NCBI RefSeq assembly: GCF_001536285.1
Contig: NZ_FAOZ01000031.1
Span: 1-38,391 of the forward strand
Length of the DNA: 38,391 bases
Direction of reading: 5' to 3'
Source: Parafrankia irregularis
GTDB taxonomy: Bacteria > Actinomycetota > Actinomycetes > Frankiales > Frankiaceae
Position numbers and translations under genes: made by a program. Position 1 is the first letter of the stretch. The number at the start of each line of letters is the position of its first letter. The notes below the pieces were generated by a model that was not told the DNA's origin, searched no databases, and worked only from the letters and a program-made list of their open reading frames with translations. This document shows, piece after piece, positions 1 through 38,391 of this stretch.

Positions 1-664
1 CCTCGACGCCGGGCAGCCGGTCGAGGGCCGAGGCGAAGAACCGCCCGGCGTAGGCCGGGTTGGCCATGCCGGTCGTGTCACCGAAGCCCACCTCGACCGC
101 GCCGGCCTCGGCGAACTGCTCGGCGAGGCCGAGCACCCGCTCCATCGGCACCGGCCCCTCGTAGGGGCAGCCGAAGGAGGTGGCGATGACGGCGCACAGC
201 CGCAGGCCCTCGGCGAGGATGCGCTTGGCCATCACGGCGGTGTCCGCCATCGTCTGCTCGACCGTGCGGTTGATGTTGCGCTGGTTGTGCGTCTGGGAGG
301 CGCTGACGAACAGCCCGACGGCCTCGAACAGCCCGCGGTGGCGCAGAGCGTTGTCCAGGCCCCTGCTGTTGGGGACGAGGACCATCCGCTCGACGCCCGT
401 GGGCAGGTCGACCCCGTGCAGCACCTCGACCCCGTCGGCGAGCTGCGGGATGACGTCGGGCCGCACGAAGCTGGCGATCTCGAGGCGGGCCAGCCCGGCC
501 CGCCCGAGCAGGTCGATCAGGCGGATCTTGTCGGCCGTCGGCACCGTCTCGGGCTCGTTCTGGAAGCCGTCGCGCGGGCCGACCTCACGGATGTGCACCC
601 GGCGCCGCTCGCCCAGGGTGGCGTTCGGACGTGCTTTCGGGGTGGTGTTCGGGTCGGCGGTCAT
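1..664 (-). CDS. Hydroxymethylglutaryl-CoA lyase, 3' end outside window
   Basis: The first 221 codons of a DRE-TIM-type lyase that would split HMG-CoA into acetyl-CoA and acetoacetate in the cytoplasm. The N-terminus carries the family start HIREVGPRDGFQNE. It is followed by EIASFVRPDVIPQLADG, the SASQTHNQRNINRTV segment (compare the family's SASE-x-H/F-x-x-x-N-x-N) and a metal-site strand ending GFGDTTGMANP. The catalytic cysteine loop lies beyond the window. The ATG overlaps the TGA of the upstream CoA-transferase (ATGA, 661-664), with AGGAGG about 9 nt before it, so translation is probably coupled. Being last in a beta-oxidation operon, it fits leucine/isoprenoid-type catabolism, where HMG-CoA is an end product. 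A related HMG-CoA-lyase-like enzyme acting on another 3-hydroxy-3-methylacyl-CoA is possible. Confidence 0.9.
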   Translation of the reverse strand, partial: MTADPNTTPKARPNATLGERRRVHIREVGPRDGFQNEPETVPTADKIRLIDLLGRAGLARLEIASFVRPDVIPQLADGVEVLHGVDLPTGVERMVLVPNSRGLDNALRHRGLFEAVGLFVSASQTHNQRNINRTVEQTMADTAVMAKRILAEGLRLCAVIATSFGCPYEGPVPMERVLGLAEQFAEAGAVEVGFGDTTGMANPAYAGRFFASALDRLPGVE

Positions 665-1899
665 CTGACGTCCTCCTGCTCCGCGAGGCTTCGGTGCAAC
701 GACTCCTGGTGGCGCGGCGCGGCGATCCGGATCAGGCGCCGGGCGCGCTCGGCGACGGTCTGCCCGGTTAGCAGGGCGACGCCGTGTTCGGTGACGACCG
801 CGTCCACGTCGACCCGGGCGGTGGTCACCACCCGGCCGCGCAGCACTGGCGTGATCGTCGACTCGCCGGCCGACTCGGAGCGCAGCGCGATCACCGAACG
901 CGCGCCGGTCAGCGACGCCGCCCGGCTGAAGTCGACCTGCCCGCCGACCGCGCCGATGTGGACGCCCCGGCGGATCTCGGCGCCGACCTGGCCGAGCAGG
1001 TCGACCTCGATCGCGGAGTTGACCGAGACCAGTGACCCCAGGCGGGAGAGTACCTCCGGGGCGTGCGTGTAGCTTGCCGGGCGGAACTCGATCGGGAAGT
1101 CGGCCAGGCGGTCGTAGAGCGCGCTCGATCCGAGCGCGGCCCCTGTCACGACCAGGCCCTGGTCGATCTCCTTGCGGGCGCCGGTCACCACGCCCTTCTC
1201 GACCAGGTCGAGCACCCCATCCGTGATCATGCCGCTGTGCACGCCGATGTCGGTGTGGGTGGAGAGGGCCTCGAGCACGGCCGCCGGCAGCGTGCCCACG
1301 CCGAGCTGCACTGTGTCGCCGTCGCGCACCAGGCCGGCGACATGCTCGGCGATCGCCCGGTCGACGGGGTCGGGATCCCGGGGGACCGCCTCGAGCAGCG
1401 GGCGGTCCGTCTCGACCGTCGCCGCGAACGCGTCGAGCGGGAGGCGGGGTGCTCCCCGGGTCGCCGGCATCCGGTGGTTGATCTCGGCCACCAGCAGCCG
1501 GGCATGCGGCAACGCGTCGGCGATGTACTCCACCCCGATGCCGAGTGAGACCATCCCCGCGGTGTCCGGCGCCGAGACCTGCACCAGGCCGACGTCGCAA
1601 GGCAGCATGCGGGTGGCGAACATGCGCGGGAGCGACGAGTAGTGGCACGGCACGACGTCGAGGCGGCCGTGCCGGCTCAGGGAGCGGAGCTCACCGAGCC
1701 CGCCGTAGGACAGGACGGTCAGCTCGTCCGGCAGCGCGCGGGTGAGCCGCCCGTTCCAGGTCAGGCCGCAGAAGGCGCGGACCGGCCCGATCGCCGTGAC
1801 CTGGTCGAGCAGCGCGTCGACCAGCACCGACGGTTCCGCGCCCGCCTGCCCCCACCAGACACCGTCGCCCGGGCGCAGAAAGGACGCGAAATCGATCAT
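661..1899 (-). CDS. Acetyl-CoA hydrolase / 4-hydroxybutyrate CoA-transferase family protein
   Basis: A 412-residue class I CoA-transferase-like protein that moves or hydrolyses CoA from short acyl-CoA esters. Visible family marks are VQLGVGTLPAAVLEAL (residue ~215), GVHSGMITDGVLDLVEKG, NSAIEVDLLGQVGAE and IGAVGGQVDFSRAA. In 4-hydroxybutyrate CoA-transferase the catalytic glutamate sits in the NSALEVDLTG-like motif, so the Glu of NSAIEVDLLG is the likely nucleophile here. The length matches the roughly 430-residue family. The ATG overlaps the thiolase stop (ATGA, 1896-1899) and the stop overlaps the HMG-CoA lyase start. Flanked by thiolase and HMG-CoA lyase, it may recycle CoA from acetoacetyl- or acetyl-CoA. 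The exact acyl donor cannot be read from sequence. Confidence 0.85.
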   Translation of the reverse strand: MIDFASFLRPGDGVWWGQAGAEPSVLVDALLDQVTAIGPVRAFCGLTWNGRLTRALPDELTVLSYGGLGELRSLSRHGRLDVVPCHYSSLPRMFATRMLPCDVGLVQVSAPDTAGMVSLGIGVEYIADALPHARLLVAEINHRMPATRGAPRLPLDAFAATVETDRPLLEAVPRDPDPVDRAIAEHVAGLVRDGDTVQLGVGTLPAAVLEALSTHTDIGVHSGMITDGVLDLVEKGVVTGARKEIDQGLVVTGAALGSSALYDRLADFPIEFRPASYTHAPEVLSRLGSLVSVNSAIEVDLLGQVGAEIRRGVHIGAVGGQVDFSRAASLTGARSVIALRSESAGESTITPVLRGRVVTTARVDVDAVVTEHGVALLTGQTVAERARRLIRIAAPRHQESLHRSLAEQEDVR

Positions 1900-3110
1900 G
1901 CCGCGACCCGCTGCACCAGCGTCGCGGTGCCCAGGCCGCCGCCGCAGCACATCGTGACCAGCCCCAGCTCGACGTCGCGCCGCTCCATCTCGGCGAGCAG
2001 CGTGCCGAACAGGCGCGCGCCCGTGGCGCCGACGGGATGGCCGAGCGCGATCGCCCCGCCGTTGACGTTCACCCGGGACATGTCCGGCCGCAGCTCGGCC
2101 TCCCAGGCCAGCACGACGGAGCTGAAGGCCTCGTTGATCTCGATCAGGTCGATGTCGCCGATGGTCAGGCCGTTGCGGTCGAGCAGCTTGCGGGTGGCCG
2201 GGATCGGCCCGGTGAGCATGATGATCGGGTCGACGCCGACGGTCGTCTGGTCGAGGATGCGGGCCCGCGCGGTCAGGCCGTGCTCGGCGGCCGCCCGGGG
2301 CGAGGCCAGCAGCACCCCGGCCGCCCCGTCGCAGATCGGTGACGACGACCCGGCGGTCACCCGCCCTTCGGCGGGCGGCCGGAAGACCGGCTTCAGGCCG
2401 GCGAGGATCTCGGCCGTGGTGCCGGACCGAATCGTCTGGTCGCTGACCCGGCGCGCGCCGTCCAGGTCGAGCGGGATCATCTCCCGCCCGAACCGTCCGG
2501 CCTCGAGTGCGGCGGCGGCCAGTGCATGCGAGCGGGCCGCGAACTCGTCCATCGCCTCGCGCGAGATGTCCCAGCGGTCGGCGATCAGCTCCGCGCTCTC
2601 GCCCTGCGGCACGAAGTCGTAGCGGGCGCGCAGCGCGGGCGGCCACGGGTCGCCGTAGAGCTCGGAGATCTTGGCCGGCGAGTTCATCGGCACGTGGTGC
2701 ATGTGCTCGACGCCCCCGGCCAGCACGATGTCGTGCGTGCCCGACGAGATCAGGGCGGCGGCCATCTCCACCGCGGTCTGCGCGCTGCCGCACCGCCGGT
2801 CGAGCACGGTGGCGGGCACCTCGGCCGGGTAGCCGGCCTGCAGCCAGGCGTTGCGGGCGATGTTGCGCGACTGTTCACCGAAGGGGGCCGTGCAGCCGAC
2901 CACCAGGTCCTCGACCGTCTCCGGGGCGAGCCCGGTGGCGGTGAGCAGGGACGAGTAGACCGCGCCGAGCATCTCGTTCGGGTGGACGTCGCGGTACCAG
3001 CCGCGCTCCGCGTGGGAGCGGCCGATCGGCGTACGCAGCGCCTCGACGACGAGCGCGTCCCGCCCGCTCGAGGCGAAGGGTGCGTTGCCACGCAGGGGTC
3101 GGGTCGCCAC
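1896..3110 (-). CDS. Thiolase (acetyl-CoA acyltransferase)
   Basis: A 404-residue thiolase catalysing CoA-dependent cleavage of a 3-oxoacyl-CoA. The nucleophilic cysteine is about Cys107 in LDRRCGSAQTA. The other active-site blocks are EINEAFSS, GHPVGATGAR and the C-terminal TMCCGGGLGTA. The start is a GTG separated by one base from the stop of the upstream SDR; no good Shine-Dalgarno precedes it, so reinitiation after the SDR stop is likely. Its last codons overlap the CoA-transferase start. It is a degradative-type thiolase by context, in an operon with acyl-CoA dehydrogenase and SDR. Chain-length or ring-cleavage specificity is not determinable. Confidence 0.93.
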   Translation of the reverse strand: MATRPLRGNAPFASSGRDALVVEALRTPIGRSHAERGWYRDVHPNEMLGAVYSSLLTATGLAPETVEDLVVGCTAPFGEQSRNIARNAWLQAGYPAEVPATVLDRRCGSAQTAVEMAAALISSGTHDIVLAGGVEHMHHVPMNSPAKISELYGDPWPPALRARYDFVPQGESAELIADRWDISREAMDEFAARSHALAAAALEAGRFGREMIPLDLDGARRVSDQTIRSGTTAEILAGLKPVFRPPAEGRVTAGSSSPICDGAAGVLLASPRAAAEHGLTARARILDQTTVGVDPIIMLTGPIPATRKLLDRNGLTIGDIDLIEINEAFSSVVLAWEAELRPDMSRVNVNGGAIALGHPVGATGARLFGTLLAEMERRDVELGLVTMCCGGGLGTATLVQRVAA

Positions 3111-3111
3111 C

Positions 3112-3876
3112 TCACATCACCGTTCCGCCGTCGACGGCGAGCACCTGGCCGGTGACGTAGGCGGCGGCATCGGAGGCGAAGAACACGAAGCTGCCGGCGA
3201 TCTCCGCCGGCTCGGCCCAGCGGCCGAGCGGGATCCGGGCCAGGGTGACCGCGGCGAGCTTCTCGTTGCCCCGGATGTTCGCCGTCATCGAGGTCGCAGC
3301 CAGCGGGGCGAGCGCGTTCACGGTGATGTTGCGCCGGGCGAGCTCGCGGGCGAGCGACTTGGTGACACCGACGACGCCGGCCTTGGCCGCGCTGTAGTTG
3401 ACCTGGCCGATCGTGCCGACCAGGCCCGCGGCCGAGGTCACGTTGATGATCCGTCCGGTGCCGTCGTCGGGCAGGAACGGCAGGGCGGCCTGGCTGACGG
3501 TGAAGGTTCCGCCCAGGTGGATGCCGACCACGCGGTCGAACTGCTCGGGCTCCATCTTGCCGAACATCGCCGGTGCGATCGCGCCCGCGTTGTTCACGAC
3601 GATGTTGAGCACTCCGCCGTTCAGGTGGGCGGCCTGTTCCGCGGCGGCCCGGGCGGCCGGGGCGTCACGGACATCCAGCGCCGCGGAGCCGGCCCGGCCG
3701 CCAGCCGCGACGATGTCGGCCGCGACCGCGGCGGCGGCGTCCTTGTCCAGGTCGGTGACCAGCACCGCCGCGCCGGCCTGCGCGAACGCGCGGGCGACGG
3801 AGGCACCGATGCCGTTGCCGGCGCCGGTGACCAGTGCCGACCGGCCCGCCAGCGAGAACAGCGTTTCGTGTGACAT
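3112..3876 (-). CDS. Short-chain dehydrogenase/reductase, FabG-like, probable 3-hydroxyacyl-CoA dehydrogenase
   Basis: A 254-residue classical SDR. The cofactor loop is TGAGNGIG (residue ~17), followed by NNAGAIAP, a catalytic Ser in NVTSAAGLVG and YSAAK as the Tyr-x3-Lys pair; the C-terminus TGQVLAVDGG is typical of FabG-like enzymes. Asp in VTDLDKD after the second strand suggests NAD(H). The ATG at 3876 is chosen because GAGGAG lies 5-6 nt upstream and it overlaps the acyl-CoA dehydrogenase stop by one base (TGATG). Within a beta-oxidation operon lacking a classical FadB-type protein, it is the best candidate for 3-hydroxyacyl-CoA oxidation before thiolysis. That role is inferred from position. 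Confidence 0.9.
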   Translation of the reverse strand: MSHETLFSLAGRSALVTGAGNGIGASVARAFAQAGAAVLVTDLDKDAAAAVAADIVAAGGRAGSAALDVRDAPAARAAAEQAAHLNGGVLNIVVNNAGAIAPAMFGKMEPEQFDRVVGIHLGGTFTVSQAALPFLPDDGTGRIINVTSAAGLVGTIGQVNYSAAKAGVVGVTKSLARELARRNITVNALAPLAATSMTANIRGNEKLAAVTLARIPLGRWAEPAEIAGSFVFFASDAAAYVTGQVLAVDGGTVM

Positions 3877-5042
3877 CAGTAGCTCCTCGGCAGGCCGAGC
3901 ACGTGGGAGCCGAGGAAGTTGAGGACCATCTCCTGGCTCAGTGGCGCGATGCGCAGCAGCCGGGCCTCGCGGAAGTACCGGGCCACGTGGTACTCCTCGG
4001 CGTAGCCCATGCCGCCGTGGGTCTGCAGTGCGCGGTCCGCGGCCTGGAAGCCGGCGTCGGCGCACAGGTACTTGGCCGTGTTCGCCTCCCGGCCACACGG
4101 CATCCCGTTGTCGTAGAGCCAGGTCGCCTTGCGCAGCACCAGCTCGGCCGCGTCCAGCCTGGCCAGGGAGTCCGCCAGCGGGAACTGCAGGCCCTGGTTC
4201 ATCCCGATCGGCCGGCCGAAGACCTCCCGCTCGTTGCCGTAGCGCACGGCGCGTCGCAGCGCGGCGCGGCCGAGCCCGAGTGCCTCGGCGGCGATCAGCA
4301 TCCGCTCGGGATTGAGCCCGTCGAGCAGGTAGGTGAAGCCCTTGCCCTCCTCGCCGACGCGGTGCTCCGCGGGCACCCGAAGGTCGTCGATGAACAGTTC
4401 GTTCGAGCTGACCGAGTTGCGGCCCATCTTCTTGATGGGGCGGATGTCGACGTGATCGCGGTCGAGATCGGTGAGGAACAGGGTCATACCGTCGGTCTTG
4501 CGGGCCGAGTCCTCGAACCGGGTGGTACGGGTGAGCAGCAGGACCTTCTCGGACTCGAGCGCTTTCGAGATCCAGACCTTGCGGCCGCTGATGACGTAGT
4601 CGGAGCCGTCGCGCCGGGCGAAGGTCGTGATCCTGGTGGTGTCGAGGCCCGCGCCAGGTTCGGTCACGCCGAAGCAGACGTGCAGGTCTCCGTTCACGAT
4701 GCGCGGGAGGGTCTCCTGTTTGAGCTGCTCAGAGCCGTGTACGACGACCGGGTGCATACCGAAGATCGAAAGATGCATTGAGCTGGCGGCGTTCATGCCA
4801 CCGCCGGCCGCGGAAACCTCCTCCAGCAGCAGCGACGCCTCCGTGATGCCGAAGCCGTGTCCGCCGTACTGCTCCGGGATGGTGATCCCGAGCCAGCCGC
4901 CGTCGGCGAACGCCCGGTAGAACTCGGTCGGGAACTCGTGTTCCTCGTCCCGCCTCATCCAGTAGTCGTCGTCGAACTTGGCCGCGAGCTCGGCCACCGC
5001 CTTGCGGATCGTCGTCTGCTCGTCCGTGAGATCGAAGTCCAT
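3876..5042 (-). CDS. Acyl-CoA dehydrogenase (Glu in LCAD/isovaleryl-CoA dehydrogenase position)
   Basis: A 388-residue FAD enzyme introducing the alpha,beta double bond of an acyl-CoA. Visible are the N-terminal helical domain, the FAD-contact strand CFGVTEPGAGLDT (residues ~123-135), KVWISKA, and THGGMGYAEEYHVARYFREAR near the end. Aligned by eye, the usual MCAD-type C-terminal Glu is replaced (RIAPLSQEM), but Glu246 in LNPERMLIAAE sits where isovaleryl- and long-chain acyl-CoA dehydrogenases carry their base, so it should be catalytic. GGGAGG precedes the ATG. The gene has its own upstream operator-like palindrome and is probably the first gene of the transcript running to HMG-CoA lyase. 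Confidence 0.92.
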   Translation of the reverse strand: MDFDLTDEQTTIRKAVAELAAKFDDDYWMRRDEEHEFPTEFYRAFADGGWLGITIPEQYGGHGFGITEASLLLEEVSAAGGGMNAASSMHLSIFGMHPVVVHGSEQLKQETLPRIVNGDLHVCFGVTEPGAGLDTTRITTFARRDGSDYVISGRKVWISKALESEKVLLLTRTTRFEDSARKTDGMTLFLTDLDRDHVDIRPIKKMGRNSVSSNELFIDDLRVPAEHRVGEEGKGFTYLLDGLNPERMLIAAEALGLGRAALRRAVRYGNEREVFGRPIGMNQGLQFPLADSLARLDAAELVLRKATWLYDNGMPCGREANTAKYLCADAGFQAADRALQTHGGMGYAEEYHVARYFREARLLRIAPLSQEMVLNFLGSHVLGLPRSY

Positions 5043-5057
5043 GCCGGCCTCCCTCCA

Positions 5058-5095
5058 CTATTTGGCTAACCATATCGAATGGACTGACCAAATAG
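5058..5095. promoter_or_regulatory. Nested palindromic operator before the acyl-CoA dehydrogenase operon
   Basis: CTATTTGG (5058-5065) and CCAAATAG (5088-5095) form a perfect 8-bp inverted repeat around a 22-nt centre, which itself holds CCAT/ATGG. It contains two 11-bp sites, TTGGCTAACCA (5062-5072) and TGGACTGACCA (5080-5090). Each differs by few bases from TGGTCNGACCA, the FadR-type GntR operator pattern found at four other promoters here. It fits exactly between the stop of the 5096-6181 gene and the start at 5042. That implies a separately controlled internal promoter, probably bound by the GntR protein at 6290-7063. Confidence 0.6.
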
Positions 5096-6181
5096 CTACC
5101 TGATGGGGAGCAGGTGCGTGGCGAGGATCTCGTTCCAGGCCGTCGGGCTGCCGTACAGGACGGCGTCGAGCTTCGCCCGCTTGTAGAACAACTGCAGGTC
5201 GTGCTCCCACGTGTAACCGATGGCGCCGTGCATGGTGAGCGCCGAGTCGGCCGCGCGGGCGCCCTCCGCGGTCACCTGAGCCTTGGCCGCCGCCGCGTGC
5301 GCCAGCGCCTGCGGATCGCCGCCCTGGACCGACGCGGCGGCGAAGTAGACCACCGAGCGGGCCGCCTCACCGCCGACCAGGATCGTCGCGGCGGCGTGCT
5401 TGACCGCCTGGAACGATCCGATCGGCACGCCGAACTGGTGGCGTTGCAGGCTGTACGCCACGGCCATGTCGAGCATCCGTTCGCTTGTGCCGAGTGAGTC
5501 GGCCGCGACCAGCACCGCCGCCCGCGCGGCGGCGCGTGCGAGCACCTCGGCGGGCCCGGCCACGTCGGCGGGCTCGACGAGCGGCGTCGACGGCGCGGCG
5601 TCGAAGGCCACGTCGGCTACGGACCGGGAACGGTCCAACAGGCTGCGTGGTGTGATCCGGACTCCTGGCCCGGCCGGATCGACGAGGACCAGTACAGTCC
5701 CGCCGTCGGTGGCCACCGGCACCACAAGAGCGCCGACCTCCCCGGCGGCGAGTACCCGGGGCACCGTGCCGCTCACACGGCCATCAGCGTCGGCGGTGAG
5801 CGGCCGGGCCGCCGAGACGACGGCCTCGGCGCTGACCGCGAGCGTCGCCCCGGCGCCGTCGACAGCGTGTGCCAGGACCCGCGGATGCCGCTCCATCGCG
5901 GGCAGGGCGACCATGGTGGCGAGCCATGCCGCCGACGGGACCGCGTGACGGGCCAGTTCCTCGGCCGTCAGCGCGAGCTCCACCATGCCGCCGCCCTGGC
6001 CACCACGCTCCTCGGGGACCCCGACGCCGCACCAGCCGTCCTCACAGAACCGGCTGGTGAAGGTCGCCGAGTCGCCGGTTTCCAACCACGAGCGCACGAC
6101 GTCGGCGGGTGCGACGTCGCCGAGCCAGTCGCGCAGCGCCTTCCGGTACGCGGTCTGCTCCTCCGACAAGCTCCACTGCAT
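5096..6181 (-). CDS. Acyl-CoA dehydrogenase-like protein, apparently lacking the catalytic glutamate
   Basis: A 361-residue member of the acyl-CoA dehydrogenase fold. Recognisable parts are the N-terminus MQWSLSEEQTAYRKALRDWL, ERGGQGGGMVELALTAEELA, HQFGVPIGSFQAVKH and LTMHGAIGYTWEHDLQLFYKRAK. By eye, the MCAD-type Glu position reads YGSP and the LCAD-type position reads Ala (ARAAVLVAADSLG), so neither known base is present. Such degenerate subunits are known as partners in actinobacterial alpha2beta2 FadE heterotetramers. A complex with the 3876-5042 protein is a reasonable inference. The start at 6181 opens into the 108-bp divergent region shared with the GntR gene. Confidence 0.85.
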   Translation of the reverse strand: MQWSLSEEQTAYRKALRDWLGDVAPADVVRSWLETGDSATFTSRFCEDGWCGVGVPEERGGQGGGMVELALTAEELARHAVPSAAWLATMVALPAMERHPRVLAHAVDGAGATLAVSAEAVVSAARPLTADADGRVSGTVPRVLAAGEVGALVVPVATDGGTVLVLVDPAGPGVRITPRSLLDRSRSVADVAFDAAPSTPLVEPADVAGPAEVLARAAARAAVLVAADSLGTSERMLDMAVAYSLQRHQFGVPIGSFQAVKHAAATILVGGEAARSVVYFAAASVQGGDPQALAHAAAAKAQVTAEGARAADSALTMHGAIGYTWEHDLQLFYKRAKLDAVLYGSPTAWNEILATHLLPIR

Positions 6182-6253
6182 GGAGAACCCTTCGTTGTGC
6201 CTCGACTCGTGCGCTTGACGGCGGTCCGGGTCGTTGGCGGATCGACTGCTAAA

Positions 6254-6268
6254 TTAGGTACGACCAAA
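6254..6268. promoter_or_regulatory. Candidate GntR autoregulatory operator
   Basis: TTAGGTACGACCAAA is centred on GGT-acg-ACC and lies 22 bp before the GntR start, in the divergent region with the acyl-CoA dehydrogenase-like gene at 5096-6181. It matches the FadR-family pattern TNGTNNNACNA except at the first base. Upstream it shares CTAAAT-A-GGTAC with the ccr promoter region (22604-22617). A FadR-type regulator binding its own promoter is common in the family. Its position would allow control of both divergent genes. Confidence 0.55.
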
Positions 6269-6289
6269 AACAATGACCTTGGGGGCGTG

Positions 6290-7063
6290 ATGGCCACTGC
6301 GGGCCGCCCGGGTCCGCGGGATCGTCACGCGGTTCGCCTGGGACCAATGCAGGTACCCAAAGCTTCCGATGTCCTCGCTGAGGACCTGCGGGAGCGGATT
6401 CTGCGCGGGGAGTTCCGCGAGGGCACGGTGCTGCCACCGGAACGCGAACTCGTCGTGCAGACCCAGATGAGTCGGACCACCGTTCGCGAGGCGCTGCGCA
6501 TTCTCGAGGTGCAGGGCCTGGTCAGGATCAAGACCGGCCGCTCCGGCGGCGCATACGTCCAGGTGCCCGGTGAGGAGTCCGTCGCCAGCTCCGTCAGCCT
6601 GATGATCCGCGGTCGCCAGATCCGACTGGCGGCGCTGCTCGAGACGCGCGAGGCGGTCGAGCCCGCCTGTGCCCGGCTGGCCGCCAAGTACCGCACGGAC
6701 ACCGACATCGCCGCCCTGGAGAAGGCCAACGACGCAATCTCCGTGGAAAGCGGTTCGCTCGCCGACTTCCTGCAGGCCAACGTCGACTGGCATGTCGCGG
6801 TTGCGACAGCCAGCCACAACGAGCTGCTCACCGGATTCATGACCGCGCTCTCGCGGGCCATCTACGCCGGCACCGACAACCAGGGCTTCATCGACACCGA
6901 GGTCCGGCGCCTGACAGTCCGGGCACACCGCGGGATCACCGAGGCCATCCGGACGCAGGACGCCGACGGGGCCGTGCGGCGGATGAGCCGGCACGTGCAC
7001 GCCTACGCCGAGGCGGTGCTCAAGGTCGATGAGCGCACCGCCATCGAGGTGCCCGAGGACTGA
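6290..7063 (+). CDS. FadR-subfamily GntR transcriptional regulator
   Basis: A 257-residue regulator. The winged HTH lies at about residues 24-92, with LPPERELVVQTQMSRTTVREALRI being the canonical GntR recognition region (split here by the helix turn) and GRSGGAYV the wing. An all-helical FCD-type effector domain follows, with DWHVAVATASHNELL and the His of RAHRGITEAI as typical metal/ligand contacts. The ATG at 6290 follows GGGGG by 4 nt; a second ATG at 6347, directly before the HTH, is also possible. It is the only plus-strand gene in a 14-kb minus-strand block, and operator-like sites recur before its own and neighbouring genes. It is probably a repressor released by an acyl-CoA or terpenoid acid. 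Confidence 0.93.
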   Translation: MATAGRPGPRDRHAVRLGPMQVPKASDVLAEDLRERILRGEFREGTVLPPERELVVQTQMSRTTVREALRILEVQGLVRIKTGRSGGAYVQVPGEESVASSVSLMIRGRQIRLAALLETREAVEPACARLAAKYRTDTDIAALEKANDAISVESGSLADFLQANVDWHVAVATASHNELLTGFMTALSRAIYAGTDNQGFIDTEVRRLTVRAHRGITEAIRTQDADGAVRRMSRHVHAYAEAVLKVDERTAIEVPED

Positions 7064-7083
7064 GCTGCCGGGCCGGTGCCCAG

Positions 7084-7108
7084 CGGGCCCGCGTTCGGCG
7101 CGGGCCCG
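7084..7108. terminator. Bidirectional hairpin terminator
   Basis: A perfect 10-bp stem, CGGGCCCGCG (7084-7093) and CGCGGGCCCG (7099-7108), encloses the 5-nt loop TTCGG. It lies in the 47 bp between the convergent GntR gene and the acyl-CoA synthetase gene. There is no U-tract, as is common for actinobacterial terminators. Confidence 0.75.
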
Positions 7109-7110
7109 GC

Positions 7111-9090
7111 TCACCGCAGACCCTTGACCCGGGCGCGGATGGCCTCGACCGCCTCCGGGTTCTCCGCACCGGACAGGTCGCCGGCATCGGTGCCCAGGAC
7201 GGCGGCACGCACCGCCCGGCGCAGGATCTTGGCCGACCTGGTCTTGGGCAGTGCGTCCACCCGCACGACCTGGGCCGGGGCGAAGGGTTTGCCGACCTGG
7301 GAGGCGACCCGGTCACGCAGCCGGCGTGCGACGTGCTCCCCGGCCTCGTCGCTCTCGTCGCCATAGCTGGGGCGGGCCACCCAGAATGCCCAGACGGCCT
7401 CGTTCTTCGTGGGATCCGGGATACCGACGACGGCGCTCTCCGCCACGGCCGGGTCCGCGGCGAGCACCGACTCGATCTCCGCCGGCGCGACGCGCTTGCC
7501 CGCGACGTTCATGACGTCGTCGGAACGGCCGAGCACATACCAGTCGCCGTGCTCGTCGACGAGGGCGAAATCGCCCTGACGCCACATGCCGGGGAAGGTC
7601 GACCAGTAGGTCTCGAGGTAGCGCCGGTCGTCGCGCCACACGCCCCGGGTCATGGCCGGCCATGGCTGGCGGCACACCAGTTCGCCGATGGCGCCCCGCA
7701 ACGGCTGGCCGTCCTCGCCGACCACGTCGACGTCCATCCCGAGCGCCGGCCCCCCGAGCGAGCAGCTGGCGATGTCCTCCACCGGGTAGGGGGAAAGGAA
7801 CGAGCCGCCGACCTCGGTGCCGCCGGAGAAGTTCACGACCGGCACCCGACCGGCGAAGACGTCGCGGGCCAGCCACTCGTAGGACTGCGGGTCCCACGGC
7901 TCGCCGGTGGAGCCCAGGACCCGGACCGAGGAGAGGCCCTGCGCGGGCAGACCCGCCGTGGCTGTACGGAGTGTGCGGACCAGGGTGGGGGACACCCCGA
8001 GGGTCGTCACCTGGTGGCGCTCCACCAGCTGCCACAGCCGGGCACTGTCCGGGGTATCCGGCGAGCCCTCGTACAGCACCAGGTTCCCGCCGCAGGCGTG
8101 GGTGCCGAGAACAGTCAGCGGCCCCATGATCCATCCCATGTCGGTGATCCAGCACAGCGAGCGGCCGGGGCCGAGCTCGAAGCCGTAGGCGAGCTCGCTG
8201 GCGACCTTCGTCAGGAAGCCGGCGTGGGTGTGCACGGCTCCCTTCGGCCGCCCGGTCGTCCCGGACGTGTAGCCCAGAAGCAGCACGTCCGAGGCCGAGG
8301 TGGGCGTCGTGGCCGAGTAGGGCGGCTCCGCCAGCAGGCTGCTCCAGCCCACCACCTCCGGATGACCCGCCGCGTCGCTCGGGAGGGCGCCGGTTGGTTC
8401 GGCCGCCTCCCCGGCGAGGTTCTCCACGACAACGACCAGCTGCACCCCCGGACACGCCGCGATCGCCTCATCCAGCTGTGGCTGCATCTGGACCGTCCGG
8501 CCGCGGCGCACGGTGCCGTCCGCTGTGATGACCGCCTTCACCTCGGCGTCCTGCAGCCGGGCCGCGATGGCCCCGGGAGCGAAGCCGGAGAAGAGCGGCA
8601 CCGCGACGGCTCCCAGACTGGCGACCGCGTAGAGCGCCACGACCGCCTCGGGGATCATCGGCAGGTAGAGGGCGACGGCGTCGCCCGGTCCGATCCAGTG
8701 CCGGCGCAGCCCGCTGCATATCCGGGCGACCTGGTCCGCGAGCTGGGCGTACGAGAGCTCGCGGACGGTGCCTGCCTCGGTCTCGTGGACGACCGCCGGT
8801 GCGTCGGGGCTCTGTTCGGTCCACCGCCCCAGGCAGGTGTCCACCACGTTCAGCTTCCCCCCGACGAACCACTCGGGGAACTGCGGACCGTTGAGGGTAT
8901 CCAGCACCGAGTGATAGGGCGTCCGGAAGCGGATGCCCAGGTCGGCCACGACCGCGTCCCAGAAAGCGCCGATGTCGGCGACCGATACCGCTCGCAGGGC
9001 GTCGGCGTCGGCCACGCCGAAGTGGCGCATCAGCCGGACGACGTTCGCGTTCTCCAGGTAGTCCTGGTTCGGGCGCCAGATGTAGGTCAC
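7111..9090 (-). CDS. Acyl-CoA synthetase, acetyl/acetoacetyl-CoA synthetase-like AMP-forming ligase
   Basis: A 659-residue adenylating enzyme that would activate a carboxylic acid with ATP and CoA. It begins with an ACAS-type N-terminal extension (WRPNQDYLENANVVRLMRH). It then shows the P-loop YTSGTTGRPKG (~274-284), FSGGTEVGGSF, GRSDDVMNVAGKRVAPAEIE at the hinge, and the C-terminal catalytic lysine ~Lys621 in LPKTRSAKILRR. The GTG start at 9090 is preceded by GGAG and lies one base after the stop of the acyl-CoA dehydrogenase gene. Cotranscription with that gene suggests it feeds it. Following the P450/alcohol/aldehyde dehydrogenase set, it is the natural candidate to activate the resulting terpenoid acid, but a short-chain or acetoacetate role is equally compatible with the sequence. 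Confidence 0.9.
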   Translation of the reverse strand: MTYIWRPNQDYLENANVVRLMRHFGVADADALRAVSVADIGAFWDAVVADLGIRFRTPYHSVLDTLNGPQFPEWFVGGKLNVVDTCLGRWTEQSPDAPAVVHETEAGTVRELSYAQLADQVARICSGLRRHWIGPGDAVALYLPMIPEAVVALYAVASLGAVAVPLFSGFAPGAIAARLQDAEVKAVITADGTVRRGRTVQMQPQLDEAIAACPGVQLVVVVENLAGEAAEPTGALPSDAAGHPEVVGWSSLLAEPPYSATTPTSASDVLLLGYTSGTTGRPKGAVHTHAGFLTKVASELAYGFELGPGRSLCWITDMGWIMGPLTVLGTHACGGNLVLYEGSPDTPDSARLWQLVERHQVTTLGVSPTLVRTLRTATAGLPAQGLSSVRVLGSTGEPWDPQSYEWLARDVFAGRVPVVNFSGGTEVGGSFLSPYPVEDIASCSLGGPALGMDVDVVGEDGQPLRGAIGELVCRQPWPAMTRGVWRDDRRYLETYWSTFPGMWRQGDFALVDEHGDWYVLGRSDDVMNVAGKRVAPAEIESVLAADPAVAESAVVGIPDPTKNEAVWAFWVARPSYGDESDEAGEHVARRLRDRVASQVGKPFAPAQVVRVDALPKTRSAKILRRAVRAAVLGTDAGDLSGAENPEAVEAIRARVKGLR

Positions 9091-9091
9091 G

Positions 9092-10267
9092 TCAGCTCCG
9101 GGGAAGGCCGAGGATGCGCTCGGCGACGATGTTGCGCTGGATGAAGGTGGAGCCCCCGGCGATCGCGGTGCCGCGAGCCTGGTAGGCCAGCCGCAGCCAG
9201 CGCTCTGCGGTCGCGCCCTCGTCCGTCGGCCCGAACTGGTCGCCGAGTGGTTCGAGTGAGAGCCGGAAGTCGGCGAGGTCTTCGACCAGGGGGCAGAAGT
9301 AGAGCTTGCCGATCGAGGTGACCGGGCCGGGGGGCTCACCGGCTGCCGCGGCCGAGATGACCCGCTGGCCGATCGCGCGGTGCACCAGCGCCCGGCCCCA
9401 GAGGTCGGCGACCTTCTGGCGGGTCAGTGGGTCCGCGGCAAGCGGCGTGCCGTCGGCCGCGCTGCGGGAGCGGACGACGGCGACGATCTCCTCAACCGCC
9501 TTCGTGGTGTTGACCCGGCCGGTCGCGATCGCCACCCGCTCGAAGGCCAGTGTGCCCATCGCGACCTTCCAACCACCGTCGACCTCTCCGACCACGGCGC
9601 CGTCGGGCACGAAGACCTCGTCGAGGAACACCTCGTTGAACTCTGCCTCGCCCAGCATGTGCGCCAGCGGCCGCACCGTGACGCCGGGGGAGTCCATCGG
9701 CAGGAGGAAGTAGGTGATGCCGCGATGGCGCTCACCGCCTCCGGTGCGGGCGAGCAGAATGGCGTGCGCGGCCAGCTGTGCACGGCTGGTCCAGATCTTC
9801 TGGCCGCTGATGCGCCAGCCACCGTCGACCTTCGTCGCCCTGGTGCGCAGCGAGGCGAGGTCGGATCCGGACTCGGGCTCGGAGAAGAGCTGGCACCAGA
9901 TGTGCTCGCCGGTCAGGATGGGCCGGAGGAGTCGCTGCTTCTGTTCGGTGGTACCGAAGTGAGCGATCGTCGGCCCGGCGAAGTCCTCTCCGATGATGTT
10001 CAGCCGTTCGGGAGCACCGGCCCGGTCGCACTCCTCGGTGAAGATCGCCTGCATCCGCTCGTCGAGCCCGCGGCCTCCGAACTCGGCTGGCCAGGTGAGT
10101 CCGGCGTAGCCCGCCGCGAACACCACCGCCTGCCACTGGCGCCAGAAAGGCGCCTTTTCCACCATGTCGGCCGGTTCGGGCCAGGGCAGCTTCGGGAGCT
10201 CGTGTGCGAGCCAGGCGCGCACTTCGGCGCGGAAGCGGGCCTCGTCCGGTGCATCGGCGAGATCCAT
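9092..10267 (-). CDS. Acyl-CoA dehydrogenase, FadE type
   Basis: A 391-residue flavin dehydrogenase. Marks include QLFSEPESGSDLASLRT (FAD/substrate strand, ~127-142), GQKIWTSRAQLA, LGEAEFNEVFLDEVFVPD and a C-terminus GGSTFIQRNIVAERILGLPR. The YEG-type catalytic Glu is absent (AIAGGSTF). Glu243 in LAFERVAIATGRV occupies the isovaleryl/LCAD-type base position. The ATG at 10267 is preferred because GGAGG sits 8 nt upstream; in-frame GTG codons at 10276 and 10273 lie too close to that site. It is followed after one base by the acyl-CoA synthetase gene and preceded by an operator-like site at 10304-10323. The resemblance is to FadE enzymes acting on bulky or branched substrates. Confidence 0.92.
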   Translation of the reverse strand: MDLADAPDEARFRAEVRAWLAHELPKLPWPEPADMVEKAPFWRQWQAVVFAAGYAGLTWPAEFGGRGLDERMQAIFTEECDRAGAPERLNIIGEDFAGPTIAHFGTTEQKQRLLRPILTGEHIWCQLFSEPESGSDLASLRTRATKVDGGWRISGQKIWTSRAQLAAHAILLARTGGGERHRGITYFLLPMDSPGVTVRPLAHMLGEAEFNEVFLDEVFVPDGAVVGEVDGGWKVAMGTLAFERVAIATGRVNTTKAVEEIVAVVRSRSAADGTPLAADPLTRQKVADLWGRALVHRAIGQRVISAAAAGEPPGPVTSIGKLYFCPLVEDLADFRLSLEPLGDQFGPTDEGATAERWLRLAYQARGTAIAGGSTFIQRNIVAERILGLPRS

Positions 10268-10303
10268 GGACACCACCTCCAGGGGTGCATCGTCGCGCCT
10301 AAA

Positions 10304-10323
10304 CGGTACTATAGGTCAGGCCA
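10304..10323. promoter_or_regulatory. Candidate GntR operator before acyl-CoA dehydrogenase/ligase pair
   Basis: CGGT-N12-GCCA has the same spacing as TGGT-N12-ACCA upstream of the MDR gene (14188-14207) and ccr (22612-22631). The right half contains AGGTCAGGCCA (10313-10323), close to TGGTCNGACCA. On the minus strand the flank reads CTATTTGG, identical to the arm at 5058-5065. It lies 37 bp before the ATG at 10267. The remaining intergenic sequence to 10447 shows nothing else I can name. Confidence 0.5.
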
Positions 10324-10447
10324 AATAGCCCGATGTGAGGCTGCCGTGCGGCCTTCCCAGGAACGTCCTCCGGGAGGTCGGGCAAGAGGCGGTCCGCCTG
10401 CCGCGGGGGGCCCGTCAACGGGATCAAGCCTGGGACGTCGGGTCGCG

Positions 10448-12133
10448 TCACCCGTTGTCGAGGTGCATCGAGGACTGATGGACCATGCACCGCCCGGCCC
10501 CGGCGCGCTTCGCCGCGTACATCGCGATGTCGGAGGCGTTGAGGAGCCGGTCCGGATCGGCGAGGTCCGCGCAGGAGATCGCGACTCCGGCGCTTGCCGA
10601 GACCCGTACGGTCGCATCCGAAAGGTCCACCGGCTCCTGGATGGCGTTGAGTACCCGCCGGGCCAGCCCTTCAATGGCCGAAAGTGAGACGACCCGCTCG
10701 CAGAGCACGGCGAACTCGTCTCCAGCGAGCCGGGCGACCACGTCGTCCGGCCGCACCGTTTCCCGCAGGCGCCGGGCGATCTCCCGTAGCAACTCGTCGC
10801 CGACCCGGTGGCCGTAGGTGTCGTTGACGGTCTTGAAGCCGTCGAGATCGATGAAGACCACGCCCGTGCGGTGCAGTTTGAGGGTGCGCTCCAGCCGGTC
10901 GAGCAGCCATGAGCGGTTGGGCAGGTCGGTGAGGCTGTCGTGCGTCGAGCGGTAGCGGATCTCCCGCTCGGTGGCGAACCGCACCGCCGCGGAGCCGAGC
11001 ACGCTGGCGACCGCGCCGAGGAACTGCTCGTCGCGATCGCCGAACGGCATCGCGTCCGGTTCCTGGCGGTGCACGGTGATCACAGCGGTGGAGGCGCCGG
11101 GCCGACCGACCGGCGCGGCCAGGATCTGCCGGCCTCCCGACGCATCCGGTGCCCCGGTGGTCGCGTGCCCGGTGCGGACCGCGGCGGACACAACCCGCCC
11201 GGCGATCGCGTCGGGCAGCGGGAGGCCGACGCTTGCGGCGGGCTTCGCGTCGCGTGCGGCGGCCGACGTGCAGTCGATCTCGTAGAGTGCCACCGCGGCG
11301 CTGAGCTGGTTGGCCAGCACGGCGGTGGCGCGGTGCCAGAGGCCCACGGCCTCGGGCGTGACCAGTGCCTGCTCCGCCAGGCTGGCGAGCTGGGCCTCGC
11401 CGGAGAGGGCCAGCTCCCGTTCCGTCACGTCGGTGCTGAGCGCGGCGACCAGCTGGACCCGGCCGGCCGCGTCGGGGATGGGAATCATGTGCAGGTCGAA
11501 GTAGCGTCCATACGCCTGAACGACCTTCGAGTCGGCCGCGCCGTACTCGAACGTGGCCTTGAGCATCGCGAGCGACTCCTTGTGATCTTCGAAGACCTCG
11601 AAGACGGACCTCGTCGCCGCGTCGATGATGTCCTCGGCCTCCCGGGAGTTGCGCGCGCCCGCTCCGAACACGACGTGACCGGTGCGGTCGATCAGCAGCA
11701 TCGACGCCGGGCTGTGGTCAAGGATGAACCGTAGGTAGTTGGCGACCTGATCTCGGTCGCTCACGTCCTCCATGCGGCTGACAATGTAGGCCTCGTCGCC
11801 GCCGAGCAGCCCGTCGAAATCGTGGGTCATCGTGGAGGCGACCTGGACGTGCACGATCTCGCCGTCCGGCCGGGCGAACCGCATGCGAAACGGTGGGAAC
11901 CGCTCACCGGAGCCGGCGGGTCCGTGGCGGATGACCCTGCGCTCGTAGCTGCTGAACAGCTCGAAGTCCGGCTGGGAGACCAGACGGCGCCAGGATCGGC
12001 CGACCATCTCCCCCGCGCCGCGGCCCAGGATCCTGCACGCTGCGGCGTTGGCGTATTTCACGGTCCCGCTGCGGGCGCCGGTGATGACGATGCCCATCTG
12101 CAGGTCGTTGACCAGGCCTTCGCTGAAATCCAT
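10448..12133 (-). CDS. PAS-PAS-GAF-GGDEF diguanylate cyclase-like signalling protein
   Basis: A 561-residue cytoplasmic signalling protein without membrane segments. A first PAS domain (~1-125) and a second (~135-235, ending VAALSTDVTERE) are followed by a GAF-like region (~245-385) and a GGDEF domain (~395-555). The signature reads AGDEF rather than GGDEF. DSLTDLPNRSWLLDRLE, FIDLDGFKTVNDTYGH, the inhibitory-site RxxD (RPDD) and the C-terminal ADIAMYAAKRAG are all present. AGDEF variants can be active, so c-di-GMP synthesis is plausible but unproven. No EAL domain follows. It stands alone between catabolic genes, and the ATG at 12133 has only a weak AGAG upstream. Confidence 0.9.
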   Translation of the reverse strand: MDFSEGLVNDLQMGIVITGARSGTVKYANAAACRILGRGAGEMVGRSWRRLVSQPDFELFSSYERRVIRHGPAGSGERFPPFRMRFARPDGEIVHVQVASTMTHDFDGLLGGDEAYIVSRMEDVSDRDQVANYLRFILDHSPASMLLIDRTGHVVFGAGARNSREAEDIIDAATRSVFEVFEDHKESLAMLKATFEYGAADSKVVQAYGRYFDLHMIPIPDAAGRVQLVAALSTDVTERELALSGEAQLASLAEQALVTPEAVGLWHRATAVLANQLSAAVALYEIDCTSAAARDAKPAASVGLPLPDAIAGRVVSAAVRTGHATTGAPDASGGRQILAAPVGRPGASTAVITVHRQEPDAMPFGDRDEQFLGAVASVLGSAAVRFATEREIRYRSTHDSLTDLPNRSWLLDRLERTLKLHRTGVVFIDLDGFKTVNDTYGHRVGDELLREIARRLRETVRPDDVVARLAGDEFAVLCERVVSLSAIEGLARRVLNAIQEPVDLSDATVRVSASAGVAISCADLADPDRLLNASDIAMYAAKRAGAGRCMVHQSSMHLDNG

Positions 12134-12265
12134 GATGATCTCTGACGTGTGTCGTCCGGTCCCGTCATCCTCCGTTTGTCACACCACGAGTGTCGGGCCT
12201 TGTCTACCCGGTCCTGGCCTGCGGCAACCGGGGGTGAGGTGGGGCCGGCGGCGGCCTGAGCGGCG

Positions 12266-13051
12266 CTAACGGCCCGACCAGCGCGGTTCCCGCTTCTCCC
12301 GGAACGCGGCCACGCCCTCCTTGATGTCCTGGGTGGTGAAGGCGAGAGCGAGCTGGCCCTGCAGGTGGACGAGGGCGGCGTCGAGTGGTTGGTCCCGGGT
12401 CGCGTCGAGGGCGTCCTTGCCCATCCGCATGAGCAGCGGCGAACGGGAGGCGACCAGCCCTGCCCAGCGGTCGACCTCGGCGTCGAACTGCGCGCTCGGC
12501 ACGACCGCGTTGACCATCTGCAGCTGCGCCGCCTCATCGGCGGAGATCAGCCTGCCGGTCATCATGAGCTCGTTCGCCTTCGCCCGCGGCACGCTCCGGT
12601 AGATGAGCGCCGAGATCATGAACGGGAAGACTCCGACGTTGATCTCGGGGCAGCCGAATCTCACCCCCTCGCGAGCGATGATGAGATCGCAGGCCAGGGC
12701 GAGGCCGAAGGCGCCCGCGAGCACGTCGCCGCCGGCCGCGCAGATGCTCGGCTTCCCCAGCTTCCCGAGCAGTCGGTAGGCGCGCGGGAAACGGTCCAGG
12801 CCGGCGTACTTCTCGATCGTCGAGGTATCGCTGGCGAACGCCTTGAGGTCGCCTCCGCTGGAGAACACTCGGTCGTCGCTGGATGCCAGGACGACCAGCC
12901 GCACCGCGTCGTCCGCCCGGGCCTGCGCGAGACGGTCGATCAGCTCGTCGAGCAGCCGGTCACTCAGGGCGTTACGCGACGCGGGGTCGTCCAGAATGAT
13001 GGTGGCGACGCCCCGGGCATCGCGTTCGTACCGGATGAAGGAGGAGGGCAT
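12266..13051 (-). CDS. Enoyl-CoA hydratase/isomerase-family protein
   Basis: A 261-residue crotonase-fold protein. The oxyanion-hole segments are FSSGGDLKAF and CAAGGDVLAGAFGLALACD. Of the two catalytic glutamates of crotonase, the second is kept (FGCPEINVGVFPF) but the first is Gly, as in LiuC-like methylglutaconyl-CoA hydratases, whose following VFPF/LAP segment it also resembles. It may therefore hydrate a methyl-branched enoyl-CoA or act in another crotonase reaction. The ATG at 13051 is chosen because AGAGGA lies 6 nt upstream; the reading frame runs further 5' but lacks an equal start. It follows the MDR gene at 123 bp. Confidence 0.88.
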   Translation of the reverse strand: MPSSFIRYERDARGVATIILDDPASRNALSDRLLDELIDRLAQARADDAVRLVVLASSDDRVFSSGGDLKAFASDTSTIEKYAGLDRFPRAYRLLGKLGKPSICAAGGDVLAGAFGLALACDLIIAREGVRFGCPEINVGVFPFMISALIYRSVPRAKANELMMTGRLISADEAAQLQMVNAVVPSAQFDAEVDRWAGLVASRSPLLMRMGKDALDATRDQPLDAALVHLQGQLALAFTTQDIKEGVAAFREKREPRWSGR

Positions 13052-13084
13052 GGTCTTCCTCTGGGCTCGGGGCACAGGCGCGGC

Positions 13085-13114
13085 AGACATACGCAGACAT
13101 GCGCCAGACATGCG
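13085..13114. repeat. Three short direct repeats, one helical turn apart
   Basis: AGACATACG (13085), AGACATGCG (13095) and AGACATGCG (13106) recur at 10- and 11-bp steps in the 123-bp gap between the MDR gene and the enoyl-CoA hydratase-like gene. They lie 34-66 bp before the latter's ATG. Helically phased repeats at such a position suggest a protein-binding array, though chance duplication is possible. Confidence 0.4.
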
Positions 13115-13174
13115 GAGCACGTGCCGGACTGGATGCGGACGCCGCGCCGTGATCCGCGCGGCCGGTCAGGATGA

Positions 13175-14155
13175 TCAGTCGTGCGTCAGGACGATCTTGC
13201 CGATTCCGGTGCCGGCCTCGAGGCGCTCGTGCGCGAGCGCCGCCTGCGCCAGCGGGAACGTGCGGTCGATGACCGGTGGCGCGACCGTGTGGTCGTCAAG
13301 GAATCGCAGGAGCCCGGCCATGTCACGGGGGCTGCCCATCGTCGTGCCGATGAGTTCGTACTGCCCGAAGTAGAAAGGGCGGACCGGGAGGGTCGCCTGC
13401 TCCCCGGCGCTGGCGCCGAGCACCACACACCGCCCGCCGGGGGCGAGGCAGCGCACCGACTCCGCCCAGCGCCCGACGCTGTCGAGTACGAGGTCGAAGC
13501 CAGCGCCGCGGGGGGTCAGCGCCCGCGCCGCCTCGACCCAGTCGGATTCGGTGTGGTCGACGCCGCCGGCCGCGCCCAGCTCCCGAGCCGCGTCGATCTT
13601 CCGCGTGGCTCCCGAGGTGACGATCGCGCGCGCACCGGCGGCGGTGGCGAGCGCGACGGCCGTCGTCGCGACTCCTCCGCTGGCTCCGAGCACGAGCAGT
13701 GACTCCCCGGACCTGAGTCGGCCTCGACTGAACAGCGCCCGGAACGTGGTCAACCCGACCAGCGGCAGGGCGGCGGCCTGGGCCAGGCTCAGCCCGCGGG
13801 GCCGGGGGACCGCGCACTCGGCTGGCACGGTCACCAGTTCGGCGTACGTGCCGGAGTGGTGGTCGCCCAGGATCTCCCAGTCCGCGCCGGGCGCGGCGTC
13901 GCCGCGGCCCCAGAACAGGGAGGGCAGCACGACGACCGCCTCGTTGGTGTCGATGCGCACCCCTGCTCCGTCGGCACCGGGGATGTGGGGGAGGGGGGAG
14001 GAGTACCGGCCCTGGCGCACCAGTACGTCATGCCAGTTGAGGGCGCTTGCCGCCAGCCGCACGGTAACCCAGCCAGCGCGCTCCGGCGGGGCCGGCACGT
14101 CGGCGGGCTGCAACACGGACGGCGAGCCGTAGGACCCCATGACGATTGCGCGCAC
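13175..14155 (-). CDS. Quinone-oxidoreductase-like MDR (zinc-independent) dehydrogenase
   Basis: A 326-residue medium-chain reductase. Motifs are SALNWHDVLVRQGRY, PGADGAGV, LVGLTTFRALF and the nucleotide-binding LVLGASGGVATTAVALA, with VIDRTFPLAQAALAHERLE at the end. Catalytic and structural zinc cysteines are absent, so it should be an NADPH-dependent enone or acryloyl-type reductase or quinone oxidoreductase. The GTG at 14155 (RAIVMGSYGSPSVL follows) is preferred because GAGGAG precedes it by 4 nt and this is where family proteins begin. An upstream ATG at 14203 would lie inside the operator palindrome. It may reduce an unsaturated ketone or enoyl intermediate. Confidence 0.88.
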   Translation of the reverse strand: MRAIVMGSYGSPSVLQPADVPAPPERAGWVTVRLAASALNWHDVLVRQGRYSSPLPHIPGADGAGVRIDTNEAVVVLPSLFWGRGDAAPGADWEILGDHHSGTYAELVTVPAECAVPRPRGLSLAQAAALPLVGLTTFRALFSRGRLRSGESLLVLGASGGVATTAVALATAAGARAIVTSGATRKIDAARELGAAGGVDHTESDWVEAARALTPRGAGFDLVLDSVGRWAESVRCLAPGGRCVVLGASAGEQATLPVRPFYFGQYELIGTTMGSPRDMAGLLRFLDDHTVAPPVIDRTFPLAQAALAHERLEAGTGIGKIVLTHD

Positions 14156-14187
14156 CCTGCTCCTCGGCGGTGTAGCGAACGGGGATT

Positions 14188-14207
14188 TGGTCCCTATGGT
14201 CATACCA
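14188..14207. promoter_or_regulatory. Best-matching GntR operator, before the MDR gene
   Basis: TGGT-N12-ACCA spans this interval and contains the perfect palindrome ATGGT-cat-ACCAT (14196-14208). The inner TGGTCATACCA matches the FadR-family consensus TNGTNNNACNA at every fixed position. It lies 33 bp upstream of the GTG at 14155. On the minus strand it reads AATGGTAT-N9-GACCAAAT, nearly the same as AATGGTAC-N9-GACCAATC before ccr. Confidence 0.65.
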
Positions 14208-14208
14208 T

Positions 14209-14630
14209 TAATGCTGGGTTGCGGGAGGGCTCGTGGCCTCCGCAGTCGTGGCCACGGAATCGGATGCTTGCCGGCCCGCCCGCGGGTGTGGCAGGTGCTC
14301 CGGGTTGGCGGGCCCGCCGATCTGATTGTTCGAGTGCCGGGTGCCTTGCGGATCGTGACGGGTTGCGACGCTGGGCGTAACTAGGTGAGCCCGTCAAGTT
14401 CCCAGTCGGGAATCTGCCGGGCGCGTTCGGCGTCGCCCCGTGCTCGCAGGCGGACTCCCTCCTACCAGGGCGCCTGCCAGCGAAGAGTCATCGACCGGGG
14501 GAGTGCAAGGGGTAGAAAAGCCCCTCTTCCGGGTGATGAGCTCGATGTGAAGCCACTCACATGATGGATGCAATCCACTTGGAGCCGGGCCGCCGTTAGC
14601 GGCGTCCGCATCTGACGCACGGAGCGCCTC
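14209..14630 (+). other. Divergent intergenic region upstream of the P450 operon
   Basis: About 420 bp separate the MDR operator from the P450 start. No convincing gene is present; open frames here are antisense extensions. Apart from the CRP-type site (14546-14561) and the P450 ribosome-binding site GGAG at 14621-14624, I see only a weak AGGGG/CCCCT hairpin near 14505-14525. The promoter elements cannot be assigned by eye. Confidence 0.5.
14546..14561. promoter_or_regulatory. Perfect CRP/GlxR-family binding site
   Basis: TGTGA-AGCCAC-TCACA is an exact match to the TGTGA-N6-TCACA consensus bound by cAMP-receptor-type regulators, including actinobacterial ones (GlxR, Rv3676). Symmetry extends one base further each side (A/T). 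Its centre lies 77 bp before the P450 ATG, a distance compatible with activation of that operon. The regulator itself is not in the window. Confidence 0.65.
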
Positions 14631-15956
14631 ATGACCATTACGGATAGCACTCTGATCGTCGACGTCCCAGAGGAGATTGCAAGGCGGGTAGTGCTTCCTG
14701 AGGGCCACCGGGAGGACGCGCCGCTGTTCGAGGCGTACCGCTGGCTGCGTGAGAACGCTCCGCTGGCGAAGGTCGCCGTCGACGGATACGACCCGATCTG
14801 GCTTGTCACCAAGCACGCGGACATCATGGAGATCGAGCGGCAGCCGGCGATCTTCACCAGTGGCGGCGGAGAGGCCCCCGGGTCGCACAACCCGATCCTG
14901 CAGAACCAGGCCGGCGACACGTTCACGAAGTCGTTGACAGGCGGCAGCCTGCGGATTCTCGAGACACTCACCTACCTTGACCCGCCCGAGCACACGATGG
15001 TCAAGGACATCGCCAACGAGTGGTTCCGCCCGGTCTCACTGAAGAAGTGGGGGGATCGGATCCGGGCGCTGGCCCAGCAGGCGATCGCCGACCACCTGCG
15101 TCCGGGCGCGAACGACCTGGACCTGGTCGCCGACTTCACGCTCGGCTACCCGTTGCACGTCATCATGACACTCTTCGGCATGCCGGCCGAAGACGAGCCG
15201 CGCATGATGGCGCTGACCCAGGACTTCTTCGGCACCGCCGATCCCGACACCCAGCGGTCCGACACCGAGGCCCTCACCCCCGAGGCGGCGGCCCAGCAGT
15301 GGTCGGCCACCATCCGCGACTTCTACGCCTACTTCGACACCTTTCTCGAGGCCCGGCGTGCCGAGCCCAAGGACGACCTGGCCTCGATCATCGCGAACGC
15401 TCGCCAGCCCGACGGTGAGCTGTTCCCGAAGGAGGTCGCGTACGGCTGGTTCGTCGCGATCGCGACGGCCGGCCACGACACGACGTCGAGCACCCTGTCG
15501 AGCATTCTTGAGGCGCTGGCGCTCAACCCCGATCAGCTCGCCGCGGTGAAGGCGGACCTGTCGCTGGTGCCCGACCTGGTGAACGAAGGGCTGCGCTGGG
15601 CGTCGCCGGTGAAGCACTTCGTCCGGCAGGCCAGCCAGGACTACGTGCTGCGGGGCCAGCAGATCGCCGCGGGTGATCGTTTCATGCTCCTCTACCAGTC
15701 GGCCAACCGTGACACCGACATCTTCGACGCGCCGGACGAGTTCCGTTTCGACCGCCGGCCCAACCGGCACATCGCCTTCGGCTACGGCCCGCACATGTGC
15801 ATCGGTCAGCATCTGGCCAAGCTGGAGCTCCGGGTGATGCTCGAGGAGCTGCTGCCGCGGATCACGGCGATCGACATCACCGGCGGGCGCAAGGTCGTGC
15901 AGACGAACTTCGTGGGCGGACTGCGCCGGCTGCCGGTGCGTTTGGATCTGGCGTGA
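14631..15956 (+). CDS. Cytochrome P450, CYP108/P450terp-like
   Basis: A 441-residue soluble class I P450. The heme ligand is Cys390 in [15 protein letters not shown]. The I-helix oxygen-activation motif is [10 protein letters not shown] and the K-helix ExxR is EGLR. The sequence resembles Pseudomonas P450terp (CYP108A1) along its length in segments I remember: [10 protein letters not shown]...[45 protein letters not shown] near the end. P450terp hydroxylates the allylic methyl of alpha-terpineol. A terpenoid or similar alicyclic substrate is thus likely, though identity cannot be calculated here. GGAG lies 6 nt before the ATG, and the stop overlaps the reductase GTG. Confidence 0.95.
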
Positions 15957-17191
15957 CCGACGGTGTGACCGGTCGGGTGGTCGTGGTCGGCGCGGGCCAC
16001 GCGGGGGGAACCTTCGCGGCCCTGCTCTGCCAGGCGGGGTTCGCCGGCGAGCTGGTCGTCTTCGGTGACGAGCCGGAACCGCCCTACCACCGCCCGCCGC
16101 TGTCCAAGGAGTTCCTGCACGGCCCGCTGGAGAAGTGGCTGCGCGAGCCGGCCTTCTACCCGGAGCAGGGCGTCGCGCTGAGACTCGGCGAGACGGTCGT
16201 GGGGATCGACCGGGCGGCCGGAACGGTCACCTCGACGACTGGACGGGTGTGGTCCTACGACCACCTCGTGCTGGCTACCGGCGCGGCCTCCCGCGCTCTC
16301 CCCGTGCCCGGGGCGGATCTCGACGGCGTCGGGATGCTGCGCACACTCGCCGATGCGCGGGCGCTGCGCAGCCGGGTGCTCGGCGCAGGCTCGGTCGCGG
16401 TGGTCGGCGGCGGCTACATCGGGCTGGAGGTCGCCGCCGTGGTGCGGGCGAACGGCACGCCCGCCACCATTGTGGAGCGGGAGGAACGCCTGCTGGCGAG
16501 AGTGGCCAGCCCCGAGCTGTCGAGTGTCCTCTCGCGCTATCACGCCGAGCGTGGCACGGCCGTGATGACAGGCAGCGTGGTTCGCGGGTTCGAAGGCGAG
16601 GCCGGTCGGCTGCGCGCCGTCGTCGTCGCCGGGCCTGGCGGAGACGAGCGTCGTCTCCGGTGCGACGCCGCGGTCGTCGGGGTCGGTGCGGTTCCCCGCG
16701 ACGAGCTTGCCCGGTCCGTGGGGCTGAGCTGTGACAACGGAATCGTCGTCGACGGCTGGGCGCGCACTGACGACGCCAGGATTCTCGCGATCGGGGACGT
16801 GACGAGCCGGCCGGTTCGTGGTGTTGCCGGACGTATGCGCCTCGAAAGCATTCCCAGCGCGGTCGAGCAGGCCAAACAGGCCGTCGCGTCCGTGCTCGGC
16901 GGCCCCGCTGTCGAATCGGAAGTCCCCTGGTTCTGGTCTGATCAGTTCGACCTCAAACTCAAGATCGCCGGCGTGCTGCACGGGGGATTCGAGACCGTGG
17001 TGCGCGGTGACCCAGGTGCGGGGCGGTTCTCCCTCTTCCACCACCGGGACACCGAGCTCGTCGCGGTGGAGACCGCGAACGCGCCCGCCGACTTCATGGC
17101 AGGCCGGAGGCTGCTCGCCGCGGGCCGACCCGTCGACCCCGGCCGGCTCGCGGACCCGCAGGTCGGCCTGCGTGACCTCGTGACCGCCTGA
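15953..17191 (+). CDS. Ferredoxin reductase (putidaredoxin/terpredoxin reductase type)
   Basis: A 412-residue NAD(P)H-dependent FAD protein that passes electrons to the downstream ferredoxin. The FAD-binding loop [11 protein letters not shown] is at the N-terminus, [11 protein letters not shown] follows, the NADH loop [12 protein letters not shown] is mid-protein and [13 protein letters not shown] is the second FAD contact. The GTG overlaps the P450 stop (GTGA, 15953-15956), so synthesis is probably coupled to the P450. The length matches oxygenase-coupled reductases (about 410 residues). Confidence 0.94.
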
Positions 17192-17379
17192 CCCGCGTCC
17201 AGCACATCCACCCAGCGCATCTGCCTGACACATCCGCCCAGCCCGCGCGCCCGGTCCAGCGGCCGTATCTCCGCTGCTCACCGATGAACGCCTCGGTGGC
17301 TCCTGCCGAACACGGCTGGCCGGATTCTTCTGGCCGGGCCCCTGCAATGACCAATACCACCGCCTGAGGAGTACCCATC

Positions 17380-17700
17380 GTGCCGGCGATCACCTACGTC
17401 CTGCCGGACGGCACCGAGAAGAGCGTCGACGTGCCGGTCGGTATGTCGATCATGGATGGTTCGGTTCGCAACAACCTGCCGGGAATCGTCGCGGAATGCG
17501 GCGGCGGATGTTCCTGCGCGACCTGCCATGTGCACGTCGACGGGGAGACTCGCGTGCTGTTCGACGAGCCTGCCTCGGAGGAGAAGGATCTCCTCGAATT
17601 CCTCGACGGCGCCGACGAGGACTCGCGGCTGTCGTGCCAGCTGATCGTGACGGACGGGTGCGAGGGCATCCGCGTTCGGGTCGTCGACTCCAGCAGCTGA
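17380..17700 (+). CDS. [2Fe-2S] ferredoxin, putidaredoxin/terpredoxin type
   Basis: A 106-residue electron carrier between the reductase and the P450. The cluster ligands follow the adrenodoxin pattern: Cys40-x5-Cys46-x2-Cys49 in ECGGGCSCATCHVHV and Cys86 in RLSCQL. An additional Cys44 lies inside the ligand loop where putidaredoxin has a small residue, and Cys94 is near the end. The start is GTG with GAGGAG 8 nt upstream. A 188-bp gap separates it from the reductase; I see no gene or clear terminator in that gap. Confidence 0.95.
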   Translation: MPAITYVLPDGTEKSVDVPVGMSIMDGSVRNNLPGIVAECGGGCSCATCHVHVDGETRVLFDEPASEEKDLLEFLDGADEDSRLSCQLIVTDGCEGIRVRVVDSSS

Positions 17701-17810
17701 GCCGGTCCGTTCGCCGTCCCTGTGGTGTCCGACGCGCGGGCTGAACACGAAGACGAAAACGGGCTTCCGGGATGGTCGCGGGGCCGCGAAGAGATGAGAA
17801 GAGGAAAACC

Positions 17811-18914
17811 ATGAAAGTAACCGCCGCCGTACTCGACGAGCTCGGTGCGGAGTTCAGCCTGAGGCCGCTCGAGCTGGCCGACCCCGCCCCGGGAGAGGTC
17901 TTGGTGGAGATCGTGGGCGTCGGGCTGTGCCACACCGACCTCGCCGTCCAGCACGGCCACCTTCCGTTCCCGTTCCCGGCGGTCGTCGGTCACGAGGGCA
18001 GCGGTGTGGTGCGGGCGGTCGGCGCGGGCGTGACCAAGGTCGTGCCCGGCGACTCGGTCGCGCTGACCTTCAACAGCTGTGGTGCGTGCTCCGAGTGCCT
18101 GGCCGGTTCACCGGCGTACTGCGCGCGCTTCATGGAGGTGAACTTCGGCGGTGTAGGTGGCGACGGCACGGCCAGGCTGCACGACGGCACGACCGACGTG
18201 GGCAGCAACTTCTTCGGCCAGTCGTCGTTCGCCACCCATGCCCTGGCACATGAGGCCAACGTGGTGAAGGTCCCTGGAGGCGTGCCGCTGGAGCTTGTCG
18301 GGCCGCTGGGCTGCGGCGTGCAGACCGGTGCCGGTGCGGTGCTGAACGCGCTGGACTGCCCCGAGGGCTCCTCGCTCCTGGTCACCGGCGGTGGCTCCGT
18401 CGGACTGTCCGCGGTCATGGCGGGACGGGTCCGCAAGCTGTCGACGATCATCGTCGTCGAGCCCGTCGCGGCTCGTCGCGACCTCGCCCTGACGCTGGGC
18501 GCGACGCACGTCATCGACCCGGCCGCGGGCGACGTCGCCGAGCAGGTCCGTGCGATCATCCCGGAGGGCGTCAAGTTCGCGGTGGACACCACCGCGGTGG
18601 CGCCGGTTCTGGCCGCAGTACTGGCCTCGCTCGCGCAGCAGGGCGAATTCGGAATGGTGGGTGTGCCGTCGGACCCCACCGCGGCGCTGTCGGTCGGCCT
18701 CCTGGAGATGCAGGCCCGGGGACTGCGCTTCCGCGGCATCGTCGAGGGCGACAGTAACCCGGACGTGTTCATCCCGTACCTTGTCGAATTGTTCAAGAAC
18801 GGCGAGTTCCCGCTCGATCGCCTCATCACCACGATGTCGTTCTCGCAAATCAACGAGGCGGTGGCCGTTCAGGCCCGCGGCGACGCCGTCAAGATTGTCC
18901 TGACTCACGGGTAG
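17811..18914 (+). CDS. NAD-dependent zinc alcohol dehydrogenase, benzyl/aryl alcohol type
   Basis: A 367-residue class III-like MDR alcohol dehydrogenase. Catalytic zinc ligands are in GLCHTDLAV and GHEGSG. The structural zinc knot is CGACSECLAGSPAYC (C-x2-C-x2-C-x7-C). LVTGGGSVGLSAVMAGR binds NAD, and VEPVAARRDLA begins the acidic strand. The ATG at 17811 has GAGG 6 nt before it. Placed after P450, reductase and ferredoxin and before aldehyde dehydrogenase, it should oxidise the hydroxymethyl product of the P450 to the aldehyde, the same logic as in the P450terp operon. Confidence 0.93.
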   Translation: MKVTAAVLDELGAEFSLRPLELADPAPGEVLVEIVGVGLCHTDLAVQHGHLPFPFPAVVGHEGSGVVRAVGAGVTKVVPGDSVALTFNSCGACSECLAGSPAYCARFMEVNFGGVGGDGTARLHDGTTDVGSNFFGQSSFATHALAHEANVVKVPGGVPLELVGPLGCGVQTGAGAVLNALDCPEGSSLLVTGGGSVGLSAVMAGRVRKLSTIIVVEPVAARRDLALTLGATHVIDPAAGDVAEQVRAIIPEGVKFAVDTTAVAPVLAAVLASLAQQGEFGMVGVPSDPTAALSVGLLEMQARGLRFRGIVEGDSNPDVFIPYLVELFKNGEFPLDRLITTMSFSQINEAVAVQARGDAVKIVLTHG

Positions 18915-18986
18915 CTGTTCCGACGGGGGTTGGCCTGTCGGGCGCGGCACGGAATTCCGGTGAATTCACCGAGCGAAGGAATGGAC

Positions 18987-20447
18987 ATGAGCACAATCGA
19001 CTACGACCGCCTCTACATCGGCGGCCAGTGGGCGAGCCCGACGTCGACGGAACGAATCAAGGTCACCGAGGCGGCGACCGAGCAGCCCGCGGGCAGCGTG
19101 CCCGCGGCGGGCGAGCGCGATATCGACGCCGCCGTCGACGCGGCCCGCCGCGCCTTCGACGACCCCGCCGGATGGGCAAGCTGGGAGCCGTCCCGTCGGG
19201 GCGAGGTTCTGGAACGCTTCGCCGCGGCACTGGAATCAAGGGGCGCCGAGACGGCCCGGCGGGTGGCGGTGCAGAACGGCATGCCGCTGTGGCTGGCGCA
19301 GAACTTCGAAGCGGGCTTCCCCGCGCTGCTGCTGCGCTACTACACCGGCCTGGTGGCGGCCGGGCAGCACGAGGTCCGGGCCGGCATGCTGGGCAAGAAG
19401 GCACTGATCCGGCGGGAGCCGATCGGCGTCGTCGCCGCGATCGTGCCGTGGAACGTGCCACAGGCCATCACCTTCCTCAAGCTCGCCCCGGCGCTCGCGG
19501 CCGGGAACACCGTGGTCCTCAAGCCGGCTCCCGAAACCGTGCTGGACGCCTTCCTCATGGCCGAGGCTGCGATTGAGGCGGGACTGCCTCCGGGTGTGCT
19601 CAACGTCGTGCCGGCGGGCCGCGAGGTGGGTGCCTACCTCGTTGCGCACCCCGGTGTCGACAAGGTGTCGTTCACCGGCTCCACCGCGGCTGGCCGGGCC
19701 ATCGCCGAGACCTGCGGCCGGCTGCTGCGGCCGGTGACCCTCGAACTCGGCGGCAAGTCCGCTGCGGTCGTGCTCGACGACGCGGACCTGGGTTCTACGC
19801 TGGAGTCGTTCTTCGCCGCGACCCTGCTCAACAACGGCCAGATCTGCTGGCTCGGCACCCGGGTGCTGGCGCCCCGCGCCCGCTACGACGAGATCGTCGA
19901 CACCGTTACGGCACTGGCCGGCTCGCTGACGATCGGCAACCCGCTTGAGCCGGACACGAAGGTCGGCCCGCTGGTCTCTGCACGGCAGCGGGAGCGGGTG
20001 GAGTCCTACATCGCCAAGGGCAAGGCCGAGGGCGGACGGATCACGACCGGCGGCGGGCGCCCGGCGGGCCTCGACCGTGGCTGGTTCGTCGAGCCGACCA
20101 TTTTCGCGGATGTAGACCCGAAGGCGACGATCTCTCAGGAAGAAATCTTCGGCCCGGTACTCGCGGTGATCCCGTATGACGACGACGACGCCGCCGTCGC
20201 CATCGCGAACGACACCGACTTCGGCCTCGGCGGGTCTGTGTGGACGAGTGATCCCGAGCGCGGCGCCGAGTTCGCGGCGAGGGTGCGCTCCGGCACGATC
20301 GGCGTCAACGGCTACGTCAACGATCCGTTCGTGCCGTTCGGCGGCATCAAGGCCAGCGGCATGGGACGTGAGCTGGGGCCGGAGGGCCTGCAGCCGTTCC
20401 AGGTGCTCAAGACGATCTATCTCGACGAAGCCAACGACCCTGTCTGA
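18987..20447 (+). CDS. Aldehyde dehydrogenase
   Basis: A 486-residue NAD(P)-dependent aldehyde dehydrogenase. Motifs are VPWNVPQAITFLKLAPALAAGNTVVLKP, split by the cofactor fold; FTGSTAAGRAI; catalytic Glu in VTLELGGKSA; and the nucleophilic Cys in NNGQICWLGTR. EIFGPVLAVI and PFGGIKASGMGREL follow. The ATG at 18987 is preferred to 18981 because GAAGGA ends 6 nt before it. It would convert the terpenoid aldehyde to the acid that the AMP-forming ligase at 7111-9090 could activate. Confidence 0.94.
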   Translation: MSTIDYDRLYIGGQWASPTSTERIKVTEAATEQPAGSVPAAGERDIDAAVDAARRAFDDPAGWASWEPSRRGEVLERFAAALESRGAETARRVAVQNGMPLWLAQNFEAGFPALLLRYYTGLVAAGQHEVRAGMLGKKALIRREPIGVVAAIVPWNVPQAITFLKLAPALAAGNTVVLKPAPETVLDAFLMAEAAIEAGLPPGVLNVVPAGREVGAYLVAHPGVDKVSFTGSTAAGRAIAETCGRLLRPVTLELGGKSAAVVLDDADLGSTLESFFAATLLNNGQICWLGTRVLAPRARYDEIVDTVTALAGSLTIGNPLEPDTKVGPLVSARQRERVESYIAKGKAEGGRITTGGGRPAGLDRGWFVEPTIFADVDPKATISQEEIFGPVLAVIPYDDDDAAVAIANDTDFGLGGSVWTSDPERGAEFAARVRSGTIGVNGYVNDPFVPFGGIKASGMGRELGPEGLQPFQVLKTIYLDEANDPV

Positions 20448-20451
20448 GAAC

Positions 20452-20480
20452 CCACCGTGCCGGTCGTCCGGCATCGGTGG
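20452..20480 (+). terminator. Hairpin terminator after aldehyde dehydrogenase
   Basis: CCACCGTGCCGG (20452-20463) pairs with CCGGCA-t-CGGTGG (20468-20480), a 12-bp stem with one bulged T and the loop TCGT. It begins four bases after the aldehyde dehydrogenase stop and probably closes the P450 operon. The following 220 bp to the next gene contain scattered GGTAC/GTACC words (20498, 20520, 20528) but no assignable promoter. Confidence 0.65.
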
Positions 20481-20707
20481 TGTGGGAAGTCGCGCCAGGT
20501 ACGGCGGATCCCCGCACTCGTACCGTCGTACCCGCGTGATCGGCGTGATCACAACTTCTGGCCCGTTTCGCGGCGTCCTACAACGGTTCGCACGGAGCTG
20601 ACGTGTCGTGCGGAGCTGCCGTTGATGGCGCGCCGCGTCCCTTCCCGAGACCGGTCTGTTGGGTACCCGCCGACAGAACAGGTCCGGGTTTGCTACGAGA
20701 GGACGCC

Positions 20708-21496
20708 ATGACCACGACCCGGAACTCGAAAGAGCTGACGATCCCGCCGGATGGCCCGGCGCCGTCCACGCAGCGGTCCGTCGGATTACGGACGCTGCTC
20801 GTCTGCGTGTGGTCCGTGCCGCCCGGCCTCGTGCTCGTCATCGTCGGATGGCTGATGGCCGGCTTCATGCCGCCGCCACCGGCCCACGACACCGCAGCGG
20901 AGATCGCCTCCTTCTACCGAGATGACACCACCGTCATCCGGCTGGGCCTGCTCCTCATGCTGACCGGCTTCGCGGTGTGGGCGCCGTTGTTCGGGGTCAT
21001 AACACGTCAGATGCTGCACGCCCGCCGCTCGCACCCGGTGCTGGCCTACATTCAGCTTGGCTCCGGTGCGGCCACCTGGATATTTCTGCTGGTGCCGTTT
21101 CTCGTGCTGAGCGCCGCGGCGTTTCGTCCCGAACGCAGCCCGGAGATCACTCAGGCGCTGCACGACACGGGCTGGATCATGCTGTTCATGCCGTTCACCC
21201 CGTTCGTCGTGCAGAGCGTCGCCATCGCCGTGGCTACGCTGCTCGATGCCCCCCAGAGGCCTTTCTTCCCGCGCTGGGTGGCGTACTTCAACATCATGGA
21301 GGCCATCTCCTTTCTCCCGGTCGGGCTGCTCACGTTCTTCAAGACCGGGCCGTTCGCCTATCACGGTGTGCTGGTCTTCTGGATCCCTATCCTCGTCTTC
21401 TTCGCCTGGATGCTCGTGATGACCCTGGTCTGCCACCGCTCGGTGCTCGACACCGCGTTGACCACGGTGCCCCGCGAGCCGGCACATGCGGGATGA
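20708..21496 (+). CDS. Six-helix integral membrane protein of unknown function
   Basis: A 262-residue protein with about six hydrophobic segments (near residues 30-52, 76-98, 108-135, 152-176, 188-210 and 222-245). A polar N-terminal tail and a short C-terminal tail flank them. No enzyme motif is recognised; charged PPPPAHDTAAEIASFYRDD lies in the first loop. AGAGGA precedes the ATG by about 5 nt. Its stop overlaps the reading frame of the COX III-like gene, so the two may form one transcript. Position after a P450 catabolic operon suggests transport or a respiratory accessory role, but nothing in the sequence decides. Confidence 0.8.
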   Translation: MTTTRNSKELTIPPDGPAPSTQRSVGLRTLLVCVWSVPPGLVLVIVGWLMAGFMPPPPAHDTAAEIASFYRDDTTVIRLGLLLMLTGFAVWAPLFGVITRQMLHARRSHPVLAYIQLGSGAATWIFLLVPFLVLSAAAFRPERSPEITQALHDTGWIMLFMPFTPFVVQSVAIAVATLLDAPQRPFFPRWVAYFNIMEAISFLPVGLLTFFKTGPFAYHGVLVFWIPILVFFAWMLVMTLVCHRSVLDTALTTVPREPAHAG

Positions 21497-22148
21497 GGCT
21501 GGAGCTCTGGGGGGATCGGTTCGGCCTGGCGGGCCTGTCACCGGTGGTGGGCCCGCTGACGCCGCCACGACCGCGGCCGGGCCCGGCCGCGGTCGTGGCG
21601 GCGGGCATGTGCCGGGCGAGCCGGGTATCTGGGTGCTCGTGCTCGGGGACATGGTCATCTTCGGAGTCCTGTTCACACTCTTCAGCCGGGCGCGCGCCCA
21701 CGACCCCGTGCTCTTCGCCGAGTCGCAGGAGCGGCTGAGTACCACGATCGGCCTGCTCAACACCGTGTTGCTGCTGGCGAGTTCGTACTTCGTCGTCCGC
21801 GGTGTGGGAGCTGTCCGTGACGGCGGCCCACGCCAGCCGGCACGCTTCTTCATGGCGGCGCTGGCCTGCGGCCTGGGTTTCACCGTGAACAAGGTGCTGG
21901 AGTACAGCGGGAAGCTCGGGCACGGGATCACCCTCACCACCAACGACTTCTACATGTACTACTACGTGCTCACCGGAATCCACGCACTGCATCTCGTTCT
22001 CGGGATGTGCGTGCTCGTAGCCCTGATCTGGTACACCCGGCAACCATCGCGCAGTCCGAAAATCGCAATCGTCGAAGGATGTGCATCCTACTGGCACCTG
22101 GTGGACGTGCTTTGGATAGTCCTCTTCCCGCTGCTCTATCTCATCTGA
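21486..22148 (+). CDS. Cytochrome c oxidase subunit III / NorE-like membrane protein
   Basis: Up to 220 residues, with five predicted helices after residue ~45: PGEPGIWVLVLGDMVIFG, TTIGLLNTVLLLASSYFVV, FFMAALACGLGFTVNK, then MYYYVLTGIHALHLVLGMCV and YWHLVDVLWIVLFPLLYL. The conserved GIHALHLVLG and YWHLVDVLW blocks are COX III hallmarks. The start is uncertain. The ATG at 21486 overlaps the previous gene by 11 bp but has no clear ribosome-binding site, and its first ~40 residues include the translation of a 44-bp palindrome. The GTG at 21609, just before PGEPGIWV, would give a 179-residue protein starting where the family's conserved part starts. No subunit I or II gene is nearby. Confidence 0.85.
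   Translation: MRDEAGALGGSVRPGGPVTGGGPADAATTAAGPGRGRGGGHVPGEPGIWVLVLGDMVIFGVLFTLFSRARAHDPVLFAESQERLSTTIGLLNTVLLLASSYFVVRGVGAVRDGGPRQPARFFMAALACGLGFTVNKVLEYSGKLGHGITLTTNDFYMYYYVLTGIHALHLVLGMCVLVALIWYTRQPSRSPKIAIVEGCASYWHLVDVLWIVLFPLLYLI
21560..21603. repeat. 44-bp perfect palindrome
   Basis: The left half (21560-21581) is the exact reverse complement of the right half (21582-21603), with no spacer, centred on GGGCCC. It lies between the stop of the membrane-protein gene and the second possible start of the COX III-like gene (GTG 21609). It could be an RNA hairpin acting as attenuator or processing site, or a coding-neutral inserted palindrome. Confidence 0.9.
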
Positions 22149-22186
22149 CATCTTCCGAAGTACCGAGAACTGGAGGCCGGGCTGCC

Positions 22187-22492
22187 GTGTCCACACCGCT
22201 GCCACCCCCGGGCCCGATAAGCACAGCGAGAGAAGGCGGGGACCGGGTGATCTCGCTCGTGGCGGTCGTCCTCGTTCTCGTGACCGGTCTGTCGGTGTGG
22301 CTGGCGGAGGATCTGGCGGGCGACGGTGTTCCCGGGTCGGCGCTCGTCATGACGATCGTCGCGTTCAAGCTGAGGCTCGTGGGCCTCTACTTCATGGAAC
22401 TCAGGCACGCTCCGCTGACGCTGAAGCTGTTGTTCCATGCCTGGGTCGTCGGGGTGTGGGGAATCATCGTCGGCTTCCAGATGGCGGGTTGA
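22187..22492 (+). CDS. Prokaryotic cytochrome c oxidase subunit IV / NorF-like small membrane protein
   Basis: A 101-residue protein with three hydrophobic segments (about 20-40, 50-68 and 78-97). The central FKLRLVGLYFMELRHAPL is characteristic of the prokaryotic COX IV family. GTG start, with GGAGG about 10 nt upstream. It follows the COX III-like gene by 38 bp. NorE/NorF-type pairs are known from nitric-oxide-reductase operons and COX III/IV pairs from terminal oxidases; here the pair stands without the catalytic subunit. Confidence 0.8.
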   Translation: MSTPLPPPGPISTAREGGDRVISLVAVVLVLVTGLSVWLAEDLAGDGVPGSALVMTIVAFKLRLVGLYFMELRHAPLTLKLLFHAWVVGVWGIIVGFQMAG

Positions 22493-22994
22493 CGACCACC
22501 GGATCCGGCTGGGTCCACGCGGCGTACGGCGCGCTTGTCGCAAAGCAGCGGAACGATCGCACCGGGCTAGAACCTCCGGCGCCTCGGACCTCTTGACGTG
22601 GCACTAAATAATGGTACTTTTGATCGGACCAATCGATTCGAGTGTGGTACCTACAGGAGATTGAGAAACGAGTCGGCGTCGTACGGAGGGTTGCGTCCGC
22701 GCGGTCCGCGGCGACGCCCCCGCTGTGCCTGCGGGTGGTTGGACCGCGCCGGGCAGGAGCGGGCGGCAGGCGGACATCGCGACCGGTCCGGTGTCAGCGC
22801 TGACGCGTCGGAGAAACCCTGGGGGCGGCGGGCGTTCGGCGGTTCTGACTCATGAGCTGCGCCAGGAAGGCGCACGATCTCCCGATCCGGTGCGGTGCGG
22901 CCTGCGCGTGTTCGGTGGGAGGACCGCCTTCCGTGCGGTCATGGGTGTGCGGCGGTGCCAATCCCAGGACGGCACTTATCGGAGGTAGACGAGA
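22493..22994 (+). other. Long non-coding leader region of ccr
   Basis: Five hundred bases lie between the COX IV-like stop and the ccr ATG. A promoter-like stretch and operator lie at 22593-22631, which would leave a transcribed leader of about 360 nt. A TTG at 22661 after AGGAG opens a 65-codon Arg/Gly-rich frame to 22855 that does not look like a protein. I found no riboswitch signature. The last bases before the ATG (TATCGGAGGTAGACGAGA) include the ccr ribosome-binding site GGAGG. Confidence 0.45.
22593..22631 (+). promoter_or_regulatory. Promoter with GntR-type operator upstream of ccr
   Basis: TTGACG (22593-22598) and TACTTT (22615-22620) are spaced 16 nt, acceptable -35/-10 elements. 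TGGT (22612-22615) and ACCA (22628-22631) are spaced N12, and TGATCGGACCA (22621-22631) fits TGGTCNGACCA with one mismatch. The arrangement overlaps the -10 region and the presumed transcription start, a position expected for repression. Its sequence and spacing are nearly repeated before the MDR gene at 14188-14207. Confidence 0.5.
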
Positions 22995-24344
22995 ATGAAG
23001 CACGTCCTCGAGGCGATCTTGGCCCAGACTGCCGGAGCCGAAGCACGGAAGGCCGAGTTCAGCTGCCTGTCGGTGCCGGACGCCTATCGGGGGGTGGTGG
23101 TCCGCAAGGACGAGGCCGCGATGTTCGAGGGGCAGGAGTCGCGTGACAAGGACCCGCGAAAGTCCCTGCATCTCGACGAGGTCCCGACCCCGGAGCTCGG
23201 CCCCGGTGAGGCGCTCGTGGCGGTGATGGCGTCGTCCGTGAACTACAACACGGTCTGGACGTCCATCTTCGAGCCACTGTCGACCTTCGGGTTCCTGGAG
23301 CGGTACGGGCGCACCTCACCGCTGGCGAAGCGGCACGACCTGCCGTATCACGTGGTCGGGTCGGACCTCGCGGGCGTCGTCCTGAGGACCGGTCCGGGAG
23401 TGCACGCATGGTCGCCGGGCGACGAGGTCGTGGCGCACTGTCTGTCGGTCGAGCTGGAACGTCCCGAGGGTCACAACGACACGATGCTTGATTCCGAGCA
23501 GCGGATCTGGGGGTTCGAGACGAACTTCGGTGGTCTCGCCGAGCTGGCTCTGGTCAAGGCGAACCAGCTCATGCCGAAGCCGAACCATCTGACGTGGGAG
23601 GAGGCCGCCGCGCCCGGTCTGGTGAATTCGACCGCCTATCGGCAGCTCGTGTCCCGCAACGGCGCGGGGATGAAGCAGGGCGATGTGGTCCTGATCTGGG
23701 GTGCCTCCGGTGGGCTGGGCTCGTACGCCACCCAGATGGCGCTGCGCGGCGGTGCGATCCCGGTGTGCGTCGTCTCGTCACCGGCCAAGGCGGAGATCTG
23801 CCGGTCGCTGGGAGCGGAGCTCATCATCGACCGGGCCGCCGAGGACTACCGCTTCTGGGCCGACGAGCAGACCCCGAATCCCAGGGAGTGGCAGCGTTTC
23901 GGCAAGCGGATCCGGTCGCTGACCGGCGGAGAGGACCCTGACATCGTCTTCGAGCACCCGGGCAGGGAGACGTTCGGTGCCTCGGTCTACGTCGCCCGCC
24001 GCGGCGGGACCATCGTTACCTGCGCCTCGACGAGCGGTTTCCAGCACAGCTACGACAACCGGTATCTGTGGATGCACCTCAAGCGCATCATCGGTACGCA
24101 CTTCGCGAACTACCGGGAGGCCTGGGAGGCGAACCGGTTGCTCGCGCGCGGTCTGATCCACCCGACGCTGTCGCGGGTGTATCCGTTGGCCGAGACCGGT
24201 AGTGCCGCGTATGACGTCCACCGTAACGTTCACCAGGGCAAGGTCGGCGTGCTCTGCCTGGCGCCGCGGGAAGGGCTGGGCGTGCGAGACCAGGAGATGC
24301 GAGAACGCCACCTCACCGCCATCAACCGGTTCCGTGGCGTCTAG
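22995..24344 (+). CDS. ccr: Crotonyl-CoA carboxylase/reductase
   Basis: A 449-residue MDR enzyme that reductively carboxylates crotonyl-CoA to ethylmalonyl-CoA with NADPH and CO2. The typical N-terminus with VVVRKDEAAMFEG, SSVNYNTVWTS (Asn83), IWGFETNFGG (Phe174-Glu175) and IIGTHFANYREAWEAN (His369) correspond to the CO2-pocket Asn, Phe-Glu and His described for Kitasatospora Ccr. VLIWGASGGLGSYATQ binds NADPH. The length equals the family norm. It would serve acetyl-CoA assimilation (ethylmalonyl-CoA pathway), butyryl/crotonyl turnover or extender-unit supply; no mutase or other pathway gene is in the window. The operator upstream links it to the GntR set. Confidence 0.95.
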   Translation: MKHVLEAILAQTAGAEARKAEFSCLSVPDAYRGVVVRKDEAAMFEGQESRDKDPRKSLHLDEVPTPELGPGEALVAVMASSVNYNTVWTSIFEPLSTFGFLERYGRTSPLAKRHDLPYHVVGSDLAGVVLRTGPGVHAWSPGDEVVAHCLSVELERPEGHNDTMLDSEQRIWGFETNFGGLAELALVKANQLMPKPNHLTWEEAAAPGLVNSTAYRQLVSRNGAGMKQGDVVLIWGASGGLGSYATQMALRGGAIPVCVVSSPAKAEICRSLGAELIIDRAAEDYRFWADEQTPNPREWQRFGKRIRSLTGGEDPDIVFEHPGRETFGASVYVARRGGTIVTCASTSGFQHSYDNRYLWMHLKRIIGTHFANYREAWEANRLLARGLIHPTLSRVYPLAETGSAAYDVHRNVHQGKVGVLCLAPREGLGVRDQEMRERHLTAINRFRGV

Positions 24345-24345
24345 C

Positions 24346-24392
24346 CCAGGCGGTGACGGCGCTCGTTCTGCGCTCGCACCGTCACCGCCTGG
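24346..24392. terminator. Bidirectional terminator between convergent genes
   Basis: CCAGGCGGTGACGG (24346-24359) and CCGTCACCGCCTGG (24379-24392) form a perfect 14-bp stem with a 19-nt loop. It starts immediately after the ccr stop, and its right arm contains the stop codon and last codons of the minus-strand gene ending at 24382. It should terminate both transcripts. Confidence 0.75.
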
Positions 24393-25731
24393 TGTAGAGG
24401 ACGCCGAGCTTGTCGCTCTCCTCGCCCGCACGGCCGTGGAATCCAGCGATCTGCCAGCCAGACGGCGCTGTGCGGGTCACGCAGTCGGAGGTGATGGTGC
24501 CACCGGCGAGCGTACGGCCGAGGCTGGTAGTGAACTTAGCGTAGAAGATTCTTGTGTGATCGCTCACCTGACCCTGACAGAGGTTCACCGAAGTCATGTA
24601 CTCCCCGCTCCCCAGGGCCAGCGACTGGGCGCTCCCTCCGGTGCCACCGTGCGCCAGGGAGGTACCGTTGGCCAGGGTGAGGCCGACCCGGTCGACCCGG
24701 GAACCCGAACGCAGACTGACGGCCGTGGCCGCACCGCCGGCGGGAATCGTGTCGATATCGGTGAAGGAATACCCGTGAGGGCCTCCGAACTGGTCGCTCG
24801 CCTGGTAGTCGGAATTGCGGGTCCAGGTGAAGTCCACGGCGATCGGAAAGTGGTCGGAGAGCATGAGGCCTTGCGCGTCTAGGAAATCGGCGTTCCGATT
24901 GGAATAGTTGGCGGCGTTGAGCGTGACGAGACGGCTGCTCCGATACAGCACCTTGTCGACCACCTCGCAGGTGTCGGTTGGCGCTGCCTCGTCACAGAGC
25001 AGTGCAGGGCTACCGGCGGTGGGGGCCAGCCCACCACGCTCCAGCTCCACCCAGGCGTCGGTGAGCCCGTTCGCGGCCGCGAACGCGGCGATAGTGTCGC
25101 CGGTGCGGGTGTATCGGGTGTTCGTGTCGCCCATCACCACCACGGCATTGCCCACCGAATGCATGGAGATGTAGGAGCCAAGCTGGCTCAGATTTGACGC
25201 CCTGGCGGCGAGATCGGCGCTGGTGGTCCCGGCGTCGGGATGCAGGTTGTAGAGGTCGACATAGGCTCCCTCGCCCAGCCGGATCCGACTGAACGTAAAG
25301 CCTTTCGGGGTCAGGCAGTCGGCACCCTCCGACGAGCTGCAGTTATCCCATTTGACCCGGTCGAGATCGCTGAGGCTGAAGTCCGAGAGGGTGTTGAGTC
25401 CGCTACCAATCGGCACCCCGCCGCTCGTGGGTGTCCGGTAGGGATGGGTGTCGGTCGCGTAGAGGTTCGCGTGGTAGTTGAAGTCCTCCTGCACCTGTAC
25501 GATGTCATAAGGACCGAGCCGCTGCCCGATAGCGGTGGTGCCCTCCGCGCGAGGAGTCGACGCGCTAGAAAGCTCCTCGGGTAGACCCGCGATGTTGTAG
25601 GTCAGGACGGAAAACGACCCCCCAGCGGGTGAGTCCGCGTCCGCCGCCGGGGCAGCGGCGACACCGACAGTGAACGAGAGAGCGAAGACAGCCGCGAATG
25701 CGGCACGAGCCGGATGTAGAGACGGGCGCAT
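24382..25731 (-). CDS. Secreted endonuclease/exonuclease/phosphatase-fold protein with jacalin-like domain
   Basis: A 449-residue exported protein with a signal peptide of about 32 residues (Arg-rich start, hydrophobic core, AAAPAADA). Residues ~40-305 are an EEP hydrolase domain: VLTYNIAGLPE, metal Glu82 in VQVQEDFNYH, LYNLHPDAGTTS, GDTNTRYTRTG and the terminal LSDHFPIAVDF. Residues ~312-447 look like a jacalin-type lectin: SVSLRSGSRVDRVGL is approximated by VSLRSGSRVDRVG, then HGGTGG and LGSGEYMTSVNLC. EEP enzymes include nucleases and sphingomyelinase-type phosphodiesterases; the substrate is open. GGAG lies 5 nt before the ATG. Confidence 0.85.
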   Translation of the reverse strand: MRPSLHPARAAFAAVFALSFTVGVAAAPAADADSPAGGSFSVLTYNIAGLPEELSSASTPRAEGTTAIGQRLGPYDIVQVQEDFNYHANLYATDTHPYRTPTSGGVPIGSGLNTLSDFSLSDLDRVKWDNCSSSEGADCLTPKGFTFSRIRLGEGAYVDLYNLHPDAGTTSADLAARASNLSQLGSYISMHSVGNAVVVMGDTNTRYTRTGDTIAAFAAANGLTDAWVELERGGLAPTAGSPALLCDEAAPTDTCEVVDKVLYRSSRLVTLNAANYSNRNADFLDAQGLMLSDHFPIAVDFTWTRNSDYQASDQFGGPHGYSFTDIDTIPAGGAATAVSLRSGSRVDRVGLTLANGTSLAHGGTGGSAQSLALGSGEYMTSVNLCQGQVSDHTRIFYAKFTTSLGRTLAGGTITSDCVTRTAPSGWQIAGFHGRAGEESDKLGVLYTRR

Positions 25732-26115
25732 CGGAACTCCGCATCAGGAGACGTGAGACGGCAAAGCAGGATAAAGCGTATGTTGAATATTTGTCCGAAC
25801 GCCAAACTTTGCCCCAATAATTGAGGGGTACTCCGCGTAACGCAAAGGCCGGCGCGAACCGCTCCGCCAGCTCGTATGAAGCTTGCTCAACGGGGGCATA
25901 ACGGAGCTTCTTGTATGATCTGAGGTGTGAGAGACCGCCTTTTCTCTGCGGCTGGTATCGGACGAGCGCTGTGAGCTCGTGGAACCGCAGTTGCCGTCCT
26001 TCACGCCGCGTCCGCGGGGCGGAGATACGGCAAACGGCGGACGAGCGGGTGGTGTTCACGGCGGTGGTGTACCGGCCGACATCGGGGTGTGCGAGGCCGA
26101 GTCACGAGAGGCGGT
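25732..26115 (-). other. AT-richer intergenic region upstream of the secreted hydrolase
   Basis: About 380 bp with clearly lower GC around 25770-25830 than the rest of the window. An imperfect inverted repeat GAAGCT/AGCTTC lies near 25879-25909. A reading frame of about 160 codons runs through on the minus strand but overlaps the hydrolase signal peptide in another frame and shows no family features, so I do not call it. The promoter of the secreted hydrolase is presumably here. Confidence 0.4.
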
Positions 26116-26964
26116 TCACGGGCTCTCGCCTGGGTCGGTCGCGTACCGGGCGCGGTTGAGAACATCGGCGATGAGGCTCGGCGGTGCGGCGATCGTGGCC
26201 GCTGACTTCGTCGTGTGCTGGGAACCGTCGAGGTCCACCACATGGCCTCCGGCCTCGCGGACGAGTACGACGCCTGCGGCCATGTCCCAGGGATTGTTAG
26301 ACAGCGTGATGCAGGCGTCGGTCCGGCCGCAGGCGACCCATGCGAGGTCGATCGCGGCGGAACCGAGCATCCGTACGCGTTCGACGCTTTCGGCGAGGCT
26401 CCGGGTCAGGGACAACCGGTCATGATTGCTGGCGGCCGCGTCGTCGCCGACAGCATAATCGCCGATGGACACGATGGCGTCCCGGAGGGTTTCGGTCGCG
26501 CTACAGGTAATGGGCTGCTTTCCGAGGAACGCGCCGTGTCCTTCGGCGGCTGAGAAGCGTTCGTCGAAACGGGGAAAGTCTATCACCCCGAGTATGGGCG
26601 TCGTGTCGCGCACGAGCCCGAGCGAGATGCCGTAGAGCGGCAGTCCGTGCACAAAGTTCGACGTACCGTCCAAGGGGTCGAGAATCCAGGAGAGCCCGCC
26701 CTCGGCTATTCCCGACAGTCCATCTTCCTCGCCGAGAAAGGCAATGCCCGACGTCCGATCGGCGAGAAACGCTCGCACGGTCCGTTCGACGGCCAGGTCG
26801 ACCTGTGAGGCGTAGTCTCGGTCCCCCTTCCTCTCGACCCGGCCCGCCGGCATCTTATCGGCGATCCGCCGTGCGACGTCCACCGCCTCGTGCGCGAGAT
26901 GGAGAAGGGTACCCAGGTCAGTCACAAGAATGCGATCCGTTCGCAAAATGAAGGGCAGATGCAT
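26116..26964 (-). CDS. Inositol-monophosphatase-family phosphatase
   Basis: A 282-residue Mg-dependent phosphatase-fold protein. The metal site is formed by GEED (78-81), WILDPLDGTSNFVHGLP (93-109) and NNPWDMAAGVVLVREAGG near the C-terminus, all in family order. Substrates of the family include inositol phosphate, histidinol phosphate, fructose-1,6-bisphosphate and PAPS-type nucleotides; nothing here decides. The start is uncertain: ATG at 26964 has no evident ribosome-binding site and GTG at 26925 is an alternative. It stands between the secreted hydrolase and the monooxygenase operon without close neighbours (181 bp of apparently empty sequence upstream). Confidence 0.9.
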   Translation of the reverse strand: MHLPFILRTDRILVTDLGTLLHLAHEAVDVARRIADKMPAGRVERKGDRDYASQVDLAVERTVRAFLADRTSGIAFLGEEDGLSGIAEGGLSWILDPLDGTSNFVHGLPLYGISLGLVRDTTPILGVIDFPRFDERFSAAEGHGAFLGKQPITCSATETLRDAIVSIGDYAVGDDAAASNHDRLSLTRSLAESVERVRMLGSAAIDLAWVACGRTDACITLSNNPWDMAAGVVLVREAGGHVVDLDGSQHTTKSAATIAAPPSLIADVLNRARYATDPGESP

Positions 26965-27145
26965 GGCGGGTAGATGTCGGGGTTGACCGCCGCCGCGACC
27001 CGGCTGGATTTCCTCTTGCTTCCGTACCGGTCGCGGGTGAACGGTAGCCCAGCATTGTTGGTGTTCTCCTATCGTTCGGGTCCGTGATTAAAGGGTTACA
27101 AAAAGGGCAGATCGGGGAATTCGCGCCGCCGGCCCGTGCTCGCTG

Positions 27146-28291
27146 TCAGGCGAGGTTGGGGTCGATGAGCACTTTCGCGTGGTGAGTCGTGCGGATGAGC
27201 TGCTCGAAAGCGTCCGCTACCCCGTCGAGGCTGACGACGCCGGTGACCATGGGCGTGGGATCGATCTTTCCTCTTCCGATCATGTGTAGTGTGTCGTGGA
27301 ATTCGGCCGGGTCGTAGCAGAACGAGAAGCGCAGGTCGACCTCCTTGTTGACCGCCATGGTGGGGCGGAAGGAGTCGGGGGTCATGCAGACCCCGACGAC
27401 GATGATGCGTGCGAGGAACGGCGCGTTCGTCACGATCTGCTCAATGATCCCGGGTAGGCCGACGCATTCGAACACGACAGGGCCGCGCGGGCCGATTCCC
27501 GCACGCTTGGCGGCCTTCATGATTGTCGTCCACGGTGTTCCCCGCACAGCGCGCAGTGTGTGCAGGGCGTCGATTCCGGCACCGTACAGGGCTGGTGCTG
27601 TCATGATGTGCCCGTCGGCCGCGACGGTCCAGGGTGACCCTTCGGCGGGATCTACGACGATGTCGGCGCCGCACTGAGCGGCAAGCGTCCGTCGAGCGTC
27701 TGCTGGGTCGCTCGCGACGACGGTCCTGACGCCCGCGGATTTCAGCATGAGAATAACGGCTAGCCCGATGGGCCCACAGCCGATGACAATCGCGACGTCC
27801 TTCCGGGAGACTCGCCCGCGTCGTATCGCGTGATGGGCTACCGCGAGCGGTTCGGTGAGCGCAGCGAGATCGTCAGTTAGTTCTGCTGGAACCTCCATCG
27901 TCGCGTCCTCGGCGGCGAGCACGTATTCGGCGTAGGCGCCCGGCGCTCGCTCTGACAGCCCTGTCATCTGGATGCCGTCGTCCTGCTTGATGAGCGGGAG
28001 GGAGACCACCCGAGTTCCCGGCTTCCAGCGGGCACGACATCCGGGACCGTAGGCGACGACTTCGCCGACGAACTCGTGCCCCAAGATGACCGACTGGTCG
28101 GTGCGCATGAAGTGGTGGTAGCCGACCTCTGCGGCGATGTCCGCGCTCGCGTCGGCGTGCAGGCGGGCGTGCAGGTCCGAACCGCAGATGCCCGCGCGCA
28201 GGACGCGCAGCAGCAGCTGCCCGCGGCCCGGTTCCGGTGTGGGCACCTGTTCGACCCGCAACTCGCCGCGGTGCAGTGTCACGGCCCTCAT
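27146..28291 (-). CDS. Zinc-dependent alcohol dehydrogenase (MDR)
   Basis: A 381-residue alcohol/polyol dehydrogenase-like protein. The catalytic-zinc Cys is in RAGICGSDLHA, ILGHEFVGEVV carries the His-Glu pair, and VIGCGPIGLAVILMLKSAG is the NAD(P)-binding loop with VASDPADARR following. The structural four-cysteine lobe is missing: the region after SLPLIKQDDG has no Cys array. AGGAGGT lies about 6 nt before the ATG at 28291, which overlaps the monooxygenase stop (ATGA, 28288-28291). The pairing with a Baeyer-Villiger monooxygenase suggests alcohol-to-ketone oxidation ahead of ester formation. Confidence 0.9.
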   Translation of the reverse strand: MRAVTLHRGELRVEQVPTPEPGRGQLLLRVLRAGICGSDLHARLHADASADIAAEVGYHHFMRTDQSVILGHEFVGEVVAYGPGCRARWKPGTRVVSLPLIKQDDGIQMTGLSERAPGAYAEYVLAAEDATMEVPAELTDDLAALTEPLAVAHHAIRRGRVSRKDVAIVIGCGPIGLAVILMLKSAGVRTVVASDPADARRTLAAQCGADIVVDPAEGSPWTVAADGHIMTAPALYGAGIDALHTLRAVRGTPWTTIMKAAKRAGIGPRGPVVFECVGLPGIIEQIVTNAPFLARIIVVGVCMTPDSFRPTMAVNKEVDLRFSFCYDPAEFHDTLHMIGRGKIDPTPMVTGVVSLDGVADAFEQLIRTTHHAKVLIDPNLA

Positions 28292-29760
28292 CCCCGCACC
28301 TCCTCCCGCTCCGACACTCGCGTCCATCGCAGCCCGTTCGCCAGGTCGGCACGGCTGGTGGCCCACCCGTCGACCATGACGTTCTGCCGGACCGCCCAGG
28401 GGTAGCGAGACGTCGCCCGCGGCATCGTCGCGGCGGCTCGGGCGAGGTACCCCGACGCCATGTCCATGAAGGGCTGGCCGGGCTCGATGTCGACCGGCAC
28501 GACCGGCACGACGGCATCCATATGCTGGTCGATCATGCGTCTGAGGAGGCGGGTGATCAGGCGCGCCGTCATGTCGACGCGGACAGTCCACGACAGATTG
28601 ATGTAGCCGATGGACACCGCGAGGTTGGGTAGGCCGCTGAGCATCGCTCCGTGGTAGGTGTAGCTCTTCGCCAGGTTGACGCTTTCGCCGTCGACGGTCA
28701 CGGTCACCCCGCCGAGGAGCTTGATGCGAAGGCCCGTAGCCGTCACGACGATGTCCGCCTCGACGACGCGGCCGGATGCCAGGAGTATCCCCTGGGGCAC
28801 GAAGCGCTCAATGCGCCCGGTGACGACGGATGCCGTGCCATCGCGAATGACGCGGAACAGGTCGCCTTCGGGAGCGATACACAGGCGCTGGTCCCACGGG
28901 GCGTAGGGCGGAGAGAAATGTTCGTCTGCGATCTTCCGCGATCCGACGGCGGAGGCGACACGCCTATGCAGCAGCCAACGTACGCCGTCTGGGAAGCGGT
29001 GGCACGCTTGGATGAGCGCCCACTGTATGGCGGTGTTCTTCACGCGAGCGATGCGGTACGCGGCGGGCAGGGGCAGAACCTTACGCAGGGCCCGGGCGAC
29101 GGCATCGGTGCGTGGCTGAGCGAGAACATAGCTGGGTGTTCGCTGGAGCATCGTCACGTGGGCGGCATCTGCCGCGAGCGCCGGGACCAGCGTGACGGCG
29201 GTCGCGCCCGAGCCGACGACGACGACGCGTTTGCCAGCGTAGTCGAGGTCCGCGGGCCAGAACTGCGGGTGCACGACGCGGCCCCGGAACGCCTCGACAT
29301 CCTGGAAGCCCGGATCGTGCGGCCTCTCGTAGTCGTAGTAGCCGGTACAAAACACCACGAACCGGGCTACATACCGCTCTGGTGTGCCGTCATGATCAGC
29401 ATCCACGATCCAGCGGGCGCGTACCGACGACCAGTCGGCGGAGACGACCCGCGTACGCAGCCGCACATGCCGGTCTATGTCCGCCTCACTGGCGGTGTCG
29501 CGCAGGTACTGGAGCAGCTCGCCCCCGTAGACGATCGAACGCTCTCCCTGCCACGGGCGAAACGGGAACCCGAGCGTGTAGATGTCGGAGTCCGAACGCA
29601 CGCCCGGGTAGGTGAACAGGTCCCAGGTGCCGCCGATGCGGTCTCGGGCTTCGAGGATCGTGTAGTCGAGCTCGGGGCAGTGCTCCTGTAACCGGTAGGC
29701 CACATCGATCGCCGAGAGCCCCGCGCCGACGATGAGTACATCAGTGTGTTGGTCCGCCAT
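28288..29760 (-). CDS. Baeyer-Villiger-type flavin monooxygenase (EthA/MymA-like)
   Basis: A 490-residue class B flavoprotein monooxygenase. FAD loop VLIVGAGLSAID (8-19); RIGGTWDLFTYPGVRSDSD; the Baeyer-Villiger fingerprint F-x-G-x3-H-x3-W-P is complete at 158-169 (FRGRVVHPQFWP); NADPH loop VVVVGSGATAVTL (180-191) and DIVVTATGL late. It resembles mycobacterial EthA and MymA in length and motifs. It would insert oxygen next to a ketone using NADPH. The ATG at 29760 has GGAGG 4 nt upstream. Downstream it is coupled to an alcohol dehydrogenase; upstream on the same strand, 85 bp away, is an AraC regulator. Confidence 0.93.
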   Translation of the reverse strand: MADQHTDVLIVGAGLSAIDVAYRLQEHCPELDYTILEARDRIGGTWDLFTYPGVRSDSDIYTLGFPFRPWQGERSIVYGGELLQYLRDTASEADIDRHVRLRTRVVSADWSSVRARWIVDADHDGTPERYVARFVVFCTGYYDYERPHDPGFQDVEAFRGRVVHPQFWPADLDYAGKRVVVVGSGATAVTLVPALAADAAHVTMLQRTPSYVLAQPRTDAVARALRKVLPLPAAYRIARVKNTAIQWALIQACHRFPDGVRWLLHRRVASAVGSRKIADEHFSPPYAPWDQRLCIAPEGDLFRVIRDGTASVVTGRIERFVPQGILLASGRVVEADIVVTATGLRIKLLGGVTVTVDGESVNLAKSYTYHGAMLSGLPNLAVSIGYINLSWTVRVDMTARLITRLLRRMIDQHMDAVVPVVPVDIEPGQPFMDMASGYLARAAATMPRATSRYPWAVRQNVMVDGWATSRADLANGLRWTRVSEREEVRG

Positions 29761-29845
29761 CTCGCCTCCTCGCGTGTCGCGGTGCACCGCGATTCTGCGT
29801 GGAACGGACGCGAGAAACTTGACTCTGCGCGACATCCGGCGGCTG

Positions 29846-30865
29846 TCAGCGGGTGCCGCTCCTGGCTCGCACTCCGCGGGGCGGCACGCCCCACCATCGG
29901 CGGCTGGCCCGGCTGAACGTCGCCTGCTCGGCGAACCCGAGCCGGGACGAGACCTCCAGGAACGACAGGTCGGTGAGCGTGAGCAAACGCCGCGCCTCGT
30001 CCCGGCGCACGTCGTCGACAATCCGGGTGAAGCTCACGCCCAGGTCCGCGAGTCGGCGCTGCAACGTGCGCGGCTCGATCCGCAACATCCGGGCGACCGT
30101 CGGGAGGGGGACCGAACCGATGACCAGCGTTTCCCGAATGATCCGTTGGACCCGCGCGACGACGTCCGCCGGATCGGGCAGGAGTGTGCGCAGATACGTC
30201 TCCGCCTGCACCCGAAGGCTGTCCCGCGCGCCCAGAATGGGCTGATCGAAGATACCCGCGCGGACTCGGAGAAACGCGGCACCCGCTCCCGTAGCCACTG
30301 GGACGCCGTAGAACGTCCGGTACACCTCAAGGGGCGCGGCCGGCTCGTACGACAACTCGACCGAGACCAGCCCGTAGTTCTCGCCCAGCATCAGTTCCAG
30401 AGCGCGGTGGACGAACCCGAGCCCGGCATCCATCGCCTGCACTGGAGGGACGACGGGATCGTGCCCGTCGTAGCGGATCGCGACCACGCGCGGATCCCCG
30501 TGCGGATCGTCGGTGCGCCACAACCGCAGCGCGTCGGAGTGAAACCCGAGGTAGCGGGTCGCCGCGACGAATGCCTGCTCCGCCGTGCCCGAGTTGGCGA
30601 TCACGAGTGCCAACGGGCCGAGCATCCCGAGATCGTGTCGTGCCGCGATGCGCAACCCCAGGTCCGGACAGGCCAGGTCACCCGCGGCCTTCTCAAGGAG
30701 CGCGACAAGCCTGGCCTCGGCGATAGGAATGTCGTCGTGGTCGAGCACCTCCGGAGCAAGTCCCACCGCACGCACGAAGGCGGTCGGATCGGCGCCGAGT
30801 ATGCGCACCTCCGTAGCGAAGCCCCGCACCCCCGCGGCACGGATCGTGCCCCCGCGACTGCTCAC
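29846..30865 (-). CDS. AraC-family regulator with arabinose-binding-like N-terminal domain
   Basis: About 339 residues. The N-terminal ~200 residues (LGLRIAARHDLGMLGPLALVIANSGT, split by helices, and LSYEPAAPLEVYRTFYGVP) match the VirS/OruR-type sensor domain. The last ~100 hold two HTH motifs: LPTVARMLRIEPRTLQRRLADLGVSF and LSFLEVSSRLGFAEQATFSRA, in pieces, ending GVPPRGVR. The GTG at 30865 gives the usual family length; the preceding GGGCGG is a weak ribosome-binding site and the frame is open further upstream. It likely controls the monooxygenase/alcohol dehydrogenase pair. Confidence 0.88.
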   Translation of the reverse strand: MSSRGGTIRAAGVRGFATEVRILGADPTAFVRAVGLAPEVLDHDDIPIAEARLVALLEKAAGDLACPDLGLRIAARHDLGMLGPLALVIANSGTAEQAFVAATRYLGFHSDALRLWRTDDPHGDPRVVAIRYDGHDPVVPPVQAMDAGLGFVHRALELMLGENYGLVSVELSYEPAAPLEVYRTFYGVPVATGAGAAFLRVRAGIFDQPILGARDSLRVQAETYLRTLLPDPADVVARVQRIIRETLVIGSVPLPTVARMLRIEPRTLQRRLADLGVSFTRIVDDVRRDEARRLLTLTDLSFLEVSSRLGFAEQATFSRASRRWWGVPPRGVRARSGTR

Positions 30866-31223
30866 GCCGCCCAGCCCCCAGGCACCGATGTGGTCGAACG
30901 CACCGCGCACTGTGCTCGGTGGCCAGCAGGACGGCCGCCAGCACCATTCGGACGCGATGGCCCGCGCCCACAAGATCGCAGACCGCCGTGAGTACGATGA
31001 CCCCAGCAGAAGCGTAGCGGCAAACGCTCAGTTCTCGGCGGGTGAACCCCGTCGTCGTCGCGCGCGGCGGGACGTTCTCCACGGTCTGCTCCCATGCGGA
31101 CGACGCCGTGAAGATCTTCGCCGTCGCCGGACGGAACCTCCGCCTCGTCTGGCACACCCCTCCCACCCCGACGACGTCCTCCGCCGGTGGCCGCGATCTC
31201 CTGAAGCGTCGGCGGGTCATCCG
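30866..31223. other. Intergenic sequence without recognisable gene
   Basis: Roughly 360 bp upstream of the AraC gene. Frames exist on both strands but their translations are Arg-rich and family-free. It probably holds the AraC promoter and decayed sequence adjoining the mobile region. Confidence 0.35.
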
Positions 31224-31590
31224 ATGACCGTCAGCGGCTCCTGCCCCGCGTGGTGCCAGCTGCCCGCCGGCCATCTCCGTCCCGAACCCGCCGGCCCCCG
31301 GCGACCATCACATCGCGGAGATCGCGCAGATCGACATCCCGGAGATACCCGGACTCCGGTCCGCGGTGAGCGGCCCACTGCGCGTGCGGGTCAGCAGTAC
31401 GTGACCACGTCCACCGTCCACCCGGCGGTCATCAGCGCCGACTTCGGCGACCGCGCCCCCACCCGCGGCGGGCTTCGAGTACGTCACCGCGCAGGAAGCA
31501 CAGTCCCTCGCCTGGATACTGATCCGGGCCGCGATCACCATCGACGCCGGAACCTGCCTCCAACTCCCAGGTTGGAAGGACACGGATGTG
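31224..31590 (+). pseudogene. Frameshifted small gene (DUF6907-like, CPAWC motif)
   Basis: An ATG at 31224 opens MTVSGSCPAWCQLPAGHL, a C-P-x-W-C start seen in small actinobacterial proteins. A shift of frame near 31305 then gives DHHIAEIAQIDIPEIPGLR, a stop at about 31401, and further on GFEYVTAQEAQSLAWILIR. Joined, the pieces resemble one ~120-residue protein with the typical acidic start and the late AxxLAxxL helix. The frameshift and stop indicate decay. Identification as DUF6907-like is from memory and tentative. Confidence 0.4.
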
Positions 31591-31870
31591 CCGACCGTCC
31601 TGCTCAGGAGCCTGCGGACGATGCCGGCGATGACGCGGCCGAACCGGACCCGGCAAGGTCTGCTTGTCGAGAATGCGCTGGGCCGACAGGCATGGCGAGA
31701 TGCAGTTGCCCAGATGAGACTCCGCGGCGGGTCGGAGATTGGGATGCTCCTGAGCGTCGCCGCCTGCCGCGACCACGATCCGATGAGCCACTGCGAGCTG
31801 CGGCTCCCGAGGCACGCCGATGCGCCGGACACGATGGACGGCTTCGCGGAGGCGGTTGAAATATCTATAT

Positions 31871-33460
31871 CTATGCCATAGTGTCCGGCGTAGCGGCGGC
31901 CGCACAGGACGTCCGCCGGGCCGAGAATTTGTCCGGCGGCCGCTTGGGCCTGTAGGGGGTCGTATGGAAGCGCAGGTCGCGCGGTGCGCCGGCCTGGACG
32001 TGCACAAGGACGAGATCGTCGCCTGTGCGCGGATCACCACGGTGCCGGGTGGGCCGGTCGAGGTCCTGCTCCACACGTTCGGGGCGACGACCCGGGAGCT
32101 GCTGGGTCTGCGGGACTGGCTGGTCTCGCTGGGCGTGACCCGGGTCGGGATGGAGTCGACCGGGATCTACTGGAAGCCCGTCTACCACATCCTGGAGGAC
32201 GTGATCGGCGAGTGCTGGCTGCTCAACGCCCGGCACATGCACAACGTCCCCGGCCGCAAGACGGACGCGGCCGATGCCCAGTGGATCGCCGAGCTCGTCG
32301 AGTACGGCCTGGTCCGCCCCTCGTTCGTGCCGCCGCAGCCGGTCCGGGAGCTACGGGACCTGACCCGTTACCACAAGGCGCAGATCGAGGAACGGACCCG
32401 GGAGGTCCAGCGCCTGGACAAGTTCCTGCAGGACGCGGGGATCAAGCTGTCGTCGGTGTCCTCCTCGATCCTGACGGTGTCCGGTCGGGCGATCCTCGAG
32501 TCGATGATCGAGGGCACGACCGACCCGGAGGTGCTCTCGGAACTGGCCCGCGGCCGGCTACGCGCGAAGATCCCGGCGTTGCGGGAGGCGTTGAACGGGT
32601 TCTTCACCGGCCACCACGGCCTGATCATCGGGGAGATCCTCGCGAAGCTGGACTACCTCGACGAGGCGATCGACCGGCTCTCGACCGAGATCGACCGGGT
32701 GATCGCCCCTTTCGAGGCGAAGGTCGCCCTGCTGGACACGATCCCCGGGGTTGACCGCCGCACCGCGCAGTGCCTGCTCGCCGAGATCGGCCCGGACATG
32801 TCGGTGTTCCCGACCGCCGGGCACCTGGCGTCCTGGGCGGGTCGCTGCCCGGGCCAGCACGAGTCCGCCGGTAGATCCAAGGGCGGCAAGACCCGCAAGG
32901 GCTCCAAATGGCTGCGGCTGCACCTGCACGAGGCAGCCCGCGCCGCTTCCCGGACCAGGGGCACCTACCTGTCCGCCCAGTACAAGCGGATCAAGGCCAA
33001 CAGGGGTGCCGCCAAGGCACGGGTCGCCGTCGAGCACTCGATCCTCGTCGCCGCCTGGCACATGCTCAGCCGCGGCGAGCCCTACCAGGACCTCGGCGCC
33101 GGCTACTTCACCCGCCGCCAGGACCCCGACCGCCACGCCCAACGGCTCGCCGCCCAGATGAACTCCCTCGGCTACGACGTGGTCTTCACCAAACGACCGA
33201 CCCCACCCACCGACACCCCGAAGGCCGCCTGACAAGGACCTGAACCCAGCGTCGCGCACACCCGGGGCCTCGGCCCACAGCGGGCATCAGCCTGCCCGCC
33301 AACGCATCGCGCCCAGGCCGCGAGGACTCGCCGCGGTCCCGGCACCGACAGCCCCTGACCCAGCGCGGTCACCACCTGGCCCTGGCCGTTCCAGCGTGGT
33401 CACCAGCGCCGTAGACCCGTCACGATCACCGGTCGCCTCATTTTCCCTCTAGTAAGTAGA
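31871..33460 (+). mobile_element. IS110-family insertion sequence, ends not defined
   Basis: The element contains one intact transposase gene. The left limit is set at an AT-rich junction (31855-31881, including CTATG-C-CATAG) that contrasts with the GC-rich surroundings. The right limit is a guess, about 230 bp past the stop. IS110 elements have no long terminal inverted repeats, so limits need comparison with an empty site. Both non-coding flanks (about 80 bp left, 200 bp right) could encode the bridge RNA. Decayed genes on both sides show this is a favoured or tolerated insertion region. Confidence 0.5.
31964..33232 (+). CDS. IS110-family transposase (DEDD/serine recombinase)
   Basis: 422 residues, full length. 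The RuvC-like DEDD domain shows GLDVHKDEIVA (Asp), VGMESTGIYWKPVY (Glu) and VPGRKTDAADAQWIAEL (Asp-x2-Asp). The C-terminal Transposase_20 domain has LDTIPGVDRRTAQCLLAEIG, then ASWAGRCPGQHESAGRSKG with the serine region, and KGSKWLRLHLHEAA. A coiled middle part lies at ~130-250. The ATG is preceded by AGGGGG. All DEDD residues are intact, so the protein may be active. It catalyses recombination guided by an RNA from the element's non-coding end (known for the family). Confidence 0.95.
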   Translation: MEAQVARCAGLDVHKDEIVACARITTVPGGPVEVLLHTFGATTRELLGLRDWLVSLGVTRVGMESTGIYWKPVYHILEDVIGECWLLNARHMHNVPGRKTDAADAQWIAELVEYGLVRPSFVPPQPVRELRDLTRYHKAQIEERTREVQRLDKFLQDAGIKLSSVSSSILTVSGRAILESMIEGTTDPEVLSELARGRLRAKIPALREALNGFFTGHHGLIIGEILAKLDYLDEAIDRLSTEIDRVIAPFEAKVALLDTIPGVDRRTAQCLLAEIGPDMSVFPTAGHLASWAGRCPGQHESAGRSKGGKTRKGSKWLRLHLHEAARAASRTRGTYLSAQYKRIKANRGAAKARVAVEHSILVAAWHMLSRGEPYQDLGAGYFTRRQDPDRHAQRLAAQMNSLGYDVVFTKRPTPPTDTPKAA

Positions 33461-33602
33461 ATGCGCCGAAAAGACCAGGTTCGCCGCCACCAGCTCGTTC
33501 ACGCCAGCACCGATCACGACGGCGTCGGCCATGCGCACTCCGGTTCGGTTTCCCTCCCGATTTGTGGGTCCGGAAACGCCCGGCCGCCGGTGTGGCGGCA
33601 GC
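33233..33602. other. Right non-coding flank of the IS110 element
   Basis: Three hundred and seventy bases with no plausible gene. The first ~200 probably belong to the insertion sequence. A less GC-rich patch at about 33438-33465 (CATTTTCCCTCTAGTAAG) may mark the element's right junction. Confidence 0.35.
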
Positions 33603-34000
33603 TCAGCGCCGGCCGGCGGCCTGGCGTTGCCGTCTCATCACCTGGTAGAGCCAGTCGTACCCGCGCTGGTTGGGACGCAGCTGCTCCTGCGGGCCCGCGG
33701 GGCAGGACATTGCTGATCGCCGATCCCGGGAAGAGTCCGTTCGCGAACGGCTTCGCGGAGCAGACCGACTGGCCGCTGAACGCGAGGCCGACGTCGAACG
33801 CCCCGACCCCGCCGGCGACCGCCGCGCTGGTGCAGCTGGGTTAGCATCGGAATCCAGTTGCTGTTGAGCCACTGCCGCTCCCACACGCCGAAAGCGCTCG
33901 CGTAGGTCGCCCCGGGAGAGACCGGGCTCGGGTAGCCGATCCACTACAGTGTCGCGGTCGGCCCGGTGATCGTCCGGATCGGCGCCCTGTCCAGGCCGAT
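33603..34000 (-). pseudogene. Frameshifted remnant of an unidentified gene
   Basis: On the minus strand three successive frames give protein-like pieces in order: a stop-interrupted WIGYPSPVSPGATYASAFG continuing into WERQWLNSNWIPMLTQLH; then VGAFDVGLAFSGQSVCSA and FANGLFPGSAISNVLPRGP; then NQRGYDWLYQVMRR up to a stop at 33603. The two shifts and one internal stop indicate a dead gene. I do not recognise the family. The 5' end cannot be placed. Confidence 0.45.
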
Positions 34001-34067
34001 CAGCCGGCGCTGTTGAGGCAAGGTGCTTAACCCGTCGGGCGTGAAGGCCACGACGAGGACTGAGATT

Positions 34068-34874
34068 TCAGGGGATGCGGGCGAGTCCTCCGTACACGTT
34101 GACCTGGGCGTCGGTCAGGTCATCCCGGCTGGTGTCGTCGGGCCGCCAGCGGTGCACGGACTGCACCCCGGGCTTGACGGGGTCGAGGCCGTTGAAGAAA
34201 CGTTCGACTTCGCTGCGGGTGCGGGCCGCGGCGGGAATGCCTTGCTCCCGGTAGACATCGACGGCGCGCCGGACATCGTCGGGTGCGAAGTCGGGTGTGA
34301 CGTGGGTGAGGGCCAAGTAGCTGCCAGCGGGGAGAGAGTCGAGGTACCGGCGGATGATGCCGTAGGGATTGTCGGAGTCCGGGATGAAGTGCAGGAGAGC
34401 GATGACGGACAGGGCGACAGGGCGGGTGAGGTCCAACGTGTCGCGAAGCTCGGCCGATTCGAGGATCTTCTCGGGTTCCCGCAGATCGGCATCCAGGTAG
34501 GCGGTGCGGCCTCCGCCGGCGCTGGTGAGCAGCGCGCGGGCGTGAGCGAGCACGATCGGATCGTTGTCGGCGTAGACCGCCCGGCTGTCCGGGGCAATGC
34601 TCTGGGCGACCTCGTGCAGGTTCGGCGGGGTCGGGATGCCCGTGCCGATGTCCAGGAACTGGCGGACCCCCGCGTCCCGGGTGAGGAACCGGGTCACCCG
34701 GTGCAGGAACGCACGGTTCTGCCGGGCGCTGACCCGGGCATGCGGAAACACCGCGAGAGCCTGCTCGGCCGCCTGCCGGTCGGCGGGAAAGTTGTCCTTG
34801 CCACCCACCAACAACGTCCACCAGCTCCAACAGCTCGGCCACCAGGTCACCCTGACAGCCTCACCCTGAGTCAT
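34068..34874 (-). CDS. DUF574-type SAM-dependent methyltransferase with replaced N-terminus
   Basis: 268 residues. From VGGKDNFPADRQAAEQAL onward it follows the actinobacterial DUF574 (Methyltransf_19) family: RQNRAFLHRVTRFL, the SAM-binding FLDIGTGIPTPPNLHEVAQ, VYADNDPIVLAHARALL, LLHFIPDSDNPYGIIRRYLD, ending NVYGGLARIP. The usual start P-x-x-A-R-V-Y-D-Y-L-L-GG is missing. In its place are ~22 Trp-rich residues read from a 71-bp duplicated segment in a different frame. The GG-x-DNF motif survives, so activity is uncertain. The gene may be a truncation fused to foreign start sequence. Confidence 0.75.
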   Translation of the reverse strand: MTQGEAVRVTWWPSCWSWWTLLVGGKDNFPADRQAAEQALAVFPHARVSARQNRAFLHRVTRFLTRDAGVRQFLDIGTGIPTPPNLHEVAQSIAPDSRAVYADNDPIVLAHARALLTSAGGGRTAYLDADLREPEKILESAELRDTLDLTRPVALSVIALLHFIPDSDNPYGIIRRYLDSLPAGSYLALTHVTPDFAPDDVRRAVDVYREQGIPAAARTRSEVERFFNGLDPVKPGVQSVHRWRPDDTSRDDLTDAQVNVYGGLARIP

Positions 34875-34958
34875 TTTCGACTCAGCTCGTCCACCAGCTC
34901 CAACAGCTCGGCCACCAGGTCACCCTGACAGCCTCACCCTGAGTCATTTTCGACTCAG
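34815..34958. repeat. 71-bp tandem direct repeat at the methyltransferase start
   Basis: Positions 34815-34885 and 34888-34958 are identical over 71 bp with a 73-bp period. Each copy contains an ATG overlapping a TGA (AAAATGACTCAG on the minus strand). In a frame other than that of the methyltransferase it encodes DLVAELLELVDELSRK-stop, which looks like the C-terminus of a lost upstream gene. The first copy supplies the present start and N-terminus of the methyltransferase. Confidence 0.9.
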
Positions 34959-35004
34959 TACCAGACGGGATGAGTGGGCGCGCCGCCGTAGGAAGCGACC
35001 ATTA

Positions 35005-35778
35005 CTAAATGGTCACGCCGAGCAGGGTGCCGCCGGTCGCGTCGATGGTCTGACCGGTGACCCATCGTGCGTCGGGGGAGGCGAGGAAGGCCACGACGTC
35101 GGCGATGTCGACCGGGTCACCGATCCGGTCGAAGGCCGACAGGGCGGCCGTGCGCTCCCTTAGCTGCGGGTCGGCGAGCCAGGGCACGAGGTCGGTGTCG
35201 ACGACGCCGGGCGCGACCGCGTTGACGGTGATGCCGCGCGGCCCGAGCTCCTGGGCGAGGGTGTGGGTCAGGACGTTGAGGGCTGCCTTGGTCATCGAGT
35301 AGGCGATGGTCATCGGGACGGCGATCCGGGCTGCCGCGGAGGTGATGTTGATGATCCGGCCACCGTCGCGGAGCCGGTGCAGGCCATGTTTGAGGATGAA
35401 CAACGGTGCCTTGACGTTGACCGCGAACATGTCGTCGAAGTCCTTCTCGGCGGTGTCACCGATGGCGGCGTAGGCGACGATCCCGGCGTTGTTGACGACG
35501 ATGTCCAGGCCTGGCAGGTCGGTGAACTCGGCCACGCCCCGGTCGAACGACTCCCAGAGCGCCGCGGCGTCGCCGGCCTCCCCGAACTTTGCCCGGATCA
35601 GAAACGCTCTGCCGCCGCCGCTCTTGATCGTGGCGACCGTCTGCGTGGCCGCTTCCTCGTCGCTCCCGTAGTGGACGGCGACCAGCGCGCCCTCCCGAGC
35701 CAGCCGTTCGGCGATGGCCCTGCCGATACCCCTGCTACCACCGGTGACCAGCGCGGTCCTGCCTACCAGCGTCCCCAT
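35005..35778 (-). CDS. Short-chain dehydrogenase/reductase
   Basis: A 257-residue classical SDR: cofactor loop TGGSRGIG (~12-19), VHYGSDEEAA after strand 2 (no acidic residue at its end, favouring NADPH), NNAGIVAYA, catalytic Ser in NITSAAARIA, YSMTK and TGQTIDATGG. The ATG at 35778 is chosen with GGAAAGG 8 nt upstream. It is divergent from a TetR gene with 78 bp between the starts, a common arrangement in which the TetR protein represses the SDR. The substrate is unknown. Confidence 0.9.
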   Translation of the reverse strand: MGTLVGRTALVTGGSRGIGRAIAERLAREGALVAVHYGSDEEAATQTVATIKSGGGRAFLIRAKFGEAGDAAALWESFDRGVAEFTDLPGLDIVVNNAGIVAYAAIGDTAEKDFDDMFAVNVKAPLFILKHGLHRLRDGGRIINITSAAARIAVPMTIAYSMTKAALNVLTHTLAQELGPRGITVNAVAPGVVDTDLVPWLADPQLRERTAALSAFDRIGDPVDIADVVAFLASPDARWVTGQTIDATGGTLLGVTI

Positions 35779-35804
35779 GCCCACAGCCTTTCCAGAGCGA
35801 TCGA

Positions 35805-35822
35805 TACAGAATTGGAACTGTA
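35805..35822. promoter_or_regulatory. Candidate TetR operator in divergent promoter
   Basis: TACAG-AATTGGAA-CTGTA is an 18-bp inverted repeat midway between the SDR and TetR starts. A related half, CGGTATAAAATTAGGA (35840-35855), repeats the left half CGATACAGAATTGGAA (35802-35817) at a 38-bp distance and includes a TATAAA box just before the TetR start. Placement fits autorepression plus control of the SDR gene. Confidence 0.5.
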
Positions 35823-35856
35823 GCAGATTCTCTAGCGCTCGGTATAAAATTAGGAT

Positions 35857-36459
35857 GTGGCAGCAGTCCGACGGGGGCGACCCAGGGAGTTCGACCGAGC
35901 CGCGGCCCTTGACCACGCCTTGGTGCTGTTCTGGGAGCGCGGCTATGAGGCGACCTCCATCGCCGATCTCACGGCGGCGATGGGCGTCGGCGCCCCGAGC
36001 CTGTACGCGGCCTTCGGCAGTAAGCGCGAGCTGTTCGACGAGGTCGTGCAGGTCTACGGCCAGACCCACCACGCCTTCATCGCGAGGGCGCTGATCGAGG
36101 AGCCGACCCTCAAGGCCGGCCTGGACCGCATGTTGCGCGAGGCCGCGGGGGCCTACACCCGTCCCGACCTGCCGCGCGGCTGCCTAGTGATCAGCGCCGC
36201 TGTCAACTGCAACGCACCCGAGGTCGAACAGGCTTTGCGTGCCCTGCGCGCCGCCGACCTCGACGCGCTCGAACGCCTCGTCAACGTCGCGATTGACGCC
36301 GGGGAACTGCCCGCCGGCACCGACGCCCGCGCGCTGGCCGTATACACCAGCGTGGTCATGCAAGGCATGGCCCAACAGGCCCGTGACGGCGCCGACCGCG
36401 GCGACCTTGAAGCGGTGGCCGCCCTGGCAATGCGGGCATGGCCCTGGACAGCACCCTGA
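35857..36459 (+). CDS. TetR-family transcriptional regulator
   Basis: A 200-residue repressor-type protein. The N-terminal HTH (~15-60) shows RRGRPREFDRAAALDHAL, then SIADLTAAMGVGAPSLYAAFG and SKRELFDEV, the classical TetR recognition segment. The C-terminal ligand domain contains RGCLVISAAVNCN and LPAGTDARALAVYTSVVMQG, as in the AcrR/YxaF-like branch. The start is GTG (35857) with AGGA close upstream. It is divergent from the SDR gene. Confidence 0.92.
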   Translation: MAAVRRGRPREFDRAAALDHALVLFWERGYEATSIADLTAAMGVGAPSLYAAFGSKRELFDEVVQVYGQTHHAFIARALIEEPTLKAGLDRMLREAAGAYTRPDLPRGCLVISAAVNCNAPEVEQALRALRAADLDALERLVNVAIDAGELPAGTDARALAVYTSVVMQGMAQQARDGADRGDLEAVAALAMRAWPWTAP

Positions 36460-36884
36460 ACGTGAGCCGACGCCAACCACCACCAAGCCCGCCACCAGCT
36501 GAACCGACACCCTCGTACGGAGTTACGGTGCTGCATCTTGCGGCCATCGCGCTTGCTGGAGCGAACCTGCCCGCCTTTCCGGTGTGACCAGCGGGACTGT
36601 CCGACAAAGGTGAGCGTGAGCATGGGCGTGACGCAGCTGGGCCACCGCCACTCTGGCCACGAGTAGTCGTCAGCCTGTCCCCCACTCGGCGGGCGTCTAC
36701 GACTACATCCTCGGCGGTAGGGACAACTTCCGCCGCCCATCGCCCTGCCCACTATGGAAGCAGGACGGAGAGCACCGTCCGCGGGCACATGACCCGATCG
36801 GCGCCCCAGGGCCGGTGGACCCGGTCGGCCGGTTGGTGTCGCACCTGCCCGGTGGCCCCGTCCGCTCCGTGGCCTGCTGCCGGG
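36460..36884. other. Intergenic region containing a methyltransferase fragment
   Basis: About 425 bp between the TetR stop and the stop of the minus-strand AraC gene. Apart from the DUF574 fragment at 36671-36736 no coding sequence is convincing. No clear terminator hairpin for either flanking gene was identified. Confidence 0.4.
36671..36736 (+). pseudogene. N-terminal fragment of a DUF574 methyltransferase gene
   Basis: Twenty-two codons read QPVPHSAGVYDYILGGRDNF plus two residues, precisely the conserved DUF574 N-terminus (A-x-VYDY-x-LGG-x-DNF). The similarity ends abruptly after RDNF, and no start codon is in frame close upstream. It is the part missing from the methyltransferase at 34068-34874, but on the opposite strand and not identical at the overlapping GG-x-DNF, so it derives from another copy or a rearrangement. 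Confidence 0.6.
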
Positions 36885-37868
36885 TCAAGCCCCCGCGTTC
36901 CGCCTGCCCGTCTGCTGCTGGGCGGCGGCCGTGCCTGTGAACGTGGAGCGGTACTCGTGCGGCGTGACGCCGGCGAGGCGGCGGAAGTGGGCTCGGAAGT
37001 TGCTCGCGCTGGGGAAGCCGACATGCCGGGCGATGCGTTCGACTCCGTGGTCCGTCGTCTCCAGGAGCTCCTGGGCGTGACGGACCCGGACGCCGGTCAC
37101 CCATTCCATCGGGCTCTGCCCGGTCTCGGTGTGGAAGCGCCGGTTGAGGGTGCGGACGCTGGTGTGCGCGGCGGTGGCGAGGTCGGCCAGGGTCAGGTCG
37201 AGGTGCGCGTTCTCCTCGATCCAGGCAAGCACGTTCTCCAGGGTGGCCGTCGCGTACCTGGGTGGGTTGCGCACGATGAACTGCGCCTGGCCACCAGTGC
37301 GGTGCAGGGGCGCGACCGCGATCCGCGCTGCGTCCGCGGCGACGGCCACCCCGTGGTCGCGGTGGACCAGGTGCAGGCACAGGTCCAGGCCGGCGGCCGC
37401 GCCCGCCGAGGTCGCAACGGCGCCGTTGTCGATGTAGAGCGCGTTCGCGTCGACCCGCACCGCCGGGTGGCGGCCGGCCAGCGCATCGGCAGCCAGCCAG
37501 TGCGTGGTCGCGCGCAGCCCGTCCAGCAGGCCGGTCTCGGCGAGGGTGAACGCGCCCACGCAGATCGAGGCGATGCGTGTCCCCTCCTTCGCCGCCGCTC
37601 GTAGGGCGTCGAGCACCGGGGCCGGAGTCGGTTCCTCGGGATGGTTGCGGCCGGGCACGACGATCGTGTCCGCCCGGTGGAGCTCGTCCAGCCCCGCGCC
37701 GACTGCGAGGCGCACAGGCCCGGCGTCGACCATCGGCTCCGCCCCGCAGACGACAACCCGGTACGCCGGCCTTCCGTCGGGCCGGCGGGCCCGTCCGAAC
37801 AGCTCGACCGGTGTGGCCAGATCGAAGGCGATCACATCGGGTAGGGCGAGCACCGCGACGGTATGCAC
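36885..37868 (-). CDS. GlxA-type AraC regulator with DJ-1/PfpI-like N-terminal domain
   Basis: 327 residues. The N-terminal ~190 residues are a class I glutamine-amidotransferase-like sensor (VAVLALPDVIAFDLATPVEL in segments, DTIVVPG, and ASICVGAFTLAETGLLDGL with the elbow Cys). The C-terminal ~110 hold a double HTH: LTLADLATAAHTSVRTLNRRF and ERIARHVGFPSASNFRAHFRR, ending GVTPHEYRS. GTG start, ribosome-binding site weak. It is divergent from the DJ-1/PfpI-family gene at 38108 with 239 bp between, the usual regulator-target layout for this family. Confidence 0.93.
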   Translation of the reverse strand: MHTVAVLALPDVIAFDLATPVELFGRARRPDGRPAYRVVVCGAEPMVDAGPVRLAVGAGLDELHRADTIVVPGRNHPEEPTPAPVLDALRAAAKEGTRIASICVGAFTLAETGLLDGLRATTHWLAADALAGRHPAVRVDANALYIDNGAVATSAGAAAGLDLCLHLVHRDHGVAVAADAARIAVAPLHRTGGQAQFIVRNPPRYATATLENVLAWIEENAHLDLTLADLATAAHTSVRTLNRRFHTETGQSPMEWVTGVRVRHAQELLETTDHGVERIARHVGFPSASNFRAHFRRLAGVTPHEYRSTFTGTAAAQQQTGRRNAGA

Positions 37869-38107
37869 ACCTGCACGCTAGCCCGATGGTTCAGGCAATG
37901 TGACGATGACGCCAGGCGGATCGGGTGGATGGCCAGATCCAGTCTGAGCGTGGCATTTCAGCCACTGTGCAGACCTGGGACGCCCCGCGATGCTTAACCG
38001 GTGCCAGCCCTCGCCAGACGGACGGACCCTCGCCTGCCCGCGGGTCCGCGCAGCCGGCCTCGTCGGTACGGGTCCGGACGGCCAGCCCTTTGACCAGGAG
38101 AGACGCC

Positions 38108-38391
38108 ATGTCGCTGTCGGCTCAGATCGTGCTGTTCGACGGGTTCGACCCGCTCGACGTCATCGCCCCGTTCGAGGTGCTCGCCGCCGGCGGGGACACG
38201 CTCGGCGGCGGCGAGCTGCGCGTCGAGCTTGTCTCCGCGGAGGGCCCGCGGTTGGTCATGTCCGGGACGCTCGGGCTGACGTTGACCGCGACCTCCACGC
38301 TGGACGCACGGCAGCCCGGTTACGTGATCGTCCCGGGCGCGTCCGGGCCCGTCGACGGGGATCCGGACAAAGGTGTTCCCACCGTGCCCGT
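38108..38391 (+). CDS. DJ-1/PfpI-family protein (isonitrile hydratase-like), cut by window end
   Basis: The first 94 codons of a class I amidotransferase-like protein: IVLFDGFDPLDVIAPFEVL is the typical start of isonitrile-hydratase/DJ-1 relatives, and GYVIVPGASGP precedes the nucleophile elbow, which lies outside the window. AGGAG precedes the ATG by about 7 nt. It is probably the target of the divergent GlxA-type regulator. Function within the superfamily cannot be settled from this part. Confidence 0.8.
   Translation, partial: MSLSAQIVLFDGFDPLDVIAPFEVLAAGGDTLGGGELRVELVSAEGPRLVMSGTLGLTLTATSTLDARQPGYVIVPGASGPVDGDPDKGVPTVP

What the first reader, a model, noticed from the sequence alone, without database searches (positions are those of the whole stretch)
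20708..22492. Orphan COX III / COX IV (NorE/NorF-like) pair with a six-helix protein in a P450 cluster
Two accessory oxidase subunits occur without subunits I or II, directly after a catabolic oxygenase operon and before ccr, linked to an unrecognised six-TM protein. Accessory subunits in such a place could support a membrane electron-transfer or substrate-uptake complex, or modify a resident oxidase when the substrate is used.
Basis: partly seen in the sequence, partly recalled or inferred. Interest (0 to 1): 0.6.

Follow-up and report, generated by a model that had tools for sequence, protein, structure and literature searches.

The report
Terpene-pathway membrane trio, NorEF-like
Next to a monoterpene-type P450 operon lies a three-gene membrane unit (an uncharacterised six-helix protein plus relatives of two oxidase accessory subunits) that recurs in many bacteria beside genes for oxidising oily compounds, and whose relatives sit unremarked in the known limonene pathway.

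Summary
Window 20708-22492 encodes a six-helix protein without a Pfam match ("TM6"), a COX III-like and a COX IV-like protein. The grouping is not chance: 71 of 114 TM6 loci carry all three genes (five duplicates removed), and of 58 genomes the same 16 have TM6, close COX3 and COX4. The COX3 falls with NorE, not CtaE/CyoC, yet no NOR was recognised in the window genome. The neighbouring P450 is closest to P450tol and P450terp, so the operon looks like monoterpene methyl oxidation. Strongest lead: a genome whose linalool dehydratase-isomerase is identical to PDB 5i3t carries three trios plus CtmG, itself a COX3 relative, beside GeoA, GeoB and CtmAB. Published Table 1 marks four proteins that I map to this family as seen only in alpha-phellandrene-grown cells. 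TM6 reaches 49 matches per genome against 0-8 close COX3, like exchangeable specificity subunits on a shared core. Best guess: a membrane platform handing lipophilic substrates to pathway enzymes (0.4). The ccr link is not conserved, and P450s are not enriched beside the trio overall.

The parts
14631..15956 (+). Cytochrome P450, CYP108-like (first gene of the operon)
   Evidence: PF00067; closest solved chains P450tol 7v40 (682 bits) and P450terp 1cpt (439 bits); 82-90% identical copies at trio loci in three other Frankia/Protofrankia genomes
15797..17191 (+). NAD(P)H:ferredoxin reductase (longest ORF; true start probably near or after the P450 stop at 15956)
   Evidence: PF07992 and PF14759; 47% identical to the CtmF-like protein in L219
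17380..17700 (+). 2Fe-2S ferredoxin
   Evidence: PF00111; 31% identical to the CtmE-like protein
17772..18914 (+). Zinc alcohol dehydrogenase, GeoA-like
   Evidence: PF08240/PF00107; 46% identical to the protein in GeoA position; two solved relatives at E<=1e-60, one a benzyl alcohol dehydrogenase, 1f8f
18930..20447 (+). Aldehyde dehydrogenase, GeoB-like
   Evidence: PF00171 E 4e-154; 52% identical to the protein in GeoB position
20708..21496 (+). TM6: six-helix membrane protein without a Pfam match
   Evidence: no Foldseek PDB match at E<=0.001
21486..22148 (+). COX III-like protein of the NorE-like clade
   Evidence: PF00510, Foldseek 7qhm_F, tree
22187..22492 (+). COX IV-like (NorF-like) small membrane protein, GTG start
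   Evidence: PF03626

Best explanation
The trio is a mobile membrane module of terpenoid/steroid-type catabolism. The COX3-like and COX4-like proteins form a small constant core; TM6 is the variable, pathway-specific subunit. The complex sits in the inner membrane, takes lipophilic pathway compounds (hydrocarbon, alcohol, aldehyde) out of the bilayer and presents them to soluble enzymes docked on its cytoplasmic face: here a CYP108-like P450, an alcohol dehydrogenase and an aldehyde dehydrogenase. Shown: gene linkage, co-occurrence, COX III fold, NorE-like descent, many TM6 per COX3, and published detection only in terpene-grown cells of proteins that I map to the family. Inferred: that the three proteins form one complex, that TM6 sets specificity, and that the job is substrate hand-over rather than electron transfer.
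For: Co-occurrence: of 58 genomes (the own one included) TM6 is in 16, COX3 at E<1e-60 in the same 16, COX4 in those 16 plus G023, which has a COX3 remnant. 18 of 20 genomes picked for TM6-only loci hold a close COX3. Order: 61 of 73 COX3-containing gene strings read TM6-COX3-COX4. Distances of neighbouring TM6 and COX3 correlate (67 pairs, r 0.67, 0 of 2000 shuffles as high). Neighbours: aldehyde dehydrogenase within 400 nt 13 of 266 genes, beyond 3 kb 3 of 816; phytoene-dehydrogenase-like flavoenzyme 14 of 266 against 4 of 816. Terpene link: in G429 one trio adjoins the GeoA position, one follows the GeoB position, one precedes the thiolase and ctmA, and the gene in CtmG position is a COX3 relative; Table 1 of PMC4109377 marks CDM25268, CDM25279, CDM25294 and CtmG '++', peptides only in alpha-phellandrene cells. 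GeoA- and GeoB-type enzymes and the P450 chain use NAD(H) (recalled), so they need no membrane electron acceptor. Specificity subunits: TM6 to close COX3 37 to 1 in G058 and 49 to 8 in G063; in G046 two trios have 87% identical COX3 but TM6 only 34% identical. A bicyclic-monoterpene activity of C. defragrans lysate is absent from separated soluble and membrane fractions and does not return on mixing (PMC5876002 section), which fits a membrane-attached complex, though which proteins are involved is unknown.
Against: No direct evidence of a physical complex, no ligand, no mutant: the transposon screen of PMC4109377 hit 17 genes, and none is one that I map to a trio or CtmG. Six of the ten mapped proteins were not detected. 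No fusion of TM6, COX3 and COX4 was found in the loci searched. Many TM6 genes stand without COX3 nearby (41 of 119 loci show TM6 alone), and four Mycobacterium loci pair TM6 with NorQ/NorD-like chaperone genes, which suits metal insertion better than substrate delivery. The nearest neighbour agreed between TM6 and COX3 in only 32 of 67 pairs. COX III proteins are otherwise known as oxidase subunits (recalled). The 260-nt gap before TM6 leaves room for separate expression.
Confidence: 0.4

Rival explanations
1. Replacement accessory subunits: the COX3/COX4-like pair joins a resident haem-copper enzyme (aa3 oxidase here, NOR in denitrifiers) and, with TM6, protects or tunes it while oily substrates fill the membrane.
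For: COX III fold closest to actinobacterial aa3 subunit III; NorE proteins nest among these COX3 proteins; the window genome has resident COX1 and CtaE-type genes; NorQ/NorD-like genes by TM6 in four Mycobacterium loci.
Against: Up to 49 TM6 matches and 8 close COX3 per genome, and three trios in one catabolic island, two of them by different dehydrogenases, look pathway-specific; no COX1 or NorB relative in the 119 loci.
Confidence: 0.25
2. Tolerance device: the trio exports or sequesters toxic lipophilic intermediates or stabilises the membrane.
For: The C. defragrans island also holds an RND efflux system, AmeABCD, whose deletion lowers monoterpene tolerance (PMC6394551, passages); trios lie on conjugative and mobilizable plasmids.
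Against: No energy-coupling part recognised; enrichment next to specific oxidation enzymes.
Confidence: 0.15
3. Electron-transfer complex that passes electrons from flavin desaturases (CtmAB or delta-24 desaturase type) into the quinone pool.
For: Phytoene-dehydrogenase-like flavoenzymes enriched next to TM6; L104 has two in tandem about 25 nt upstream of TM6; the delta-24 sterol desaturase, a CtmAB relative, needs an electron acceptor (PMC11061730, passages).
Against: No invariant histidine among 51 TM6 sequences; the commonest is at a column with His in 25 of 51, where the window has Asp. Aldehyde dehydrogenase and P450 partners do not need such an acceptor (recalled).
Confidence: 0.1
4. True NorEF working with a nitric oxide reductase.
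For: Same COX3 clade; COX3-COX4 pairs in nor clusters on plasmids.
Against: The window genome gave two PF00115 hits, both strong over the full profile; one was compared and is 42% identical to CyoB with almost no similarity to NorB; no NorB was recognised.
Confidence: 0.03

Closest known systems
NorE/NorF of nor gene clusters
   Same: COX3-COX4 gene pair outside an oxidase operon, same COX3 clade; [quoted passage not shown]
   Different: Has TM6; no norCB; sits in catabolic loci; several copies per genome
Subunits III/IV of actinobacterial aa3 oxidase (CtaE/CtaF) and CyoC/CyoD
   Same: COX III fold; invariant HxxH and E...WHxVD residues in the family, also typical of oxidase subunit III (recalled)
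   Different: Separate side of a branch with SH-aLRT 97; no COX1 at the locus; below the NCBIfam cut-off (94.6 of 190 bits)
ctmABCDEFG/geoAB monoterpene island of Castellaniella defragrans (PMC4109377)
   Same: Trios and CtmG beside GeoA, GeoB and CtmAB; ferredoxin, reductase, ADH and ALDH related to the window's
   Different: Uses a flavin limonene dehydrogenase instead of a P450; the sections read call these proteins hypothetical
CYP108 systems (P450terp, P450tol, CYP108N12)
   Same: Closest P450 relatives; the terp operon's P450, ferredoxin, reductase and dehydrogenase make-up is recalled
   Different: Whether their loci carry a trio was not examined; the review passages seen mention none (PMC11279926)
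DUF4386 (PF14329)
   Same: 3 of 51 TM6 proteins match it, best E 5e-7
   Different: The other 48, the window's among them, do not reach E 0.001; kinship not tested further

Membership tests
NorE/NorF | COX3-like and COX4-like gene pair not in an oxidase operon | tested here: met
NorE/NorF | Groups with NorE rather than CtaE/CyoC | tested here: met
   quick tree of 87 rows (65 of 83 trio-type COX3 at hand, 5 labelled NorE, 16 CtaE/CyoC, CtmG). Branch 97 between CtaE/CyoC and the rest. Four of the five 'NorE' lie in nor-type clusters (L154-L157); L158 is an orphan pair that I labelled so
NorE/NorF | Encoded with norCB, or a NOR in the genome | tested here: not met
   two PF00115 hits only, in one draft genome, 99.7% complete; one of them CyoB-like, the other not compared (my extraction took a wrong frame)
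aa3 oxidase subunit III (NF050119) | Score over the curated cut-off | tested here: not met
   94.6 bits against 190
COX3 (PF00510) | Score over gathering cut-off, and fold | tested here: met
   47 bits against 23.8; 7qhm_F E 9.6e-8
COX4_pro (PF03626) | Score over gathering cut-off | tested here: met
   44.1 against 28.9
Haem-copper oxidase complex | Subunit I at the locus | tested here: not met
   COX1 hits only on contigs C35 and C63; none in the window by BLAST
DUF4386 (PF14329) | Window TM6 matches the model | tested here: not met
   no family at E<=0.001 for P0001; 3 of 51 relatives match
Any solved membrane-protein fold for TM6 | Convincing structural match | tested here: inconclusive
   best Foldseek E 0.2; best VIA Z 10.8 at rmsd 5.0, a value that helical bundles reach by chance
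CYP108 P450 | Closest to characterised CYP108 members | tested here: met
   P450tol 682 bits, P450terp 439, 3tkt ('Cytochrome P450') 328, then CYP125MRCA 245; that the first ones are CYP108 is recalled
Substrate-delivery complex | Physical association and ligand binding | not testable with these tools
   needs purification

The most novel reading that the evidence does not exclude
A new class of membrane system: an oxidase-derived COX3/COX4 core with dozens of exchangeable six-helix specificity subunits that channels terpenoid and steroid substrates from the bilayer into P450s, flavin desaturases and dehydrogenases, found from actinomycetes to proteobacteria and Binatota; NorEF of nitric oxide reductase would be an offshoot of it.
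Probability: 0.3. Interest if true: 0.88.

Novelty: new variant of a known kind. Interest (0 to 1): 0.68.

Why it matters
How bacteria bring very hydrophobic substrates to soluble enzymes, and what NorE and NorF do, are both open. A module that carries NorEF relatives without a recognised NOR, with members reported only in terpene-grown cells and tied to named enzymes (GeoA, GeoB, CtmAB), makes both questions testable in a strain with deletion and transposon genetics. A membrane-protein family with up to 49 matches in one genome, of which 48 of 51 tested members match no Pfam model, is itself a gap in annotation.

Tried and rejected
Split subunit I: TM6 could be half of a 12-helix COX I (two TM6 genes occur in tandem in some loci). 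Rejected: no invariant histidine in 51 sequences (one column has His in 25 of 51) and no convincing fold match (no haem-copper subunit I among the 50 rows shown in either, which is not proof). P450 as the general partner: not enriched. AveC-like, SDR, enoyl-CoA hydratase and acyl-CoA dehydrogenase neighbours: not enriched near TM6/COX genes. ccr as part of the unit: no close copy in L076 or L078, the Frankia loci with enough downstream sequence. Promoters and terminators: none found by the consensus scan, uninformative for this organism. Fusions: none in the loci held then. Paper searches on the trio gave nothing that describes it; the library holds open-access papers only, so 'uncharacterised' means not found there.

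Limits of the statistics. Loci were collected by TM6 similarity, so TM6 presence is by construction. The loci are partly related (seven gammaproteobacterial ALDH-TM6 loci resemble each other) and the Fisher tests treat genes as independent. The ALDH and flavoenzyme profiles were built from proteins of these same loci. Five duplicate loci (L038-L041, L134) were dropped before counts of 114. Gene calls were my own, by codon composition. The bin 'close COX3' (E<1e-57) can include true NorE: five NorE-labelled proteins score 2e-49 to 8e-66 with the same profile, so in denitrifiers some counts may be NorE. 'TM6 matches' can include fragments and broken copies. The order-wide search found TM6 in 2 of 399 genomes, one of them the centre itself, scored at most 6 candidates per genome and may miss copies. 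The pairing to Table 1 rests on gene order and lengths (ctmA 1698, ctmB 1650, ctmE 324, ctmF 1230 nt agree), not on the sequences of the CDM records. The text of PMC4109377 says cluster proteins other than CtmA, B, E and F were not detected, while its Table 1 lists CtmG as LC ++; I follow the table. I did not see the oxygen condition of the proteome cultures stated. In one search the COX1 query from L195 was a wrong frame and gave no information. Papers seen: PMC4109377 passages and sections 5, 6, 8, 10; PMC5876002 passages and section 6; passages only of PMC11061730, PMC6394551, PMC11279926, PMC13036017; a term search without hits in PMC12583861.

Full report
What is there. The window (contig C31 of a 9.5-Mb genome) is Frankia-like: its closest named match is Frankia canadensis, 79% identical in TM6. 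The trio is as described: TM6 20708-21496, COX3-like 21486-22148, COX4-like 22187-22492. Genes 1 and 2 overlap by 11 nt, genes 2 and 3 are 38 nt apart, 260 nt separate the aldehyde dehydrogenase from TM6 and 502 nt separate the trio from ccr. The window's TM6 has no Pfam family at E<=0.001; of 51 family members three match DUF4386, best E 5e-7. Its model (pLDDT 91) has no solved relative at Foldseek E<=0.001. The COX3 model matches oxidase subunit III, best 7qhm_F.

The operon before it. P450, ferredoxin reductase, ferredoxin, alcohol dehydrogenase and aldehyde dehydrogenase. The P450 is closest to P450tol and P450terp. A review passage says CYP108N12 and N14 hydroxylate p-cymene and limonene to 4-isopropylbenzyl alcohol and perillyl alcohol (PMC11279926); that P450tol and P450terp are CYP108 members is recalled. 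So the likely route is monoterpene methyl to alcohol, aldehyde and acid; the exact substrate is unknown.

The trio is a conserved unit. Loci were gathered by TM6 similarity and read by profile search: 76 of 119, or 71 of 114 after removing five duplicates, contain TM6, COX3 and COX4; 41 of the 119 show TM6 alone. Of 73 strings holding COX3, 61 read TM6-COX3-COX4. No COX1 or NorB relative lies in any of the 119 loci. Of 58 genomes, the own one included, TM6 occurs in 16, COX3 at E<1e-60 in the same 16, COX4 in those 16 and G023; G023 has a COX3 remnant. The other COX3 hits there have E of 1.6e-33 or weaker, presumably CtaE. Of 20 genomes holding TM6-only loci, 18 also have a close COX3; the exceptions are G074, with weaker or broken hits only, and G077, a 1.5-Mb assembly. 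A second form has two TM6 genes, e.g. C15 of the window's own genome (L036). Trios lie on plasmids of Pseudonocardia, Rhodococcus, Mycobacterium, Sphingobium, Diaphorobacter, Novosphingobium and Streptomyces (with 44), with neighbours such as Mce/MlaD uptake genes, ring-hydroxylating oxygenases, acyl-CoA dehydrogenases and a P450; in Azoarcus and Sphingobium herbicidovorans TM6 and the COX pair are a little apart.

Neighbours. In batch Pfam scans of 122 proteins from the same strings, aldehyde dehydrogenase was the commonest family (11 of 122); among 122 of 426 proteins sampled from more than 4 kb away it is not among the 25 listed families, whose least count is 2. By own profiles, within 400 nt against beyond 3 kb: ALDH 13 of 266 against 3 of 816; phytoene-dehydrogenase-like flavoenzyme 14 of 266 against 4 of 816; P450 4 of 266 against 11 of 816, so no enrichment. 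The P450 link is therefore mainly a Frankia feature: 82-90% identical P450 in L076, L077 and L078, and a fragmentary match in L079. In Protofrankia (L078) the P450 ends 248 nt before the TM6 frame, without the reductase, ferredoxin, ADH or ALDH between. ccr has no close copy in L076 or L078.

The limonene island. An order-wide search (2 of 399 genomes positive, one the centre itself) gave G429. Its contig C22 matches the monoterpene island in Table 1 of PMC4109377 in order and gene length: ctmA 1698, ctmB 1650, ctmE 324, ctmF 1230 nt. Its LDI is identical over 397 residues to PDB 5i3t. There, the gene in GeoA position adjoins a trio (CDM25268-25270 by position), the one in GeoB position is followed by another across a MarR-position gene (CDM25279-25277), and a third lies before the thiolase and ctmA (CDM25295-25293); the gene in CtmG position encodes a diverged COX3. 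Table 1 marks CDM25268 and CDM25279 (TM6), CDM25294 (COX3) and CtmG as '++', peptides only in alpha-phellandrene-grown cells; the other six mapped members were not detected. Window proteins are related: ADH to GeoA 46%, ALDH to GeoB 52%, reductase to CtmF 47%, ferredoxin to CtmE 31%, TM6 30-31%, trio COX3 42-46%, CtmG 36%, COX4 34-41%. None of the 17 genes hit in that paper's transposon screen is one of these. A separate paper reports that a bicyclic-monoterpene activity of this strain is absent from separated membrane and soluble fractions and not restored on mixing (PMC5876002 section).

Specificity-subunit model. TM6 matches against close COX3: G058 37/1, G059 8/5, G060 9/2, G061 25/2, G062 2/1, G063 49/8, G064 2/1, G065 2/1, G066 21/1, G067 12/2, G068 6/2, G069 3/2, G070 26/5, G071 28/8, G072 17/4, G073 32/6, G074 2/0, G075 3/2, G076 2/1, G077 1/0, and G046 11/4. 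TM6 and COX3 distances correlate over 67 pairs (r 0.67) but the nearest neighbours agree in only 32; in G046 two trios have 87% identical COX3 while TM6 is 34% identical. This suits a constant core with swapped partners; it is an inference.

Descent. In a quick tree of 87 COX3 domains (65 of 83 trio-type ones used), trio, NorE and CtmG lie together apart from CtaE/CyoC (97), with the five NorE-labelled rows inside; forks inside are poorly supported. Four of the five lie in nor-type clusters; L158 does not. CtmG and CyoC are long branches. The window genome gave two PF00115 hits; one is 42% identical to CyoB and not NorB-like, the other was not compared; no NOR was recognised. A 2026 paper calls norE and norF genes for proteins of unknown function (PMC13036017, passage). 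Four Mycobacterium loci have NorQ/NorD-like genes (AAA_5 with CbbQ_C; VWA), the NorQ-like one 14, 335, 749 and 3614 nt from TM6, and no COX1 or NorB relative in the loci; my favoured model does not explain them.

Judgement. The unit, its COX III and NorE kinship and its tie to lipophilic-compound oxidation are well supported. The mechanism is not shown. Pathway partners that use NAD(H), a member island that works without oxygen, many TM6 per core and detection only with a terpene favour substrate handling (0.4) over modifying an oxidase (0.25), tolerance (0.15), electron transfer (0.1) and NOR service (0.03).

Noticed in passing
L036 9977-12338 (G000:C15): The window's genome carries a second system with two different TM6 genes before COX3 and COX4; the same form recurs in eleven other genomes of the relatives set.
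   Followed up: partly
L131, L132, L135, L136: Mycobacterium TM6 loci contain NorQ-like AAA+ and NorD-like VWA genes and an AveC-like membrane protein, without a COX1/NorB relative in the loci.
   Followed up: partly
L104 6779-10699: Two tandem phytoene-dehydrogenase-like flavoenzymes end about 25 nt before TM6, resembling a CtmAB or delta-24 desaturase pair.
   Followed up: partly
L037 8375-9538 (G000:C31): A diverged TM6 gene without COX3/COX4 in the 18 kb read lies about 60 kb from the window's trio on the same contig.
   Followed up: no
L048 and L043 (G046): Two trio loci in one genome with 87% identical COX3 but TM6 only 34% identical: an apparent TM6 swap.
   Followed up: yes
G063 (genome of L110, Mycolicibacterium rhodesiae JS60): 49 TM6 matches in one genome, a very large expansion of an unnamed family.
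   Followed up: partly
L155 3926-7721: Thiothrix plasmid with a NorEF-like pair, a hemerythrin and NorQ/NorD-type genes but no norB annotated in the stretch shown.
   Followed up: no
alignment A1: Three of 51 TM6 proteins match DUF4386, so the two families may be distant kin.
   Followed up: no
window 24382-25731 (-): Secreted-looking protein reminiscent of an endonuclease/exonuclease/phosphatase-type hydrolase; by eye only.
   Followed up: no
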